Source: Dyella silvae
GTDB taxonomy: Bacteria > Pseudomonadota > Gammaproteobacteria > Xanthomonadales > Rhodanobacteraceae
Assembly: GCF_026421305.1 (NCBI RefSeq)
Contig: NZ_JAPJBQ010000003.1
Location: 434,001-498,000 of the forward strand
Length of the DNA stretch: 64,000 nt
Reading direction: 5' to 3'
Under the pieces are notes generated by a model. The model was not told the DNA's origin. It searched no databases and worked only from the letters and a program-made list of their open reading frames with translations. The first letter of the stretch is position 1, and the number at the start of each line of letters is the position of its first letter. The position numbers and the translations under genes are program-made. Below, one piece after another: positions 1-64,000 of the stretch.

Positions 1-1363
1 GATCGCCAGCCGCATGTCCCTGACGGTCGTTGAGGATCTTGAAGTGATCCAGGTCGAGAAACAGCAGCGCAATCGGTTGCGTACCGCCGCTGGCAAGCAC
101 CTTGCCCACTGCCTCGGACCAGGCCCGGCGGTTCAGGACACTGGTGAGTGCATCGTGGTCGGCAAGTCCCTGCACCAGATCACGATCGCGGCGCATGCTC
201 AGTGCGCGGTCGGCCAGGCCCAGTGACAGCACGATGGCTTCAAACGCGCCGGCGGCAAGGCATGCATCGCTGAGCCAGGTGACATCGGGCAGCGTGCCGT
301 TCACCTGACTGCTGGAGAGCGCCGTCAGTGCGAGCAGTGGCGTCCAGCCTGCCAGGAAGAAGCCGGCAGGCCTGGAACCGCGTATCGCCGCTGCCACCGC
401 CGCCCCCAGCAACAGCAAGGTGCCAAACACCAGCAACGGACCAATCAACACCTGCGCGGTCTGTTGCAGCACGGAAATCTGGCAATTGCGCAGCAGCACC
501 ACCAGCAGCATGCCGACCGCCAGTGCAATCGTGGGTGCATGCAGCGACGGTGCGTAGCGCGGCAATTCGCAGAAGTGAGCGACGAACATCGCTGCGAACG
601 CCAGCGACATCGCCATGGCGGATGCACTGAGCAGCGTGGCGGACCCGGCCAGCCAGCGCATCTCCAGCGGATGAAACACGTAGCCGGTCTGAATACCCAG
701 TATCAATGCATAGCAAAGTACATAGCCGGCATACCAGGCAAAGGTACTGTCGCGCAGCAGTATCGCCAGACACAGCGCCATCAACGACATCGCCACCATG
801 GTGGCGAAACAGGCGCTGGCAAAGGCAAGCCATTGCGCATCGGACTGCAGGTATTCATGCCATGTCTGCAGTTGGAAGCTGACGGGAGACGCACGCTCCG
901 GAACCGGCTCGAAGCGAAGAAGCACGGGCGTAGAGGCGGGCGTGTCGGCGGTGATGCGATAGGCCAGGCGACCGTGGCCGTGAGCATTGGCACTGAAGTC
1001 ATCCAGCGAGAGGGTGATGGGCGTACCGTCCGCACGGAACATGCTCACCGCGGTCAGCGGGGGCGGATAGATCACCAGCACTCGCTCTTCGCTCACCCGC
1101 GGAGGCTGCGGTTGCAGCACCACCCACGTGCCCGTGCCCTGCGTAGAGAAACGCTGCAGCAGATTCGGATCAAAGGTGGTGAGTTCGCCGCGGCGATAGG
1201 CATCCAACACAAACTGCGGCGTGTCGCCGGGTTGCGCTTCGCGCACGGCGCCGGTGAGGGGTGTGCTGGCATGCGCCGAAAGGACGAGCAACACCATGGC
1301 AAGGATGCCAAGCACCCATCGCCAATGGCTCCACGCCGCTGTCGAAGCGACTCGCCCGCTCAT
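1..1363 (-). CDS. 7TM-DISM diguanylate cyclase (GGDEF), 3' end cut by window edge
   Basis: An open frame of 454 codons runs from ATG at 1363 off the left edge. A hydrophobic N-terminus (about residues 14-32) ending in AHA looks like a signal peptide. It is followed by a periplasmic 7TMR-DISMED2-like domain (about 40-180) and seven or so membrane segments (about 190-375). The visible end, residues 437-454, reads DLDHFKILND then QGHAAGD, the first metal-binding strand of a GGDEF domain. The GGEEF signature itself lies outside the window, so cyclase activity is inferred. Expected role: an inner-membrane sensor that makes cyclic di-GMP in response to a periplasmic ligand. It stands alone and is divergent from the FMN reductase gene. 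Confidence 0.85.
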   Translation of the reverse strand, partial: MSGRVASTAAWSHWRWVLGILAMVLLVLSAHASTPLTGAVREAQPGDTPQFVLDAYRRGELTTFDPNLLQRFSTQGTGTWVVLQPQPPRVSEERVLVIYPPPLTAVSMFRADGTPITLSLDDFSANAHGHGRLAYRITADTPASTPVLLRFEPVPERASPVSFQLQTWHEYLQSDAQWLAFASACFATMVAMSLMALCLAILLRDSTFAWYAGYVLCYALILGIQTGYVFHPLEMRWLAGSATLLSASAMAMSLAFAAMFVAHFCELPRYAPSLHAPTIALAVGMLLVVLLRNCQISVLQQTAQVLIGPLLVFGTLLLLGAAVAAAIRGSRPAGFFLAGWTPLLALTALSSSQVNGTLPDVTWLSDACLAAGAFEAIVLSLGLADRALSMRRDRDLVQGLADHDALTSVLNRRAWSEAVGKVLASGGTQPIALLFLDLDHFKILNDRQGHAAGD

Positions 1364-1673
1364 GCATTGATCCCCTGTTACGACACACCTCGTTCCCGCA
1401 GGTAGTGCATCTTTCCAAGGCTGTTCCGGTTATCCCTGTGGAGAAAACCCCGCGGTACCGGTGGCGCGGAGAGGGCCTCATCCTTGTGCGTGCAGGGCGC
1501 TCGTTCTGCGCCGGCCCCTCTGACATCAAAGCGATATGGATGGCTCTACAACAGCATGCCACAAGCGCGAGCGCTGCGTAGGCGCGTCCTCACGCGGGTT
1601 TAACGATTATCGCTGCCATGCTGTATGTCTTAAGGCATATATCCCGTATCCCCACCCCCAGGAGAGCACGTGT
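1364..1673. other. Intergenic region between divergent genes
   Basis: About 310 bases separate the diguanylate cyclase start from the FMN reductase start and must hold both promoters. No structured repeat or small gene could be recognised. A purine-rich AGGAGAG at 1660-1666 is the ribosome binding site of the reductase. Confidence 0.5.
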
Positions 1674-2231
1674 ATGAGCAAGATTCGTGTGGCCGTACTG
1701 ATTGGCAGCCTGCGCAAGGATTCCTTCAACCGCCAGCTGGCGCACGCCGTGGAGCAACTGGCGCCCGCCGATTTCAGCTTCGAACACCTTCGCATCGATA
1801 ACCTGCCGTTGTACGACCAGGACTTCGACGGGGATTACCCCGATGAATGCAAACGCCTCAAACAGGAAGTGGCTGCCGCCGATGCGCTGCTGTTCGTGAC
1901 GCCTGAATACAACCGCTCCATGCCCGGTGTGCTGAAGAACGCGATCGACATCGCTTCGCGCCCTTGGGGCACCAATTCCTTTGCGGGCAAGCCGGGCGCA
2001 GTCATTGGCATGTCAGTGGGTGCCACGGGTACCGCGCTGGCGCAGCAGCATCTGCGTAATGTGCTGGCCTACCTGGACGTGCCGACCCTGGGGCAGCCGG
2101 AGGTATTCATGCAGCACAGGGAAGGCACGTTCGATGCCGAAGGGCATATCGGCCACGAGAGCACGAGGAAATTCTTGCAGGGATTTGTGGACCGGTATGT
2201 GGCGTGGGTGAAGCTGAACCTCAAGAAGTAA
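1674..2231 (+). CDS. NAD(P)H-dependent FMN reductase (flavodoxin-like fold)
   Basis: A 185-residue protein of the NADPH-dependent FMN reductase family (ChrR/YieF, azoreductase-like). The N-terminal phosphate-binding loop GSLRKDSFNRQLA (about residues 11-23) and the central TPEYNRSMPGVLKNAID (about 80-96) are the family's FMN-contacting motifs. These enzymes reduce FMN, quinones, chromate or azo compounds in the cytoplasm; the substrate here cannot be told. The ATG at 1674 is chosen over the upstream in-frame start because AGGAGAG sits 8 bases before it and the product then begins directly with the beta strand. It is monocistronic, converging on ppk. Confidence 0.9.
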   Translation: MSKIRVAVLIGSLRKDSFNRQLAHAVEQLAPADFSFEHLRIDNLPLYDQDFDGDYPDECKRLKQEVAAADALLFVTPEYNRSMPGVLKNAIDIASRPWGTNSFAGKPGAVIGMSVGATGTALAQQHLRNVLAYLDVPTLGQPEVFMQHREGTFDAEGHIGHESTRKFLQGFVDRYVAWVKLNLKK

Positions 2232-2257
2232 GTTCAGCCTCAACAGGGAGCGGAGTC

Positions 2258-4444
2258 TCAGGCCTCCGTTCCCGCGCCTGTCCCACACAACTTCTCAAGC
2301 AACTGTAGCTGCACATTGCGCACGTTCGGACTGGTGGAGGGATGGGTGCGTACATAGCGGCCGTCGGGATGCAGCAGCCACGCGCAGGAGTTGTCGGTCA
2401 GATACAGCTCCAGCTCTTTCTTCAGGCGGTTCTGCAGCTTCTTGCCTTCCACCGGGAAGCCGGTTTCCACGCGACGATCCAGGTTGCGCTCCATCAGATC
2501 CGCGCTGGCCAGATAGAACTGCTCATCGCCGTTGTTATGGAACCAGTACACGCGGCTGTGTTCCAGGAAGCGACCCACAATCGAGCGCACGCGAATGTTG
2601 TGCGATACGCCCGGCACGCCGGGGCGCAGACAACACATGCCGCGCACGATCAGGTCGATCTTCACGCCCGCGATGCTCGCCTTGTACAGCGCGCGGATCA
2701 TCTTGGCGTCGGTGATGGCGTTGACCTTGATGATGATCTGCGCCGGCCGTCCGGCCGTTGCGTGCGCGGTTTCGCGCGTGATCATTTCCAGCAGCGTCTT
2801 CTTGAGGGTGAAGGGCGCATGCAGCAGCTTCTTCATCTGCAGCAGCTTGCCCATGCCGGTCAGCTGGCTGAAGAGCTTGTGCACGTCCTCGCACAGCGCC
2901 GCATCGGAGGTGAGCAGGCTGTAGTCGGTGTAGAGACGTGCGTTGCCGGTGTGGTAATTGCCGGTGCCGAGATGCGCATAACGCACCAGCTCGTCACCTT
3001 CACGGCGCTGGATAAGCATCAGCTTGGCATGCGTTTTCACACCTACCACGCCGTAAATCACCATCGCGCCAGCCTGCTGCAGGCGTGAGGCGAGCGTCAG
3101 GTTCGACTCTTCGTCGAAGCGCGCGCGCAGCTCGATCACCACGGTGACTTCCTTGCCCGCGCGTGCAGCGTCCACCAGCGCGTCGACGATCTCGGAGTTG
3201 GCGCCGCTGCGATAGAGCGTCTGCTTGATCGCAAGCACGCTGGTGTCTTTGGCTGCCTGGTGCAGCAGGTCTACCACCGGCGCAAACGACTCATAGGGGT
3301 GTAGCAGCAGCACGTCCTGCCGGCCGATCACCTGGAACAGGTCCTCGGCTTTCTTCAATGCCTTGGGAATGGACGGCGTGAACGACGGATATTGCAAGTC
3401 CGGGCGCTGCGTCTTGGTGATCAGCCCGAACAAGCGTGCAAGGTTTACCGGGCCGTTCACTTCGTACATTTCGGCGGCGGTGAGGCCGAACTGGCGCAGC
3501 AGGTAGTCGGTGAGTTCCGGCGGGCAATTGTCGGCCACTTCCAGACGCACCGCGTCGCCGAAACGGCGCGAATACAGCTCGCCGCGAAGCGCACGGGCGA
3601 GGTCTTCGACATCTTCCGGGTCGATGGTCAGATCGGCGTTGCGGGTCAGGCGGAACTGATAGCAGCCACGTACCGACATGCCGGGGAACAGTTCTTCGGC
3701 GTGTGCGTGGATGATCGAGGACAGCAGCACGAAGTTTTCGCCGCCTTCGCTGACATCTTCCGGCAGGCGGATCAGGCGCGGCAGTACGCGCGGCGCCGGC
3801 ACAATGGCCAGGCCCGAATCGCGCCCGAACGCATCGGTGCCTTCCAACTGCACGATGAAGTTAAGGCTCTTGTTGACCAGCAGCGGAAACGGGTGCGTGG
3901 GATCGAGGCCGATCGGCGTCACCAGCGGCGCCACTTCCTTACGAAAATAGCGGCGCACCCATAGCTTTTGTTTCTGCGACCACTCGTTGCGCCGCACGAT
4001 GCGAATGCCGTGGCGTGCGAGCTCGGGCAGGATGCGGTCGTTGAGAATCGCGTACTGGCGTTCGATCTGCTTGTGCGTGATCTCGCTGATTTCGGCCAGC
4101 GCCTTGCGCGGGGCCATGCCGTCGGGGCCGACGATCTCGTGGTCGAAGGCGATCTGGCTCTTGAGGCCCGCCACGCGAATCTCGAAGAACTCGTCCATGT
4201 TGCTGGAAAAGATCAGCAGGAACTTGAGCCGCTCGAGAATCGGCTTGCGCTCGTCCAGTGCCTGTTCCAGCACGCGGATGTTGAACTGCAGCTGTGACAG
4301 CTCGCGATTGATGTAGAGATTGGCGTCATTGAGGTCGGGCGCGGCGGCGGGCGCCGGCGCAGGCGCCTCGGCGGGCATGTCGCGCACGGTCGTGCTGGTT
4401 TCGGTGTCACGGACGGCCTGGGGTCGGACGACATCGGTACTCAT
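2258..4444 (-). CDS. ppk: Polyphosphate kinase 1
   Basis: A 728-residue PPK1, which reversibly polymerises the ATP gamma-phosphate into polyphosphate. N and head domains are at about 39-360 (LYINRELSQLQFN near 43) and the two catalytic phospholipase-D-like domains follow. The phospho-acceptor His is H472 in VKTHAKLML and the second active-site His is H629 in EHSRVYWF. Their spacing of 157 equals that of E. coli H435/H592. The ATG at 4444 gives a normal length; an upstream in-frame ATG at 4543 would add 33 atypical residues. Residues 1-38 are an Ala/Pro-rich tail. No exopolyphosphatase gene is adjacent. Confidence 0.97.
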   Translation of the reverse strand: MSTDVVRPQAVRDTETSTTVRDMPAEAPAPAPAAAPDLNDANLYINRELSQLQFNIRVLEQALDERKPILERLKFLLIFSSNMDEFFEIRVAGLKSQIAFDHEIVGPDGMAPRKALAEISEITHKQIERQYAILNDRILPELARHGIRIVRRNEWSQKQKLWVRRYFRKEVAPLVTPIGLDPTHPFPLLVNKSLNFIVQLEGTDAFGRDSGLAIVPAPRVLPRLIRLPEDVSEGGENFVLLSSIIHAHAEELFPGMSVRGCYQFRLTRNADLTIDPEDVEDLARALRGELYSRRFGDAVRLEVADNCPPELTDYLLRQFGLTAAEMYEVNGPVNLARLFGLITKTQRPDLQYPSFTPSIPKALKKAEDLFQVIGRQDVLLLHPYESFAPVVDLLHQAAKDTSVLAIKQTLYRSGANSEIVDALVDAARAGKEVTVVIELRARFDEESNLTLASRLQQAGAMVIYGVVGVKTHAKLMLIQRREGDELVRYAHLGTGNYHTGNARLYTDYSLLTSDAALCEDVHKLFSQLTGMGKLLQMKKLLHAPFTLKKTLLEMITRETAHATAGRPAQIIIKVNAITDAKMIRALYKASIAGVKIDLIVRGMCCLRPGVPGVSHNIRVRSIVGRFLEHSRVYWFHNNGDEQFYLASADLMERNLDRRVETGFPVEGKKLQNRLKKELELYLTDNSCAWLLHPDGRYVRTHPSTSPNVRNVQLQLLEKLCGTGAGTEA

Positions 4445-4639
4445 CGGTTCACCGTTTGTTGGGCGGAGCGCGAGGCGGTCGCGTTTACCCGCAAGGGAGC
4501 ATAGTACGGCGCCGATAACGACCGGGCCATGGCAGCACAGCACGCAGTTCGCGCTGTCACGTCACCGACATATTGCACGTCCTGCCTGACGTAACCATGA
4601 CAATGCATGGCGCATCGTCACGATACCGTGACGCAGCAT

Positions 4640-5422
4640 TTACATCGCGGAACCCGACAGATAACGGCTGGGAGCGGCCCCGAGCACGCGTCGAAATGCG
4701 GCGGTGAAGGCACTGGGATTTCCGTAGCCAAGATCCACCGCCACCTGCGTAATCGATTCGCCATGGCCAAGACGCGTCAGCGCGGACAGCAGGCAGGCCT
4801 GCTGCCGCCACGCGGTGAAGCTCATGCCGGTTTCCTCGCGGAAGGTGCGTGTGAAATGACGCCGGCTCATGCCAGCGCGGCGTGCCATGTCGTCAATCTT
4901 CACTTCCTGCGAAGGCTGCATCAGCAATTCGCGACACAGGGCCGCCAGACGTTTCTCGTGTGGCAGCGGCGCACTCAGTGGCAGCACGGGCATGCGGCCG
5001 ATTTCGTCGACCAGCAGCGCCATCACGCGGCCATCGCGGCCGCCGAGCTCGTACTCAGCGGGGAGATCCACCGCTTCCATCAGCAGTTCGTGGAGTAGGG
5101 GAGACACCGCGATGACCTGGCAGTGCGAGGGAAGACCGGCGGCTTTGGCCACGTCGGGCGTCACGTAGGCACTGCGCGTGGAGACCTGACCGCCCATAAG
5201 CACTTCGTGGGTGACGCCGGGCGGGATCCACAGAGCCCGGCGTGGCGGCACCACCCAGCTGCCTTCGCTGGTGATGGTGGTGAGTACGCCGGTCGAGGCG
5301 TAAAGCAGCTGGCCCCGCCGATGCGAGTGCGCAGGCAGCACGTAGTGGGGCGGATAGTCGTTGCCCGTGGCGATGACATCGCGGGGCGTGTTTTCGTAGA
5401 TATCGGCGCGGGTGTTGCGCAC
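4640..5422 (-). CDS. AraC-family regulator with N-terminal cupin
   Basis: A 260-residue one-component regulator. An AraC-type cupin ligand domain spans about 15-140 (HSHRRGQLLYA, WIPPGVTHEV). Two helix-turn-helix motifs span about 160-255, ending in GYGNPSAFTAAFRRVLGAAPSRYL. The frame opens with GTG at 5422. The gene is divergent from the MFS exporter at 5552, which shares its promoter region, so it most likely controls that exporter; this is inferred from position only. Confidence 0.9.
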   Translation of the reverse strand: MRNTRADIYENTPRDVIATGNDYPPHYVLPAHSHRRGQLLYASTGVLTTITSEGSWVVPPRRALWIPPGVTHEVLMGGQVSTRSAYVTPDVAKAAGLPSHCQVIAVSPLLHELLMEAVDLPAEYELGGRDGRVMALLVDEIGRMPVLPLSAPLPHEKRLAALCRELLMQPSQEVKIDDMARRAGMSRRHFTRTFREETGMSFTAWRQQACLLSALTRLGHGESITQVAVDLGYGNPSAFTAAFRRVLGAAPSRYLSGSAM

Positions 5423-5551
5423 GGATTTGGCCCATTTTCAATAGAAGCTGACCCAATGCTGTGTGCGGGCCGGGCTCGGCCACTTTAAGGTGATGACCCT
5501 GGCGACGCAAGCTGCGACGCCGTGCCGCAGCCACCACCAACACGAGTCCCC

Positions 5552-6790
5552 ATGCAAACCCGCGTCGATGACCTGCCGCTACCTGCGGCATCCACCAGCC
5601 ATGCCGAACACGGCACCGAATTCCGCATCCTGGGGGCGATCAGCTTTTCGCACCTGCTCAACGACATGATTCAGTCGTTGATCCTGGCGATCTATCCCAT
5701 CCTCAAGAGCAACTTTGATCTCAGCTTCGCGCAGATCGGCCTGATTACGCTCACCTACCAGATCACCGCATCGCTGCTGCAGCCTGCCGTGGGCATCATC
5801 ACCGACAAGAAGCCGATGCCGTACTCGCTACCGGTGGGTATGGGCTTCAGCTTGTGCGGCCTGTTGTTGCTCGCCACCGCGCCGAACTTCGCGGTGTTGC
5901 TGGTGGCGGCGGCGCTGGTGGGTACGGGGTCGTCGGTGTTCCACCCCGAATCGTCGCGTGTGGCACGCATGGCTTCGGGCGGGCGTCATGGCCTGGCCCA
6001 GTCGCTGTTTCAGGTAGGCGGTAATGCCGGTGCTTCGTTGGGTCCGCTGCTGGCGGCGTGGATCATCGTGCCGCATGGCCGCGGAAGCGTGGCGTGGTTC
6101 TCGCTGGCGGCGCTGCTCGCCATCGTGGTGCTGCTGCAGGTGAGCCGCTGGTATCGCGATCATCACGCCGTGCGCGGCAAGGCCAAGGCGCGGCACGCGT
6201 CGTTGCTGACGTTGACGCGTGCGCAGGTGGCGTGGTCGCTGCTTGTGCTGGGCCTGCTGATTTTCTCCAAGTATTTCTATCTGGCGAGCATCAGCAGCTA
6301 TTACACGTTCTACCTGATCCACAAATTTGGCGTGTCGGTACCCAACGCGCAGACGCACCTGTTTGTGTTTCTGTTTGCCGTGGCGGCGGGCTCGTTGATC
6401 GGCGGTCCCGTGGGTGATCGCATTGGCCGCAAGTGGGTCATCTGGGCATCGATTCTCGGTGTTGCACCGTTCACGCTGTTGCTGCCGCATGCCAATCTGT
6501 TTTGGACTGGCGTGTTGACGGTGGTGATTGGCTTGATCTTGTCTTCGGCGTTTTCGGCGATTCTGGTTTATGCGCAGGAGCTGATCCCTGGGCGAGTGGG
6601 AATGATCTCCGGGCTGTTCTTTGGTTTTGCGTTTGGTATGGGTGGCATTGGTGCTGCCGTGCTTGGGCATATCGCGGATGCGCGGGGCATTGAGTATGTG
6701 TATGGGGTGTGTGCGTATTTGCCGTTGATCGGGATGATTACGGTGTTTTTGCCGGATGTTGAGAAGAAGGTGAGGGTGGGGCAGGCGTGA
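5552..6790 (+). CDS. fsr: MFS transporter, fosmidomycin resistance (Fsr) type
   Basis: A major facilitator of about 412 residues with 12 hydrophobic segments. The motifs SFSHLLNDMIQSLILAIYP near the first helix and FHPESSRVAR after helix 4 are hallmarks of the Fsr subfamily, whose members export fosmidomycin and related compounds from the inner membrane. ATG at 5552 is preferred; a GTG at 5522 would add ten Pro-rich residues. The AraC-type gene upstream and divergent is a likely regulator. Downstream lies the repeat island, with no further gene on this strand. Confidence 0.9.
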   Translation: MQTRVDDLPLPAASTSHAEHGTEFRILGAISFSHLLNDMIQSLILAIYPILKSNFDLSFAQIGLITLTYQITASLLQPAVGIITDKKPMPYSLPVGMGFSLCGLLLLATAPNFAVLLVAAALVGTGSSVFHPESSRVARMASGGRHGLAQSLFQVGGNAGASLGPLLAAWIIVPHGRGSVAWFSLAALLAIVVLLQVSRWYRDHHAVRGKAKARHASLLTLTRAQVAWSLLVLGLLIFSKYFYLASISSYYTFYLIHKFGVSVPNAQTHLFVFLFAVAAGSLIGGPVGDRIGRKWVIWASILGVAPFTLLLPHANLFWTGVLTVVIGLILSSAFSAILVYAQELIPGRVGMISGLFFGFAFGMGGIGAAVLGHIADARGIEYVYGVCAYLPLIGMITVFLPDVEKKVRVGQA

Positions 6791-6809
6791 GGCCTGCACG
6801 CTCTTAGCT

Positions 6810-7823
6810 CCCTCTCCCCTTCGGGGAGAGGGTTGGGGTGAGGGGCGGGTGCTCGCGGTAACGTTCATTCCCCTCACCGTCATCCCAACGAAGGCTGGAA
6901 GCGCTTCACAACAGCCGAAGGCTGGTCATCCAGTGACTTTGCTCTTTCGCCGTCACGTAGCGATACCGCGACCTGGCTCGCCTGCGGCGGGCTTCCGAAC
7001 CGCTGCCGCGGTCCGGGTCACTTCTCTTTGCGTGGCCAAAGAGAAGTAACCAAGAGAAAGGCCACCCCGATGGCGCGCCTTCCGGGCTTGCAGCCCGGAA
7101 GGTTCGCGGGCGGGTTACGGGGTTTTTCGACAGGACATCCCTGTCCTGTCGAAAAACTGGCCGGCATCCTTGCCGGCCACCCTGCGGGCTGATCCTCCAC
7201 CCGCCCGCCGCGCCATAGGGGCCCGGAGGTCAAGAGCGAAAGCCAGAGCCAGAGCCAGAGCGGCGCGCGACGCGCGCCAGAAGCAGAGTTCGTGATTTCT
7301 CCATGCCCATGGGTTCCCTGTAGGAGCGCACTTGTGCGCGACCGCCGCGTCCCGTCATTGCCGCTCCGTAGGCCGGTCGCGCACAAGTGGGCTCCTACAG
7401 AAAAAAGCACGCGATATGAGGTGATGCGATGTGCCGCGCCAGCGGCACGAGCCGTGCGCTTTTGATCTGCGGGGCCCCTGTGCGGCGGTGAGGGTTGGAC
7501 GATCAGGCCCGCAGGGGGATCGGCATGGATGCCGATCCCTTTTCGTCAGGGCAGGAAGCCCTGTCGAAAAGCCCGGCCAACCCTCACGGACTTGCCGGGC
7601 CATAAGGCCCGGCAAGCGCCAAGCGGGGTGCCTTTTCTCTTGGTTACTTCTCTTTGGGCAAGCAAAGAGAAGTGACCCGGCGATCGGCAGATCGTCGGAA
7701 GCCCGCCGCAGGCGAGCCAGGTCGCGAAGTAGCCACAGAAGGGCAAAACACAAAGCTGACAGATAGAAACGTTACCGCGAGCACCCGCCCCTCACCCCAA
7801 CCCTCTCCCCGGAGGGGAGAGGG
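6810..7823. repeat. Nested inverted-repeat island, no gene
   Basis: A 1-kb non-coding block between fsr and murB. The outer arms 6810-6865 and 7768-7823 are near-perfect inverted copies, each itself a CCTCTCCCC/GGGGAGAGG hairpin. The inner arms 6971-7068 and 7624-7722 are also inverted copies and contain CTTCTCTTTG and CAAAGAGAAG. A 16-bp-stem hairpin occupies 7122-7157 (loop TCCC), with smaller palindromes at 7080-7100, 7160-7176 and 7518-7540. Open frames inside are by-products of the repeats. Islands of this kind are common between genes in Xanthomonadales and pseudomonads. Confidence 0.85.
7319..7400. repeat. REP-like palindrome doublet
   Basis: TGTAGGAGCGCACTTGTGCG at the left and its inverted counterpart ending GTGGGCTCCTACAG at the right face each other across about 36 bases. 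This is the GTAGGAGC-type REP doublet widespread in pseudomonads and Xanthomonadales, usually mobilised by RAYT-like transposases. None is encoded in the window. A diverged doublet of the same type lies inside ccmH. Confidence 0.8.
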
Positions 7824-7870
7824 AGTTGAAGGCGCGCCGCCCGCGACTGAGGGCGCAAGCACAACCCCTA

Positions 7871-8911
7871 TCAGATAACGACGGGCTCCGGCTCCAACCG
7901 CACCCCAAACTTCACCCGCACACCTTCAATCACGCGTTGCGCAAACGCCCACAGCTCCGCGCCAGTCGCGTGCCCATGATTCACCAACACCAACGCATGC
8001 CGATTGGAGATGCCAGCATCGCCTTCACGCATCCCCTTAAATCCACTGCTTTCGATTAACCATGCAGCGGACAGTTTCCAGCGCCCATCACTGCCCACCC
8101 ACGACACCAGCTCCGGATGCTCGCGTTTGAGTGCCTCGCCAACGGAGGCATCGACGATGGGATTCTTGAAGAAACTGCCTGCGTTACCGATCACCGCCGG
8201 ATCGGGCAACTTTCGCGTGCGCAGATGCACCACGGCTTCCGCAACATGGAAAGGCGCGGGCTTGGCGATGCCCATGCGATCCAGCTCCTCGCGAATCCCC
8301 GCGTAGTCCATGCGAAGCTCGCGCGTACGAGGCAAAGCGAAGCGGACGGCCGTAACGATGTAGCGCCCAGGCTGATGCTTGAAGACGGAATCGCGATAGG
8401 CGAACGCACATGCTGCGCGATCGAGCGTTGCGACGCGACGCTCCTGCGTGTCCCACGCCTCCACGCTCTCGATGAACTCAGCGACTTCAGTGCCATAGGC
8501 GCCAATGTTCTGGATGGGGGCAGCGCCAACGGTGCCGGGAATCAGAATGAGATTCTCCAGACCGGCGAATCCCTGGCCGAGCGTCCAGCGCACGAAGTCG
8601 TCCCAGCGCTCGCCAGCGGCGACGGCGATGCGCGCGACTTCGCCATCCTGTTCCACCTGCACGCCACGGGTGGCCATGGCCAGCACAGTGCCGTCGAAGT
8701 CGCCGGTAAGCAGCAGGTTGCTGCCTTCGCCCAATACCAGCAACTTGCCGTTGCGAACGGCGGGGAAGTCCAGCAGTTCCGGGAGTTTCGATGCGTCGTG
8801 CACTTCGGCAAGCAACCTGGCGCGCGCATCGACACGCAAGGTGTTGCGCGTCCCCATCGGGGCGTTCTCGATCAGCGTGTAGCCGCCCATATCGATGCGC
8901 TCAACCGCCAT
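7871..8911 (-). CDS. murB: UDP-N-acetylenolpyruvoylglucosamine reductase
   Basis: A 346-residue MurB of the E. coli type (type I), the NADPH- and FAD-dependent enzyme that completes UDP-N-acetylmuramate for peptidoglycan. FAD-contacting motifs GEGSNLLL (61-68) and [17 protein letters not shown] (124-140) are present. So are the catalytic Ser in [10 protein letters not shown] (about 246) and the C-terminal acidic pair (E340/E342). ATG at 8911 is chosen: it overlaps the pyrD stop by 11 bases, whereas the longest frame would overlap further. It is the last gene of the leftward group from 11812. Confidence 0.97.
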
Positions 8912-9938
8912 GGGTGTCTTCCCGCTGGCGGCGGATCTCATCTACGCACTCTGCAACCAGCGCCGGGCCGCGGTAGACCATGCCCGAGTAGATCTGCACC
9001 AGCGAGGCGCCTGCGTCGATTTTCTCGGCGGCGTCGCTGCCATCGAGAATGCCACCCACGCCAATGATGTCGAGCTGGTTGCCCACGCGCTTGCGCATGC
9101 CGCGCAGCACGGCGGTGGAGCGGGCAAACAGCGGTTTGCCAGACAGTCCGCCGGTTTCATTGCCATGCGGGTCGCTGGCCACGGCAGAGTGATCGATGGT
9201 GGTGTTGGTGCAGATCACGCCGTCGACCTTCGCTGCCATCAGGACTTCTGCGATGGCGTCGAGTTCGGTTTCGCTGAGGTCTGGCGCGATCTTCAGCAGC
9301 ATCGGCTTGCGTGCGCCGCTTTGCGAGCCGAGACGCTCCTGCGCTTCACGCAGCGTCTCGATGAAGCGGCGCAGGGTGGCCTCCTCCTGCAGATCGCGCA
9401 GGCCCTGCGTGTTGGGCGAGGAGATGTTCACCGTGATGTAGCTGGCGAGCGCATACACGCGCTCAAGGCAGAACAGGTAATCGTCCACGGCCTTTTCGTT
9501 GGGCGTGTCTTTGTTCTTGCCGATGTTGATGCCGAGCACGCCGCGATAGCTGGACTGCTGCACGTTGCGAACAAGCGCGTCGACGCCGGCATTGTTGAAG
9601 CCGAGACGGTTGATCACCGCCTCGTGGCGCGGCAGTCGGAACATACGCGGCTTGTCGTTGCCCGGCTGCGGCCGCGGCGTGGTGGTGCCGACTTCGATAA
9701 AGCCGAAGCCAAGCGCTCCCAGGCCGTCGAGGTGGTCGGCGTTTTTGTCCAGTCCGGCCGCCAGACCCACCGGGTTCGGAAAGCGGATGCCAAAGGCCGT
9801 GGTCGGCAATTCCGCGGGCGGCTTGGCGATCAGGTGGGAGAAGTTGCTGCGTTGGGCAACGTCGAGCCCGTATAGGGTGAGGCCATGGGCTGTTTCGGCG
9901 TCGAGCGCGAACAGCAAGGGACGGATCAGATCGTACAT
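8901..9938 (-). CDS. pyrD: Dihydroorotate dehydrogenase (quinone), class 2
   Basis: A 345-residue class 2 dihydroorotate dehydrogenase, which oxidises dihydroorotate to orotate with electrons passed to quinone (pyrimidine synthesis, inner membrane face). The N-terminal amphipathic helix ([15 protein letters not shown]) is the quinone and membrane segment. Also visible are [18 protein letters not shown] and [14 protein letters not shown] with the catalytic Ser typical of class 2. The start ATG at 9938 directly follows the stop of the upstream methyltransferase gene, and the 3' end overlaps murB. Confidence 0.97.
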
Positions 9939-9940
9939 GC

Positions 9941-10708
9941 TCAAGGCAGTGTGCCCACGTAGATGACAGTGTCGTAGTCGAAACTGATGCGGCCGTCGAC
10001 CGCGCAGCTGTCAAACAGCTCGCGCAGCGCATGCATCATCGGTTCGTGTTGAGGATGGCCCGCGCGCGGTGCGTAGGAAGAGGACTGCAAGCGTCCACTC
10101 AGGCCGTCGTAATCCAGCAGCTGGCCATGGTCGAAGCGCCCCATGCCAAGATAACCCGCGCCGAACCAGGCGCGCATGCGGGGCTCGTCGCCGTAGCGCT
10201 CGGCGACGCTGGTGTAGTCGGTGCCATACGTCTTCAGCAGCGACTCGTAGCCTTCGAGGAACGGCGTACCGACCAGGCGGCGGGAGTTCCAGATGATGGC
10301 GGCAAGGCCTCCGGGGCGCAGAATGCGCTGGAATTCGCGGCGGGCGGCGGCCTGATCAAACCAGTGAAATGCTTGCGCCACGGCCACCAGATCCACGCTG
10401 CCGCTATCGAGCCCGGTTTCAGTGGCGCGTCCATCGACGATGCGGAAGCGCTCGTTGTCCCCCAGCCATTGCTCGGCGGCCATGCGCATGGGTTCGTTGG
10501 GTTCCACCGCTATCACCCGGTGGCCGCCGTCGAGAAACAGCTTGCTGGAGATGCCCGTGCCAGCACCGATATCGGCCACAAGCCAGTGCGAACTCACACC
10601 GTGCTCGCGCTGCAACCACTCCAGCATGGCCATCGGGTAATCGGGGCGGTAGCGCACGTATTCGGCGACACGATCACTGAAGCGCTCGGTGGGCTTGAGG
10701 TCGGTCAT
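9941..10708 (-). CDS. Class I SAM-dependent methyltransferase
   Basis: A 255-residue methyltransferase with motif [16 protein letters not shown] (about 44-58) and AVEPNEPM (about 66-73). The post-motif QAFHWFD (about 112-118) and [13 protein letters not shown] (about 128-140) are typical of the Methyltransf_11 group. The substrate is unknown. It lies 4 bases after the SDR gene and abuts pyrD, so it is probably co-transcribed with both. Confidence 0.85.
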
Positions 10709-10712
10709 GGCG

Positions 10713-11504
10713 TCACCCGTTCAGCAGTTGACCGCCGTCTACGCACAGCGTCTGGCCGGTGATCCAGCTCGCGTACGGCGAGGCAAGAAACAGTGCGACG
10801 TTGGCGATTTCTTCGGGCTTGCCGTAGCGGCCGAAAGGAATCTTGGCCAGTGTCTGCTGGTAGAGCTCGGGTGCTTCGGCCTTGCGGCGATCCCACAGAC
10901 CCTCAGGAAACTCGATGGATCCCGGCGCAATGGCGTTGACGCGGATGCGATGCTTGGCCAGCGCAACCGCCTGCGAAGTCGTGTACTGGCTCAGCGCGGC
11001 CTTCATCGCTGCATACGGTGCGCTGCGTGCGCTGGCGTGAAATGCCGCGATGGAGGATGTGTGCAGGACGCATGCGTGCGACGAGGCTTTCAGATGGGGC
11101 AGGGCGGCATGCGAGGCGCGCACGGCTGCCATCACATCGACCTGGAAGCCGGCCAGCCAACTGGCGTCGTCGTTGGTGAAGCCATAGCCACTGGCGTTGT
11201 TCACCAGTACGTCGATACCGCCAAGCACTTCGGCAGCTTCTTTGATGTAGGCATCGATGGCGGCGGCATCGGCCAGATCGCAGCCGCGCGTGTGTGCGGT
11301 GACACCGAAGGCGGCGATGGCGTGGCGTATGTCGTTGAGCGCCGTTTCGCCGCGCGCGCAAACGGACACGGAGGCGCCGGCTTCGGCAAAAGCGAGTGCG
11401 ATGCTACGGCCAATGCCTTTGCTGCCGCCCGCTACGACTACACGGTAACCGTGAAAGTCGAAGGGCGCATGCGGAGCATCCGTCGCGTGTCGCGGGCTGT
11501 TCAT
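10713..11504 (-). CDS. Short-chain dehydrogenase/reductase (SDR)
   Basis: A 263-residue classical SDR. It shows the nucleotide-binding GGSKGIGRS (about 26-34), the NNASG motif (about 107-111) and a catalytic Ser with Y-x-x-x-K in TSSIAAF...YAAMK (about 150-168). The C-terminal GQTLCVDGG is also a family signature. The substrate is unknown. Its ATG overlaps the stop of the DUF4190-like gene (ATGA at 11501-11504). Confidence 0.88.
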   Translation of the reverse strand: MNSPRHATDAPHAPFDFHGYRVVVAGGSKGIGRSIALAFAEAGASVSVCARGETALNDIRHAIAAFGVTAHTRGCDLADAAAIDAYIKEAAEVLGGIDVLVNNASGYGFTNDDASWLAGFQVDVMAAVRASHAALPHLKASSHACVLHTSSIAAFHASARSAPYAAMKAALSQYTTSQAVALAKHRIRVNAIAPGSIEFPEGLWDRRKAEAPELYQQTLAKIPFGRYGKPEEIANVALFLASPYASWITGQTLCVDGGQLLNG

Positions 11505-11812
11505 GACCAGTGCCAGGGGAGAAATTGCGAGACCATCCCGATACCCAGCAACAGGAAGACAAAGAAGACCAACAGAAAGAGGACGAAAAGTGCGAGCTGG
11601 ATGTAGCCCAGAACCAGCCCGATGACCGCCATGGCATCGCCATCCATCGCGCCGGGTGTCGCGCGGCGGATTTCGCCGCGCGCCATGTGCCCGCAGATGA
11701 TGGCAACCACCGCCGCAATGACCGGCAGAACGGTCCAGGAAGCGATCCCGCAGACCAGGCTCACCACGGCGAGCGTGTTGGTCGTGCGATAGGTGGTGGG
11801 CTGGTAGCTCAT
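11501..11812 (-). CDS. Small DUF4190-like membrane protein
   Basis: A 103-residue protein. It has a short polar N-terminus (MSYQPTTYRTTN), two long hydrophobic segments (about 13-37 and 60-95) and the GHMARGEIRR...G...A..GLVLGY pattern of DUF4190 proteins. Those are found beside unrelated genes and have no established function. The start at 11812 is preferred over a longer frame with a basic, non-hydrophobic extension. It is the first gene of the leftward set. Confidence 0.75.
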   Translation of the reverse strand: MSYQPTTYRTTNTLAVVSLVCGIASWTVLPVIAAVVAIICGHMARGEIRRATPGAMDGDAMAVIGLVLGYIQLALFVLFLLVFFVFLLLGIGMVSQFLPWHWS

Positions 11813-11845
11813 CTCATGCACTTCCTGCGCAAGTTGTGTGGGTAA

Positions 11846-11869
11846 AGGCGACGCCTTGCGGCGTCGCCT
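11846..11869 (-). terminator. Probable terminator of the ALDH gene
   Basis: A perfect 10-bp stem, AGGCGACGCC with a TTGC loop, begins 8 bases after the ALDH stop. On the minus strand it is followed by a short TTT. The T tract is weak, so termination is probable rather than certain. Confidence 0.6.
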
Positions 11870-11877
11870 ACCGGGTC

Positions 11878-13413
11878 TTACAGATCGAACTTGATGCCCT
11901 GCGCCAGCGGCAGTGCGTTCGAGTAGTTGATGGTGTTGGTCTGGCGGCGCATGTAGACCTTCCATGCATCCGAACCCGACTCGCGGCCACCACCGGTTTC
12001 CTTCTCGCCACCGAACGCGCCACCGATTTCCGCACCCGAGGTGCCGATGTTGACGTTGGCGATACCGCAGTCGGAGCCGCCTGCCGACAGATACTGCTCT
12101 GCCGACTTCAGGTTCTGCGTGAAGATGGCGGAGGAGAGGCCCTGCGGCACGCTGTTCTGCAGCTCGATGGCTTCGTCCAGCGACTTGAACGGCACGATGT
12201 AGAGGATCGGCGCAAAGGTTTCCGTCTGCACCACCTCATCGCTGTTCTTCACGCCGGTGACGATGGTCGGCAGTACGAAGTTGCCCGGGCGGTCGGTGAG
12301 TGCAGCACCACCGGTGAGCACCTTGCCACCCGTCGCCTTGGCCTTCTCGACGGCGGCGAGATAAGCCTGCACGGCTTCCTTGCTGTTGAGCGGCCCCATC
12401 AGCGTGGTGGCGAGCGTCGGATCGCCGATCTTGCCCTCCACCTGCTTGTACGCAGCGACCAGCTTGTCGGTGACGTCGGCGGCGATGGATTCATGCACGA
12501 ACAGGCGGCGCGTGGTGGTGCAGCGCTGGCCCGCGGTGCCGACGGCACCGAACACGATGGCCGGAATGGCCAGCTTCAGGTCCGCGCTCTCATCGAGAAT
12601 GATGGCGTTGTTGCCGCCCAGCTCCAGCAGCGAACGGCCCATGCGCTTGGCCACGCGCTCGCCCACCTGACGGCCCACCTTGGTGGAGCCGGTGAAGCTG
12701 ATCAGCGGAATGCGGTGGTCGTCGACGAAGTGCTGCGACAGTTCCACGCCCGCGTCGTTGAACAGGAAGAAGATGTCCGGGAAGCCGGCCGCCTTCAGTG
12801 CGTCGTTGCAGATCTTCATGGTTGCGATGGCCGACAGCGGGGTCTTCGGCGACGGCTTCCAGATGCAGATGTCGCCGCAGATGGCCGCGAGGAACGCATT
12901 CCACGCCCACACCGCCACCGGGAAGTTGAACGCGCTGATGATGCCGACCAGGCCGAGCGGCTGGTACTGCTCGTACATGCGGTGGCCCGGACGCTCCGAG
13001 TGCATGGTGTAGCCGTAGAGCATGCGGCTCTGGCCCACCGCGAAATCGGCGATGTCGATCATCTCCTGCACTTCGCCGTCGCCCTCGGGCTTGATCTTGC
13101 CCATTTCCAGAGCGACCAGTGAACCCAACGCATCCTTGTGCTTGCGCAGCGCTTCACCGCACAGGCGAACCGCTTCGCCGCGTGCCGGCGCCGGCGTGGT
13201 GCGCCACACCTTGAACGCCTCCTGGGCGCGCTTGACGATCAGTTCATAGTCCGCCGCACTGGAGGCATGGACCGAGGCGATCACTTCGCCCGTTGCCGGG
13301 TTGACGGGTTGCAGGGTGCCCGCGTCGGTGGTCTTGGACCACTCGCCACTACCCAAATACGTACCCGACTGCGTCGCGCCGAGACCGAGTGCGGTGAGAA
13401 TTGCGTTGGACAT
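11878..13413 (-). CDS. Aldehyde dehydrogenase, ALDH7 type (aminoadipate-semialdehyde/piperideine-6-carboxylate dehydrogenase)
   Basis: A 511-residue NAD(P)-dependent aldehyde dehydrogenase. The catalytic Glu is E264 in LLELGGNNA and the nucleophile is C298 in [22 protein letters not shown] and [22 protein letters not shown] are characteristic of the ALDH7 (antiquitin/AmaB) branch, which oxidises aminoadipate semialdehyde in lysine catabolism. That specific substrate is inferred from family resemblance. ATG at 13413 follows a GGAGTC Shine-Dalgarno; a frame opening at 13464 is not needed. Confidence 0.92.
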
Positions 13414-13570
13414 GCTTGACTCCGGACCGTGGCGCGGGGAGAGCGCCGGGATGAAAACATTCATTCTAGCAGGGGCAGGAGAGCCTGTTCTGACGCCTGC
13501 CTGGCGAGTGGCTGCCGTTTGCCTTCCCGGATCGCACTGGAGGGCGATCCATGCCAGAATTCCGCCCGCT

Positions 13571-13647
13571 GCCCCCGTAGCTCAGTTGGATAGAGCGTCC
13601 CCCTCCTAAGGGGAAGGTCGTACGTTCGAATCGTATCGGGGGCACCA
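13571..13647 (+). tRNA. tRNA-Arg (anticodon CCT)
   Basis: A complete 77-base cloverleaf. The acceptor GCCCCCG pairs with CGGGGGC, and the D arm is GCTC...GAGC. The anticodon stem is TCCCC/GGGGA with loop CTCCTAA (anticodon CCT), and the T arm is GTACG-TTCGAAT-CGTAT. A discriminator A and an encoded CCA follow. Confidence 0.97.
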
Positions 13648-13976
13648 TTTTCGAGACGCCTGGCTACCCGCTTGGTTGCAGGGCAGCATGAATGGCCAGG
13701 TCAGCCCTGCATGGGCGCAGACCATGCGACCAGACCGCATGGCAGGCAGCGCCAGGTTCGTCAGCGATCATTGGGAGCCGGCAGATGGCTGGTGCTGGCG
13801 GGCATCCCGCGACAGCTCTTTCAGCCCCAGCTTAAGGTCGCTGAGTTAATTCAGCAGAACGCGCTCAATGGATAACGCTATCCGCAACTCATGCAGCCTG
13901 TTGCGTGGAATGCATGTTCCCTACGCCTGCCATGCATCCCGGGTGGCGTTCTTGGTCAGAAGACTGACGCAGCGGG
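13648..13976. other. Intergenic, nothing recognised
   Basis: About 330 bases after tRNA-Arg. No second tRNA, no integrase and no duplicated tRNA tail was found here, so there is no sign of an integrated element at this tRNA. Confidence 0.4.
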
Positions 13977-14192
13977 TCAGCTTCTGGCGAAAATGCCGCG
14001 ATCGAGTACTTCTGCCTGGACATGGCCCTCGACAGCATCCTGATCGACGGCCTCGCCGTTGAGCACAGCCTGGAGCGACGAGGCGTCATACACCGAAGCC
14101 TGCCAGATCACCTTGCCGGCCAACCCGTTGATTTCGCACTGTACCCATAATTCGTGATCGGTTTCGTCGACGACGGTGAATCTCGTGTTCAT
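13977..14192 (-). CDS. Small hypothetical protein
   Basis: A 71-residue acidic protein beginning MNTRFTVVDETDHELWVQ. It has no signal peptide or membrane segment and looks like a compact beta-rich cytosolic protein. ATG at 14192 is preferred over a 137-codon frame whose N-terminus has low-complexity, non-protein-like composition. An AGGGGCG lies upstream. No family was recognised. Confidence 0.5.
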   Translation of the reverse strand: MNTRFTVVDETDHELWVQCEINGLAGKVIWQASVYDASSLQAVLNGEAVDQDAVEGHVQAEVLDRGIFARS

Positions 14193-14647
14193 GGGGGAGC
14201 GCCCCTGTGCGCTCGTCAATACGGTGGCGGATGTGATGTGAGCGTTTGGACGGCCAGGTGACAAAGAGCGTTGGCGCGCCATGTTGTTGAGTGTCGTGTC
14301 GATTTCCCTGAAGCAATCAAGGAGCGTGCCATGGCATGCGGCGACCATCCTCGCCGCGGCGCATGTTTGAAGAAGTGTGCGGTGGGCCATGTTTCGTCAA
14401 CTATCCGTCGCCTTTCGTCGCAAGGACATCACCGACGAAACGGATAACGCGTTCGGGGCGCGTCCGAAGGGTTTCCAGGCGCTTGTGCTAACGGGTAGCA
14501 GTGTCCAGGCCGCGCACTTGGCGTGACTCAGGGATGCGTCTGCGCATGGCATGGCAGTCGTGCAGGGGCGTGCTGGGTGATGACCTGGCGTTCTTTAGCG
14601 ACACGGGAGCCGGGGACTCTGCTTACCTTGACCGACCCCGCTACAGA
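14193..14647. other. Intergenic, nothing recognised
   Basis: About 455 bases between the small hypothetical gene and the 3' end of the response regulator gene. No gene, RNA or repeat could be supported. Confidence 0.4.
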
Positions 14648-15289
14648 TCAGGCGAGCATGCCTTTCTCGCGCGCGTAGGTGTAGACCTCAAGGTCGCTTT
14701 TCAGCCCCAGCTTGGTCATGGCGTCCATTTTCTGACGGCTGATGGTTTTGACGCTTCGATTGAGCTGCGCAGCGATTTCAGACACGGTAAGGCCGGAGGC
14801 GAACAGGCGTAGAACTTCGGTTTCGCGCTTCGATAGCGCAGGCTCGGCCGGCATGCCTCCTTCGGAGTGCGACGTATCCAGCGTTTCCCTGATGCTGGTG
14901 CTCAGATATTCGCGCCCGTGCGACACCGCCTGAACGGCGAGGGGCAGTTCGGTCAATGCATCCGACTTGCTGAGCAGCCCGCGCACGCCCGTCGCGAGGA
15001 TGGCATTCAGCACCCCGCCGTTGTTCACCATGGTGAGCACAACGACCGGCAGCTTGGGCCAATGCCGCCGGACCATGCCGATCATGTGCAGGCCATCGGC
15101 CATCTGGCTGCCCGGCATGCTGAAGTCGGTCAGCACGAGATCGCATTCGTACTTTTCGATGGCACCCATCAGCTCCGTCGGGGAGCCGACATCCGCCACC
15201 ACGGAGACCCCCGCGGCATTTTCCAGCAATGCCCGTACCCCGCTGCGAACGATGGGATGGTCATCGGCAAGAATGATTCGCAGCGTCAC
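14648..15289 (-). CDS. RcsB-like response regulator (REC + LuxR HTH)
   Basis: A 213-residue response regulator. The receiver domain (1-125) has the acidic pair D9/D10, phospho-acceptor D55 in LVLTDFSMPG and K108 in LLSKSD. The LuxR-type HTH is at about 150-200. NRSVKTISRQKMDAMTKLG and the DFSMPG...DGL pattern match RcsB rather than NarL. RcsB proteins respond to envelope stress through a phosphorelay. No sensor kinase or phosphotransferase gene is adjacent, so this is an orphan in the window. The autotransporter gene downstream of it on the same strand order is transcribed separately. Confidence 0.9.
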   Translation of the reverse strand: MTLRIILADDHPIVRSGVRALLENAAGVSVVADVGSPTELMGAIEKYECDLVLTDFSMPGSQMADGLHMIGMVRRHWPKLPVVVLTMVNNGGVLNAILATGVRGLLSKSDALTELPLAVQAVSHGREYLSTSIRETLDTSHSEGGMPAEPALSKRETEVLRLFASGLTVSEIAAQLNRSVKTISRQKMDAMTKLGLKSDLEVYTYAREKGMLA

Positions 15290-15665
15290 TGTGTCGTTAT
15301 TCCGGTTGCCGGTGTGGGCAAAAGCGTACTCGATCGGGCAAGGCAGGCGGCTGGCGCATGACCCGAGCCGAGGTCTCTCTGAACGGACGACTGATTTGAT
15401 GTCGAAGGATGTGGATGCTACGTCAAGACGGGACTTCGGTAGTGCCGATCATATGTTGTGGAATCAAGGCCCACCTCAGTGTTTTTACTGTGACGTCGAT
15501 GGTTCAGGCGGACTGGATGGACCGCGTCAGGAGTCGTTGCGCCAATGGACATGACGTACCCCGGTCGCGGCTTCACCCTTCATGTGAGTAGGCATCTGCC
15601 TGCATTACACATGGGCAATGCGTACATCTTGATGCCATAACAACCTTCAATGGCTGCGACCCGCG
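15290..15665. other. Intergenic, nothing recognised
   Basis: About 375 bases with a lower GC stretch around 15380-15480, between the response regulator start and the end of the autotransporter gene. It presumably holds the regulator promoter. No convincing hairpin or small gene was seen. Confidence 0.4.
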
Positions 15666-18614
15666 TTACCAGCGAACGTGCAACCCGATATCGCCCTGTG
15701 TTCCGCGTCGATGCCAGGCGTCGGTATTGCGAAGATAGCTGGCTTCGCCATACAGGCTGAGGTGTTCTGAAAGTCGGGCGCTGACACCGCCGCCCGCCTC
15801 CAGTGCCGTACTCGCCAGATTGGTGGGAATGTCATCGACGCCACCAAACACGGTGTTGTAATCACGATGGAAGTTCCGCCACAGATCCAGCTTGAGGTAG
15901 GGCTGCCAGATCTGCTTCGCGTCATGAAAGTCACCGACCAGCCGCGCACCGATACGACCGGTAACCGCATTGGTTGGCTCGAACGAGACGGTGGAGACAG
16001 GGTCGGTGAACCCATCGGTAGTCAGGTGCTGCATGATCACCTGCGCCTGCGGTTCCAGCGTGAGATAGTCGGTCAGCCGTAGCGGCAAGCCGGTTTCCAG
16101 CGAGGCTGCCACCGTTGTGCCGTGCGTTCGGTTATCAAAGCCCTGGATGGAGTTGACCTCGGTATGCGACCACGTACCAAGCAACACAGCATCGACATAG
16201 GCGTCGCTGGGGAACAGGTGCGTCCAGTAGGCACCGGCGCTGTCTGCATGGCCGCGTAACGTGCCGGCGCGTGCATCTGGAAAGCCTACGACGCTGCCAC
16301 TCACGTCGCCGCTGGTGTGCAGGTATCCGATGAAAAAACCGATACGGTCGCGCTGGCCGCTGTCGCTTTCGCGTGCGTAGATGTCGTGGCCCACTTGTGC
16401 GCCATCCATATGGCCGTCGAATTGTGGTTGGGCGCCCGCGCCGCCTTGTTGCTGATGGTCGCTATAGCCAAGCACGCGTACCCAGCCAGCGGGAACCCAG
16501 CCGTTGCCGGTGGCGAGCAACTGACCGCCCTGGCGCTGGTCATACGTGCCGAGCTGCAACAAGCCAACCTGCACGTTGACTGCGGGAATCACCGAATCCA
16601 GCGCGACCTCGGGACGATAGAGCGGCGTCGGCGGATCGCCGGGTGCTGGTGGTGGTGGCAGCAGCGGCGAGCCCTCGGCGGCAATGGGTTCCGTCACCGC
16701 GCTCTCGCCACCGGGAGTGGTGGGTGGCTGCGGTGTTGCTGGTGATGGACTGGTAGGCGACGTCGGCGTGCCCGTTGGCAGCACCGACACTATGGGTGGG
16801 GCTGGGGGCAGCGTTGATCGCAAGTACCAGTTCTGTGAGGTGCCTGGGGTTACGCCACCTTCAAACAGCAAGTACGTATACGCACCCGCCTGCAGTTTTC
16901 CACCGTTCAACGAGAACGCGGTGGCTGCCATCGTGGCGCCTTGTGTCGCCTCCACCAGCAGAATGCCGTTCTGCACGGTTAATCCGCCAGCGCCGCCCAG
17001 ATTAGTCACATGCAACAGCGTCGACCCGCTGGCATTCCCTCCGCTGATCACCAGTTTGTCGGAAGGTGAGCCATCGGCGCCCAGCACCGTGCCCATCACG
17101 ACATTTGCTTGTTGGCCGGCGTAGTTGCCGACAATGGTGAAGGTGTTGGCGGCCGGCGGATCGCCGTTAGTGAGGTCGATGGTGCCGGCATTGTTCACCT
17201 GGGCCAACCGACCCGAAGTGAGCGGCGCGATGCTGCCATTGGCGCCATTGCCCGCGAGCAGCGTGCTGCTGGCGTCGATGGTGACGGTGCCCGTACCGGT
17301 AGCGGGTGTGCCCACCATGAGCGTTCCGTCCATGGCCAGTTGCGTGCCGTTGGTCACGTTCACGGTGTTCCAGTGGGTGAAGCCGGCGACGCCAGTAGCT
17401 GTTGCATGATCAAAGGTAAGCGAACCCGGTGCAGCACCCGTGCCGCTTACCGTGCCGGTAAGGTGAAATGCACCGCCTTGAACCAGTGCGGAATCGAAGG
17501 CGCCACTGCCGCTCCAGCTCCAGTCGGTGCCTTGTGCCAATAACGTGTTGAAGCGCGTGAACACATTGGTGGCGCTACCGCTGCCCTGCAGTATCAGCGT
17601 GTTCTTGTTGGTACCGCCGCCGCCATCCGCAGCGCCCACAATCGCGGAGCCGGTCTGCAAAATGAGCACATTCGAACCCATGCCCATCTGCACCGCCGTA
17701 CCGCCGCCACCTTGCAGCAGGCCCGCGTTGACGACGGTGGTGGAGCCGTTGACCGCGCGAATGGCTGCCCCTTGCTGGCTGATGATCCGGCCGCCCGGCA
17801 GATTCCGGATGTTCGCGGTGAAGCTGGTAGACACCGTATTGGAAAACACCGCATCAGCGCCGGAGCCCTGAACCTGGATCGTCCCGCTGTTCACCAGCGT
17901 GTCGTTGTTGCCCTGCATGTAAACACCATGACTAGCAGTGCCCGTCGTGAGCAGTGAGCCGGTATTGGTCGAGGTGCCGTTCTGGCCAAGGATGGAAAGG
18001 GCGCGTGCGTTGCTGCCAGTGGTGCTCACCGTGCCGTTATTGATCAGCGAGTTATTGATCTGACCAAGCTGCGTCTGCCCCCACGCTGCTGTCATGCCGT
18101 AAGCGTTTGGGCCCGCCGTGCTGATGCTGCCGTTGTTGATGAGCGTGTTGCCATTGCCACTCGCCGCCATGCCGTCGTTATAGGCACCTGTGGTGGTCAA
18201 GCTCGCGCCGCTTGCGTTGGTGAGCGTGTTGCCGTCGGCAACTCCCAGCAGCACCGCGCCCCGGTTAGTGCCCGTGCCGCCGCCACCCGTCAACGTAAGC
18301 GCACCATTGTTGGTGATCTGGCTGGCGTGATCGACACTGAAGGACACCGAACTTGCGGTGCGCGTACTGGTGAAATTGACGCCAGTAACGATGTTGATGA
18401 CCACGTTGCCGCTGCCCGTCGCGGCGATGACCGGTGCGATGCCCGTACCGCTGCAAGTGACGGTAGTTCCCGTCGTTGGCGCTGTGGTCGTGCAGGCTGC
18501 GTGAGCCAAACCCAGTGGCGCAAGGCAGAGGCAGAAGAGCGGTGGTGCCGCTAACGCAGCGAGCCGAATACCACCGCGACAAATGTTTTTCTCCACACCG
18601 CGACGACGAGACAT
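15666..18614 (-). CDS. Autotransporter (type Va secretion) with Gly/Asn/Thr-rich passenger
   Basis: A 982-residue protein. It has an extended signal peptide (about 1-40, cleavage after AHA) and a passenger rich in repeated N-G-T/L-x-N-x-G turns (about 41-620), typical of a beta-helix. A Pro-rich linker (about 635-690) precedes a C-terminal 12-stranded barrel (about 715-982) that ends in the aromatic residue needed for BamA recognition (HVRW). No protease or lipase catalytic motif was seen in the passenger, so adhesion or surface structure is the likelier role. ATG at 18614 has AGGGAGAG upstream; the first ATG of the frame is 33 bases further out. Confidence 0.9.
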   Translation of the reverse strand: MSRRRGVEKNICRGGIRLAALAAPPLFCLCLAPLGLAHAACTTTAPTTGTTVTCSGTGIAPVIAATGSGNVVINIVTGVNFTSTRTASSVSFSVDHASQITNNGALTLTGGGGTGTNRGAVLLGVADGNTLTNASGASLTTTGAYNDGMAASGNGNTLINNGSISTAGPNAYGMTAAWGQTQLGQINNSLINNGTVSTTGSNARALSILGQNGTSTNTGSLLTTGTASHGVYMQGNNDTLVNSGTIQVQGSGADAVFSNTVSTSFTANIRNLPGGRIISQQGAAIRAVNGSTTVVNAGLLQGGGGTAVQMGMGSNVLILQTGSAIVGAADGGGGTNKNTLILQGSGSATNVFTRFNTLLAQGTDWSWSGSGAFDSALVQGGAFHLTGTVSGTGAAPGSLTFDHATATGVAGFTHWNTVNVTNGTQLAMDGTLMVGTPATGTGTVTIDASSTLLAGNGANGSIAPLTSGRLAQVNNAGTIDLTNGDPPAANTFTIVGNYAGQQANVVMGTVLGADGSPSDKLVISGGNASGSTLLHVTNLGGAGGLTVQNGILLVEATQGATMAATAFSLNGGKLQAGAYTYLLFEGGVTPGTSQNWYLRSTLPPAPPIVSVLPTGTPTSPTSPSPATPQPPTTPGGESAVTEPIAAEGSPLLPPPPAPGDPPTPLYRPEVALDSVIPAVNVQVGLLQLGTYDQRQGGQLLATGNGWVPAGWVRVLGYSDHQQQGGAGAQPQFDGHMDGAQVGHDIYARESDSGQRDRIGFFIGYLHTSGDVSGSVVGFPDARAGTLRGHADSAGAYWTHLFPSDAYVDAVLLGTWSHTEVNSIQGFDNRTHGTTVAASLETGLPLRLTDYLTLEPQAQVIMQHLTTDGFTDPVSTVSFEPTNAVTGRIGARLVGDFHDAKQIWQPYLKLDLWRNFHRDYNTVFGGVDDIPTNLASTALEAGGGVSARLSEHLSLYGEASYLRNTDAWHRRGTQGDIGLHVRW

Positions 18615-18817
18615 GCGCTCTCCCTGAAGCATCCCGGCCTGGCGCACGATCCCCCGGTCCTTTCCAACGGACCTCCGACAGCTGACGCCGATCGCTGTTC
18701 AATCTCGTAACGTGTCGGCTTTTTGCGTTGAAACCAGTGTACGTAATGTGAAATCGCACCCTGATGGAGCGGAGGGTTGTGGTGGGCATCTCGTATGGCT
18801 CTGCAAACCGGTATCGC

Positions 18818-19633
18818 CTAGAAGGTGGGTCCTGCTGCCTTCCGCAACGCGAGTGCCAACATGTTGAGCCGCTTGAAATGCGTGCCGCGCCAGTAGATGC
18901 GCTTGCATTGGGCGCATTGCCTGAATCGGTGGCATCGCTCAAGGACGCCCGGTGGCACCAGGCCCGCAACTGACGCGCGTTGAACTGCCCGAAGGTCACC
19001 GTTGCAGACCATGCAACGCGTGAAGGGCTTCAGATCCTGCTGTAGTGAGAACGCGTCAATGACTTCCTTCAACTGTTGCAGCGGGTCGGTATGACGTACC
19101 CAGTGCCCCCGCGTCACCGCGCTGCGTTTCAGTAATCCGACATCGCGGGTAAGCAATATTCGGCGCTCATCTGCAGAGATGGACGCAAGGCGAGCGTCCT
19201 CGAAAGAAGGGCCGTACAGCGTGTCAAAGCCAAGCAGGCGTAAACGCCGGGCCAGCTTGCCGAGGTGAACATCGGCGACAAAGCGCGTTCGGCGCAAAGG
19301 GCGCGGACTCAGACGATAGAGCGGCCGCACATCGAAGCGCTCGAACATGGGGTAAACGGCAACGCGCTCACCGCCATGCAGGTGAAACGTAAAGCGTACT
19401 GACTTGCCGTTGACCAGAATCAGGTCGATCTCGGTATGGGGTACACCCAGGGCCTCGATGGTGTCTTTGACAGTCGGCGTTCCGCTGAACGCATGCGTGA
19501 ACGAGCGCTTGCGCCGTAGGGGCGGCAAGAAATCATTCAATTCTTCGTAAAAGCGAAACTCGGTGGTGTGCACGGGCGATGCGCCCCCGTGAGTTCGCCC
19601 GGTGGAGGGCGCCATGGTGAATGTCATGCCCAT
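18818..19633 (-). CDS. Mut7-C RNase domain protein with ubiquitin-like N-terminus
   Basis: A 271-residue protein. The N-terminal part (about 20-100) matches the Mut7-C ubiquitin-like domain. The C-terminal part (about 115-265) is the PIN-like Mut7-C domain, with acidic residues in FVADVHLGKLARRLRLLG and LLTRDVGLLKR. It ends with a zinc ribbon (RCMVC ... CAQC) and YWRGTH. The family is predicted to be a ribonuclease, but its bacterial targets are unknown. ATG at 19633 has GAGG 8 bases upstream. It stands alone. Confidence 0.85.
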   Translation of the reverse strand: MGMTFTMAPSTGRTHGGASPVHTTEFRFYEELNDFLPPLRRKRSFTHAFSGTPTVKDTIEALGVPHTEIDLILVNGKSVRFTFHLHGGERVAVYPMFERFDVRPLYRLSPRPLRRTRFVADVHLGKLARRLRLLGFDTLYGPSFEDARLASISADERRILLTRDVGLLKRSAVTRGHWVRHTDPLQQLKEVIDAFSLQQDLKPFTRCMVCNGDLRAVQRASVAGLVPPGVLERCHRFRQCAQCKRIYWRGTHFKRLNMLALALRKAAGPTF

Positions 19634-19824
19634 GGTCGAAACCTCGAATCGCCTCCCTGAAGACGGATGAGGCGCAGAGCTGTTCTCCCACAACGCTTGT
19701 CGATGACCTGTGCAGTCTCCGTACCCTTGGCGTTATATCCCGATCCTGTGGCCGCCGGGCTGAAGATAGCGCCAAGCCGGGTCTCCACCCGGTGTCCGTG
19801 GACGTACATTCTGTTGGGCAGGGT

Positions 19825-20868
19825 CTAATCGTGCGGTGCCGGAAATTTCCATGATCCGTTCAGAACCTCGGCACGCGGTCGATAGAGCCGTACGGTGTAG
19901 TTCCAGCCGGGGGTAATAGGCAGGCAGTTGGGGATCCCTCCGTCGCAGCCACCGAACTGAACGTCGATCGAGCCGTCTGGGCTTTTCTTCCCGGTGATGT
20001 TGTTGATCGTGTAGGCGTTCAGCGCGTTCTTCTCGAAGTAGCCCTTGGCGTTATAGACGCTGATCGACCAGAACGCGTCGACGGGGACGTCCTTCACCGC
20101 GAGGTGATAGATCGTCTTGCCATCGTTCTTGGGCGGAGTGACGTTGAGGTAGGTGGCATCTTTGTCGGGATTGCCACCCCAGCCGGTGGCGGTGCCAATG
20201 AGATGGCGGATGGGATCGACATCCGCCTTCTTGCCAAAGGCGTTCTTGAAGTCGGGGATGGTGGATCCAAGCACCAACAAGGCATCGCGGACCCTCTTCT
20301 GGCTTACCGGATCCCAGTGGGGAATCTCGAACGATCCTCGGCTGGCTTGCTGAACCTTGATGGCATCCTGCAGTCCGTGCACTGCCTGCATGTCTTTGGG
20401 ATCGTTCGGGTCAACCAGTGTGCGCACTGCCATGGCCACATAGCGCGTGCCCACTTTGTCTTTGTCGAAGGTATAGCTGCCCGCACCGTAGACCACGGCT
20501 GGCACGTAGTGGTCCTCGTTGATGACCTGCAAGGACATGAAGCGCTTGCCGGCATCGGGCAGGGTGATCGTCACCGGGCCGGCATCCAGGTCGAATACGG
20601 CCGACGAGTAAAGCGTGTCGCGATTGATGCGGATGACGTCCTGCTTGTCGATCGGGCCCGGCTCACGCTCGTGATGGAAAGTACCCATGCCGCCACGCTT
20701 GTACAGCGCAGCGAAATAAATGTCCGACTCGGCTCGGGGAAAATTGTCCGCCGTTACCGGAACCGTCGCGCCTGACGAAGGATTTGTTTGGGCGCTCAGC
20801 ATGCCCGGAAGCGCGACGACGAATGCGATAAGGGTAGCCTTGCCGTGCATGGCGATCATGCGTTTCAT
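19825..20868 (-). CDS. Secreted DUF1254/DUF1214 protein (short paralogue)
   Basis: A 347-residue exported protein. The signal peptide is about 1-27 (MKRMIAMHGKATLIAFVVALPGMLSA). The N-terminal half is a reduced DUF1254-like region (about 55-150) and the C-terminal half is DUF1214 (about 240-345, VDAFWSISVYNAKGYFEKN). A GAGGAGC sits before the ATG, which overlaps the stop of the longer paralogue upstream (ATGA). The function of these families is not established. The pair is translationally coupled and probably acts together in the periplasm. Confidence 0.85.
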   Translation of the reverse strand: MKRMIAMHGKATLIAFVVALPGMLSAQTNPSSGATVPVTADNFPRAESDIYFAALYKRGGMGTFHHEREPGPIDKQDVIRINRDTLYSSAVFDLDAGPVTITLPDAGKRFMSLQVINEDHYVPAVVYGAGSYTFDKDKVGTRYVAMAVRTLVDPNDPKDMQAVHGLQDAIKVQQASRGSFEIPHWDPVSQKRVRDALLVLGSTIPDFKNAFGKKADVDPIRHLIGTATGWGGNPDKDATYLNVTPPKNDGKTIYHLAVKDVPVDAFWSISVYNAKGYFEKNALNAYTINNITGKKSPDGSIDVQFGGCDGGIPNCLPITPGWNYTVRLYRPRAEVLNGSWKFPAPHD

Positions 20869-22340
20869 GGTTTGCTCCTCTGCAGGGCAGGTGTCTTCCA
20901 TTGACCGTTGAAGGCCGGTTCTTTCGGCCAGTACAAGCGCAAGGCGAGGAAGAACGGCCCCTTGGGCGCGGGTAACCAGTTGGCTTCCTTGTCCTTGCCC
21001 GGCGATTCGTTCTGGATATAGAACGTGATACCGCCATCGCTGTCCCGTTTGAGGGCGGGCAGCATCGCGGAGTTAATCAGATAGCGGTTAATCGGATTGG
21101 CGAAAAGAAGGCTCTGCGGCAGCTCGTATAGCGTCAGTGACCAAAACGCGTTGACCGGTGGTAACTGGTCCGGCGCCAACCGGAGCGTATACCGTTGCAA
21201 GCCATCCAGTTTCTGGTGATCGGTATCGACGAAGTAGGCCGGATAAATCGCCTCTTGCTTGGAGTTGCCATAGATGCCGAGGACTGCCGCTGACATGCGC
21301 TGCATGTAGTTGTTCTTCAGGTAGTCGCGGGTGCCAAAACCATCGGCGCTGGTTAACTTTCCCGTATCCAGCTCCGTTGCCTTGAACTCGGCGAAGGCTT
21401 TCCAGCCATCGGCCATGCCGTCCTGCAGGGCTTTTCGAAGTTCGGGTGACAACGCATCGGCGTCAAAGGTCTTACCCGCGCCTACGCCGATCTTGGCGAA
21501 GCGGGCCATAAGTGCCTGTTCGGAGGGATGCGTGGGGCAGAACTGCAGCACGAAGTTCAGTTCGTTGAAGAACGCGAGGGACGTGCGCTGTTGCTCTGAT
21601 GCAAGCGGCTTGAAGAAATCGATCTTTGACGCAGCCGGCGGCGGCGATTTACCCAAAAACGCCGACAGCGTCTGAACCTTGTAGCCGCTCTGGATGCGCT
21701 TGACGTTTTCGATGTCACCCGGATTGAAAAGCTGCGTCCGATACAGGATGAAGGCGAATTCGGTTTCGGAACGAATCACCTGCTTGATGCCCTTCGGTGT
21801 CGCGCCCTTCCAGCCGGGCCCTGCAAGCAAAAAGCTGCCCGCATCGTTTCCCGTAGCTCGACTGCCCACATAGGCGAAGTTGAAGGTGTACATGTCGATG
21901 AACTGCAGGGCGTAATAGCGTCCCTTTTCGACCTTGGGCACCGTAAGCACAATAGGCTCGGCGCGCAGATCCGCACCGACATAGGAGTACGGCGTATCCG
22001 AATTAGGCGTCTGGATCGCTTTGTCGTCGGGCGTATAAACCCGGGCGTTGTTGTAGATCGTGTTCCATGTCGCCTTGAATTCGGGGCTGCCCTGATCGGC
22101 GAAATACGAATATTGAATACGGTAGTTGTCGACCAACGGAAAGCCGTAGATCGTGGCCTCCTTGGCAATGGCTCGGGCTTCATCCACCGATACGCCGGCT
22201 TCGCCGGGCGCCGCAGGCGAGTCGACTGGCGATGCATGGGTAACCTCAAACGAGCCGAATGCCGTGATCGCCGCAGCGAGAGACAACGTGGCCAGCGTCC
22301 CCTTGGCCCAGACCCAGAGTCCGTACATCAGGTTCTTCAT
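20865..22340 (-). CDS. Secreted DUF1254/DUF1214 protein (full length)
   Basis: A 491-residue exported protein. The signal peptide is about 1-37 (cleavage near THA). DUF1254 spans about 55-190 (YGFPLVDNYRIQYSYF, TPNSDTPYSYVGADLRAEP) and DUF1214 about 385-480 (NAFWSLTLYELPQSLLF). ATG at 22340 is chosen because the longer frame adds 53 residues in front of a good signal peptide. It is the first gene of a two-gene unit. The domain pair is widespread and of unknown reaction; neighbours give no pathway clue. Confidence 0.87.
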   Translation of the reverse strand: MKNLMYGLWVWAKGTLATLSLAAAITAFGSFEVTHASPVDSPAAPGEAGVSVDEARAIAKEATIYGFPLVDNYRIQYSYFADQGSPEFKATWNTIYNNARVYTPDDKAIQTPNSDTPYSYVGADLRAEPIVLTVPKVEKGRYYALQFIDMYTFNFAYVGSRATGNDAGSFLLAGPGWKGATPKGIKQVIRSETEFAFILYRTQLFNPGDIENVKRIQSGYKVQTLSAFLGKSPPPAASKIDFFKPLASEQQRTSLAFFNELNFVLQFCPTHPSEQALMARFAKIGVGAGKTFDADALSPELRKALQDGMADGWKAFAEFKATELDTGKLTSADGFGTRDYLKNNYMQRMSAAVLGIYGNSKQEAIYPAYFVDTDHQKLDGLQRYTLRLAPDQLPPVNAFWSLTLYELPQSLLFANPINRYLINSAMLPALKRDSDGGITFYIQNESPGKDKEANWLPAPKGPFFLALRLYWPKEPAFNGQWKTPALQRSKP

Positions 22341-22629
22341 AGTCCGCTCACCGCATCGCGAAGGTGTCGATGGCGTACGGTAGCGTCTGCCCCTCGCCGG
22401 TTCGACTGAAGAACTACGAAGTGCATTCAACGTAGAACTACGTATGCCCAGGGCCACTTTCCATGGGGAAAGTGCGGGTAGTGGCAGAGTAGGGTGCATT
22501 CGCCGCTGAAATGCGCGCTGGGCCCTTTTGCCTTCAAATGGGCGTGAGGTGGAACAGGGGAACGAAAGGAGCGCCTTTCAAAAGCACAGAGTGCCCCTGC
22601 TTGAAGCGAGTCGTACTGGCGAGCTTGAC

Positions 22630-22938
22630 CTATGGCTTGCCGTGGGCTGCTGGCTTAGTCTGCGTTGCCGGCGATGCCTCCTCCGGAGGAGGCTGCAGCG
22701 TTACCGCCAGTTTCTCGAGCGCGGCGATTTCCTCGTCCAGCGCGTCGTGCAATTCACTTTGATGCGTCATCAGCGTCTCGATCGGCGCCGCTTGCTTGAG
22801 CTTCTTCAGCTCGCCGTCGAACAGTAGCCATTGCGCCGTCAGGGTTTCGACGTTGTTCTTCGCGTAATGACGCATCTCCTTGAGTTGCGCAAGGACGTCG
22901 TTGACGTGTTCGAGGGGAGTCTTGGTATCCGCAGACAT
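22630..22938 (-). CDS. Small helical hypothetical protein
   Basis: A 102-residue hydrophilic protein, mostly alpha-helical by composition. Two helices, LEHVNDVLAQLKEMRHYAK and LHDALDEEIAALEKLAVTL, could form a coiled coil, with a Pro/Thr-rich tail. No signal peptide is present. The family was not recognised. It is the last host gene before the integrated element. Confidence 0.6.
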   Translation of the reverse strand: MSADTKTPLEHVNDVLAQLKEMRHYAKNNVETLTAQWLLFDGELKKLKQAAPIETLMTHQSELHDALDEEIAALEKLAVTLQPPPEEASPATQTKPAAHGKP

Positions 22939-23124
22939 GGCGGCATCTCTAGTCTCACTCGTCCTTTAGCATAGTCCCGCGAAGCTGGCTCTTGCCGAAA
23001 CGGAGCGGCATGCGGGGGAGTGCTGAAACTGGCCTGGTGCTAAGTCGTCAGGCGCGGGAGGTGGCAGCGTGAGTTCTCAGAGTGAATTTTCACTCGATGC
23101 CCATGCGCTCCGGAATGCAAACAC

Positions 23125-23154
23125 AAAAAAGCCCGCCATAAGGCGGGCTTTTTT
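23125..23154. terminator. Bidirectional rho-independent terminator left of attL
   Basis: GCCCGCC, loop ATAA, GGCGGGC, flanked by six A and six T. It lies 8 bases outside the displaced tRNA tail. On the minus strand it stands where the original tRNA-Leu terminator would be, so it was probably the tRNA terminator before integration. Confidence 0.85.
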
Positions 23155-23162
23155 GTTTGTAT

Positions 23163-23186
23163 CTGGTACCGGTGATAGGACTCGAA
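23163..23186 (-). repeat. attL: displaced 3' end of tRNA-Leu
   Basis: Identical over 24 bases to the T-arm, acceptor and CCA end of the intact tRNA-Leu at 30484. Only the tail of the tRNA is present, so it is not a tRNA gene. Similarity stops just past the T loop. Confidence 0.9.
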
Positions 23187-23238
23187 TCCAAATGTCTCGC
23201 AAGCCGCAATATCTTGCGGCACAGGGCTTTCAAAGGGT

Positions 23239-23264
23239 AGGGTGACCTAACTAGGTGACCTAAC
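23239..23264. promoter_or_regulatory. Tandem operator-like repeat before the integrase
   Basis: The 11-mer GGTGACCTAAC occurs at 23241-23251 and 23254-23264, a 13-base period. The second copy has near dyad symmetry (TAGGTNACCTA). The pair lies 12 bases before the integrase ATG, fitting an operator or an excisionase or integrase arm site; the function is inferred. Confidence 0.5.
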
Positions 23265-23276
23265 CGTGAGTGATTG

Positions 23277-24674
23277 ATGAGTGTTCCACCGACCTACCTG
23301 AAGCGCCGAAAGTTGGGCTGGTACGTGCAGTTGCCTGTCCCGCAGAGGCACCAAGCGGCCATGGGGACAAAGGTGCTCACAAGGTCGCTGCAGACTCGCG
23401 ATGAGGTCGAGGCGCACAAGCGCCGCCATCGTGTCATCGCAGATCTTCAGCAGCTGATTGCACAGGTGGCGCCTGCTGCCCCCAGAGCTCTCACCCCTGA
23501 GGTCATCCTTGAGTCAGCCACGAGGGCGCGCGAGGAGATGGACGCAGGGGCTGTGTCGCGCACAGACGCGTCCCATGCACTGGATGCACTTGTCGGTGAC
23601 TATCTGGAAGAGCAGGGGCGCAAGCACGGGGTGGACATGGAGGGGCACCCGAAGATTTCCCTCGAGGCGGTCTCTACGATTCGCCGCGCGCATCATCGGC
23701 TGACGGGGAATCCATCGCTCACGCTGGGGTACCAAGCCGAGCAGTACATGAAGTGGATTGAGGCAACTCCAATCCGCCGGCAGACTGTGGAAGACAAGCG
23801 GCGACACCTTGACTCCTTCCTTGACTGGATCGGTCGGGACACGGAATGCAAGAAGGTTACGAAGGCTCGGGCAAGCGCCTACGTGAGCGACGCGGTCATG
23901 CCGCGCGAGCGTGCCATTCAAACCAAACGCGCAGCAATCAACGAAGTGCGGCAGTTCTTCGACTGGCTGGAGTTGCGGGACGCGGTGGTCATGAACCCCT
24001 TCTCCAAGCTCGGGAAGCTCCTGAAGGAATCTACGCGGGGCAAGGAGCAGGCGCGCAGGCCGTGGGCAAACGCCGAGCTGCTGAAGATGCTCCAGAAGGT
24101 GTCGCAGGATGACCCACTGTGGCCGCTGACCGCCCTCGGTGCTTACACGGGGGCTCGGCGGGAGGATCTCTGCAGCCTGCGCGTTGATTCCGTGGACGGC
24201 GATGTATTGCATGTGCGGGAAGGTAAGACGGCGGCGGCAGTTCGCCGTGTTCCCATTCATCCAGTGATTCGACCTCTGGTGCGACGCTTGGCTGAGACCA
24301 GTTCGGACGGTTACCTGTTGCCGGGCCTGCTGGCCGGCGGGAGTGATGACAAGCGCGGCCACCTGATTGGGAAGCGGTTCCTCTACACGAAGGATCAAGC
24401 CGGAGTGACCGACCCGCGCGTGGTCTTCCATTCGTTCCGCAACTCCGTGCTGACGCAGATGGAGGTCGCTGGCGTTGCGTTGACGTTGCGTCAGCAGATC
24501 GTGGGCCATGAGCGAGGCGGTGTGACTGAAGGAACGTATACGGCGAGAGCAGCCGATGAACGTCTAGCTGAAGCACTTGCTCACGTCACGTACGGGAAGA
24601 CGGTGGATGACCTCGTGCGTACTGTCGGCGATACATTGTCGCTCTCGGTCGTTTCCCGAAGGCGGAAGAGGTGA
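23277..24674 (+). CDS. Tyrosine site-specific integrase
   Basis: A 465-residue phage-type integrase. The N-terminal region (about 1-60, TYLKRRKLGWYVQLPVPQR) resembles the DUF6538 head of tRNA-targeting integrases. A SAM-like core-binding domain spans about 155-245 and the catalytic domain about 265-450. Catalytic residues are R294 (TGARRED), H385 and R388 (HSFR), H411 (GHERG) and Y421 (EGTYTAR), with a Lys in EGKTAA. All are intact, so it should be active. ATG at 23277 follows a TTG in frame. Its place beside attL and inward direction are usual for islands at tRNA 3' ends. Confidence 0.95.
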   Translation: MSVPPTYLKRRKLGWYVQLPVPQRHQAAMGTKVLTRSLQTRDEVEAHKRRHRVIADLQQLIAQVAPAAPRALTPEVILESATRAREEMDAGAVSRTDASHALDALVGDYLEEQGRKHGVDMEGHPKISLEAVSTIRRAHHRLTGNPSLTLGYQAEQYMKWIEATPIRRQTVEDKRRHLDSFLDWIGRDTECKKVTKARASAYVSDAVMPRERAIQTKRAAINEVRQFFDWLELRDAVVMNPFSKLGKLLKESTRGKEQARRPWANAELLKMLQKVSQDDPLWPLTALGAYTGARREDLCSLRVDSVDGDVLHVREGKTAAAVRRVPIHPVIRPLVRRLAETSSDGYLLPGLLAGGSDDKRGHLIGKRFLYTKDQAGVTDPRVVFHSFRNSVLTQMEVAGVALTLRQQIVGHERGGVTEGTYTARAADERLAEALAHVTYGKTVDDLVRTVGDTLSLSVVSRRRKR

Positions 24675-24809
24675 GCGACCGGAAATGCTGTTGACCCTGG
24701 GATCAACATCGGGTCAACTATTTGAGGTCACGATCCTTCCGTTTGCGGAAGCAATTCGCTGGCGGTCGAACGTGCTCCCCTCTCATTCATCCATTCAGAG
24801 GGTTGAGCA

Positions 24810-24929
24810 ATGCACATCAAGTTCGAAGCTGAAATCACCTTGTTCCGTTCCCCGTCCATCTGGTTGCGACTCGGCACGCGGTATCTGTGGTGGCACCACG
24901 AGGACGGCCTGATGGTGGGCAGGGAGTAA
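24810..24929 (+). CDS. 39-residue hypothetical protein of the element
   Basis: A short frame, MHIKFEAEITLFRSPSIW to GLMVGRE, with GAGGG about 9 bases before its ATG. It is rich in Trp and basic residues and contains WWHHED. Composition looks coding, but no family was recognised. It lies between the integrase and the converging small-gene operon. Confidence 0.5.
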   Translation: MHIKFEAEITLFRSPSIWLRLGTRYLWWHHEDGLMVGRE

Positions 24930-24960
24930 CGACTGCGAGTGGAGCCCCTTGGGGGGATCT

Positions 24961-25377
24961 TCAGGGGCTCCCTTCATTCCCCACCAAGGCAGCGATAAGT
25001 TCGGCGTGGTTTTCTGCCCACTGCTTTTGCATTGGATTTCCTTGTCCGACATCGCCCTGAAGTTTTTCCATGCGCATGCGGAACCCTTTCAGGCCTTGCA
25101 GCAATTTTTCTTGTGTATCTTCGTAGAGCCGGGGCAGGCGCTGACGCTTTCGCCAGCAGGTCACCTCAAACTGCAGGAGCAGCAGTTCACGAGCGACCCT
25201 CATCGTCTCTCGTTGCCAAGCGAGGGTTCGAGCATCCCTGCGTGCCTGCTCGCTGATACGCGCGCGCAACTGCTCTCGGTGAAGTGCTCGAAGGTGGCTG
25301 CGCTCAAGATCGCCACGAATGAGGGGGCTGAGGGTGGCATCGTTTAGCAGCTCTGCGTAGTCGGCGGCGGTCAGCAT
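24961..25377 (-). CDS. Hypothetical protein of the element, Arg-rich helical
   Basis: A 138-residue, highly helical, Arg/Leu/Glu-rich protein (DLERSHLRALHREQLRAR...) without signal peptide or membrane segment. A CAGGAGC lies 10 bases before the ATG. It starts 3 bases after the stop of the Cys-rich gene and is the last gene of the leftward operon. The family was not recognised. Confidence 0.65.
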   Translation of the reverse strand: MLTAADYAELLNDATLSPLIRGDLERSHLRALHREQLRARISEQARRDARTLAWQRETMRVARELLLLQFEVTCWRKRQRLPRLYEDTQEKLLQGLKGFRMRMEKLQGDVGQGNPMQKQWAENHAELIAALVGNEGSP

Positions 25378-25380
25378 GGT

Positions 25381-25761
25381 TCAGTGCTCCTGAGGGGTAT
25401 GCCCCGGCGGGAAACTTGATGGGGCCGCTGGGTTGGTATGGGGGAGGCCGTGTGTGTCCGATACGGCATGCCCTGCGGAAGGCCTCAGGGTCATTCGAGA
25501 GCCGGACTCTCGGGCACGTTTCAGTCGACCTCGCATGTAAGCCTTTCCGTTCCTCTGCAGGATCGGCAGGGCGCGCTCGACAGCAGGTGCAATCTCGGCG
25601 GGGATGCGGCGCAAGCCTCCCGCCTTCATCGCTTCAAGCAACCACGAACAGACAGCCTCTCCGCTTCTGGTCTGACAGTTGACATGTTTCGGAACGAGGG
25701 GGCACACGGGTGCATTGCAGCTGGCCCACTTGGGGCAAGCCTTCGGGGAAATGGTGGTCAT
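25381..25761 (-). CDS. Cys-motif small protein of the element
   Basis: A 126-residue protein. The N-terminus ACPKWASCNAPVCPL (about 8-22) with C29 and C38 resembles a class of small proteins of phage-like islands sharing C-x5-C-x-A-x2-CPL, probably metal binding. This resemblance is from memory and unverified. The first 92 residues end in RARESGSRM. The remaining 34 are encoded by copy A of a duplicated DNA module, so the C-terminus may be acquired or the natural end may be read through. AGAGGAA precedes the ATG. Confidence 0.65.
   Translation of the reverse strand: MTTISPKACPKWASCNAPVCPLVPKHVNCQTRSGEAVCSWLLEAMKAGGLRRIPAEIAPAVERALPILQRNGKAYMRGRLKRARESGSRMTLRPSAGHAVSDTHGLPHTNPAAPSSFPPGHTPQEH
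25421..25520. repeat. Duplicated 100-bp module, copy A
   Basis: Aligns without gaps to 27301-27400 at about 72 of 100 identical positions. Both copies hold CGCTGGGT-x-GGTATGG and TACGGCAT-x-CCCTGC. Copy A forms the 3' end of the Cys-motif gene. Conservation in both an ORF tail and a non-coding stretch suggests a DNA- or RNA-level role. Confidence 0.75.
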
Positions 25762-25870
25762 GGTTCCTCTACTGTGTGTGGTGGTGGCTGTGGTGATTGG
25801 CGGGCTCCAAAGCCAGACACGACAAAGCCGCCGGGGTGCCGACGGCTTTGGGTGGTCATGGCAGTGGTGA

Positions 25871-26080
25871 TCAGTCGATGCGGTTGCTGCTGAGCGGCCG
25901 GAAAAACGAAGTGCGATACACCGGAACGCCGCGAGTGCCTTGGACGACTTGGGTGTGCGGAGAGGAGCTCTCGTCCCTCAGGTGCTGCAAGACCTTCAGT
26001 CGGCGATGACCGGAATTCTCACGCTCCATCCGATATAGGCGCTGGCCGAGTTCGTCCATGTCGTCGTAGTGCATTGTCAT
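25871..26080 (-). CDS. 69-residue hypothetical protein of the element
   Basis: A charged small protein (MDELGQRLYRMERENSGHRR, then a basic tail). AGGGAG lies 5 bases before the ATG, which overlaps the stop of the preceding gene by four bases, so the two are translationally coupled. No domain was recognised. Confidence 0.6.
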   Translation of the reverse strand: MTMHYDDMDELGQRLYRMERENSGHRRLKVLQHLRDESSSPHTQVVQGTRGVPVYRTSFFRPLSSNRID

Positions 26081-26583
26081 CGCGCTCCCTGTCGCTGCGC
26101 ACGAAGACGCTTCGCGGCTTCTTCGATCTCCATCTCCTCAGCACGCTTCAGGGCAGCCTGGTGAATGCGCTGCTGGCGTTCCCCTTCGGCCTTCAGGCGC
26201 TCTTCGGTGGTCGGCATGACTGCCTTGCGAGCTGCGATGTCGGCGGCACGTGCCTGCGTCATCGGTAGCGTGTGTGCGGTCAGCTGGTGCAGCTCAATCT
26301 CTAGGGAGCGGCGGCGCGGATGATCCGCTGGGATGACCATGTGGGGCTTGCCGGTGTTCTTATCGAAGGTGCCGGTGGTTTCGCTCAGAAGCTTTGTCAC
26401 TGCGTCACGGCGACGTTCCACCTGACGGATCATCTCTGCCGGGTCAGTGGTGTGAAGCATCTCCGTTTCTTCGTCGGCCGAGTACGGCTGCTCGTGGTCG
26501 ACGCGGAGCTGCTCCACGGATGCGGACAGGTTCTGCTCAAAGCTGGCGATGTGGTCGGCGTAGGGGGTGTTGTTGGTGGTCAT
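26077..26583 (-). CDS. Hypothetical coiled-coil protein of the element
   Basis: A 168-residue, hydrophilic, Glu/Gln/Arg-rich protein. The N-terminal part is acidic. The C-terminal third (about 115-165, ERLKAEGERQQRIHQAALKR) should form one long helix or coiled coil and ends strongly basic. ATG at 26583 starts the conserved-looking part; the longer frame adds a Pro-rich stretch. It sits 25 bases after the 86-residue gene in the same operon. No enzyme motif was seen. Confidence 0.65.
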   Translation of the reverse strand: MTTNNTPYADHIASFEQNLSASVEQLRVDHEQPYSADEETEMLHTTDPAEMIRQVERRRDAVTKLLSETTGTFDKNTGKPHMVIPADHPRRRSLEIELHQLTAHTLPMTQARAADIAARKAVMPTTEERLKAEGERQQRIHQAALKRAEEMEIEEAAKRLRAQRQGAR

Positions 26584-26608
26584 GGGGAGTCTCGGTGATG
26601 TGATGGGA

Positions 26609-26869
26609 TCAGTTGGCGGTGGTGGCAGATGCGAGCGCACCTGCCCAGAGCTTGCTGAGCTCTGCGTCGACTTCCGCCGGGGTGGCGGCATCAAGCTCAG
26701 CTGCGACCTCAGCGAGAACGCTGTATCCGACAGTGCCTACATGGCGGGCGACGACTTCGGTAAAGGTCAGACAGCCTTCAATAGCGCGGATGGCGCGGAG
26801 CTGATTGACGATGGTCAGCAGGAAGGCGATCTGCTGTTGCTGCGTGATCGTTTGTTGGGTGTCGTGCAT
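26609..26869 (-). CDS. 86-residue hypothetical protein, first gene of the element operon
   Basis: A helical, Ala/Glu-rich protein (MHDTQQTITQQQQIAFLLTI...), with AAGGAA 9 bases before the ATG. It has no Lys-rich DNA-binding motif or signal peptide. It is the promoter-proximal gene of a leftward set of five; the GGAAC array and palindrome lie 240-320 bases upstream of its start. The family was not recognised. Confidence 0.65.
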   Translation of the reverse strand: MHDTQQTITQQQQIAFLLTIVNQLRAIRAIEGCLTFTEVVARHVGTVGYSVLAEVAAELDAATPAEVDAELSKLWAGALASATTAN

Positions 26870-27103
26870 GGGAGGTATTCCTTTCGGGCGCAGATGTCCG
26901 TCCGTGCCGATGGCTCAGCACGGATGAACGGTGGCGGTGGGTGGTTGGATCAGGGGTACAGCAAGACACGCACGGAAGGTGTGCGCAGAGAAACCGGCGG
27001 GAGGCCGGAAGGAGAGCCAGCAGGCTGGCAGGATGCGGGATCGACCGATGCCTACAGGAGGAGCCTGAGGTGGTCTTGAGGGAAGTCCTCGGGTTTTACC
27101 CAA

Positions 27104-27166
27104 GGAGGGAACTGGTAGGAGGGAACCTGTAGAAGGAACCTACTGAAGGAACTCTAAGAGGGAACC
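27104..27166. repeat. Phased GGAAC array (5 copies, 13-14 base period)
   Basis: GGAAC begins at 27108, 27122, 27135, 27148 and 27161, with steps of 14, 13, 13 and 13. Most copies read AGGGAAC or AAGGAAC followed by C or T. A degenerate sixth copy (AAACC) falls near 27176. Period and degeneracy fit iterons or a multi-site operator, not CRISPR. Confidence 0.8.
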
Positions 27167-27175
27167 TTAAAGATA

Positions 27176-27189
27176 AACCTTAAGGTTTT
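27176..27189. promoter_or_regulatory. Perfect 14-bp palindrome
   Basis: AAACCTTAAGGTTT reads the same on both strands. It lies 9 bases beyond the last GGAAC repeat and upstream of the leftward operon. Half-sites (CCTTAA) recur at 27165-27170. It looks like an operator for a dimeric regulator. Confidence 0.6.
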
Positions 27190-27300
27190 TAGGGTAGCAC
27201 CACTGTCAAGCCCTCCATTTTTTGGTCAGCAGCGCAGTCCGATCTTTGGTCATCATCAGCTGCGGCCTCCTCTACCTCATGCCGCGTCGGGTCTAGAAGC

Positions 27301-27400
27301 TGGGCCGCTGGGTAGGTATGGAGATGAGTGAGTGTCTCCGCTACGGCATACCCTGCAGGAGCTCTCAGCGGTATTCGTGAGGGTGCCTCTCGGGTACTGC
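27301..27400. repeat. Duplicated 100-bp module, copy B
   Basis: The partner of 25421-25520 in the same orientation, 1,880 bases away. Both copies could encode a similar peptide on either strand (RYGIPC on plus, AGYAV on minus), so the coding strand, if any, is unclear. Confidence 0.75.
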
Positions 27401-27658
27401 GTGACAGGTCGAAAAAGGGAGTGATCAATTTCCCGAACAGGGTCGCTGACGTGCGTGGCGAAAAAAAGCAAAACAGAGGAGCCCGGACGCGCGCGGGCAA
27501 ATCGAAAAAGCCCATGCGCTCGCAGGGAGCGCACGGACAACACCCACCGAGGCCAATCGGTAGAAGGGGCGGCAACGCTGCGTGCGTTTATTCGATTGTG
27601 CGGCCTAATTGATCGTCGGCGATCTTGCAGAGAACGTGATCAGGCGAGCACCGGGATT

Positions 27659-27764
27659 CCGAGGAGTGTCCTCAGGTTCTCCGAAGGTGAGTGGTAATGC
27701 GGCCGGTTATCCGAAGGTGGGCGCTAATTGAATCGGCGCTCAGTGCTGCAGCTCTCCGAGGGTG
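27659..27764. repeat. CCGAAGGTG direct repeats, possible IS-end remnant
   Basis: CCGAAGGTG occurs at 27681 and 27711, with variants CCGAGGAGTG at 27659 and CCGAGGGTG at 27756. The full unit is about CCGAAGGTGNGNGNTAAT, at spacings of 30 and 45 bases. Repeated short units of this type occur at the ends of IS21-family elements, but no istAB gene is present. A binding-site array for the adjacent recombinase is the alternative. Confidence 0.45.
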
Positions 27765-27790
27765 TGTGCCAATAGCACTCGGCGGAACCC

Positions 27791-28498
27791 TCAGGCCATC
27801 CTGCGAGGAGCCTCAGCGCCCACCATGCGACGGATGGCGGTGATCTGGTAGATGTTTCCCCTGCTGTTCTTGTGGCCGGCCTTGGTCAGCTCCTCGGCGA
27901 TCTCTCGCATCGAGCGCCGTTGTCCCGTCGCAGGGTTCCGGCGGTAGAGCTTGCGGGCCAGCGCGACAACCTCAGGCTGCGTTTCGGCCATGCTCTTCCG
28001 CCCCTCACACTTGCCGTGTGTGGATCGCTTGCGGTCACGGGCTCCCCTCAGCTTGGCAACGGTCATTGCCTTGTCGAACTGCGCAACCGCGCCGAGGATC
28101 TGCCGCACCATGACGGCAGTGGGTGTGTCGTCGAGGAAGTTGTTGGGAGAGTCGACCGCGATCAGTTCGATGCCGCGTGCCTGCAGTAACCGATACCCGG
28201 TCTCTTGAACGATCAGGTCACGCGCGAAACGCGATGCGGTTTCCACAAGGATCGTGCGGATCTCTGGGTGTTCCCCCAAGTAGCTCAGCATCGCGGAGAA
28301 GCCCGGGCGATCTTGAATCAGGTCCGAGCCCGACACGGCGGCGTCGTAGAACGGAGGCTCGTGAACGATCAGCCCATGTCGCTTGGCGTAGTTGGTGATC
28401 GCGGTCAGCTGCCTCTTGTGGCTGTCCTTGTCTTGTCCGGTGTTCGTGGCCGAAGAGGTGCGGAGGTAGGCGACTGCTGCTGCAGGCTTGGAAGTCAT
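27791..28498 (-). CDS. Serine recombinase (resolvase/invertase family)
   Basis: A 235-residue small serine recombinase. The catalytic domain (about 8-150) has the nucleophile Ser in YLRTSS (about S15), the arginine pair in ETASRFARDL and the QFDKAMTVAKLRGARDRKR long helix. A C-terminal HTH region (about 165-225, RSMREIAEELTKAGHKNSRG) follows. ATG at 28498 begins the beta strand; the 23-residue upstream extension is dropped. It is the second recombinase in the element besides the integrase and could act in inversion, resolution or as a relic of an earlier insertion. Confidence 0.9.
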   Translation of the reverse strand: MTSKPAAAVAYLRTSSATNTGQDKDSHKRQLTAITNYAKRHGLIVHEPPFYDAAVSGSDLIQDRPGFSAMLSYLGEHPEIRTILVETASRFARDLIVQETGYRLLQARGIELIAVDSPNNFLDDTPTAVMVRQILGAVAQFDKAMTVAKLRGARDRKRSTHGKCEGRKSMAETQPEVVALARKLYRRNPATGQRRSMREIAEELTKAGHKNSRGNIYQITAIRRMVGAEAPRRMA

Positions 28499-29098
28499 GG
28501 CGTCCGTGCATATTGGCTGACCTGAGGCCAAGCATGCCAAGGCTTCCACGATGAACGCAAGCACCAAATCTCAAGAATTGGTGTTTATTTGATGGGCATA
28601 CCAAGGACTAGTCGGGAACCTGATCGGCCTCTCGGAGCCTTGGTCGCATGGGGTTGTCAGCATCAGCTGGCCCCTTTGTCCAAGGTGTTGACCATCCGAC
28701 CATGAGCACCAAGGGATTTCTTTTTGCGCGTCCCCTTGAGGCCGCCGTAGTGGCGACAGCACCGCATCTCCGACGCGACGGGTCGATGCGATACCCACTT
28801 GGATTCCCTTTCGCACCCCTCAGGTCAACGGCTGCCATCCACTAACGGCAGGTCCGAGGTCGGGGTGCGGAGAAACTTTGCAACAAGCATCTCCTCACTC
28901 CTTTGGCAGGGGAACGAGGCTTTAGCCTAGCGCTGATGATTCGTTACACACAACTTGGCGGGTGATCGAGGGAGGCCCCACGGGGGTAATCACTGCGCTT
29001 GATCGATCGATACCGCTTCGGATTTTTGCGGCAAAACGGCTGAAGTAGTTCCAATTGCTGGCTATGATCGGCCAGAGGCTTCGGTAGGGGGAGACACA
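28499..29098. other. Intergenic region in the element
   Basis: About 600 bases between the divergently read recombinase and the secreted protein gene. TATGAT at 29063-29068, with a poorly placed upstream hexamer, is a possible -10 for the secreted protein. AGGGGGAG before 29099 is its ribosome binding site. No gene was supported. Confidence 0.45.
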
Positions 29099-29779
29099 AT
29101 GAAGCGCAGTGTTCTTGGCCTATTGCTCACCCTGTCATGTGCCGCAGCCTATGGGCAGGTGGGCACGTCGACAACGAATTGCTTCGCAGGCGTAGCAGGG
29201 GATTTCCACTGCACTACTACTCAAATCGCGCCGCCTCCGCCTCCGCCGCCGATGCCTGTTTATCAGGCGCCTCAACCCGTGGTGGTTCCCAACGCAGCTC
29301 AACTTCAACTCCAGCAGCAATTGTTGATGCAGCAACAACAGATTCGGATCTTTGAACAGCGCCAGGAACTCGACGCCCAGCAGCAAGTTGTGAGTGCGCC
29401 CAAAGCGGCGCCAGATAATACGGATCTGAAGGCAGCCTACTGCACAGGAGTTGTGGAGGCCCAACTACGTGTTTTCAGGCCGGCCAGCACGAATACGGCA
29501 ACCAGTAGCGGGCTGCGGGAGCAACAGACAGCAAAGCTGCAGCGACTGAGGGCTTACATCAATCCGCGCCTACAGACGCTCGATCCGGCACCACTGCTGG
29601 CTGCGCGAGCGCAGGGAATGGCGGATTGGCCTCTGGGCGAGAAGCAAAAAACGCAATGTTTCGTTGAGTGCTTTCAGGGTGAGGGTGACCATTCTCATTG
29701 CGCTGCGCAGTGCGATGGTGCAGGCGAGGCATCTCAGCACCTGAAAATATGCGAGAAACTCAGCTTCATGCCCTATTGA
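29099..29779 (+). CDS. Secreted Gln-rich hypothetical protein (element cargo)
   Basis: A 226-residue exported protein. The signal peptide is about 1-20 (MKRSVLGLLLTLSCAAAYGQ). A run of seven prolines (about 45-51) and a Gln-rich helical stretch (about 66-98) follow. The C-terminal domain contains six cysteines (about C114, C188, C192, C202, C206, C219), which could form disulfides in the periplasm. A strong purine-rich ribosome site precedes the ATG. The family was not recognised. It is the only exported product of the element, so it may be cargo acting on the envelope. Confidence 0.75.
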   Translation: MKRSVLGLLLTLSCAAAYGQVGTSTTNCFAGVAGDFHCTTTQIAPPPPPPPMPVYQAPQPVVVPNAAQLQLQQQLLMQQQQIRIFEQRQELDAQQQVVSAPKAAPDNTDLKAAYCTGVVEAQLRVFRPASTNTATSSGLREQQTAKLQRLRAYINPRLQTLDPAPLLAARAQGMADWPLGEKQKTQCFVECFQGEGDHSHCAAQCDGAGEASQHLKICEKLSFMPY

Positions 29780-29861
29780 GTTTCAGAACGGGGGCTTGCG
29801 GTTCTGGATCGTCGACACTGCTTCGAATCTTTGTCGCAAATCGGCCGTGTAAGTCCAGATG

Positions 29862-30335
29862 CTAGACTTTCGTCAGATACTGAGGATTAGCTTCAATAAA
29901 TTTGTCGGCGCTGAACGGAGTCCTACGCGACGCGTACGATGATCTGCAGTGAGTGCAGTTCGTATTAGCAGTGCCGATTTGCGGGCCGGATAAATAGATC
30001 AGCCGATGATCGACTTGCCAGCAGCGAGAGCAGAACGGGTCGCCTGTTGGTTTTCCTTCGGCATCCGCTGTGTAGAAGGCATCCAACAGGCGCACAACCG
30101 TTGCCTTCAGTTGCAGGGTATCTCGCAGTTCTTCTATCTCGTGCTGAAGCCGCTGTTTCTCATCCTTGGATGCGGCGAGTTCGATCTTGATGTCCGCCAA
30201 GGAGTTAATCAGTTCGGCTGCACGAAGTTTTAGCTCCGCGACTTCTATCGCACTGGAGGCTCCCGCAAGCGCCTTTGCGATTTTTATCGAGCCCTCTACT
30301 GCCGCGTAGGCTCGACCGATCGAATCGATGTCCAT
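29862..30335 (-). CDS. Coiled-coil protein with C-terminal zinc ribbon (element)
   Basis: A 157-residue protein. An Ala-rich helical N-terminus and a coiled coil (about 42-85, ELAASKDEKQRLQHEIEELR) are followed by a CxxC...CxxC zinc-ribbon-like end (CSRCWQVDH and CTHC, about 102-128). A similar layout occurs in phage and island accessory proteins of unknown role. ATG at 30335 has GGGGGCA upstream; ten extra residues would come from a start at 30365. It is next to attR and reads inward. Confidence 0.7.
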   Translation of the reverse strand: MDIDSIGRAYAAVEGSIKIAKALAGASSAIEVAELKLRAAELINSLADIKIELAASKDEKQRLQHEIEELRDTLQLKATVVRLLDAFYTADAEGKPTGDPFCSRCWQVDHRLIYLSGPQIGTANTNCTHCRSSYASRRTPFSADKFIEANPQYLTKV

Positions 30336-30371
30336 GATTGCCCCCGTGGATGTACGCGAGAGCATACCAAC

Positions 30372-30400
30372 GAAAAAGCCCCGAGGTTTCCCTCAGGGCT
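30372..30400 (-). terminator. Terminator after tRNA-Leu, inside the element
   Basis: On the minus strand a 10-bp stem with one mismatch (AGCCCTGAGG with CCTCGGGGCT, loop GAAA) is followed by TTTTT. It lies 84 bases past the tRNA 3' end, inside the element, and now terminates the tRNA transcript in place of the displaced host terminator at 23125. Confidence 0.75.
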
Positions 30401-30482
30401 TCTTTGAAGGTGTACTAGACGGGTGTACTAGCGTTGCGCTAACTCGTCTTGTAATGCCTTGAAATACAGGATTTTTCTACAA

Positions 30483-30506
30483 CTGGTACCGGTGATAGGA
30501 CTCGAA
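30483..30506 (-). repeat. attR: 3' end of the restored tRNA-Leu
   Basis: The 24 bases are identical to attL and form the CCA end, acceptor 3' strand and T loop of tRNA-Leu, so integration keeps the tRNA functional. Confidence 0.9.
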
Positions 30507-30569
30507 CCTACACGACATCGCTGCCAGCGGATTTTGAGTCCGCCGCGTCTACCATTCCGCCACACCGGC
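30484..30569 (-). tRNA. tRNA-Leu (anticodon CAA)
   Basis: An 86-base class II tRNA. The acceptor GCCGGTG pairs with CACCGGT (one G-U pair at 1-72), and the anticodon loop CTCAAAA has CAA. A long variable arm, T arm and encoded CCA follow. It is the integration site of the 7.3-kb element. Confidence 0.95.
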
Positions 30570-30594
30570 ACTGCAGCGGGTCATTATGCCGGGT

Positions 30595-31173
30595 TCAGTG
30601 GACCGGGTCGAGCCCCAATTGACGGTCGGTGCGCTGGTACTGGTCATGGCCCAGCGGCTGGAAGACGGCGCAGTGCGTCATCTGGCCGGAGTAGATGTGC
30701 AGGCTCACCGCGACGGCGTTGTCGCTGGGGTTGCGGATGGTGTGGTACTCGTGGGGCGGGATCAGGCTGCCAGCGGAGCCGGGGCCGGCCTGGATGGAGC
30801 CCACGGGCTGGAAGCGGTAGTGGCCGTCCTCATCTGCAAGGCGCTCGTACTGCACGACTTCCAGCGCACCGCTCCAGACGCCTTCCACGCACCACATGCC
30901 GCAGTGGTCGTGGATGGGGGTGCCCTGGCCGGGGCCCCAGGTCATGGCGACAACGCAGTAGCCGTGGTCTTCGCTGTGATACAGCTCGCGGCGGGCGTAG
31001 CGGCCTTCGGCGGTTTCGAACACGCACTCAGGCAGCGTCACTTCGTTGTTGCGGATGAGGCTGCACAGGCTGTTGCGGAGGCTGTCGGTAACGGCGCGGG
31101 TGCAGTCGTTGGAGACGGCGGCGTCGATGGCATCGATCAGCTTGCGGGAACCGGGGAAGTCGAGGGTGAGCAT
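30595..31173 (-). CDS. Cysteine dioxygenase family protein
   Basis: A 192-residue cupin. Iron ligands are in PIHDHCGMWCVEG (HxH, about 90-100) and the third His in PPHEYHTIRN (about 142-150), the arrangement of bacterial thiol dioxygenases. They oxidise cysteine to cysteine sulfinate, or 3-mercaptopropionate in some members; the choice is not resolved here. It lies 65 bases after the MetX-like gene on the same strand, which suggests joint control of cysteine formation and disposal. Confidence 0.88.
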   Translation of the reverse strand: MLTLDFPGSRKLIDAIDAAVSNDCTRAVTDSLRNSLCSLIRNNEVTLPECVFETAEGRYARRELYHSEDHGYCVVAMTWGPGQGTPIHDHCGMWCVEGVWSGALEVVQYERLADEDGHYRFQPVGSIQAGPGSAGSLIPPHEYHTIRNPSDNAVAVSLHIYSGQMTHCAVFQPLGHDQYQRTDRQLGLDPVH

Positions 31174-31238
31174 GGTGTTCTCGGGTTACGGCTGCCGGGC
31201 CATCTTAGCAGCGCTGGCCCGGGCACGCAGACGGTCGT

Positions 31239-32342
31239 TCAGAGTCGGGCGAGGAAGCCGCCAATGGCCCGGCTGTAGTTGGGGATGTCGACCAGAAAGG
31301 CGTCGTGGCCCTGGGGGGAGTTCAGCGCCACAAACTCGACGGCGGCGCCTGCCGCTTTCAGGCCCTCGGCAATCTGCTCCTGTTGCTCCAGGGGGAACAG
31401 GATGTCGGTGCTTACGCCAATCACCATGGCCTCTTCGATGCGGATGCGCTTGAGGCCCTCCATGATGCTGCCGTCGCCATATTCGGCGATATCGAACCAG
31501 TCGCTGGCGCGCGAGAGATACAGATAGCTGTTGGGGTCGAAGGTGTGCACGAAGCGTTGCGCATGACCCTGGAGGTAGGACTCCACTTCGAATTCGAAGC
31601 CGAAGGGGTTGTCGTCGCGATTTTCGGCTTCGAGGCGGATTCGAGCGAAGCGGCCGTTCCATTCCATCGCCGAGCGGTAGGTGATCACACCAAGCTTGCG
31701 GGCGATGCTCATGCCATCTTCGGGGTAGCTGGTCTCGCTGTAGTGGCCCTTGTTCCAGCGCGGATCGAGGCGAATGGCCTCGCGCTGCAGCGAGCGGATG
31801 GCGATGGCGAAGGGTTGCGCCTGCGGGGCGGTGTCCACGCTGATGTGGGCGCGCACGCTGCCCGGATGCAACACCATGTAAGCCAGCGCGCTCATGCCAC
31901 CCATCGAGCAACCGATGAGGCAGGCGAGCTGGTCGATGCCCAGGCTGCTCACCGCGGCATGCGCGGCGTTGGCCACATCCTCCAGTGACAGCTCGGGAAA
32001 CTGCAGGCGATACGGCTCGCCGCTGGCAGGATTGATCGAGGCGGCGCAGGTGGAACCCTTGTCGCTGCCCAGCGAGTTCACGCAAATGACGAACCAGCGC
32101 GAAGTGTCGATGGCTTTGCCGGGGCCGATCATGGCCTCCCACCAGCCATCTGACGGGTCTTCCGCGTTGGAGGCGGCATGCGCGCTGGGCGAGAGGCCGG
32201 TGAGGATCAATACCGCGTTGTCACGCGCGGGGCTGAGTTCGCCCCACGTTTCGTAGGCAACACGGGCGCCGTGGAGTTCGCCTCCGCGCTTCATCGCAAA
32301 GGGCGAGGGAAGGGCGAAGTAACGGCGCGCGTCATGAGTCAT
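31239..32342 (-). CDS. metX: MetX-like O-acyltransferase (probably serine O-succinyltransferase)
   Basis: A 367-residue alpha/beta hydrolase of the MetX family. It shows the nucleophile Ser in GCSMGGMSAL (about 148), Asp in ISVDTAPQA and GVSTDILFP, and His in PQGHDAF (about 349). The substrate loop reads NSLGSDKGSTCAASINP rather than the N-x-LGG-x-x-GSTGP typical of homoserine acetyltransferases. In Xanthomonadales this branch is reported to acylate L-serine for cysteine synthesis. That assignment is inferred from the loop, the family and the adjacent cysteine dioxygenase. ATG at 32342 overlaps the ccmI stop. Confidence 0.85.
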   Translation of the reverse strand: MTHDARRYFALPSPFAMKRGGELHGARVAYETWGELSPARDNAVLILTGLSPSAHAASNAEDPSDGWWEAMIGPGKAIDTSRWFVICVNSLGSDKGSTCAASINPASGEPYRLQFPELSLEDVANAAHAAVSSLGIDQLACLIGCSMGGMSALAYMVLHPGSVRAHISVDTAPQAQPFAIAIRSLQREAIRLDPRWNKGHYSETSYPEDGMSIARKLGVITYRSAMEWNGRFARIRLEAENRDDNPFGFEFEVESYLQGHAQRFVHTFDPNSYLYLSRASDWFDIAEYGDGSIMEGLKRIRIEEAMVIGVSTDILFPLEQQEQIAEGLKAAGAAVEFVALNSPQGHDAFLVDIPNYSRAIGGFLARL

Positions 32343-33391
32343 CAATGGACCTTGTCGATATCTATTTTGATAGGTGTCCGCGTGCTGACATCGACGACAC
32401 CGGCATCGCCCTCAAGGTCACCTGCCTGTGCCATGCCCTGGCCGCTCTTGCTGATGCGGGCGCCGACGAACACGCGTGCCGCGGAGGATAGTTTGAGTTG
32501 GGGTGTCATGCCCATCGCGTCGGTGAGCGTCACGGTGGTGGGCAGGGTGGTGGCATCCAGCCGGGCCACAGCCAACGGCATGGGCGGGCCTTGTTCCGCG
32601 CGGGCGTAGACGAACAGGGTGTCGCCCGGCGCCAGCTTGCTCTTGAGATCCGGGGAGAGGCTAACCTGTACCTGCAGCGCAGCGCCTTGAGTCTCGGCCG
32701 ACCCCTGGGCGTCGGTGGCCGGCTTGCTGTCGCCGCCAGCGCGTGCATCGGCCACGGCAATCTGTTCGGCAACCGCTTTGGCTACGTTGGAGCCCGGTTC
32801 CAGTTGCGGCTGCAGCTGGCGCCAGGTGGCCGCCGCTTCGGCGTACTGGTCGTGCTGGAACTGACTGATGCCAAGCAACCACAGGCCGTGTTGGCTCTGC
32901 GGGTCGAGTTTAACGGCGCGCTCCAGCAGATCCCGTGCACGGCCTTCGATGCGGTGATCGTCGCGCAGCAGCGAATCGGCTTCGGCCCAGCCCACCATGG
33001 CGGCGCTGTTGTTGGTATCGATGCGCAAGGCTTGCTCGTAGGCGGCACGCGCCTCGGCGGAGCGATGCATGACCGCGCTGGTCTGCCCGAGCAGCATCCA
33101 GCCTTGCAGGTCGTCAGGCTGCTGCGCGAGGTGCGCTTTCAGTTCCTCGACGGCTTGGTCGATGCTCAGCCTGGACTCGGCGTGCTGCACACCATTCAGT
33201 GCCACCGGCGTGCCGACGATGAGATACAGCCCGACGGCTGCCATTGGCATGGCAATCGATACGCATAGCGCCAGCGCAAAGATGCCACGCGACCGTCCCT
33301 GCATGCGCCCATGCCGTACCAGTGGCAACAGCAGCAGTGCCAGCGCCACGGCGATCATCGCCGTGGCGATCAGATAGAAACCAAGCTTCAC
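32342..33391 (-). CDS. ccmI: Cytochrome c maturation protein CcmI
   Basis: A 349-residue protein. Two N-terminal membrane helices (about 3-22 and 35-55) are followed by a periplasmic TPR domain (about 75-205, LQGWMLLGQTSAVMHR...AAYEQALRIDTNNSAAMVGWAEA) and a C-terminal domain (about 250-349). CcmI holds apocytochrome c for heme ligation by CcmFH. A GTG at 33391 overlapping the ccmH stop is taken as the start because the long frame before it lies inside ccmH. It is the last ccm gene, coupled to metX by an ATGA overlap. Confidence 0.9.
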   Translation of the reverse strand: MKLGFYLIATAMIAVALALLLLPLVRHGRMQGRSRGIFALALCVSIAMPMAAVGLYLIVGTPVALNGVQHAESRLSIDQAVEELKAHLAQQPDDLQGWMLLGQTSAVMHRSAEARAAYEQALRIDTNNSAAMVGWAEADSLLRDDHRIEGRARDLLERAVKLDPQSQHGLWLLGISQFQHDQYAEAAATWRQLQPQLEPGSNVAKAVAEQIAVADARAGGDSKPATDAQGSAETQGAALQVQVSLSPDLKSKLAPGDTLFVYARAEQGPPMPLAVARLDATTLPTTVTLTDAMGMTPQLKLSSAARVFVGARISKSGQGMAQAGDLEGDAGVVDVSTRTPIKIDIDKVH

Positions 33392-33921
33392 CAATCGTCC
33401 CCTTCGTCGGCCGCTTTGTCGTCCACGGTGTTGACGGGCGCCACGCGGCTGCGCCGGCGAATGGTCACCACCACCACGGCCGCGCCTGCCAGCAGGATCA
33501 CCAGCGGACCGAACCACAACAACAGCGTGCTCGTTTTGACCGGCGGGTCGTACAGCACGAAATCGGAATAGCGGTCGACCAGATACTGTTTGATCTCGTC
33601 ATCGCTCTTGCCAGCCTGCATCTGCTCAAACACTTCATGGCGCAGATCGCGGGCGAGGTCGGCATTGGAGTCGGCGAGATTTTCGTTCTGGCAGACCAGG
33701 CAGCGCAGTTCGCGCGTGAGATTCTGGAAGCGTACTTCCTGCGCGTGATCCTTGAAGGGCAGTGGCTCAATGGCCTGAGCAAAGGCGAGGCCGGCGATCA
33801 GGAACAGCAACGCGAACAGCACCTGAGGGAGCGCACTTTGTGCGCGACGCCATGTTCGCCGCTTTGTCTGGTTGTCGCCCACAGGGTGGGCTCCCACAGA
33901 AAAGGAAAACGGGCGGATCAT
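33388..33921 (-). CDS. ccmH: Cytochrome c maturation protein CcmH, 5' end carries a REP doublet
   Basis: A 177-residue CcmH. It has a hydrophobic export helix (about 34-49), the apocytochrome-reducing motif LRCLVCQN (about 73-80) and a C-terminal membrane helix (about 132-152). Residues 8-33 are encoded by a REP-type palindrome pair, giving a basic, unusual N-terminus. Translation either starts at ATG 33921, overlapping the ccmG stop, and reads through the REP, or starts at GTG 33822 just before the export helix. Normal CcmH proteins start close to this helix, so the REP is probably an insertion that kept the frame. Confidence 0.9.
   Translation of the reverse strand: MIRPFSFSVGAHPVGDNQTKRRTWRRAQSALPQVLFALLFLIAGLAFAQAIEPLPFKDHAQEVRFQNLTRELRCLVCQNENLADSNADLARDLRHEVFEQMQAGKSDDEIKQYLVDRYSDFVLYDPPVKTSTLLLWFGPLVILLAGAAVVVVTIRRRSRVAPVNTVDDKAADEGDDW
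33826..33899. repeat. REP-like doublet inside ccmH
   Basis: AGGGAGCGCACTTTGTGCGC at the left faces GGGTGGGCTCCCACA at the right, the same pattern as 7319-7400 but more diverged. The 74 bases lie inside the 5' part of the ccmH frame. Confidence 0.75.
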
Positions 33922-34460
33922 GGCTGCTCCTTGGCGAGAGCTGCGATGGCCGGCTTCAATTCCTTCTCGATCGCTTCCGGCGTCAGCGGCCCGATGCGCT
34001 TGTAACGAATCACGCCCTTGCCATCCACCAGAAAACTTTCCGGCGCGCCATACACACCGAAATCGATGGCGGTGCGTCCTTCCTGATCCACGATCACCAT
34101 GTCGTACGGATCACCGTGTTTTGCCAACCAGGCCTTCGCGTCATCCGCCGCGTCTTTGTAGTTGTAACCGATGATGGGCACGCCGATGGACTTGCCCTGC
34201 GTCATCAGCACCGGGTGTTCCTCGCCGCAGGCGATACACCAGCTGGCAAACACGTTGATGAGATACGGCTTGCCCATCAGGGCTTCGCGGCTGACCGTCT
34301 GGGTGGGGTCGTCCAGCTTGGGCAGCACGAAGGCAGGGGCGGGCTTGTTGATCAACGGTGAAGGCACTTCGCGCTGGTCGTGCTGGGTGTTCCACCAGAT
34401 GCCGAAGCCGAACAGCGCCACCAGCAGCATGAACCCGAAGAACGGCACCAGGCGGCTCAT
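33918..34460 (-). CDS. ccmG: Thioredoxin-like CcmG/DsbE
   Basis: A 180-residue periplasmic thiol-disulfide oxidoreductase anchored by an N-terminal helix (about 5-24). It has the active site WCIAC (about 74-78) and a cis-Pro in GAPESFLVDG (about 139-148). It keeps the CcmH and apocytochrome cysteines reduced. It is coupled to ccmF (stop 34457 overlap) and ccmH by ATGA overlaps. Confidence 0.96.
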   Translation of the reverse strand: MSRLVPFFGFMLLVALFGFGIWWNTQHDQREVPSPLINKPAPAFVLPKLDDPTQTVSREALMGKPYLINVFASWCIACGEEHPVLMTQGKSIGVPIIGYNYKDAADDAKAWLAKHGDPYDMVIVDQEGRTAIDFGVYGAPESFLVDGKGVIRYKRIGPLTPEAIEKELKPAIAALAKEQP

Positions 34461-36430
34461 GCACGCGACTCCTGCAGGGCAGCGGCCGGCACCGCTTCGG
34501 TTTCTGCAACGCGTTTGGCGCGGAAGCGGCGGTCAGCGGCGGCAAAGAAGCCGCCCAGCATCATGAACAGGCCGCCAGCCCAGATCCAGCGCACGAAGGG
34601 TTTGTCATACAGGCGCAGCGCCCACGCGCCATCCGGCTGCGTGCGATCCATCGGTTCGCCCAGTGCTACGTACAGGTCACGGGTGATGCCCGGATTGATG
34701 GCCGACTCGGTCTGCACCTGGCCGCGTGTGTAAGTGCGCTTCTGCGGGTGCATCACTGCCACCTCGCGCCCGTTGCGCATCACCGTCACTGTGCCCTGGT
34801 CGCCGTGCCAGTTCGGGCCTTGCGTTTCATGCACGCCATCGAAGCGGAAGTCATAGCCGCCGATGCTTTCGGCCTGGCCCGGCGACATGCGCACGTCTCG
34901 CTCAACGCTCAGCGCATTGGTAAGCAGGACGCCGGCGAGGAACACGCCCACGCCAAAGTGCGCGAGCAGCATGCCCGCCATTTCCGCCGGATAGCGGCGG
35001 CCCGCCGGCATCTCGCGCCAGCGCTTGACCACGTAGAGCAGGGTGCCGAAACCGCACCACACGGCGGCGGCCGTGCCGGCAATCGCCTTGGTCTCACCGT
35101 CGGTAAGGAAGGCGGCAATGATGGCGCACGCTATGGCGGCGAGGCCGGCACGCCACATGATGCGCTTGAGCAGAGGCGTATCGCTCTTGCCCCAGCGCAG
35201 ATACGGACCAAACGGCAGCAGCGCCACCACAGGCAGCATCAGCAGGGTAAACAGGAGGCCGAAATACGGCGGGCCCACCGATACCTTGCCCAGGTTCAAC
35301 GCATCACCCACCAGCGGGAACAGCGTGCCCAGCAGCACCATCGCCGCTGCCACGGTGAGCATCAGGTTGCCGATCAGGATGGCTGTTTCGCGCGACACAA
35401 CACTGAAGGGCTTTCCGCCCGCCACCTTTGGCGCGCGCAGCGCGTACAGCAGTAGCGAACCGCCAACGACCACGGCGAGGAAGCACAGGATAAACAGGCC
35501 ACGCTTCGGATCCGAGGCAAAGGCATGCACCGAGGTCAGCACGCCCGAGCGCACCAGGAACGTGCCCAGCAGCGACAGCGAGAACGCGAAGATGGAAAGC
35601 AGGATCGTCCATGCGCGCAAGGCGCCGCGCTTCTCGGTCACGGCCTGCGCATGGATCAGCGCCGCACCCACCAGCCACGGCATGAAGCTGGCGTTCTCGA
35701 CGGGGTCCCAGAACCACCAACCGCCCCAGCCCAGTTCGGCATACGCCCACCAGCTGCCGGCCACGATGCCCGCAGAGAGGAACGCCCACGCCACATTGGT
35801 CCATGGCCGCGCCCAACGCACCCAGGCCTGTTCCAGCTCACCGCCGAGCAATGCCGCAATGGAGAACGCAAACGCCACCGAGAAACCCACGTAGCCCATG
35901 TAGAGCACGGGCGGGTGGAACGTCATGCCAGGATCCTGCAGCACCGGATTGAGATCGGCACCGTCGGCCGGCATCGGCAGCAAACGCAAGAACGGGTTGG
36001 AGGTGAAGATGATGAAGGCAAGAAAGCCGACGGACACCAGGCCGAGCACGCCAAGCACGCGTGCCACGAATACCTCGGGAAGATTGCGACTGAACACCGT
36101 CAGCGCGAGCGTCCACAGGTTGAGGATGAAGATCCACAGCAGCAGCGAACCTTCGTGCGCGCCCCACACCGCTGCGATGCGGTAGTACCAGGGCAGGGCA
36201 AGATTGGAATTGTCGGCGACGTACTGCACCGAGAAGTCGAACTGCAGGAACGCCCACACCAGCAGCACAAAGGCCAGCGATACAAACACGGCCTGCCCCG
36301 CCGCAGCGGGGCGCGCAACGGCCATCAACGCGCGATGGTTTCGCCAGGCGCCGATCAGCGGCAACACGCCCTGCGCGAAGGCCAGCAGCAGGGCGAGGAT
36401 CAGCGCGAGTTGACCGAGTTCCGGTGTCAT
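34457..36430 (-). CDS. ccmF: Heme lyase subunit CcmF
   Basis: A 657-residue inner-membrane protein with about 15 hydrophobic segments. [11 protein letters not shown] (about 90-100) and the WWD heme-handling motif [20 protein letters not shown] (about 230-250) are diagnostic. With CcmH and CcmI it ligates heme from holo-CcmE to CxxCH of apocytochrome c. The ATG overlaps the ccmE stop. Confidence 0.97.
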
Positions 36431-36894
36431 TGCGGCTTGTCCTGTCCGGCGGTTTCGTCGACTTGTTTGCCTTGATGCGCCTTGGCCATGGCGTCCTTCA
36501 GCTCCTTCGGCATGTAGGTTTCGTCATGCTTGGCCAGCACTTCGGTGGCCATGAAGCGTGCGTTGTCCATATGCCCGGTGGCGATCACTGACTGGTTGTC
36601 GCGAAACAGGTCCGGCAGGATGCCGGTGTATTCCACCGGCATTGAGCCAGCGGCATCGACCACGGTAAAGGTGACCTTGAGCGAATCGCTGCTGCGCTGG
36701 ATGGAGCCTGCCTTGACCATGCCACCGAGGCGGAAGGTCTTGTAGCTGTTGGCCTGGCCGGTTTGCACCTGGCTCGGGGTAAACAGGTAGTTCATGTTCT
36801 GCTGCAAGGCGAACACGATCAGCCCCACCGCGACGACCGCTGCTGCGGCGACGAGAAGAACGATGGTGAGTCTGCGTTTGCGAGTGGGGTTCAT
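36427..36894 (-). CDS. ccmE: Heme chaperone CcmE
   Basis: A 155-residue periplasmic heme carrier with an N-terminal membrane anchor (about 8-28). The covalent heme His lies in [12 protein letters not shown] (about 122-133). ATG at 36894 begins [10 protein letters not shown], the usual start; the long frame from 37083 runs across ccmD in another frame. It overlaps ccmF by four bases. Confidence 0.96.
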
Positions 36895-36916
36895 GTATCG
36901 CTCGTGGTGTGATCGC

Positions 36917-37120
36917 TCAGGGCGATGCAGGGGTGCGTTGTTGCTGGCGAGCACTCTGTCGCGCCATGCGTGCGCGCAGTTCGCGCAGGTTGCGGCGGCG
37001 GCGCAGGCCGGGGCTGAGATAGTCGGCCGCCAGCACGATGAAGAACACCGCAAAGGCCGGCCATACGTAGGCGGCGTAGCCACCCATCGTCAGGAAGTGA
37101 TCCCACGAGAACGGGCTCAT
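36917..37120 (-). CDS. ccmD: Heme exporter accessory protein CcmD
   Basis: A 67-residue single-pass protein. The membrane helix is about 12-33 ([21 protein letters not shown]), followed by a basic RRRRNLREL tail. It helps release holo-CcmE from CcmABC. Its start overlaps the ccmC stop, with 22 bases to ccmE. Confidence 0.93.
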
Positions 37121-37875
37121 GGGCGGCCCTCCTGATCTGCAATCTGACGCACCCAGTCTTTGCCGCTTTCCATCGACAACAGATCGGTGCGCACGCGGCC
37201 AAACAGGCTAGCGATGTAATAGAACTTGGTGGCGACCATCATGGTCAGCAGCGGCCACAGCATGTCGCTGCTCATCTTCGAGGGACCAAGAATGCGTACC
37301 GTGGAACCCTGATGCAGCGTGTTCCACCAGTTCACCGAGAAGTGCACGATCGGCACATTGATGATGCCGATGATGGCGAGAAACGCCGCGGCGCGCGCGC
37401 CCTGGCGACGATCCTCGAACGAGTGATACAGGCCGATCACGCCCAGATACAGAAACAGCAACACCAGTTCCGAGGTGAGTCGCGCATCCCACGTCCACCA
37501 GGTGCCCCACATGGGCTTGCCCCAGAGCGAACCGGTGACCAGGGTGATGAAGGTGAAGGCCGCACCGATGGGCGCCGATTCCATTGCCACCACTTCGGCC
37601 AGCTTGATGCGCCACACCAGCGAGATGAACGAGGCGACGGCCATCAATCCATAGATGAACAGGCTCATCCATGCACAGGGCACGTGGATGAAGATGATGC
37701 GGTAAGCATCACCTTGCTGATAATCGGCCGGGGCCAGTACCAGGCCGCCGTACAGCGCGATAGCGCCAAAAAGCAGAGCAAGGCCAAGGGCCCAGGGGCG
37801 CAGTACACCCGCGAAACGGTAGAAGTTAGGCGGCGAGCTGAGCTTGTGCACCCACAAGGGGATCCAGTTGGCCAT
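37117..37875 (-). CDS. ccmC: Heme handling protein CcmC
   Basis: A 252-residue protein with six membrane segments and the WWD domain MWGTWWTWDARLTSE (about 122-136). Two conserved His are in FIHVPCAW (about 63) and VHFSVNWWN (about 182). It presents heme to CcmE. The start is 4 bases after the ccmB stop. Confidence 0.97.
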   Translation of the reverse strand: MANWIPLWVHKLSSPPNFYRFAGVLRPWALGLALLFGAIALYGGLVLAPADYQQGDAYRIIFIHVPCAWMSLFIYGLMAVASFISLVWRIKLAEVVAMESAPIGAAFTFITLVTGSLWGKPMWGTWWTWDARLTSELVLLFLYLGVIGLYHSFEDRRQGARAAAFLAIIGIINVPIVHFSVNWWNTLHQGSTVRILGPSKMSSDMLWPLLTMMVATKFYYIASLFGRVRTDLLSMESGKDWVRQIADQEGRP

Positions 37876-37879
37876 CGTC

Positions 37880-38566
37880 TTATGCGTCCAGAGCTATGCG
37901 GAGGGCGGCGGCACAGGCCAAGGGGGCCAGCACCAGCGCCATGACCAGCGCAGCGCCAAGCCAGGCGATGGGTGCAAGCCACGGCAGCCCCTGTTGAGCC
38001 GCGGCGACAGCGCCTGCGGCAAAGATCACCACGGGTACGCAAAGCGGCAGCAACATCAGCGCCAGCAGCATACCAGAGCGTCGCGAGCCGGCCGTGAGCG
38101 CCACCAGCACCGCTCCAAGCAGGCTCAGTAGCGGTGTTGCCAACAGCAGTGCATACACCAGCACGGGCATCACCGCGGTGGGGAGATGCAGCATGCCGGC
38201 GAGCAGCGGCGCAATGACGATGAGCGGCAATGCAGTGGTTACCCAGTGCGCTAGGATTTTCATGCCCAGCATCAGCGCCAGTGGCTGAGGGGACATCATC
38301 AGTTGCTCCAGCGAGCCATCCTCGATATCGCCGCGGAACATGGCGTCCAGCGCGAGCAGCATCGCCAGCAACATGGTCACCAGCACCGCGCCGCCCGCAA
38401 TCCGCTGCAGCAAGGCGTCTTCCGGGCCCAGCGCAAACGGGAACAGGGTGATGACGATCAGGGCGTACAGCACCGGCATGGCGATATCGCCACGGCGGCG
38501 CCAGGCCAGGGTGAGGTCGCGGCGCAACACGGCGGCGCAGGCGGAAGCGAGCGTCGCGTGACTCAT
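37880..38566 (-). CDS. ccmB: Heme exporter membrane subunit CcmB
   Basis: A 228-residue, six-helix membrane subunit of the CcmAB ABC complex, with GDIEDGSLEQLMMSP (about 78-92) as the family signature. ATG at 38566 overlaps the ccmA stop; a longer upstream frame lies antisense-like within ccmA and is discarded. CcmAB uses ATP to free holo-CcmE from CcmC. Confidence 0.95.
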   Translation of the reverse strand: MSHATLASACAAVLRRDLTLAWRRRGDIAMPVLYALIVITLFPFALGPEDALLQRIAGGAVLVTMLLAMLLALDAMFRGDIEDGSLEQLMMSPQPLALMLGMKILAHWVTTALPLIVIAPLLAGMLHLPTAVMPVLVYALLLATPLLSLLGAVLVALTAGSRRSGMLLALMLLPLCVPVVIFAAGAVAAAQQGLPWLAPIAWLGAALVMALVLAPLACAAALRIALDA

Positions 38567-39213
38567 GCGTGCATACGTACCCGTTTGGGTTCGCCCTGGA
38601 GAAAGCTCACCGCGCCATGGCTGGTCACCAGTGCGGCGCCACCCTCCGCGGCATGCTCGAGCAGCAGGCGGTTGACCAGTTCGATGCCGGTGCGGTCGAG
38701 ATTGGCGTAGGGCTCGTCCAACAACCATAGCGTGGCGGGAAGCAGGAGCAGGCGGGCGAGGGCGGCGCGCTTCTTCTGGCCGGCAGAGAGGCGGCGCACG
38801 GGTTCATCTTCGTACCCGGCCAGGCCGATATCGTTCAATACGTTGGTGACGTCACGGCCCGGGCGCTTGCCATACGTACCCGCAGCAACGGCAAGGTTCT
38901 CGCGTGCGCTGAGATCAGACTTCAGCCCGAGGTGATGGCCGAGGAACAAGGTGTCACCAAGGTGCTCGATGCGCCGCCACGGCTGGCCACGCCAACGCAG
39001 TTCGCCCTCGTCCAGGTGCAGCAAACCGGCCAGGATGCGCAGCAAGGTGGTCTTGCCGCTGCCGTTGTCGCCTTCGACCAGCGCCACTTCGCCCTCATGC
39101 AGGCAGAAATCCAGGGGACCAAACACGGGTTCGTCCTGGCGGTAAAACGAGAGCGCCCGCGCTTCCAGAAGAAGCTTCTGCGGCGAGGGGGCAGTGGCAG
39201 ACAGGGCAGTCAT
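38563..39213 (-). CDS. ccmA: Heme exporter ATPase CcmA
   Basis: A 216-residue ABC ATPase with Walker A GDNGSGKTT (about 48-56), signature LSAGQKKR (about 142-149) and Walker B LWLLDEP (about 162-168). The first gene of the leftward ccm-metX-cdo unit. The start ATG at 39213 begins MTALSATAPS; the longest frame extends another 88 codons upstream without support. Confidence 0.95.
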   Translation of the reverse strand: MTALSATAPSPQKLLLEARALSFYRQDEPVFGPLDFCLHEGEVALVEGDNGSGKTTLLRILAGLLHLDEGELRWRGQPWRRIEHLGDTLFLGHHLGLKSDLSARENLAVAAGTYGKRPGRDVTNVLNDIGLAGYEDEPVRRLSAGQKKRAALARLLLLPATLWLLDEPYANLDRTGIELVNRLLLEHAAEGGAALVTSHGAVSFLQGEPKRVRMHA

Positions 39214-39331
39214 CGCGCGATTGTCCGAAATGCCTGACAGGCTTGTCCATGCGGCGCGGTGCCGCCAAGGGGGCCTGTCACGGGGTGAGGGATCAGCTGG
39301 CCTGAGATGGAGCAGCCATGGGCGGAGGCTT

Positions 39332-39751
39332 TCATCCCGGCGCGGCGAGCAGGCGAAGACGGGCAAAGCCCTGGCCATCGCCATGGACGTATGCGTTCTG
39401 TCCGAACGCCTGGCCCAGTGCATCGAAGGCGCTGGCGGGTGGGCCAACGACAAACAGGCTGCGCTCATGCCAGCCATTGCTGCCCACGCCCACCGCTGCG
39501 CGCGTGGCGCGGACGTGTGGCATTTGCTTCAAGCGCTGCAGCAACTGTTTTTGGGCGAGCTGGTTTCGTGCCCGCGACTGGGGCTGGGACAAGGGATTCC
39601 ATGCCGTGATGAAACCCCAGTGGTAGTAGCCCGTCAGGTCACGCAAGGTGTCGGGCAGCGGGCTATCGATGCGGATGCTGGCCCAGCCACCGCCCGTCAG
39701 GCGCACCCGATAGTCGGTGGCCCGATAGGCGGCGAGCAGTGCCTCATCCAT
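39332..39751 (-). CDS. DUF3293 family protein
   Basis: A 139-residue cytosolic protein with the DUF3293 pattern: YRATDYRVRL at the start, GYYHWGFITAWNPLS (about 40-54) with NQLAQKQLLQRL, and a C-terminal GQNAYVHGDGQGFARLRLL. Its function is unknown. ATG at 39751 overlaps the kmo stop by 8 bases, so it is probably translated with kmo. The longer frame is antisense-like over kmo and was not used. Confidence 0.82.
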   Translation of the reverse strand: MDEALLAAYRATDYRVRLTGGGWASIRIDSPLPDTLRDLTGYYHWGFITAWNPLSQPQSRARNQLAQKQLLQRLKQMPHVRATRAAVGVGSNGWHERSLFVVGPPASAFDALGQAFGQNAYVHGDGQGFARLRLLAAPG

Positions 39752-41144
39752 GCAGCACGTCAGGCAACGGCGGCAGCGTGGCGCGCAATGCTGCGACCGC
39801 GGCATCCAGGTCGACTGAACGGGCGTGCGTGGACCCACGCAACAGCTGTTCAAGCAACTGATCCTGCGCGCGCCCGCGTTCAAAAGCGTAGGCATAGGGC
39901 AGGTGAGTAAAGGTGACCATGCGATAGCGCGCCATGAAATGCTGCGGCGCCCGTTCGGCCAGCAAAGCGCCGAGTTCACGTTTGGCGAGATAGTGCGGAT
40001 CGGCGACGGAGTCGCGCATCTCGATGTAATTCTCCAGCGCCATCGCCGCGATTGCGTCGCTGTTGGGCTGGCGAATGCGCTGAAACTCGGCGAATACCTC
40101 GGCCGTATCGTCTGGCGCTTCGGCCAGCAGCGAGGCCAGCACGACAGTGTCTTCGAAGCCGCAGTTCATGCCTTGTCCGTGGAACGGCACGATGGCGTGG
40201 GCAGCATCGCCCACCAGCAGTGCGCGCCCTCCCAGATGCCAGCGCTCCAGGTAAAGCGTGGACAGCGTACCTACGGGGTGGCCGTCGTAGTCCGCAGCAA
40301 AATCGGGAATCAGCGGCAGCAGATCGGGGAAATCGTCCTGGAAAAACGTGCGCGCGGCGGCAGCATCGGGCAGCGTGGTGAAGCTGGGGTGTGCGCCCTG
40401 CGCTGGCAGGAACAGCGTGACGGTGAAGGTACCTTCGGTGTTGGGTAGCGCGATGCACATATAGCCGCCGCGCGGCCAGATATGCAGGGCATGGGGTTCC
40501 AGCGCGAACTGGTCGTGCCCGCCGCTGTTTGTCACCAGATCGGCCGGAAGCGTGCCTCCTGATGGAATCTCCAGTTCCTTGTAGGCGTGGCCCAGGCCTT
40601 CGATGCGCTCGCCCAGCGGCGCGTGCTTGCTCATCGCTGCACGCAGGGCGGAGCCGGCACCGTCGGCGCCAATCACGACGGGGGCGTCGATAGTGCGCTC
40701 GGCGCCACTTTCATCGGCAAGTCGGATGCGGCCCGCATCGAAGTCGGCATCGACCAGCGACTGACCAAATTGGAACCGCACGCCCGCGGCTTCCGCAGCA
40801 TCCAACAGCAGCATGTTGAGGGCGCCGCGCGAGACCGACCAGATCACTTCGCTGTCGTCCACGCCGTAGCGCTGCAGACCGGAACGGCCGTCGCGGGTGT
40901 GGACCATGCGTCCGCGCATCATCACCGCGCGCTGGAGTACGTCGTCCGCCAGCCCCGCCTGCCGCAGTGCGTGCAGGCCGCGCTCGGCCAGCGCCAGGTT
41001 GATGGAGCGCCCGCCGACAAATCCCGCGATGCGCGGGTCGGGGCGCTTCTCATACACATCTACCGCAAATCCACGTTTGGCCAGCTGCTGGGCAAGCAGC
41101 GCGCCGACCAGGCCGCCGCCGATGAGGGTGATGTGCTTCGCCAT
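39744..41144 (-). CDS. kmo: Kynurenine 3-monooxygenase
   Basis: A 466-residue FAD monooxygenase. It has a dinucleotide motif GGGLVGALLAQQLA (about 9-22), GRSINLALAERGL (about 45-57) and GDAAHAIVPFHGQGMNCGFED (about 315-335), all typical of KMO. It hydroxylates L-kynurenine with NADPH and O2, on the route to 3-hydroxyanthranilate and quinolinate. The other kynurenine genes are not in the window. CGGAGC precedes the ATG. Confidence 0.95.
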   Translation of the reverse strand: MAKHITLIGGGLVGALLAQQLAKRGFAVDVYEKRPDPRIAGFVGGRSINLALAERGLHALRQAGLADDVLQRAVMMRGRMVHTRDGRSGLQRYGVDDSEVIWSVSRGALNMLLLDAAEAAGVRFQFGQSLVDADFDAGRIRLADESGAERTIDAPVVIGADGAGSALRAAMSKHAPLGERIEGLGHAYKELEIPSGGTLPADLVTNSGGHDQFALEPHALHIWPRGGYMCIALPNTEGTFTVTLFLPAQGAHPSFTTLPDAAAARTFFQDDFPDLLPLIPDFAADYDGHPVGTLSTLYLERWHLGGRALLVGDAAHAIVPFHGQGMNCGFEDTVVLASLLAEAPDDTAEVFAEFQRIRQPNSDAIAAMALENYIEMRDSVADPHYLAKRELGALLAERAPQHFMARYRMVTFTHLPYAYAFERGRAQDQLLEQLLRGSTHARSVDLDAAVAALRATLPPLPDVLHG

Positions 41145-41259
41145 GGAGCTCCGCTGATAGGCAATGCGTGAAGCGCCAAGAGTAGCGGGTCAGCGGCGGG
41201 CGGGCGATGGCAGCATGTGCGGGGGCGGTTACCCGCATTCGCGTCAGGGGCTGAGGAGC

Positions 41260-41370
41260 CGTCATCCCAGCGAAAGCTGGGATCCAGTGCCGTGGCTCTG
41301 ACGCATTAAAGTCGCTGGATGACCAGCCTGCGGCTGTTGTGAAGCGCTTCCTGCTTTCGCTGGGATGACG
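41260..41370. repeat. Intergenic inverted repeat (AGCGAAAGCT type)
   Basis: Perfect 18-bp arms 41260-41277 and 41353-41370 (CGTCATCCCAGCGAAAGC and complement) enclose a second part. That part matches, in reverse, 6901-6934 upstream of murB. It is a dispersed intergenic family in the 255-base gap between kmo and phaB. Confidence 0.8.
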
Positions 41371-41399
41371 ATTGAGAGCAGGGGCGCAGGAAGAGGGCG

Positions 41400-42161
41400 T
41401 CAGAAGCTCATGAAATACCCGCCGTTGACCGGCAGGTTGGCACCCGTGATGTAACCCGCATCGTCGGCGGTGAGGAAGGTGACGGCGCGTGCAATGTCGC
41501 CGGGCAAGCCGAGGCGGCCCACTGGAATATCCGCAACGATCTGCTCGCGGATATCGGCGGGCACGGCGGCGACCAGCGCCGTGTCACAGTAGCCCGGCGA
41601 AACGGTATTGACCGTAATGCCCTTGCGTGCCGTTTCGCGTGCCAGTGCCATGCCGAAGCCGTGCACGCCCGCTTTGGCGGCCGAGTAGTTGGTCTGTCCG
41701 AACTGGCCAGTCTGGCCGTTCACCGAGCTGAGGTTGACGATGCGGCCGAAGCTGCGCGCGCTCATGCCCTCGACGACGTTGCGGCACATGTTGAACACGC
41801 CATCGAGATTCACGCGCATCAGCTCGTGCCACTGCTGTGGCGACATCTTGCGCAGGCTGGTATCGCGGGTAATGCCGGCGGCATTGACGAGAATATCCAC
41901 ACTGCCGTGGGCCGACTCGACCCGGCCGATCAGGTCGGCGCAGCTTTCGAACTGGCTCACATCCGCGGGTTCGAAACGAATCGCGCCATTGAGATCAGCT
42001 ACTTCCTGCTGAAACGCATGCAAACGCTCTTCGCGTGCGGGTAGGTCCACGGCAATCACCTGACGCCCGGCCTGCGCCAGCTGGCGGCAGATCTCCGTGC
42101 CCAGGCCGCCAATGCCTCCGGTCACGATGGCAACGCGTGGCGTTTGGGCAGACAGGCTCAT
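41400..42161 (-). CDS. phaB: Acetoacetyl-CoA reductase (SDR)
   Basis: A 253-residue SDR with TGGIGGLG (about 14-21), NAAGITRD (about 91-98), Ser in NLSSVNGQ, YSAAK (about 157-161) and C-terminal GANLPVNGGYFMS, as in PhaB. It reduces acetoacetyl-CoA to R-3-hydroxybutyryl-CoA for polyhydroxyalkanoate synthesis. The PhaR gene upstream supports this. No PhaC synthase is in the window. Confidence 0.9.
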   Translation of the reverse strand: MSLSAQTPRVAIVTGGIGGLGTEICRQLAQAGRQVIAVDLPAREERLHAFQQEVADLNGAIRFEPADVSQFESCADLIGRVESAHGSVDILVNAAGITRDTSLRKMSPQQWHELMRVNLDGVFNMCRNVVEGMSARSFGRIVNLSSVNGQTGQFGQTNYSAAKAGVHGFGMALARETARKGITVNTVSPGYCDTALVAAVPADIREQIVADIPVGRLGLPGDIARAVTFLTADDAGYITGANLPVNGGYFMSF

Positions 42162-42257
42162 GTGAAGGACTCGTGCACATGCCGCACGGCAGCACGTGCT
42201 GTGCTGCAGCGGCGGAGGGAGGGAAGGGCCGGCGCTGCAACAGCGCCGGCAGATGAC

Positions 42258-42743
42258 TTAGCCGGGCTTTTTGCCGCCGCGCGGCGGCGTCTGCGCCTGG
42301 GTGGCAGCGTCGAGCAGGCCGCGCTGCATGTTGCGCCAGGCGTCCATGTTGCGCTCGGTCAGCTCGTTGAGCATGGACCAGGGCGTCTGGCCCAGCAGGC
42401 TGTTGAGCTGCGTGCGGAACTGCTGCTGCTGGTCCAGGAAGACCTGCAGACTACGCTCCAGATACGGGCCCATGAAGCCCTGCAACGAGTCGCCATAGAA
42501 GCGGATGATCTGGCTGAGCAATTGAGGCGACAGCATGGGCTGCCCCTTCTCTTCGTGCTCAGAGATGATCTGCAGCAGCACCGAGCGAGTAAGGTCCTCC
42601 CCACTCTTGGCGTCGCGGACCTCGAAAGTTTCGCTATCCAGCACCAGCTGTCGGACTTCCTCCAGCGTGATATAGCTGGAGATCTCCGTGTCGTAGAGCC
42701 GGCGGTTCGGATACTTCTTGATGATGCGGATAGTTTGTGCCAT
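42258..42743 (-). CDS. phaR: Polyhydroxyalkanoate synthesis repressor PhaR
   Basis: A 161-residue regulator. The N-terminal PHB/PHA accumulation domain has IIKKYPNRRLYDTEISSYITL (about 7-27, written in two parts: IIKKYPNRRLYD and TEISSYITL). The C-terminal half holds two PHB-accumulation repeats with FYGDSLQGFMGPYLE and a Gln-rich stretch. It binds PHA granules and represses phasin genes. ATG at 42743; the longer frame adds unlikely residues. It lies 96 bases before phaB. Confidence 0.93.
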   Translation of the reverse strand: MAQTIRIIKKYPNRRLYDTEISSYITLEEVRQLVLDSETFEVRDAKSGEDLTRSVLLQIISEHEEKGQPMLSPQLLSQIIRFYGDSLQGFMGPYLERSLQVFLDQQQQFRTQLNSLLGQTPWSMLNELTERNMDAWRNMQRGLLDAATQAQTPPRGGKKPG

Positions 42744-42859
42744 GCGGCACAAGCTAGCAGAACGTATTGCGCCGCACCAGTCGCCCAAGTGGTATCCATT
42801 GCTGCACTGGTCGGCGCAGCAATGCCCCTTGGATCAAATACCTGCCGACAGAGGGCTTC

Positions 42860-44410
42860 TTAGTGCCCCGGCGCGCCTCCGCTGCCGAAGGGCGGCTTGG
42901 CCAGCCAGATCACCGGAATCAGCAAGACAAATAGCACGGCACACAGCCAGAAAATGTCGTTGACCGCCAGGGTCAGCGCTTCCCGGTTCACCAGCTGGTC
43001 GGTCACTCCCAGCGCCTGCGAGGTGCTGAAGCCGGCCCGGGTCAAGCCCTGGATCACCTGCGGGGCTGCCGGGTTGGTCGGCACGACGCTCTCGGTCAGG
43101 GTGGCGTGGTGCAGGATGCCCCGGTGCTGCCACAGGGTCACGGTCACCGCGGTAGATACGCTCGACCCCAGGGTGCGGAAGAAGTTAGCCAGGCCGCTGG
43201 CGCTGGCGAACTCTTCCGGCTTCAGTCCGGCCAGATAGATCTGGTTGAGCGGAATGAAGAAGCAAGGGATGGCAATGCCCATGATGAAGCGTGGCACCAC
43301 CAGCGTGGAGAACGATGCCGTGCTGTCGAAACCGGAGAACCAGTACGCGGTGGCCGCGAACACGATGAAGGAGAACGTGACGATGCCGCGCAGATCCAGC
43401 CTGTCCATGTTGCGGCCGATGATGGGCGAAAGCAGGAAAGCCAGGATGCCCACCGGCGCCGTCGCCAGGCCCGCCCAGGTAGCGGTGTAACCGAGCGTCG
43501 TCTGCAGCCACAACGGAAACACCACGTTGATGCCGAAAAACGCAAACATGCCCAGCGACAGGGCGATGACGCCGGCCGTGAAGTTGCGTTTGCGGAACAG
43601 GCTCAGGTCGATCACCGGGTGTTTGGCGTGCAGCTCCCACACCACCAGGAAGACCAGGCATACCACCGCAATCAGCCCCAGGGTGACGATCAGCGGCGAG
43701 GCGAACCAGTCATGGTCATTGCCATTGTCGAGCATGAACTGCAGGCAGCCCACGCCGACGACCAGCAGCACCAGACCTATCGCGTCGATGGGTGCCTGAT
43801 AAGTCTTGGTTTCACGCTTGTGCAGCAGCGTCCAGGTGATGATGCCCGCGAGCACACCCACCGGCAGGTTGATGTAGAAGATCCACGGCCACGAGAAATT
43901 GTCGGTGATCCAGCCGCCCAGAATCGGGCCGAAGATGGGGGCGATCACCACGGTCATGGCCCATAGCGCCAGCGCGATGCCTTGCTTTGCCTTGGGGTAG
44001 CTGGCCAGCAGCAAGGTCAGCGACAGCGCCACCATCGGGCCGGAGCCGGCGCCCTGCATGAGGCGCGCGAACACCAGCATCGGCATGGACGTGGCGAGGC
44101 CGCAGAGCATGGAGAACACCACGAACAGCATCACCGAGACGACGAAGGTCTTCACTTCGCCGAAGCGCCGCGCAATCCAGCCCGTGAGCGGCTGCATGAT
44201 GGCGCTGGCGAGCGAGTAGGAGCTGATGGTCCAGGTGCCTTCGCTGGCGCTGACGCCCAGGCTGCCGGCGATGTGCGGGACGGCGACGTTGACGATCGTG
44301 ATGTCCAGCACCTCCATGAAGGTGCTGAACGCGACCGCGATGGTCAGCAGAACCAGCGCGGTGCCGTGCAAAGGCGGCAGCGGCTTGATGTCATTGGGAG
44401 TAGAGGCCAT
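42860..44410 (-). CDS. emrB: EmrB-type MFS drug exporter (DHA2)
   Basis: A 516-residue transporter with 14 hydrophobic segments. LDITIVNVAVPHIAGSLG in helix 1, SYSLASAIMQPLTGW, and motif C in the GPILGGWITDNFSWPWIFYIN region mark the DHA2/EmrB family. It pairs with EmrA and the outer-membrane factor to expel hydrophobic drugs across both membranes. It is the last gene of the four-gene unit. Confidence 0.94.
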   Translation of the reverse strand: MASTPNDIKPLPPLHGTALVLLTIAVAFSTFMEVLDITIVNVAVPHIAGSLGVSASEGTWTISSYSLASAIMQPLTGWIARRFGEVKTFVVSVMLFVVFSMLCGLATSMPMLVFARLMQGAGSGPMVALSLTLLLASYPKAKQGIALALWAMTVVIAPIFGPILGGWITDNFSWPWIFYINLPVGVLAGIITWTLLHKRETKTYQAPIDAIGLVLLVVGVGCLQFMLDNGNDHDWFASPLIVTLGLIAVVCLVFLVVWELHAKHPVIDLSLFRKRNFTAGVIALSLGMFAFFGINVVFPLWLQTTLGYTATWAGLATAPVGILAFLLSPIIGRNMDRLDLRGIVTFSFIVFAATAYWFSGFDSTASFSTLVVPRFIMGIAIPCFFIPLNQIYLAGLKPEEFASASGLANFFRTLGSSVSTAVTVTLWQHRGILHHATLTESVVPTNPAAPQVIQGLTRAGFSTSQALGVTDQLVNREALTLAVNDIFWLCAVLFVLLIPVIWLAKPPFGSGGAPGH

Positions 44411-44429
44411 GTCGGGCTCGAGTCGCGGG

Positions 44430-45632
44430 TCAGTTAGCGCTGCGCTTGCTCAGATTGGCCTGGATAATCTTCTCGGCTTCCTCGTCGGCCTTGTTGGCCA
44501 TCTGTTCGTAGACGTCCGTTTGCGCAATCGGCTGACCGTTGCCGGGGGCGGCATTCATCGCGCCCTTGTCGTTGGTGATATCCACCGTGACTTCCGTCGA
44601 AAGGCCCACGCGCAGCGGATGCTGATCCAGTTCCTTGTCGTCGAGCGCGATGCGCACCGGCACGCGCTGCACGACCTTGATCCAGTTACCGGTGGCGTTC
44701 TGCGCTGGCAGCAGCGAGAACACACTGCCGGTGCCGGCGCCAAGGCCGATCACCTTGCCGTGGAACTCGGCGCTACCGCCATAGACATCCGCCACCACCT
44801 TGGCCGGCTGGCCGACGCGAATATGGCGCAGCTGGTTTTCCTTGAAGTTGGCGTCCACCCACAGGTCGTGCAGCGGCACCACCGTCATCAGCTGCTGACC
44901 CGCCTGCACGCTGTTGCCAACCTGCACGCTGCGCTGGGCGACGTAGCCGGTGACCGGGGCGTAGATGTTGTTGCGCCGCGCAGCGATCCATGCGGCGCGG
45001 AAATTCGCGCGGGCCTGTTCCACCGATGGGTTGGTGGCGATCTCCGTGCCTTCGACGGCAGCGCGCGTGGCTGCTGCCTGCGCCACCGCGGCGTCCAGCG
45101 AGGCCTGTGCCTGATCGACGCTGTCACGCAGATGCTGCACGGTTTCGGGCGCTTCGGCCTGTTCGGCGATCAACGGCTGACGGCGGGCAAGATCGGCTTG
45201 CGCCTTCTTCAGGTCCACCCTGGCCTTGGCAACCTGGGCGTCGGCGCTAGTGGCCGAGTCGGTCTGTTGGCGCACCTGGCGCACCACCTGCGCGAGCTGG
45301 CTGCTGGCCTGCTGCAGTCGCACGTCGGCATCGGTGCTGTCGAACTTCACCAGAACCTGACCGGCTTCGACGCGCTGCGTGTCATCCGCAAGGATGGCCA
45401 CCACCGTGCCAGGCACCTGCGCCGAAATCGCCACCTGATTGCCGCCCACATAGGCGTTGTCGGTCGTCTCGCGAGTAGAGAACACGAACAGCCACAGCAG
45501 CACCCACAGGCCGCCGGCAAAGAGGAGAACGAAGGTGACGATGAGCAGCGCGCGCCGCCGCTTGGCCGGATCCTTTGCGGCCAAGCCGCTGTCGTTATCG
45601 TTCTTAGTGACGGCGGAATCAGTGGCGCTCAT
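44430..45632 (-). CDS. emrA: EmrA-type membrane fusion protein
   Basis: A 400-residue periplasmic adaptor. It has a single N-terminal helix (about 28-50), lipoyl half-motifs around QVPGTVVAILADDTQRVEAGQ (in two parts QVPGTVVAIL and DDTQRVEAGQ), an alpha-helical hairpin (about 110-205) and a beta-barrel domain. It links EmrB to the outer-membrane channel. Its start overlaps the end of the upstream outer-membrane gene by 14 bases. Confidence 0.94.
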   Translation of the reverse strand: MSATDSAVTKNDNDSGLAAKDPAKRRRALLIVTFVLLFAGGLWVLLWLFVFSTRETTDNAYVGGNQVAISAQVPGTVVAILADDTQRVEAGQVLVKFDSTDADVRLQQASSQLAQVVRQVRQQTDSATSADAQVAKARVDLKKAQADLARRQPLIAEQAEAPETVQHLRDSVDQAQASLDAAVAQAAATRAAVEGTEIATNPSVEQARANFRAAWIAARRNNIYAPVTGYVAQRSVQVGNSVQAGQQLMTVVPLHDLWVDANFKENQLRHIRVGQPAKVVADVYGGSAEFHGKVIGLGAGTGSVFSLLPAQNATGNWIKVVQRVPVRIALDDKELDQHPLRVGLSTEVTVDITNDKGAMNAAPGNGQPIAQTDVYEQMANKADEEAEKIIQANLSKRSAN

Positions 45633-47127
45633 CAGTGGCGTCTCCGGAAAGGGTCGCAGGGGAAGTGGGGGCAGGCGTGCTGGAGACCTGATCAGGCGTA
45701 CTGGCGCGATAGCCGCCGCCTAAGGCCTTGATCAGCGATACATCGGTGGACAGGGCTTGCGCATGCAAATTGACATCGTCGTCCTGCAGCTGCAGCAACT
45801 GCGCCTTGGCACCAAGCGTTTCGCGAATATCGCTGACGCCGCGCTTCACGCGCGCTTGCGCGTTGTCGAACAACTGCTGATTGGCAGAGATCTCATGGGC
45901 CTGCTCCTTGCGCCGGCCATCCAGTTGTTGCGCAGTAAGACTCTGCGTGGCGACATCGCGCGCGGCACTGAGCACGGTGCTGTTGTACTGCGCCACCGCG
46001 GTATCTAGCTGGGCCCTGCTCACGCCGTAATTCGCGTCGAGCAGGCCGCTGGTGAAGATCGGCAAATGTAGGGCAGGCGTGAGCGCAAACACACGGCTTC
46101 CACTACTGAACATCTTGTCCAGATCAATGCTGGACAGGCCCGCCATAGCGCTGATGCTGATATCGGGATAGAACTCCGCACGCGCAACGTCGGTCTGGCG
46201 CAGCGCGGATTCCACCTGCCAGCGGCTGGCGGCGATATCCGGCCGGCGTGCCATCAGGTCGACGCCAACGTTGTCCGGTAGTCCGCTGTTGGTGGCGGGT
46301 AGGGCACGTGGCTCCATGGGCGGCAACTGTGCAGGCGATACGCCCAGCAAGCTTGCGAGAGCGGCCTGGCGAATGCGTTCGGAGCTTTCCAGGGCCACCA
46401 GCAACTGGCGCGTCGCGGCGAGTTGTGCCTGCGCAGATTGCACGGTGTCAGGGCGGTCTACGCCCTGGCGCACGCGAAGTTGGGCGATGCGTAGCAGTTG
46501 CTCCTGCGTTTGCACGGACTGCTTGGCAATGCCGATGCGCGCCTCGTCGGCCAGCCATCCGAAGTAGGTGTCGGCTACCGTGCTCTGAATCGCGAGCGCT
46601 GCCGCGCTGTGTTGCGCTTCGGCGGCGTGGGCCTGATCCACAGCGGCCTCGATGGTGTTGCGCTTCTTGCCCCACCAGTCAAAGTCGTATTGCGCCTGCA
46701 CGCCGATGTCGCCCTGGTTGTACCAGGTGAAGCCAAGGAATTTGGGCGGAATCAGCCCGTTATCGCTCAGGCGTTGGCGAGCCACCTGCGCGCTGCCATC
46801 GACACTGAGCCCGGCCTGGGCTTTGGCCACCCGGATCGACTGTTGAGCAGAGTCGATGCGGGCATGCGCCTCCGTCAGATCGGGCGAGCCTTTCATCGCC
46901 ATCGCGATCAATTGATCGAGCTGCGGGTCGTTGTACTGGCGCCACCACTCGGCATCAGGCCAGCCAGCGCGCGTGGCGGTCTGGAGGCCTGCCAGGGGAA
47001 CATCGTCGCGAATGGCGGGATGGCCCAGTTTGGCGGGGATCGAACAACCGGCCACGGCCAACGCAACGGCGCAGGCAAGTGCTGCGCGCTGGGCCATTCC
47101 GTGGCGAATCGGGATGCGTGAAGTCAT
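45619..47127 (-). CDS. Outer-membrane efflux lipoprotein (NodT/OprM family)
   Basis: A 502-residue TolC-like channel with a lipoprotein signal (lipobox AVAGC, Cys about 28) and two outer-membrane-efflux repeats (about 70-270 and 285-475). It has family motifs DFDWWGKKRNTIEAA and RRPDIAASRWQVESA. It is second in the operon after the MarR gene, joined by ATGA, and serves the EmrAB pump. Confidence 0.93.
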   Translation of the reverse strand: MTSRIPIRHGMAQRAALACAVALAVAGCSIPAKLGHPAIRDDVPLAGLQTATRAGWPDAEWWRQYNDPQLDQLIAMAMKGSPDLTEAHARIDSAQQSIRVAKAQAGLSVDGSAQVARQRLSDNGLIPPKFLGFTWYNQGDIGVQAQYDFDWWGKKRNTIEAAVDQAHAAEAQHSAAALAIQSTVADTYFGWLADEARIGIAKQSVQTQEQLLRIAQLRVRQGVDRPDTVQSAQAQLAATRQLLVALESSERIRQAALASLLGVSPAQLPPMEPRALPATNSGLPDNVGVDLMARRPDIAASRWQVESALRQTDVARAEFYPDISISAMAGLSSIDLDKMFSSGSRVFALTPALHLPIFTSGLLDANYGVSRAQLDTAVAQYNSTVLSAARDVATQSLTAQQLDGRRKEQAHEISANQQLFDNAQARVKRGVSDIRETLGAKAQLLQLQDDDVNLHAQALSTDVSLIKALGGGYRASTPDQVSSTPAPTSPATLSGDATDERH

Positions 47128-47648
47128 GGACTAGGGTCCGAGCGATGAACTGAATCGATGTCGAGAAGTACCCGCCGCAACAGACGTTCAAGCGTGCGCT
47201 TGTCGCTGGCATTCAGGGATGCGAAGGAGCCGAGCACTTTCGGGAATAGCGGGGGAAGCATCTTTCGCACCAGGCGTTTGCCAGCTGCGGTGATGGTGAG
47301 AACGATGCGCCGCCGGTCTTCCGCGCTGGGAGCGCGGGTAATGAGTCCGGCTTTGACCAGCACGTTACTGATGCGCGTCATATTGGTCGCGCCTTGCTGT
47401 GCAAAGTCGCAAAGCTCGCTGGGCGAGGCACCTTCGGGCGTGCTGTAGAGAATCATCAGCGTGCGGAAGTCGCTGTCGTTGAGGCCGTGCGGCTTAAGCT
47501 CGCGCTCCAGCTCCGTGAGCATGGTGGTACCGGCCAGCATAAGCAGCCGGGTCAGGCGTACTTCCTGCTGCGGGACATCAGGAAGCATCTCGCCCACGCG
47601 GGCGATACCGGCATCCATATGGTCCAGGCATTCATTCAGCTTGCTCAT
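47124..47648 (-). CDS. MarR-family regulator of the efflux operon
   Basis: A 174-residue winged-helix repressor: SPSELCDFAQQGATNMTRISNVLVKAGL (helix-turn-helix, about 73-101) and APSAEDRRRIVLTITAAGKRL (wing, about 106-126), in the style of EmrR/MprA. It is the first gene of the unit it likely controls. An inverted repeat lies 11 bases before its start, fitting autorepression relieved by drug binding. Confidence 0.92.
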   Translation of the reverse strand: MSKLNECLDHMDAGIARVGEMLPDVPQQEVRLTRLLMLAGTTMLTELERELKPHGLNDSDFRTLMILYSTPEGASPSELCDFAQQGATNMTRISNVLVKAGLITRAPSAEDRRRIVLTITAAGKRLVRKMLPPLFPKVLGSFASLNASDKRTLERLLRRVLLDIDSVHRSDPSP

Positions 47649-47658
47649 TTCATCAGAG

Positions 47659-47680
47659 AATAGTTCGCTGGTGAACTATT
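47659..47680. promoter_or_regulatory. Inverted-repeat operator before the MarR-efflux operon
   Basis: AATAGTTC, six bases, GAACTATT: a perfect 8-bp-arm dyad 11 bases upstream of the MarR start. It is AT-rich against a GC-rich background. Size and place fit a MarR-family binding site. Confidence 0.75.
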
Positions 47681-47714
47681 AGGCTAGCACCGCTCCCGTG
47701 ACGTCTACAAGCCT

Positions 47715-48482
47715 TCAGGGAAATTGAAACAATCGCATCGCGTTCTGCGTGGTGGCGGCTGCCACGGATGTTTCACTTTCATGGCGCAATTGTGCGATCA
47801 CGCTCAGCACTTCCATCAGGTGGGCCGGCTCGTTGCGTTGGCCGCGATGACAGGCGCCGGGCTGATCGGGCGCATCCGTTTCCAGTAGCAACCATTCGAT
47901 GGGCATGCTCGCGACGATGGAGCGGAGGCGTTGAGCGCGGTCGTAGGTCACCGGGCCGCCGATGCCAAGATGAAAGCCGATGTCCCACAGTCGCTGAGCC
48001 TGTTGCAGGCTTCCCGAAAAACTGTGTACGACGCCGCGCAGCCCGCCGATGCGCTTGAGGGTGGACGTGACCTCGTCCACGGCGCGTCGCGCATGCACGA
48101 TCACGGGTAGGTCAAAGTCGCGAGCAATGCGAAGCTGGCGGTGGAAGTAGTCGCGTTGGCGCTGCGGGTCGAGTTCGGGCAGAAAAAAATCAAGGCCAAT
48201 CTCGCCGACGGCGATGGCGCGATGGGTTTGCAGCTGTGTCACCAGTTCGTCCAGGTGGGCGGGCTGGTGCTGATCCAGGTACATCGGGTGCAGCCCGTAC
48301 GCCGGGTGGGCTTGCGCGTGGCTTGCGCAGAGCGAGGCGATGCGTGCCCACGAGGCCCGGTCAATGGCGGGCACCACGATATGCCGGATTCCGGCCTCGC
48401 GCGCGCGCTCAAACATGGCCTCCTGGTCGGACTCAAAGCTCGCATCGTCGATGTGGGCATGGCTGTCGGTGAGCTCGAGCAC
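47715..48482 (-). CDS. TatD-family metal-dependent hydrolase (YjjV-like)
   Basis: A 255-residue TIM-barrel nuclease. Metal ligands are in DSHAHID (about 6-12), GEIGLDF (about 92-98), VIVHARRA (about 126), HSFSG (about 152) and LLETDAPDQ (about 200). The start codon is GTG at 48482. TatD enzymes act as 3'-5' DNA exonucleases or deoxyribonucleases in repair and degradation. It faces the plus-strand lipoprotein gene. Confidence 0.92.
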   Translation of the reverse strand: MLELTDSHAHIDDASFESDQEAMFERAREAGIRHIVVPAIDRASWARIASLCASHAQAHPAYGLHPMYLDQHQPAHLDELVTQLQTHRAIAVGEIGLDFFLPELDPQRQRDYFHRQLRIARDFDLPVIVHARRAVDEVTSTLKRIGGLRGVVHSFSGSLQQAQRLWDIGFHLGIGGPVTYDRAQRLRSIVASMPIEWLLLETDAPDQPGACHRGQRNEPAHLMEVLSVIAQLRHESETSVAAATTQNAMRLFQFP

Positions 48483-48622
48483 AGTTTCAGGCGTCCTGAG
48501 TTTGAAAAAATGGCTGGCTTCGATCTAAGCAAACATTCAGTGACCCAGAGGTTCAATGGTTACGCTGGGATCGAATTCGAGCAGGAGCGGGGGCGCTCCG
48601 CCGGTCCAGACAGGAGAATATT

Positions 48623-49207
48623 ATGAACAGGTTGGTCGTTTCGGCGCTGCACGTTGGTTTCGCCGGTGTATTGGTGTTGGGTCTTTCGGCGTGCAATCGG
48701 GACGCAAACGCTGACGGTGGCGTCGGCGCCATGGCGCAGCAGCAAGGCGCTTCCAATGGTGCCAAGTACGCGCGCGTCGTCAACGTAACGCCCGTGCGCG
48801 AGGCTGCCAGCGCGCCGCAGCAGCAGTGTCATGACGAGGTGGTCACCACGCACAAGCCGGTGCAGGACACGCATCAGATTGCCGGTACGGCCATTGGTGC
48901 CGTCGCAGGCGGCCTGCTGGGTAACCAGATCGGCGGCGGCAAGGGGCGCACGCTGGCCACCGTGGCGGGTGCGGTTGGCGGCGGTTACGCCGGCCACGAA
49001 ATTCAGAAAAACCATCAGGAAAACGCAACGCAGCAGACCACGCAGCGTCGCTGCAACACGGTGCAGGGCAACTCCGGCGACCGGGTGGTGGCGTACGATG
49101 TGACTTACGAGTACAACGGTGTCACCCGCACTGTACGAATGGATCGCGATCCGGGCGACAGGCTGCAGGTACAGGAAGGTGTGGTAGCCGTATCTGACGC
49201 TCACTGA
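48623..49207 (+). CDS. Glycine-zipper 2TM outer-membrane lipoprotein (1)
   Basis: A 194-residue lipoprotein. The signal has lipobox LGLSAC (Cys about 24). A glycine zipper (about 88-125, GTAIGAVAGGLLGNQIGGGKG and TVAGAVGGGYAGHE) is followed by a C-terminal domain with RCNTVQGNSGDRVVAYDV. The family includes SlyB/Pcp and PA-type envelope lipoproteins; the role is probably envelope stability. It is 11 bases from the second copy. Confidence 0.87.
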   Translation: MNRLVVSALHVGFAGVLVLGLSACNRDANADGGVGAMAQQQGASNGAKYARVVNVTPVREAASAPQQQCHDEVVTTHKPVQDTHQIAGTAIGAVAGGLLGNQIGGGKGRTLATVAGAVGGGYAGHEIQKNHQENATQQTTQRRCNTVQGNSGDRVVAYDVTYEYNGVTRTVRMDRDPGDRLQVQEGVVAVSDAH

Positions 49208-49218
49208 GGATTCACGCC

Positions 49219-49671
49219 ATGCAGACACTGCTTAAACATTTGGCTGTCTTGGGACTAGTTTCCGCAATAGCATTTCTTTCGGGATGTGAGACACCCCCGC
49301 AACGGCAAGTAACTTATACCGGTGCGTCCAATCGTTGTGAGCAGTGTGGCGTGGTCAGTGACATACGCCAGATCCAGACACAGAAAGGTTCGTCGCCGCT
49401 CGGCATGGTCATCGGCGGCATCGCCGGTGGCGTGATCGGCAACCAGTTCGGCGGAGGTAGTGGCAAGACGCTGACGACGGTCGCCGGCGCAGTGGCCGGT
49501 GGCGCGATCGGTAATCAGGTGGGCAAGAACTCGGGTGGTCCTGACGTCGCGTGGCAGGTCACCGTCAAGCTTGATGACGGTCGCTATGCGACGGTGACGC
49601 AGGCCGCTGACCCGCAGGTTCGTCCTGGCGATTACGTGCAGATTCGCGACAACCTGGTTTATCGACTCTGA
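49219..49671 (+). CDS. Glycine-zipper 2TM outer-membrane lipoprotein (2)
   Basis: A 150-residue lipoprotein. The lipobox is FLSGC (Cys about 23), then a CEQCGVVSDIRQIQ motif (about 39-52) and a glycine zipper (about 62-100) like the upstream gene, with a short beta-rich C-terminus (RPGDYVQIRDNLVYRL). The CxxC before the zipper is common in this family. Co-transcribed with the first copy; terminator at 49703. Confidence 0.88.
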   Translation: MQTLLKHLAVLGLVSAIAFLSGCETPPQRQVTYTGASNRCEQCGVVSDIRQIQTQKGSSPLGMVIGGIAGGVIGNQFGGGSGKTLTTVAGAVAGGAIGNQVGKNSGGPDVAWQVTVKLDDGRYATVTQAADPQVRPGDYVQIRDNLVYRL

Positions 49672-49702
49672 TAAACGGACGTCTGGACGTCCAAATAAAA
49701 AA

Positions 49703-49727
49703 GGCCCTCTTGCGAGGGCCTTTTTTT
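49703..49727. terminator. Bidirectional rho-independent terminator
   Basis: GGCCCTC, loop TTGC, GAGGGCC, then seven T, with a run of A before the stem. It ends both the lipoprotein pair and the converging hydrolase gene. Confidence 0.92.
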
Positions 49728-49743
49728 ATTGCGGTTATTCTGG

Positions 49744-50178
49744 TTAGTTGCTGACAGCGTAGAAGGCGTGATCGCCAATGGTCTTGACGCGCTTGGTAGA
49801 CCACGCGGGCGAAGATGCGAGCGTAGCGAAGTGATCTGCCTGTGGCACATACACTGTGCGCTCTCCCTTCGGCAGGCTCCAGTTGCTGATCGAGTCGCCA
49901 GCAATCTTCCACGCCTTGGTCCAGGAGTTGAGATCGGTTACTTCGAAACTGCTCGCGGTTGTTGTCAGTGCGAATTGACGCGGAGAGGTCACTACCTCAC
50001 AAACGCTATCGCCCCAGGTGCCGCGGTCGCGACGACGAAGGGCCACTTCGGCCACGGCGTATTGGCCGATGGTCGATTCACTGCGTGCCTCGAGATACAC
50101 CGTCGTGGCCAGGCAGGTCTGGTCCGCGAGGGGTTGGGGCAGCACGGACGCCAGCCACAACAGCATGGAAAGTTTCAT
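49744..50178 (-). CDS. SleB-like cell wall hydrolase
   Basis: A 144-residue secreted protein. The signal peptide is about 1-18 and the Hydrolase_2 (SleB/CwlJ) core begins CLATTVYLEARSE (about 22-34) with the catalytic-type Glu. It is followed by GQYAVAEVALRR and a C-terminal HAFYAV. In proteobacteria such enzymes are probable peptidoglycan lytic transglycosylases. It is slightly short for the family. Converges with the lipoprotein genes. Confidence 0.82.
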   Translation of the reverse strand: MKLSMLLWLASVLPQPLADQTCLATTVYLEARSESTIGQYAVAEVALRRRDRGTWGDSVCEVVTSPRQFALTTTASSFEVTDLNSWTKAWKIAGDSISNWSLPKGERTVYVPQADHFATLASSPAWSTKRVKTIGDHAFYAVSN

Positions 50179-50628
50179 TGTCTGCCTCCAGCGTGCTGTA
50201 CGCGCGAGGTCGATACTGCTGACTTCGACGCGCCGTTGCGGTGGACGGGCGGGCAGGCCGTTCCACCTGGATTAAATCGCCTCGACCGAAACTTGTGGTC
50301 AGGCGGTTTGCCACGGGATTGTGGCCAGTCGAGCGGCTGATCCGGTGCCACTCAAAACTTTTTGTGCTGCAAAGCCATGCTCGGGTACTAACGACCACGT
50401 TGCCTGCAACTGCATCCGCACCTAATGGCGGCATGTACTCCGACATTTCTGTCGGGTCGCGCTGATCCGGACCCCTCCGGTTCGTCGCGTATGTGGGCAC
50501 CTCGGGCAGTGGGTGCCATTCAATTTAGTTGGCGGAGCCTAGTGGTCAGTTCCGCGTCTGGCAAGTGCCGTCGTTCACGTCACACTCACATTCATGATTT
50601 TGCGCGAGTGCATTTGCGTGATTGTTTC
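50179..50628. other. Intergenic, nothing recognised
   Basis: About 450 bases between the hydrolase start and the end of ygfZ. Only weak open frames and no structured repeat or RNA could be identified. Confidence 0.4.
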
Positions 50629-51426
50629 TTACGCTGACCAACTCTGTACAACGCGCAAGGTGATGCTTTCGTCGATGGCGACAGATGCATGGCTCTTCAG
50701 CAGGTCGATGACGTCGTCATCGATGACGGCAAGTGCGGTGGCACCGCCTTCATCGTGGACTGCATCAAGCAGTTGACCCACTGTCTTGCCGTTCTGGCGC
50801 AGCACGGTGCCCCCAGTAAGCTTTGGCGACAATACGACGCAATGCATATGCCGCTTCAGGCCACCGCGATAATGCAGGCGCGCGACGATTTCCTGGCCCG
50901 GGTAACAACCTTTGTCGAACGCGACGGCCTGCAATCGTTCCAGCGAAATGGCCTGCGGCAGCAACTCACCGATGGTGCTCGCGGGGAGCCACGGCCAACC
51001 CTCGCGAATCTGCAGCGACCGCCAGGTGTCATCGGAAGCATGACCTACGACGAGGCTGTGCGTGCCGCATCCGTAAATACGGAGATCACCTTCATCGTGG
51101 AAGGCGTAGGTGTTGAGCGCCGGTCCGGTGCCGAGGGCGCGAGTGGGCTGAGCGGACAGCTTTACCTTGGCGCGAAATACGAAGCGCTGCAGCCCTTGCG
51201 CCAGGGATGCGGCATCGCCACCGCGCAACAGCAACAATAGAGAGTCATGGGCGATGCGCGCCAGGTGAAACAACGCGCGCACGCGCCCCTGGGCATCCAG
51301 CCAGGCGCTGAACTGCCATTGCCCAACGGATAGTGCGCTCACGTTGCTGCTGAACTGGCCTTGCGCAAACGCTATGGCGTCGGCGCCTTCGATGAGAAGC
51401 GTTTCTGCGGAGTGGTCGGTGGTCAT
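50629..51426 (-). CDS. ygfZ: Folate-binding protein YgfZ (iron-sulfur cluster assembly)
   Basis: A 265-residue aminomethyltransferase-like protein with the diagnostic KGCYPGQEIVAR motif (about 174-185). YgfZ uses tetrahydrofolate to help repair or assemble Fe-S clusters. ATG at 51426 gives the usual N-terminus; the longer frame adds 21 residues. It is divergent from the sdh operon, whose SdhB needs three Fe-S clusters. Confidence 0.93.
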   Translation of the reverse strand: MTTDHSAETLLIEGADAIAFAQGQFSSNVSALSVGQWQFSAWLDAQGRVRALFHLARIAHDSLLLLLRGGDAASLAQGLQRFVFRAKVKLSAQPTRALGTGPALNTYAFHDEGDLRIYGCGTHSLVVGHASDDTWRSLQIREGWPWLPASTIGELLPQAISLERLQAVAFDKGCYPGQEIVARLHYRGGLKRHMHCVVLSPKLTGGTVLRQNGKTVGQLLDAVHDEGGATALAVIDDDVIDLLKSHASVAIDESITLRVVQSWSA

Positions 51427-51553
51427 AAGCGAGCGAGGTTGGGGGCGGGCTGGCGGTTGCACAAGGGCGGAGGGTTGCTGGCAGACCATCGCCCGGCCGT
51501 CAAGGTTGTGCTGAATTTACGCAAGTATTACGCTTTTACAGCTTTCACATACC

Positions 51554-51721
51554 ATGTCCGATACTTCCTCCCAACCTAAGTCCTCGCCGGCTTCCGTTCC
51601 CGCGGAGCAAGCGACCGTGCCCGCCGTTCCGGCAACGGAAAAGACCCCGGTGGAGCGGCCGGCCCCGGATCCCACTCGCTATGGCGATTGGGAGAAGAAC
51701 GGGCGCTGTATCGACTTCTGA
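51554..51721 (+). CDS. DUF1674 protein, succinate dehydrogenase assembly factor 4 type
   Basis: A 55-residue gene. After a Pro/Ala/Thr-rich segment it ends DPTRYGDWEKNGRCIDF, the signature of DUF1674/SDHAF4. In eukaryotes SDHAF4 helps FAD-loaded Sdh1 join the complex. It lies directly before sdhC, which supports the same role here; function in bacteria is inferred. A Shine-Dalgarno is not obvious before ATG 51554, so expression rate is unclear. Confidence 0.82.
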   Translation: MSDTSSQPKSSPASVPAEQATVPAVPATEKTPVERPAPDPTRYGDWEKNGRCIDF

Positions 51722-51807
51722 TCCGCCGCGCCGGCTTTTTGCGTCGGTGCGTCGGAGATAGGGAAGGGCGGTAAAGGGCATCAGCGATTCCACCCAGGAT
51801 AGCCGCC

Positions 51808-52203
51808 ATGGCAGATACGCAACGACCGCTCTCTCCCCACATGGGCATATATAGGTGGCAAGTGCAGATGGTGACCTCCATCGTGCACCGCGCTACCGGC
51901 ATTGCCCTTTCCGTAGGAACCCTGCTGGTGCTGTGGGGGGTGTTCTCCCTGGCCCATGGCGAAGACTCCTATAACCAGTTCAAGACCTGCATCGGCAGCC
52001 CGATCGGCCTGGTGCTGATGTTTGGCTGGACGTGGGCGCTTTTCTATCACCTGTGCAACGGCATTCGTCACCTGATCCAGGACGGTGGCATGGGTTACGC
52101 CATCCCGCAGTTCGTCCGTTCCAGTTGGCTCGCGATCGTCGGCAGCATTGTGCTGACCATCATCGTGTGGGCCTATGTGCTGATGAGTGGAGGTGCGGCA
52201 TGA
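51808..52203 (+). CDS. sdhC: Succinate dehydrogenase cytochrome b556 subunit
   Basis: A 131-residue, three-helix protein. RPLSPHMGIYRWQ starts the first helix region; SIVHRATGIAL (about 24-34) carries quinone-site Ser/Arg; HLCNGIRHL (about 78-86) carries the heme-side His. It anchors complex II and reduces ubiquinone. AGGATA precedes the ATG; its end overlaps sdhD (ATGA). Confidence 0.95.
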   Translation: MADTQRPLSPHMGIYRWQVQMVTSIVHRATGIALSVGTLLVLWGVFSLAHGEDSYNQFKTCIGSPIGLVLMFGWTWALFYHLCNGIRHLIQDGGMGYAIPQFVRSSWLAIVGSIVLTIIVWAYVLMSGGAA

Positions 52204-52613
52204 GCGCGAATGGTCAGCAGCACGACGTGCGCACCCAGTTGCGCAATCCTCTGAAGCGCGCCCGTGGCCTCGGCTCGGCGCAGTCCGGTGTCGGCCACTG
52301 GTGGACACAGCGTGTCACCGCCGCGGCGCTGGTATTTCTCGCCCTGTGGTTCGTGGTGACCGTGCTCAGCATGTTGCACGCTGACTACGCGACCGCCCAC
52401 TCGATCGTCGCCAAGCCGTGGAATGCGGTGCTGTTGGTGGCATTCGTGCTCACGGTGTGCTGGCACGCAGTATTGGGCCTGCAGATCGTGATCGAGGACT
52501 ACGTCCATACCCGCTGGAAGGAGGTCGCCCTCCTGGTGCTGGTGAAGTTCATTGCAGTACTCGGCACGCTGGCGACGCTGATGGCCGTGCTGCACGTGGC
52601 GCTGGGAGCCTGA
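52200..52613 (+). CDS. sdhD: Succinate dehydrogenase membrane anchor subunit
   Basis: A 137-residue, three-helix anchor. [21 protein letters not shown] (two parts: [19 protein letters not shown]) at about 16-36, then [14 protein letters not shown] (about 91-104) with the heme or quinone His and Asp-Tyr. Pairs with SdhC. The stop is 4 bases before sdhA. Confidence 0.94.
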
Positions 52614-52617
52614 TTCG

Positions 52618-54405
52618 ATGGAAAGCTACAAGATCCAACAGCATAAGTACGACGTGATCGTGGTCGGCGCCGGTGGCGCGGGCCTGCGCGCCACCTTCGG
52701 CCTGGCCGAAAAGGGCCTCAAGGCCGCGTGCATCACCAAGGTGTTCCCGACGCGCTCGCACACGGTGGCGGCGCAGGGCGGTATTTCCGCCGCGCTCGGC
52801 AACATGGGTGAAGACGACTGGCGCTTCCACTTCTACGACACCATCAAGGGTTCGGACTGGTTGGGCGACCAGGACGCCATTGAATACATGTGCCGCGAGG
52901 CGATTCCGGCCATCATCGAGCTGGAGCACTACGGCGTGCCGTTCTCGCGTACCGAGGAAGGCAAGATCTACCAGCGCCCGTTCGGCGGCATGACCACCCA
53001 TTACGGCAAGGGCACCGCGCAGCGCACCTGCGCCGCGGCCGACCGTACCGGTCACGCCATCCTGCACACGCTGTACCAGCAGGCGCTGGCGCATGACGCC
53101 ACGTTCTTCATCGAGTACTTCGCCATCGACCTCGTCTTCGACGAAGAGGGCGTGTGCCGCGGCGTGCTTGCGCTGGACATGAACGAAGGTACCTTGCACT
53201 TCTTCCGCGGCCATGCGGTGGTGCTCGCTACCGGCGGCTACGGCCGTGCCTACTTCAGTGCCACCTCGGCGCATACCTGCACCGGTGACGGTGGCGGCAT
53301 GGTGCTGCGCGCGGGCCTCGCGCTGCAGGACATGGAGTTCGTGCAGTTCCACCCGACCGGCATCTACGGTTCGGGCTGCCTCATCACCGAAGGCGTGCGT
53401 GGCGAAGGTGGTTACCTCACCAACTCCAACGGCGAGCGCTTCATGGAGCGCTACGCGCCGAACGCCAAGGATCTCGCTTCGCGTGACGTGGTCAGCCGCG
53501 CCATGACGATGGAAATCCGCGAAGGCCGTGGCGTGGGTGAGCACAAAGACCACATCCACATCAACCTGATGCACCTGGGCGCCAACGTCATTCACGAACG
53601 CCTGCCCGGCATCGCCGAATCGGCGCGCATCTTCGCCGGCGTGGACGTGACGAAGGAGCCGATCCCGGTCATTCCGACCGTGCACTACAACATGGGCGGC
53701 ATCCCCACCAACTATCACGGCGAAGTGGTGCAGAAGCACGGCGACAACGTCGACGCTGTCGTACCGGGTCTGTTCGCGATCGGTGAAGCGGCCTGCGTGT
53801 CGGTGCATGGCGCCAACCGTCTCGGCTCCAACTCGCTGCTCGATCTGGTGGTGTTCGGCCGCGCCGTGTCGCACCGTTGCGCCGAGCTCATCAAGCCGGG
53901 TGCGCCGCACAAAGATCTGCCGGCCAGCGTGCTGGACAAGGCGCTGGGCCGCTTCGATGACCTGCGTCATGCCAAGGGCAGCCAGCCGACCGCAAAGATT
54001 CGCGCAGAAATGCAGCGCACCATGCAGTCCGATGCAGCTGTGTTCCGTACCGGCGAGTCGCTCAAGGAAGGTTGCGAGAAGATCTCGAAGGTGTACGACT
54101 CCTTCAAGGACGTCGGCGTCAGCGATCGCTCGCTGGTGTGGAACTCCGACCTGATCGAAACGCTCGAGCTGTCGAACCTGCTGGGCCAGGCCGTGGCCAC
54201 CATGTACTCGGCCGAGCAGCGTACCGAAAGCCGTGGCGCGCATGCCCGCGAGGACTTCCCTGACCGCGACGACCACAACTGGCAGAAGCACACGCTGGTG
54301 GCGGTTGATGAAGCTGGCAAGCCGAACTTCGATTTCCGTCCGGTGCACATGTACACCATGACGAACGATGTCGAAGTCGTGCCGCCCAAGAAGCGCACTT
54401 ACTGA
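52618..54405 (+). CDS. sdhA: Succinate dehydrogenase flavoprotein subunit
   Basis: A 595-residue flavoprotein. The dinucleotide motif [11 protein letters not shown] is near 16-26, covalent-FAD His48 is in [11 protein letters not shown], and active-site [15 protein letters not shown] (about 244-258) and [17 protein letters not shown] are present. It oxidises succinate to fumarate in the TCA cycle and passes electrons to SdhB. Confidence 0.98.
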
Positions 54406-54426
54406 TACCCGGACTGGAGAGCCACT

Positions 54427-55209
54427 GTGGCAGAGTTTTCGCTACCCAAGAATTCCAAAGTCCAGCCGGGCAAGCACTTTCCGGCGAAGGACGCAAAGAA
54501 ACCGCGTACGTTCCGCATTTACCGCTGGTCGCCGGATGACGGTCAGAACCCGCGCATTGATACGTACGAGGTCGACATGGCTTCGTGCGGCCCGATGGTT
54601 CTGGACGCGTTGCTGAAGATCAAGAACGAGATCGACTCGACGCTGACGCTGCGCCGTTCGTGCCGCGAAGGCATCTGCGGTTCGTGCGCGATGAACATCG
54701 ACGGCACCAATACGCTGGCCTGTACCAAGGCCATCGAAGACTGCGCCTCGGGCGACGTGAAGATCTACCCGCTGCCGCACATGCCGGTGGTGAAGGATCT
54801 GGTGCCGGACCTGACGCACTTCTATGCGCAGTTCGCTTCGATCAAGCCCTGGCTGCGCACGCAGAGCCCGGCGCCTGCCGACAAGGAGCGCCTGCAGTCG
54901 CCGGAAGACCGCAAGAAGCTCGACGGCCTTTACGAGTGCATCCTGTGCGCCTGCTGTTCGACCAGTTGCCCGAGCTACTGGTGGAACGGTGATCGTTACC
55001 TCGGTCCGGCGATCCTGCTGCAGGCCTACCGCTGGATTGTCGACAGCCGCGACGAGGACACCGGTGCCCGCCTGGACGATCTTGAAGATCCGTTCAAGCT
55101 GTATCGCTGCCACACGATCATGAACTGCGCGCGCACCTGCCCGAAGGGTCTGAACCCGGCCAAGGCGATTGCGGAGATCAAGAAGCTGATCGTCGAGCGT
55201 CGCGCGTAA
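54427..55209 (+). CDS. sdhB: Succinate dehydrogenase iron-sulfur subunit
   Basis: A 260-residue subunit. The [2Fe-2S] ligands are in [12 protein letters not shown] with NTLAC (about 77-100), and the [4Fe-4S] and [3Fe-4S] ligands are in [12 protein letters not shown] (about 176-187) and [14 protein letters not shown] (about 232-245). The frame starts with GTG at 54427, 21 bases after the sdhA stop. Relays electrons to the membrane quinone site. Confidence 0.97.
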
Positions 55210-55222
55210 GCTGTTGCTCTTT

Positions 55223-55341
55223 CCCTCTCCCCTGCGGGGAGAGGGTAGGGTGAGGGGTGGGTGCTCGCGACAGGGCCTCCATCTGCCGCGCTTGAGGCAA
55301 GATTGACCCCTCACCTCAATCCTCACCCCGGAGGGGAGAGG
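55223..55341. repeat. CTCTCCCC-type intergenic inverted repeat between sdhB and sdhE
   Basis: A hairpin at 55223-55245 (CCTCTCCCC, GGGGAGAGG) and a partial inverted copy at about 55303-55341 enclose about 60 bases. The same family forms the outer arms of the island at 6810-7823. It may act as an attenuator between sdhB and sdhE. Confidence 0.8.
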
Positions 55342-55368
55342 AGGCACACTTAGGAGGCACTTCGCGCA

Positions 55369-55617
55369 ATGGACGAAGCCCGCATCAAACGCCTCCGCTG
55401 GCGCACCCGCCGCGGCACCCGGGAACTGGACGCCTTATTTGGCGGTTGGCTCGACGAGCGCTTTGCCGATGCCGACGAATCGCAGCGCCAGGCCTTCGAT
55501 GAATTGCTGGATGTGCAGGACCCGGACCTGTGGGACTGGGTGATGGGGCACGCCAAAGCGACCCGCCCGGACTGGCAGGCCATCATCGATGACATCCGCA
55601 CCCGCCATCGGCTTTGA
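55369..55617 (+). CDS. sdhE: FAD assembly factor SdhE
   Basis: An 82-residue protein with the RGxxE motif R15-G16-T17-R18-E19 and the DPDLWDWVMG C-terminal helix. It promotes covalent FAD attachment to SdhA. It is 160 bases downstream of sdhB behind a repeat hairpin and overlaps ygfX by 29 bases. Also described as CptB, the antitoxin partner of YgfX/CptA. Confidence 0.95.
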   Translation: MDEARIKRLRWRTRRGTRELDALFGGWLDERFADADESQRQAFDELLDVQDPDLWDWVMGHAKATRPDWQAIIDDIRTRHRL

Positions 55618-56059
55618 ATACCGTCCTTCACGTTGGTTAGGCCGCCTGCTTTGCGCAGTGTCGGTACTGGCTGTGCTGTCCGTCTGGCTGAGCGGCGTGC
55701 CGTGGGCAGTAAAGCTGTTGCTGGTCACCGTGCTTGTAGCCGCGGCATGGCGCACGATCGCGCGTTTGGCCGATTCCCGGGTAACCGCTGCAGGCTGGGG
55801 CCGTGACGGCGGCTGGAGCTTGCGCATAGAGGGCAGCGAGGACGTAGCGGCCACGCTGCAGGCTTTTCGAGTGGTCGGTGGAACCGTGGTTTGGCTCAGA
55901 CTCAGCGTGCCAGGCCATGGCGGTGCGTCGCTGTTGTTGGCCCCTGATAACAGCGATGCCGATATCCGTCGCCGTCTGCGCATGCGCCTGGCGTTGCCTG
56001 CATCGGCAGGCTCACTCGCTACGGGCACTCTTTCCGAAAGACGTGGTCCTACGGTTTAG
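55589..56059 (+). CDS. ygfX: YgfX/CptA-type membrane protein
   Basis: A 156-residue protein. Two adjacent hydrophobic segments (about 17-53) are followed by a beta-rich cytosolic domain (about 60-130). Location overlapping sdhE and domain plan match YgfX, reported as the toxin of a membrane-bound type IV toxin-antitoxin pair affecting cytoskeletal proteins, and also linked to FAD-enzyme assembly. The toxin role is not established here. Confidence 0.82.
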   Translation: MTSAPAIGFEYRPSRWLGRLLCAVSVLAVLSVWLSGVPWAVKLLLVTVLVAAAWRTIARLADSRVTAAGWGRDGGWSLRIEGSEDVAATLQAFRVVGGTVVWLRLSVPGHGGASLLLAPDNSDADIRRRLRMRLALPASAGSLATGTLSERRGPTV

Positions 56060-56128
56060 CCGCGTATCAGGCGATAATCGGCATCCTTCGGGCGGCCAGC
56101 CCTTTTTGACCCCATCAAGCGACCGCCC

Positions 56129-57376
56129 ATGTTCCGACCGCTAGAGCTTTTCATCGGCCTGCGTTACACGCGCGCCAAGCGTCGCAATCAATTCATTTCT
56201 TTCATTTCCACCGTTTCCATTGTGTGCATCGCCATCAGCGTGACGGCGCTGATCACCGTGATGTCGGTGATGAACGGATTCGATGACGAGCTGCGTTCGC
56301 GCATCCTGGGCGCCATCTCGCATGCCACCGTGTCGGGCATGCCGGGGCAGGCGGTGCAGGAGTGGCCGCGCGCCGTGAAGATCGCCGAGACCAACAAGCA
56401 CGTGAAGGGCGCCGCGCCCTACGTGGAAAGTGAAGCGTTCCTGCAGGCACGTCGGTCCACTGGCGGCTTGTTGCGCGGCATCGAGCCGGCAGAGGAGCCG
56501 CGTGTGTCAGACATCGGCCAGCACATGGTCGATGGCAAGCTTGACGCACTGACGCCGGGCAGCTGGAACATTGTGTTGGGACGCGAACTGGCGTTGCAGC
56601 TGGGCGTGGCGGTGGGCGACAAGGTCATTGTCGCGGTGCCGTCGTTCCAGTCCTCGCCGATTACCGGCAGTGTGCCCGCCTTGCGCACGTTCACCGTGTC
56701 GGGCGTATTCGAAATGGGCATGCAGGAGTTCGACTCGGGCCTGGCGCTGGTCAACATGACGGACGCCGAGCGACTCAACCGGCTCGGCGGCCCGACAGGT
56801 ATTCGCCTGCGCCTGGACGATATGTTCAATGCGCGCGAAGTGGCGCATGAGCTGGCTGATCAGCTTGGTCAGGTATATCGCGTGGATACCTGGATGGACA
56901 GCCACGCCAATTTCTTCTCCGCCATCTCCATGGAGAAGAAGGTGATGTTCATCATTCTCTCGCTGATCATCCTGGTCGCGGTGATCAACCTCATCTCGAT
57001 GCTGATGATGCTGGTGACCGACAAGCAGGCCGACATCGCCATCCTGCGTACGCTTGGCTCCACGCCGCGAAGCATCATGGGCATGTTCATGGTGCAAGGC
57101 GTGCTGGTCGGTTTTGTCGGCATCGGCTTCGGCGTGGGCCTTGGCGCGTTGCTGTCGTGGAAACTGCCGGTCATCGTGAAGTGGATCGAGCACGTCACCG
57201 GCGTCACCTTCCTTTCGCCGGACGTCTATTACATCAGCGAGCTGCCGAGCAAGCTCCTGGCGAGCGACGTGGGTTGGGTGGCCTTGATCACCTTCTTGTT
57301 CTCGCTGCTGGCCACCCTCTATCCCGCATGGCGTGCGTCGCGCACCCAGCCCGCGCAGGCGCTTCGCTATGAATAA
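56129..57376 (+). CDS. lolC: Lipoprotein-releasing permease LolC/E
   Basis: A 415-residue permease. An N-terminal helix (about 20-45, FISFISTVSIVCIAISVTALI), a large periplasmic domain (about 50-265) and three C-terminal FtsX-type helices (about 275-400) are present. With LolD it moves outer-membrane lipoproteins out of the inner membrane to LolA. A single LolC/E-type protein suggests an LolF-like arrangement, though a partner could lie elsewhere. It ends 8 bases into lolD. Confidence 0.93.
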   Translation: MFRPLELFIGLRYTRAKRRNQFISFISTVSIVCIAISVTALITVMSVMNGFDDELRSRILGAISHATVSGMPGQAVQEWPRAVKIAETNKHVKGAAPYVESEAFLQARRSTGGLLRGIEPAEEPRVSDIGQHMVDGKLDALTPGSWNIVLGRELALQLGVAVGDKVIVAVPSFQSSPITGSVPALRTFTVSGVFEMGMQEFDSGLALVNMTDAERLNRLGGPTGIRLRLDDMFNAREVAHELADQLGQVYRVDTWMDSHANFFSAISMEKKVMFIILSLIILVAVINLISMLMMLVTDKQADIAILRTLGSTPRSIMGMFMVQGVLVGFVGIGFGVGLGALLSWKLPVIVKWIEHVTGVTFLSPDVYYISELPSKLLASDVGWVALITFLFSLLATLYPAWRASRTQPAQALRYE

Positions 57377-58079
57377 GCCCATGAGCCATAACAACGACAT
57401 CGTGCTGCGCGCGAGCCATATCGCCAAGACCTACGAGGAAGGCGATCTGAAGACCGACGTGCTCTCCGACGCCAGCTTTACGCTGAAGCGTGGCGAGACG
57501 CTCGCGATCGTAGGCGCGTCGGGTTCGGGCAAGAGCACGCTGCTGCACATCATCGGCGGCCTCGACACGCTCACGCGCGGTGAGGTGGAAGTGGAAGGCA
57601 AGAACCTTTCGCGCCTTTCCGATGCGGACCGTGGTCGTGTGCGCAACCGGTCGATGGGTTTCATCTACCAGTTCCATCATCTGCTGCCCGAATTCACCGC
57701 GCTGGAGAACGTGTGCATGCCGCTGCTGATTCGCGGCGTGGCCATCGCCGAAGCGGAGAAGCAGGCCGCGGATTTGCTGGGTCGCGTGGGCCTCGAAAAG
57801 CGCATCGGCCACAAGCCGTCGGAGCTCTCTGGCGGCGAGCGCCAGCGTTGTGCAGTGGCACGCGCTCTGGTGACGCGTCCTGCCGTGGTACTGGGTGACG
57901 AGCCTACGGGCAATCTGGACGAAGGCAACGCCGCGCACGTCTATGACCTGATGCTGGAACTCAATCGCGAGATCGGCACCAGCTTCATTCTGGTCACTCA
58001 CGACAGCCGTCTGGCCGCGCGCATGGATCGCACGCTGGAGCTGCATAACGGCGTGTTGATCGAGAAGGTTCACGCTTGA
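57369..58079 (+). CDS. lolD: Lipoprotein-releasing ABC ATPase LolD
   Basis: A 236-residue ABC ATPase with Walker A GASGSGKST (about 47-55), signature LSGGERQR (about 154-161), Walker B VVLGDEPTGNLD (about 174-185) and FIYQFHHLLPEFTALENV, a LolD signature. Start ATG 57369 overlaps the permease gene. Confidence 0.95.
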   Translation: MNKPMSHNNDIVLRASHIAKTYEEGDLKTDVLSDASFTLKRGETLAIVGASGSGKSTLLHIIGGLDTLTRGEVEVEGKNLSRLSDADRGRVRNRSMGFIYQFHHLLPEFTALENVCMPLLIRGVAIAEAEKQAADLLGRVGLEKRIGHKPSELSGGERQRCAVARALVTRPAVVLGDEPTGNLDEGNAAHVYDLMLELNREIGTSFILVTHDSRLAARMDRTLELHNGVLIEKVHA

Positions 58080-58086
58080 TCGCAAG

Positions 58087-58109
58087 GGCTGCCGCAAGGC
58101 AGCCTTTTT
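58087..58109 (+). terminator. Rho-independent terminator after lolD
   Basis: GGCTGCC, loop GCAA, GGCAGCC, five T, 8 bases after the lolD stop. It separates the lol genes from comEC. Confidence 0.9.
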
Positions 58110-58192
58110 GATCCAACCCCTACACACATTTCGGCTTCGCCGCAGGTATCTGCACACTAACCTGTCTTCTTCCACACGGAAGAGGACAGATC

Positions 58193-60598
58193 GTGCGCAA
58201 GGATGGGGCGCTGGTGCCCGGCGTCATGCTGTTGCTCGGCGTGCTCGCGGTGCAATGGTTGGTTGTGCTGCCGCCGCGCTGGTTGTGCATAGCGTTGGCG
58301 ATGGCGGCGCTCGGCCTGATTTGGCGCAGCGGATACTGGCGCACGTTGGCGTGGTGCCTGCTGGGTTTCGCCTGGGCCTGCTGGCGCGGCAGCGTAGGCA
58401 TGGACGCGCGGTTGCCGCGTGATCTGGAGGGACAGGATGTGCGCGTCGTGGGGCAGGTCGTGAGCCTGCCCTTGTCTCGCGACGATGCCACCGGGTTCCT
58501 GCTTGCCGTTGATCAGGCAACGTTGAACGACGCGCCGCTGGCGTTGCATGGAAGGGTGCGCGTGAGCTGGTACAACGGCGCGCCCGAGGTGACGCCGTGC
58601 AGCCGATGGCAACTGACCTTACGTCTGAGGCGCCCGCGCGGACTCGTCAATCCCGGCGGTAGCGATAGCGAACGTAGTGCGCTTGAGCGCGACATCGTTG
58701 CGGTGGGGTACGTGCGCGATGGCGTGTCGAACACGCTGCTTTCCCATCCACGCTTTTGTATCGACCGTGTGCGCGACGCGATCAGCCGTGGCATTGCATC
58801 GCGCGTTGCCGATGCGCATGACGTGGCGCTGCTGCAGGCCTTTTCGGTAGGAGACATCAGAGGGCTGAGCCAGCACGATTGGGAAGTGGCGCGTGCCAAT
58901 GGCATTCCTCATCTCATCGCGATTTCCGGATTCCATGTGGGTGTGGCGGCGCTGTTTGGTGCCTGGCTTGGGCGCTTGCTGTATGTCCTGTGGCCGGGGT
59001 TGGGTCTGCGCTTGCCGCGACCGCAGACGCTGGCGGCGATGGCCATGTTGGCGTCGGGTGTCTACAGCGCATTAGCAGGCTTTGGCCTGCCGACCGTGCG
59101 TACGCTGCTGATGATCACGGTGGTGGCGTGTGCGCGATGTTCCCGTCGCCAACCGACAGGTCCGCAGTCGCTGGCGCTGGCTTTGGTGGCGGTGTTGCTG
59201 GTCGATCCGTTGAGTGCGCTGACGGCCGGCTTCTGGCTGTCGTTTATTGGCGTGGCGTTTCTCATGCTTTGCATGACCGAGCGTGGCAAGGGCTTGCGTG
59301 GGTTCCTGCATGAGTTGTCGATGGGCCAGATGGTCATGACGCTCTCGCTGATGCCGTTGACGATGTGGTTCTTCGGAGAGGCCTCGCTGGTGGGAGCCTT
59401 GTCCAATCTCATCGCCGTACCGTTTGTCAGCTTCGTGATCGTGCCCGTCGCGCTGGTAGGCATGATCATGCTGGCGCTATGCCCGCCGCTGGCGGCACCG
59501 GTGTTCCGGCTGGCGGGATGGTTCTCCCATGCGCAGTGGTGGCTGCTGGAGCACATGGCTACCTGGCCGGGTGCGCATTGGTATCTGCCGGAGATCTCCT
59601 GGTGGGCGCTGCTGCTGGCCACGCTGGGCGCCCTGTGGCTATTCATGCCTCGCGGCATGCCTTTGCGATGGCTGGCTGGGTTGCTGTTCTTGCCGCTGTT
59701 GTGGCCCCAGCGTGACATACCCGTACACGGCGGCTTTCAACTGTGGATGCTGGATGTGGGGCAGGGCCTGTCGGTGTTGGTGCGCACGCAGCATCACGCG
59801 ATGCTCTATGACGCGGGAGCGCGATATCCCTCTGAGTTCGATCTGGGCGAGGCCGCGGTGCTTCCCTCTATTCATGCCTTGGGCATCCATCGCCTCGACT
59901 TGCTGGTCGCCAGCCACGCCGACAACGATCACGCGGGTGGCATTCCAGTAGTGGCGGCGGCTTTTCCTGAGGCCGAACGTTATTCCGGGGAGCCGGATCG
60001 ACTGCCGATCGCCATGGCGCCCTGCAAGGCGGGGCAGAAGTGGTCATGGGATGGCGTATCGGTGCGCGTGTTGCCGCCGTCCAGCGAGGCTTTGGGGCCG
60101 GGCAATGACCGGTCCTGTGTGCTTCTGATCGAAGGGCAGGGCGGCAGGGTCCTGTTGACAGGTGACATCACCTCGCGGGTCGAGCCAGCCGTCGCTGAGG
60201 CGGTGCCGCAAGGGCCGCCGATGGTGCTGTCAGTCCCGCATCACGGTAGCCGGACCTCGTCCAGCGCGTCCTTCATCGACGTCACGCAACCTGTGTTGGC
60301 GCTGGTGTCGTCCGGCTGGCGCAACCGCTTTCGCCACCCGAATCCGCGAGTGATGCAGCGTTATGAGGAGGCCGGGGTGCCCTGGCTCAATACCGCCACG
60401 GCGGGGGCCATCCAGGTTGATTTTCCGCCGGACCGCCCCCTTATGTGGCGGCCAGGTGGCGAGAGCGTCAGTCCCGCTATTGGCGCGAATGAGACGCCGG
60501 GCGGCGGAATGCTGACGAACATGAACGGGCGGGGCTGCGTCCCACGCTTTTCGCAACTGCCACAGGTGCCGCGGAACGGTCCGGCGAGACTGTTATGA
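58193..60598 (+). CDS. comEC: DNA uptake channel ComEC/Rec2
   Basis: An 801-residue membrane protein. A DUF4131 region (about 15-190) precedes the competence channel with about nine helices (about 215-490, HLIAISGFHVGVAALFG). The C-terminal metallo-beta-lactamase domain (about 515-770) has SHADNDHAGG near 573 and SVPHHGSRTSSS. It carries single-stranded DNA through the inner membrane in transformation. GTG at 58193 has AGAGGA upstream. Confidence 0.95.
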   Translation: MRKDGALVPGVMLLLGVLAVQWLVVLPPRWLCIALAMAALGLIWRSGYWRTLAWCLLGFAWACWRGSVGMDARLPRDLEGQDVRVVGQVVSLPLSRDDATGFLLAVDQATLNDAPLALHGRVRVSWYNGAPEVTPCSRWQLTLRLRRPRGLVNPGGSDSERSALERDIVAVGYVRDGVSNTLLSHPRFCIDRVRDAISRGIASRVADAHDVALLQAFSVGDIRGLSQHDWEVARANGIPHLIAISGFHVGVAALFGAWLGRLLYVLWPGLGLRLPRPQTLAAMAMLASGVYSALAGFGLPTVRTLLMITVVACARCSRRQPTGPQSLALALVAVLLVDPLSALTAGFWLSFIGVAFLMLCMTERGKGLRGFLHELSMGQMVMTLSLMPLTMWFFGEASLVGALSNLIAVPFVSFVIVPVALVGMIMLALCPPLAAPVFRLAGWFSHAQWWLLEHMATWPGAHWYLPEISWWALLLATLGALWLFMPRGMPLRWLAGLLFLPLLWPQRDIPVHGGFQLWMLDVGQGLSVLVRTQHHAMLYDAGARYPSEFDLGEAAVLPSIHALGIHRLDLLVASHADNDHAGGIPVVAAAFPEAERYSGEPDRLPIAMAPCKAGQKWSWDGVSVRVLPPSSEALGPGNDRSCVLLIEGQGGRVLLTGDITSRVEPAVAEAVPQGPPMVLSVPHHGSRTSSSASFIDVTQPVLALVSSGWRNRFRHPNPRVMQRYEEAGVPWLNTATAGAIQVDFPPDRPLMWRPGGESVSPAIGANETPGGGMLTNMNGRGCVPRFSQLPQVPRNGPARLL

Positions 60599-60637
60599 TG
60601 CGCCCTTCCTAAACGATCGAAGTGGCGCGGAGTCGTT

Positions 60638-61297
<660 letters not shown>

Positions 61298-61300
61298 CGC

Positions 61301-61732
61301 ATGCGTATCGGTAACGACCGTCGGCAGGACGATTTCGAGATCAACGTGATCTCGCTGATCGACGTGCTGCTGACCCTGCTGATGTTTTTCGTGCTTACCA
61401 CCACCTTCATCCAGCACTCCCGGATGCAGGTGACGCTGCCTAAGGCGAGCGCCGAAGAGCGCGACATGCAGGCACCCGCGATCACCGTGGTAGTGGATCG
61501 CGATGGCCATTTCTACGTCGGCAGCGATGAAGTGATGGGCGAGGGCATCGAGCCGCTCAAGCAGGCTATCGCCAACGCCGCCGGCGACGACCGCGAGCGT
61601 CAGGTCACCATTCGCGCGGATGCCATGACGCCGCATCAGAATGTGGTGACGGCCATGGATGCGCTGGGCCAACTCGGCTTTACCAAGCTTTCCATTGCCA
61701 CCACGCCCAGTCAGGAAGACAAGGGTCGATGA
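61301..61732 (+). CDS. ExbD/TolR-type biopolymer transport protein
   Basis: A 143-residue protein with one membrane helix (about 14-37, INVISLIDVLLTLLMFFVLTT, in two parts INVISLIDVL and LTLLMFFVLTT) with the channel Asp (about 21), then a periplasmic domain. Follows its partner by 3 bases and overlaps msbA (ATGA at 61729). Confidence 0.92.
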   Translation: MRIGNDRRQDDFEINVISLIDVLLTLLMFFVLTTTFIQHSRMQVTLPKASAEERDMQAPAITVVVDRDGHFYVGSDEVMGEGIEPLKQAIANAAGDDRERQVTIRADAMTPHQNVVTAMDALGQLGFTKLSIATTPSQEDKGR

Positions 61733-63507
61733 GCGACGGCAAGAAGAAAGTCGCGCTGTGGGACGCAAACAGCCGGCAGGTCTATAAGCGGTTGCTCGGC
61801 TACTCGGCGCGCTACTGGCCGGTGATCGTGATCGCCATGATTGGCTTTGCCGTGGACGGCGGTGCGCTGGCGTACTTCACCAGCAAGTTGCAGCCGATCA
61901 TGGACAAGCTGCTGGAGCAGAAGGACCCTTACCTCATCCGCTGGATGCCGCTATGGATCATCGCCATTTTTGCGGTGCGCGGCGTGGCTATCCTGATCAG
62001 CAACTACGGCATGGGCTATGTGTCGCGCAACGTGGTGCAGTCCATGCAGCGTGACGTGTTTGCAGCCTACCTGCGGCTGCCCGCGTCCTTCTTTGGCAGC
62101 GAGCACTCCGGCCACCAGATATCGCGCATCACCTATACCAGCGAGCAGGTGGCAGGGGCGTCTACGGATGCGCTGAAGGCGAGCGTGACCGAGACCGTCA
62201 CCATCATCGGCATGTTCGTGGTGATGCTGTACAAGAGTCTTTATCTCACCACGGCGCTGTTGATTCTGGTGCCCGCCATCGTGCTCATCGCCTCGGCGGT
62301 CAGCCGCCGCTATCGCGTGGTCAGCCGGCGCATCCAGGGCATGATGGGCTCGGTCACAGGCACCGTGGAAGAGACGGTCAAAGCCCACCGCGAAGTGCGT
62401 ATCTATGGCGGGCAGAAGCAGGCCAACGAGCACTTCAAGCAGGTGACTGACCGCGCGCGCTATCTCAACCTCAAGATCGTCGCCACCCAAGCCATCTCGG
62501 GGTCGTCTACCCAGACCGTGGGCTCGCTCGCACTCGCGGGCATGGTGTTTCTGGCTTCGCGTCCGTCCCAGATCGATCACATCTCTCCCGGTGTGTTCAT
62601 CGCTGTGCTTACGGCCATGGGCGGCATGCTGTCGTCGCTGAAGCGGCTCACCAACGTGCAGTCCACCGTGCAGAACGGTATTGCGGCGGCGGAGAGCCTG
62701 TTTGAGATCCTCGACATGCCGTCAGAAGTAGATCGTGGCACCAAGGTGCTGGAGCGCACCAAGGGCGACCTGCGTTTTGAAAAGGTCGGCTTGGTCTATC
62801 CGCAGGACAATTTCGAGGCACTGCGCGATGTAGACCTGCATTGCGCTCCTGGCACCGTTACTGCCCTGGTGGGACGCTCGGGCAGCGGCAAGAGCAGCCT
62901 GGTCAGCCTGCTGCCGCGCTTCAACGAGCCGACCACCGGGCGCATCCTGCTCGATGGCGAAAACTACGAAAGCTACACGCTGGCCTCGCTGCGTCGGCAG
63001 ATCGCATGGGTCGGCCAGAATGTGGTGTTGTTCGATGGCACCGTGGCCGAGAACATCGCCTATGGTGAGCTGGCTGGGGCCAGTGAAAAGGACATCATTG
63101 CAGCCGCCGAAGCGGCCCACGCCATGGAGTTCATCGTTGGACTGCCTGACGGCATCCATAGCCAGATCGGCGAAGGCGGTAATCGGCTTTCCGGCGGTCA
63201 GCGCCAGCGCCTGGCGATTGCGCGAGCGATCCTGAAGAACGCCCCCATCCTGGTATTGGATGAAGCCACCAGTGCGCTGGATACGGAATCGGAGCGACTG
63301 ATCCAGCAGGCATTGCAGGAGCTCATGAAGGATCGCACGACCCTGGTGATCGCCCATCGCCTGTCCACCATCGAGCACGCCGACCAGATCGCGGTGATGG
63401 ATCAGGGGCGCATCGTGGAGCGGGGCACGCACACCGAATTGCTGGCGCTGGACGGGCAGTACGCCACCCTGCATCGCATGCAGTTCCAACATCAGAGCAC
63501 CGACTGA
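61729..63507 (+). CDS. msbA: Lipid A flippase MsbA
   Basis: A 592-residue ABC half-transporter. Six membrane helices (about 20-315) precede an ATPase domain with Walker A GRSGSGKSS (about 381-389), signature LSGGQRQR (about 487-494) and Walker B ILVLDEATSALD (about 507-518). It flips core-lipid A across the inner membrane. Followed by lpxK after 10 bases. Confidence 0.96.
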   Translation: MSDGKKKVALWDANSRQVYKRLLGYSARYWPVIVIAMIGFAVDGGALAYFTSKLQPIMDKLLEQKDPYLIRWMPLWIIAIFAVRGVAILISNYGMGYVSRNVVQSMQRDVFAAYLRLPASFFGSEHSGHQISRITYTSEQVAGASTDALKASVTETVTIIGMFVVMLYKSLYLTTALLILVPAIVLIASAVSRRYRVVSRRIQGMMGSVTGTVEETVKAHREVRIYGGQKQANEHFKQVTDRARYLNLKIVATQAISGSSTQTVGSLALAGMVFLASRPSQIDHISPGVFIAVLTAMGGMLSSLKRLTNVQSTVQNGIAAAESLFEILDMPSEVDRGTKVLERTKGDLRFEKVGLVYPQDNFEALRDVDLHCAPGTVTALVGRSGSGKSSLVSLLPRFNEPTTGRILLDGENYESYTLASLRRQIAWVGQNVVLFDGTVAENIAYGELAGASEKDIIAAAEAAHAMEFIVGLPDGIHSQIGEGGNRLSGGQRQRLAIARAILKNAPILVLDEATSALDTESERLIQQALQELMKDRTTLVIAHRLSTIEHADQIAVMDQGRIVERGTHTELLALDGQYATLHRMQFQHQSTD

Positions 63508-63517
63508 GGGGCACGCG

Positions 63518-64000
63518 ATGGCTTTGGCCGACCGCCTTGAATCGGCCTGGTACGGTACCGGTCATGCCCCTTGGTGGACCGGGCCGCTGGCGGCGCTGAA
63601 CGGCGCGTTGACCCGTCTGCGACGCGGGCTGTATCGGCTCGGCGTACTGCGCAGCACGCGCCTTGCCGTGCCGGTGGTGGTCATCGGTAACCTTACTGTC
63701 GGTGGTACCGGCAAAACGCCCGTGACCATCGCCGTCGCCGAAGCGCTGCGCCGTCGCGGGTACACGCCCGGTGTCGTGAGTCGTGGCTATGGCGGCACCC
63801 AGAAAACGCCGGTACTCCTTGGGGCAGCACCCGACCCCGCCGTCGTGGGTGATGAGCCATGCCTGATCCGGGCCAGTGGCGTGGCGGTGGCTGTCGGCCG
63901 CGATCGTCCTGCCGCGGCGAAGCTGCTGATCGAGGCTGGCTGCGATGTAGTGATCGCCGACGACGGTTTGCAGCACTACGCCCTCGCTCGGGATGTGGAA
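63518..64000 (+). CDS. lpxK: Tetraacyldisaccharide 4'-kinase LpxK, cut by window edge
   Basis: The first 161 residues of LpxK, which phosphorylates the lipid A disaccharide at the 4' position. P-loop-like VVIGNLTVGGTGKTPV (about 51-66), PGVVSRGYGG and ADDGLQHY are diagnostic. ATG at 63518 opens a frame that stays open to the edge. Typical msbA-lpxK pair. Confidence 0.95.
   Translation, partial: MALADRLESAWYGTGHAPWWTGPLAALNGALTRLRRGLYRLGVLRSTRLAVPVVVIGNLTVGGTGKTPVTIAVAEALRRRGYTPGVVSRGYGGTQKTPVLLGAAPDPAVVGDEPCLIRASGVAVAVGRDRPAAAKLLIEAGCDVVIADDGLQHYALARDVE

Follow-up and report, generated by a model that had tools for sequence, protein, structure and literature searches.

The window, i.e. the complete 64-kb stretch of DNA analyzed in this study, harbors an exact 24-bp direct repeat representing the 3' end of tRNA-Leu(CAA). 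The two copies of this repeat (attL and attR, Table 1) thus bound a 7.3-kb integrative element, which exhibits the anatomy of a plain tRNA-integrated island. Between its two recombinase genes the element carries a leftward operon with the gene order p86, p168, p69, p126 and p138 (26869 down to 24961), preceded by a 920-bp non-coding control region (26870-27790), while further element genes run on beyond the serine recombinase to position 30365. Within the control region, an inverted repeat with 15-base arms is located directly before p86 and is possibly an operator or a leader hairpin. An AlphaFold model of p126 was of low confidence (pLDDT 58) and uninformative.

Table 1. Features of the integrative element, its control region and its attachment sites
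Feature	Position	Strand	Basis or remark
attL, 24-bp core repeat CTGGTACCGGTGATAGGACTCGAA	23163..23186		exact repeat of 30483-30506
Tyrosine integrase (DUF6538 + Phage_integrase)	23274..24674	+	Pfam/PHROG
p138, last gene of leftward operon	24961..25377	-	weak relative beside p126 homologue in prophage locus L057
p126, Cys-rich protein	25381..25761	-	conserved in family elements and L057
p168	26077..26583	-	homologues in L044, L056, weakly L057
p86, first gene of leftward operon	26609..26869	-	good ribosome binding site; no relatives found
Inverted repeat, TCCGTGCCGA-TGGC-TCAGCACGGA core	26896..26929		immediately upstream of p86
A(N)GGA-rich stretch (13 motifs), candidate CsrA/RsmA-binding RNA	26957..27161	+	
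GGAAC array, five 13-bp units, core GARGGAACY	27103..27168		
Sixth in-phase unit, degenerate, AAAGATAAACCTT	27169..27181		
Perfect 14-bp palindrome AAACCTTAAGGTTT	27175..27188		left half = unit 6
Promoter-like TTGACA(27209-27204)-16-AACCTT	27182..27209	-	second hexamer inside palindrome; predicted start about 27175
Second repeat family, GGTTMTCCGAAGGTG x3	27675..27773		same 15-mer type in L044 control region
Serine recombinase (resolvase/invertase type)	27791..28567	-	Pfam/PHROG
attR, within 3' end of tRNA-Leu(CAA) gene	30483..30506		exact repeat and tRNA position
tRNA-Leu(CAA) gene	30484..30569	-	

The most conspicuous feature of the control region is an array of five GGAAC copies starting at 27108, 27122, 27135, 27148 and 27161. 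Their steps of 14, 13, 13 and 13 had been reported in an earlier note on this DNA; they proved exact, and the arrangement is beyond chance in the window. Three GGAAC in a row at 13-bp steps have two exact matches in the 64 kb, and with two mismatches allowed this pattern was matched three times versus 0.12 expected per 64 kb, a count of three that none of 100 shuffles reached. The exact phased pattern was found nowhere else in the whole assembly of the host. Screening 2.35 Mb of this assembly for any 5-mer recurring over at least five steps of 11-16 recovered, besides the array, simple hexamer repeats only (GCCAAA/GCCAGA type).

Closer examination of the five full units, which are mutually 65-73% alike, revealed that all share a core longer than GGAAC, namely GARGGAACY. 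Only six of the 13 columns are variable, compared with 8.0 expected from identity-matched neutral tandem-duplication simulations (p = 0.019) and 9.3 expected under random scatter (p = 0.003). As the changes are concentrated outside GARGGAACY, the core looks constrained, if only modestly. A sixth unit follows in phase, and the perfect palindrome AAACCTTAAGGTTT has this unit (AACCT at 27176) as its left half. The palindrome had already been pointed out as a neighbor of the array and is now seen to have its half-site in common with it; a second copy of AAACCTTAAGGTTT with up to two mismatches was absent from the window. The array is non-coding, as previously claimed: a coding origin was rejected on the basis of the period of 13, which is not a multiple of three, and of the lack of a conserved ORF over the array. 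The exclusion of CRISPR likewise stands, since CRISPR loci combine repeats of at least 23 nt with unique spacers and cas genes, while the array has a 13-bp period with a 9-bp core and no cas was present among the scanned genes. The array is a genuine, unusual and lineage-specific structure with a constrained core.

This lineage specificity became apparent in the comparison with related elements. The nearest relative (locus L044), found via p168 at 38-40% identity, also contains repeats in a non-coding stretch at the same place, upstream of the homologous leftward operon, but the repeat is a different one. A GGAAC-type phased array was absent from relatives L044-L051 and L056, and the GARGGAAC pair pattern occurred, among all fetched loci, in the host's own copy only. 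The conserved repeat spacing in homologous elements that the earlier note had proposed as a test was therefore not observed. Conservation cannot be shown with relatives that lack the array, and we take its absence there to mean that it is lineage-specific rather than disproved. A search with the control-region DNA against about 400 genomes of the order returned chance matches only, p86 was not found in 233 genomes of the family, and p168 was matched in a single genome contig (G223) and in none of the viral contigs. The phage and plasmid collections searched gave no match. The spaced GGAAC pattern has matches in some other genomes. In contrast to the array, the second repeat family GGTTMTCCGAAGGTG is of a 15-mer type, GGTTATCCGNNGGTG, common to the window and the repeats of L044, and is thus the better candidate for a site shared between elements, although matches to this motif with two mismatches are by themselves not rare. 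In L044, the 15-mer type sits among the repeats at 9336-9630.

The gene content of the operon hints at a phage connection. In a prophage (locus L057), relatives of p168, p126 and, weakly, p138 adjoin a large internal virion protein. In this part of L057 (2653-9915), the gene set follows the virion protein, which has an endolysin domain. Given this position, the operon may be a phage accessory module. In several elements of the same family, the relatives of p126 are located downstream of AlpA-like genes.

Among the readings considered, a lineage-specific operator array acting at the DNA level on the promoter of the leftward operon is the likeliest, and we favor it tentatively. The best promoter-like score near the array was obtained on the minus strand directly before it, at the 99.96th percentile of positions. 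Its -10 hexamer (AACCTT) is poor, which counts against an operator, and a strict sigma-70 scan detected no promoter near the array. From the phased units, the palindrome sharing their half-site, the constrained core and the place upstream of the operon, we infer the following promoter, regulator and spreading. RNA polymerase would use the TTGACA at 27209-27204 as -35 element, the palindrome AACCTTAAGGTT would cover the presumed -10 and start, and downstream of it would follow the five direct copies of the half-site, which read (A)AGGTTCC leftward and succeed one another in steps of 13 bp. The palindrome would be occupied by a dimer of the regulator, from which additional copies would extend over the half-sites, thereby blocking or tuning transcription of the leftward operon. 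A palindrome on the presumed -10 with an array continuing the same half-site fits an operator with a half-site array. The leftward gene block of the element has no large non-coding stretch other than the one with the array, and L044 has (different) repeats upstream of its homologous leftward operon; both point in the same direction. The cooperative operator suggested earlier thus gains from its position in the element control region, upstream of the leftward operon and beside a palindrome sharing its half-site, and from the even spacing of the repeated site at a leftward promoter-like sequence, but loses from the lack of the array in the relatives; in addition, Pfam and PHROG recognized no regulator or DNA-binding domain in the element besides the recombinases. 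Also against an operator, adjacent sites would not lie on one helix face, since 13 bp correspond to 1.24 helical turns.

Direct-repeat operators are known for small regulators of mobile elements, including the P2-type Cox boxes, the lambda Xis sites and the omega-repressor heptads. The array resembles these operators in that an integrating element has short direct repeats, close together and regular, by a promoter in its control region. Unlike them, it has a 13-bp step with a 9-bp core, its sites are about 3-4 kb away from both attachment ends, and the element is without a recognized gene of the Cox, Xis or CopG type. If the array is an operator, it would be a further example of a mobile element controlling an accessory operon by repeated half-sites.

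The plus strand allows a different interpretation, which we consider doubtful and rank next, level with a functionless duplication discussed below. The region from about 26950 to 27195 could encode a small RNA that sequesters the host's CsrA/RsmA in the manner of CsrB/CsrC. The short hairpin loops of this RNA would expose the ARGGA of the array units, and its end would be formed by the palindrome and the TTTTT behind it. The earlier note had regarded the units on this strand as lookalikes of ribosome binding sites; a sharper form of this suggestion is that the conserved unit core ARGGA is also the core of the CsrA SELEX consensus RUACARGGAUGU (PMC7652899). This non-coding stretch has 13 A(N)GGA motifs within 205 nt and is thereby the densest such cluster on both strands of 2.35 Mb of the host genome (next best 8) and comparable to E. 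coli csrC (13) and csrB (14). It contains 16 GGA in 251 nt, six of them in short hairpin loops (csrC 14 and 6), but the GGA are not unusually unpaired, and their placement in loops differs less from the region's own shuffles (p = 0.06) than in csrC (p below 0.01). The flank without the array is only weakly enriched in the motif (p = 0.04-0.09 versus dinucleotide shuffles), and unit 6 is in phase yet lacks GGA. The hairpin before TTTTT is weak and ordinary, as an equally good one accompanies 66% of the T-runs sampled over 1.26 Mb, and a convincing plus-strand promoter was not found. The search for a GacA-type box gave at best a match with at least four mismatches, Rfam had no match for the region, and no relatives were found. 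G-U pairs in the stems were of no use for choosing the strand, as they occur on both. The host does possess csrA. Plasmids and phages carry csrA alleles (PMC7366521) and in Xanthomonas, where no CsrB/RsmZ-type RNA is known, RsmU with only four GGA has been described (PMC7694677), which together make a sponge plausible. Compared with the CsrB/CsrC/RsmZ family, the candidate, predicted from sequence, equals csrC in A(N)GGA density and number of hairpin-loop GGA, but differs in lacking an Rfam match, a convincing promoter and a GacA box, in lying on an integrative element and in its very regular 13-nt steps. RsmU stems from the same bacterial order and is proposed to sequester RsmA through GGA motifs, but is processed from a chromosomal 3'-UTR (PMC7694677). 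Should a small integrative element indeed carry its own CsrA/RsmA-titrating RNA of 13-nt ARGGAAC repeats, which we rate as rather unlikely, it could seize the host's global post-transcriptional regulator. This would be a CsrB-like RNA that belongs to the order Lysobacterales and resides on a mobile element. It would imply that integrative elements carry RNA sponges in addition to the csrA copies already described for plasmids and phages, and would supply this order, in which CsrB-type RNAs are missing, with a candidate amenable to testing.

A decaying, functionless 13-bp tandem duplication in non-coding DNA, whose purine-rich unit yields GGA accidentally, is about as doubtful as the sponge. 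The limited likeness of the units, their absence in the relatives and the occurrence of other short tandem arrays in the same host are consistent with such an origin, whereas the avoidance of the core by the variation (p about 0.02) and the continuation of the array in phase into a perfect palindrome by a promoter-like site argue against it. We consider it improbable that the array instead functions in the leader RNA of the leftward operon, where its pyrimidine-rich sequence, flanked by stable hairpins and largely single-stranded, would offer a platform for Rho-dependent attenuation or for base-pairing to the ribosome binding site of p86. Compared with shuffled sequences, the leader on the minus strand (27205-26870) folds far more stably (z = -4.65; z = -2.0 for the plus strand), while the array within it is unstructured (z = 0.34), but the start of this leader is only a predicted one. 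The array's minus strand also resembles Rho utilization sites in having more C than G (C/G about 1.9) and a C every 11-13 nt and thereby passes the RUT rule of RhoTermPredict (PMC6407284), a loose rule that about 1.4% of the sampled genome positions pass as well. It is very improbable that the units are iterons from which the excised element would replicate in a plasmid-like manner. The occurrence of short direct repeats within a control region and the second repeat family at 27675-27773 would suit such an origin, but the units are shorter than typical iterons and absent from the relatives, and neither Pfam nor PHROGs revealed a replication initiator near the array. The small-element origin considered in the earlier note is therefore not supported in an element with the anatomy of a tRNA-integrated island.

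Several additional observations concern the neighborhood of the related genes and repeats elsewhere. An uncharacterized Cys/His-rich protein (CAAKGC...YCPSH...TRDPHGR) is encoded upstream of the p168 homologues in L044 (9637-10518), L056 (6614-7294) and L057 (6539-7417); the L044 and L057 copies exhibit 32% identity, and the protein had no match in PHROG. The pattern search in viral contigs identified two unrelated 13-14-bp tandem arrays of the GTTCCC/GGGAACC type (L058 4407-4439 and L059 14260-14560), which adjoin an integrase-type gene or sit upstream of a gene in contigs that are themselves unrelated. The host genome contains several (GCCAAA)n or (GCCAGA)n hexamer arrays (L061 about 130, L062 about 5594, L100, L116, L155 and L101), and those of L061, L062 and L155 have the flanks CCGGAGGTCAA and GCGGCGCGCG in common.
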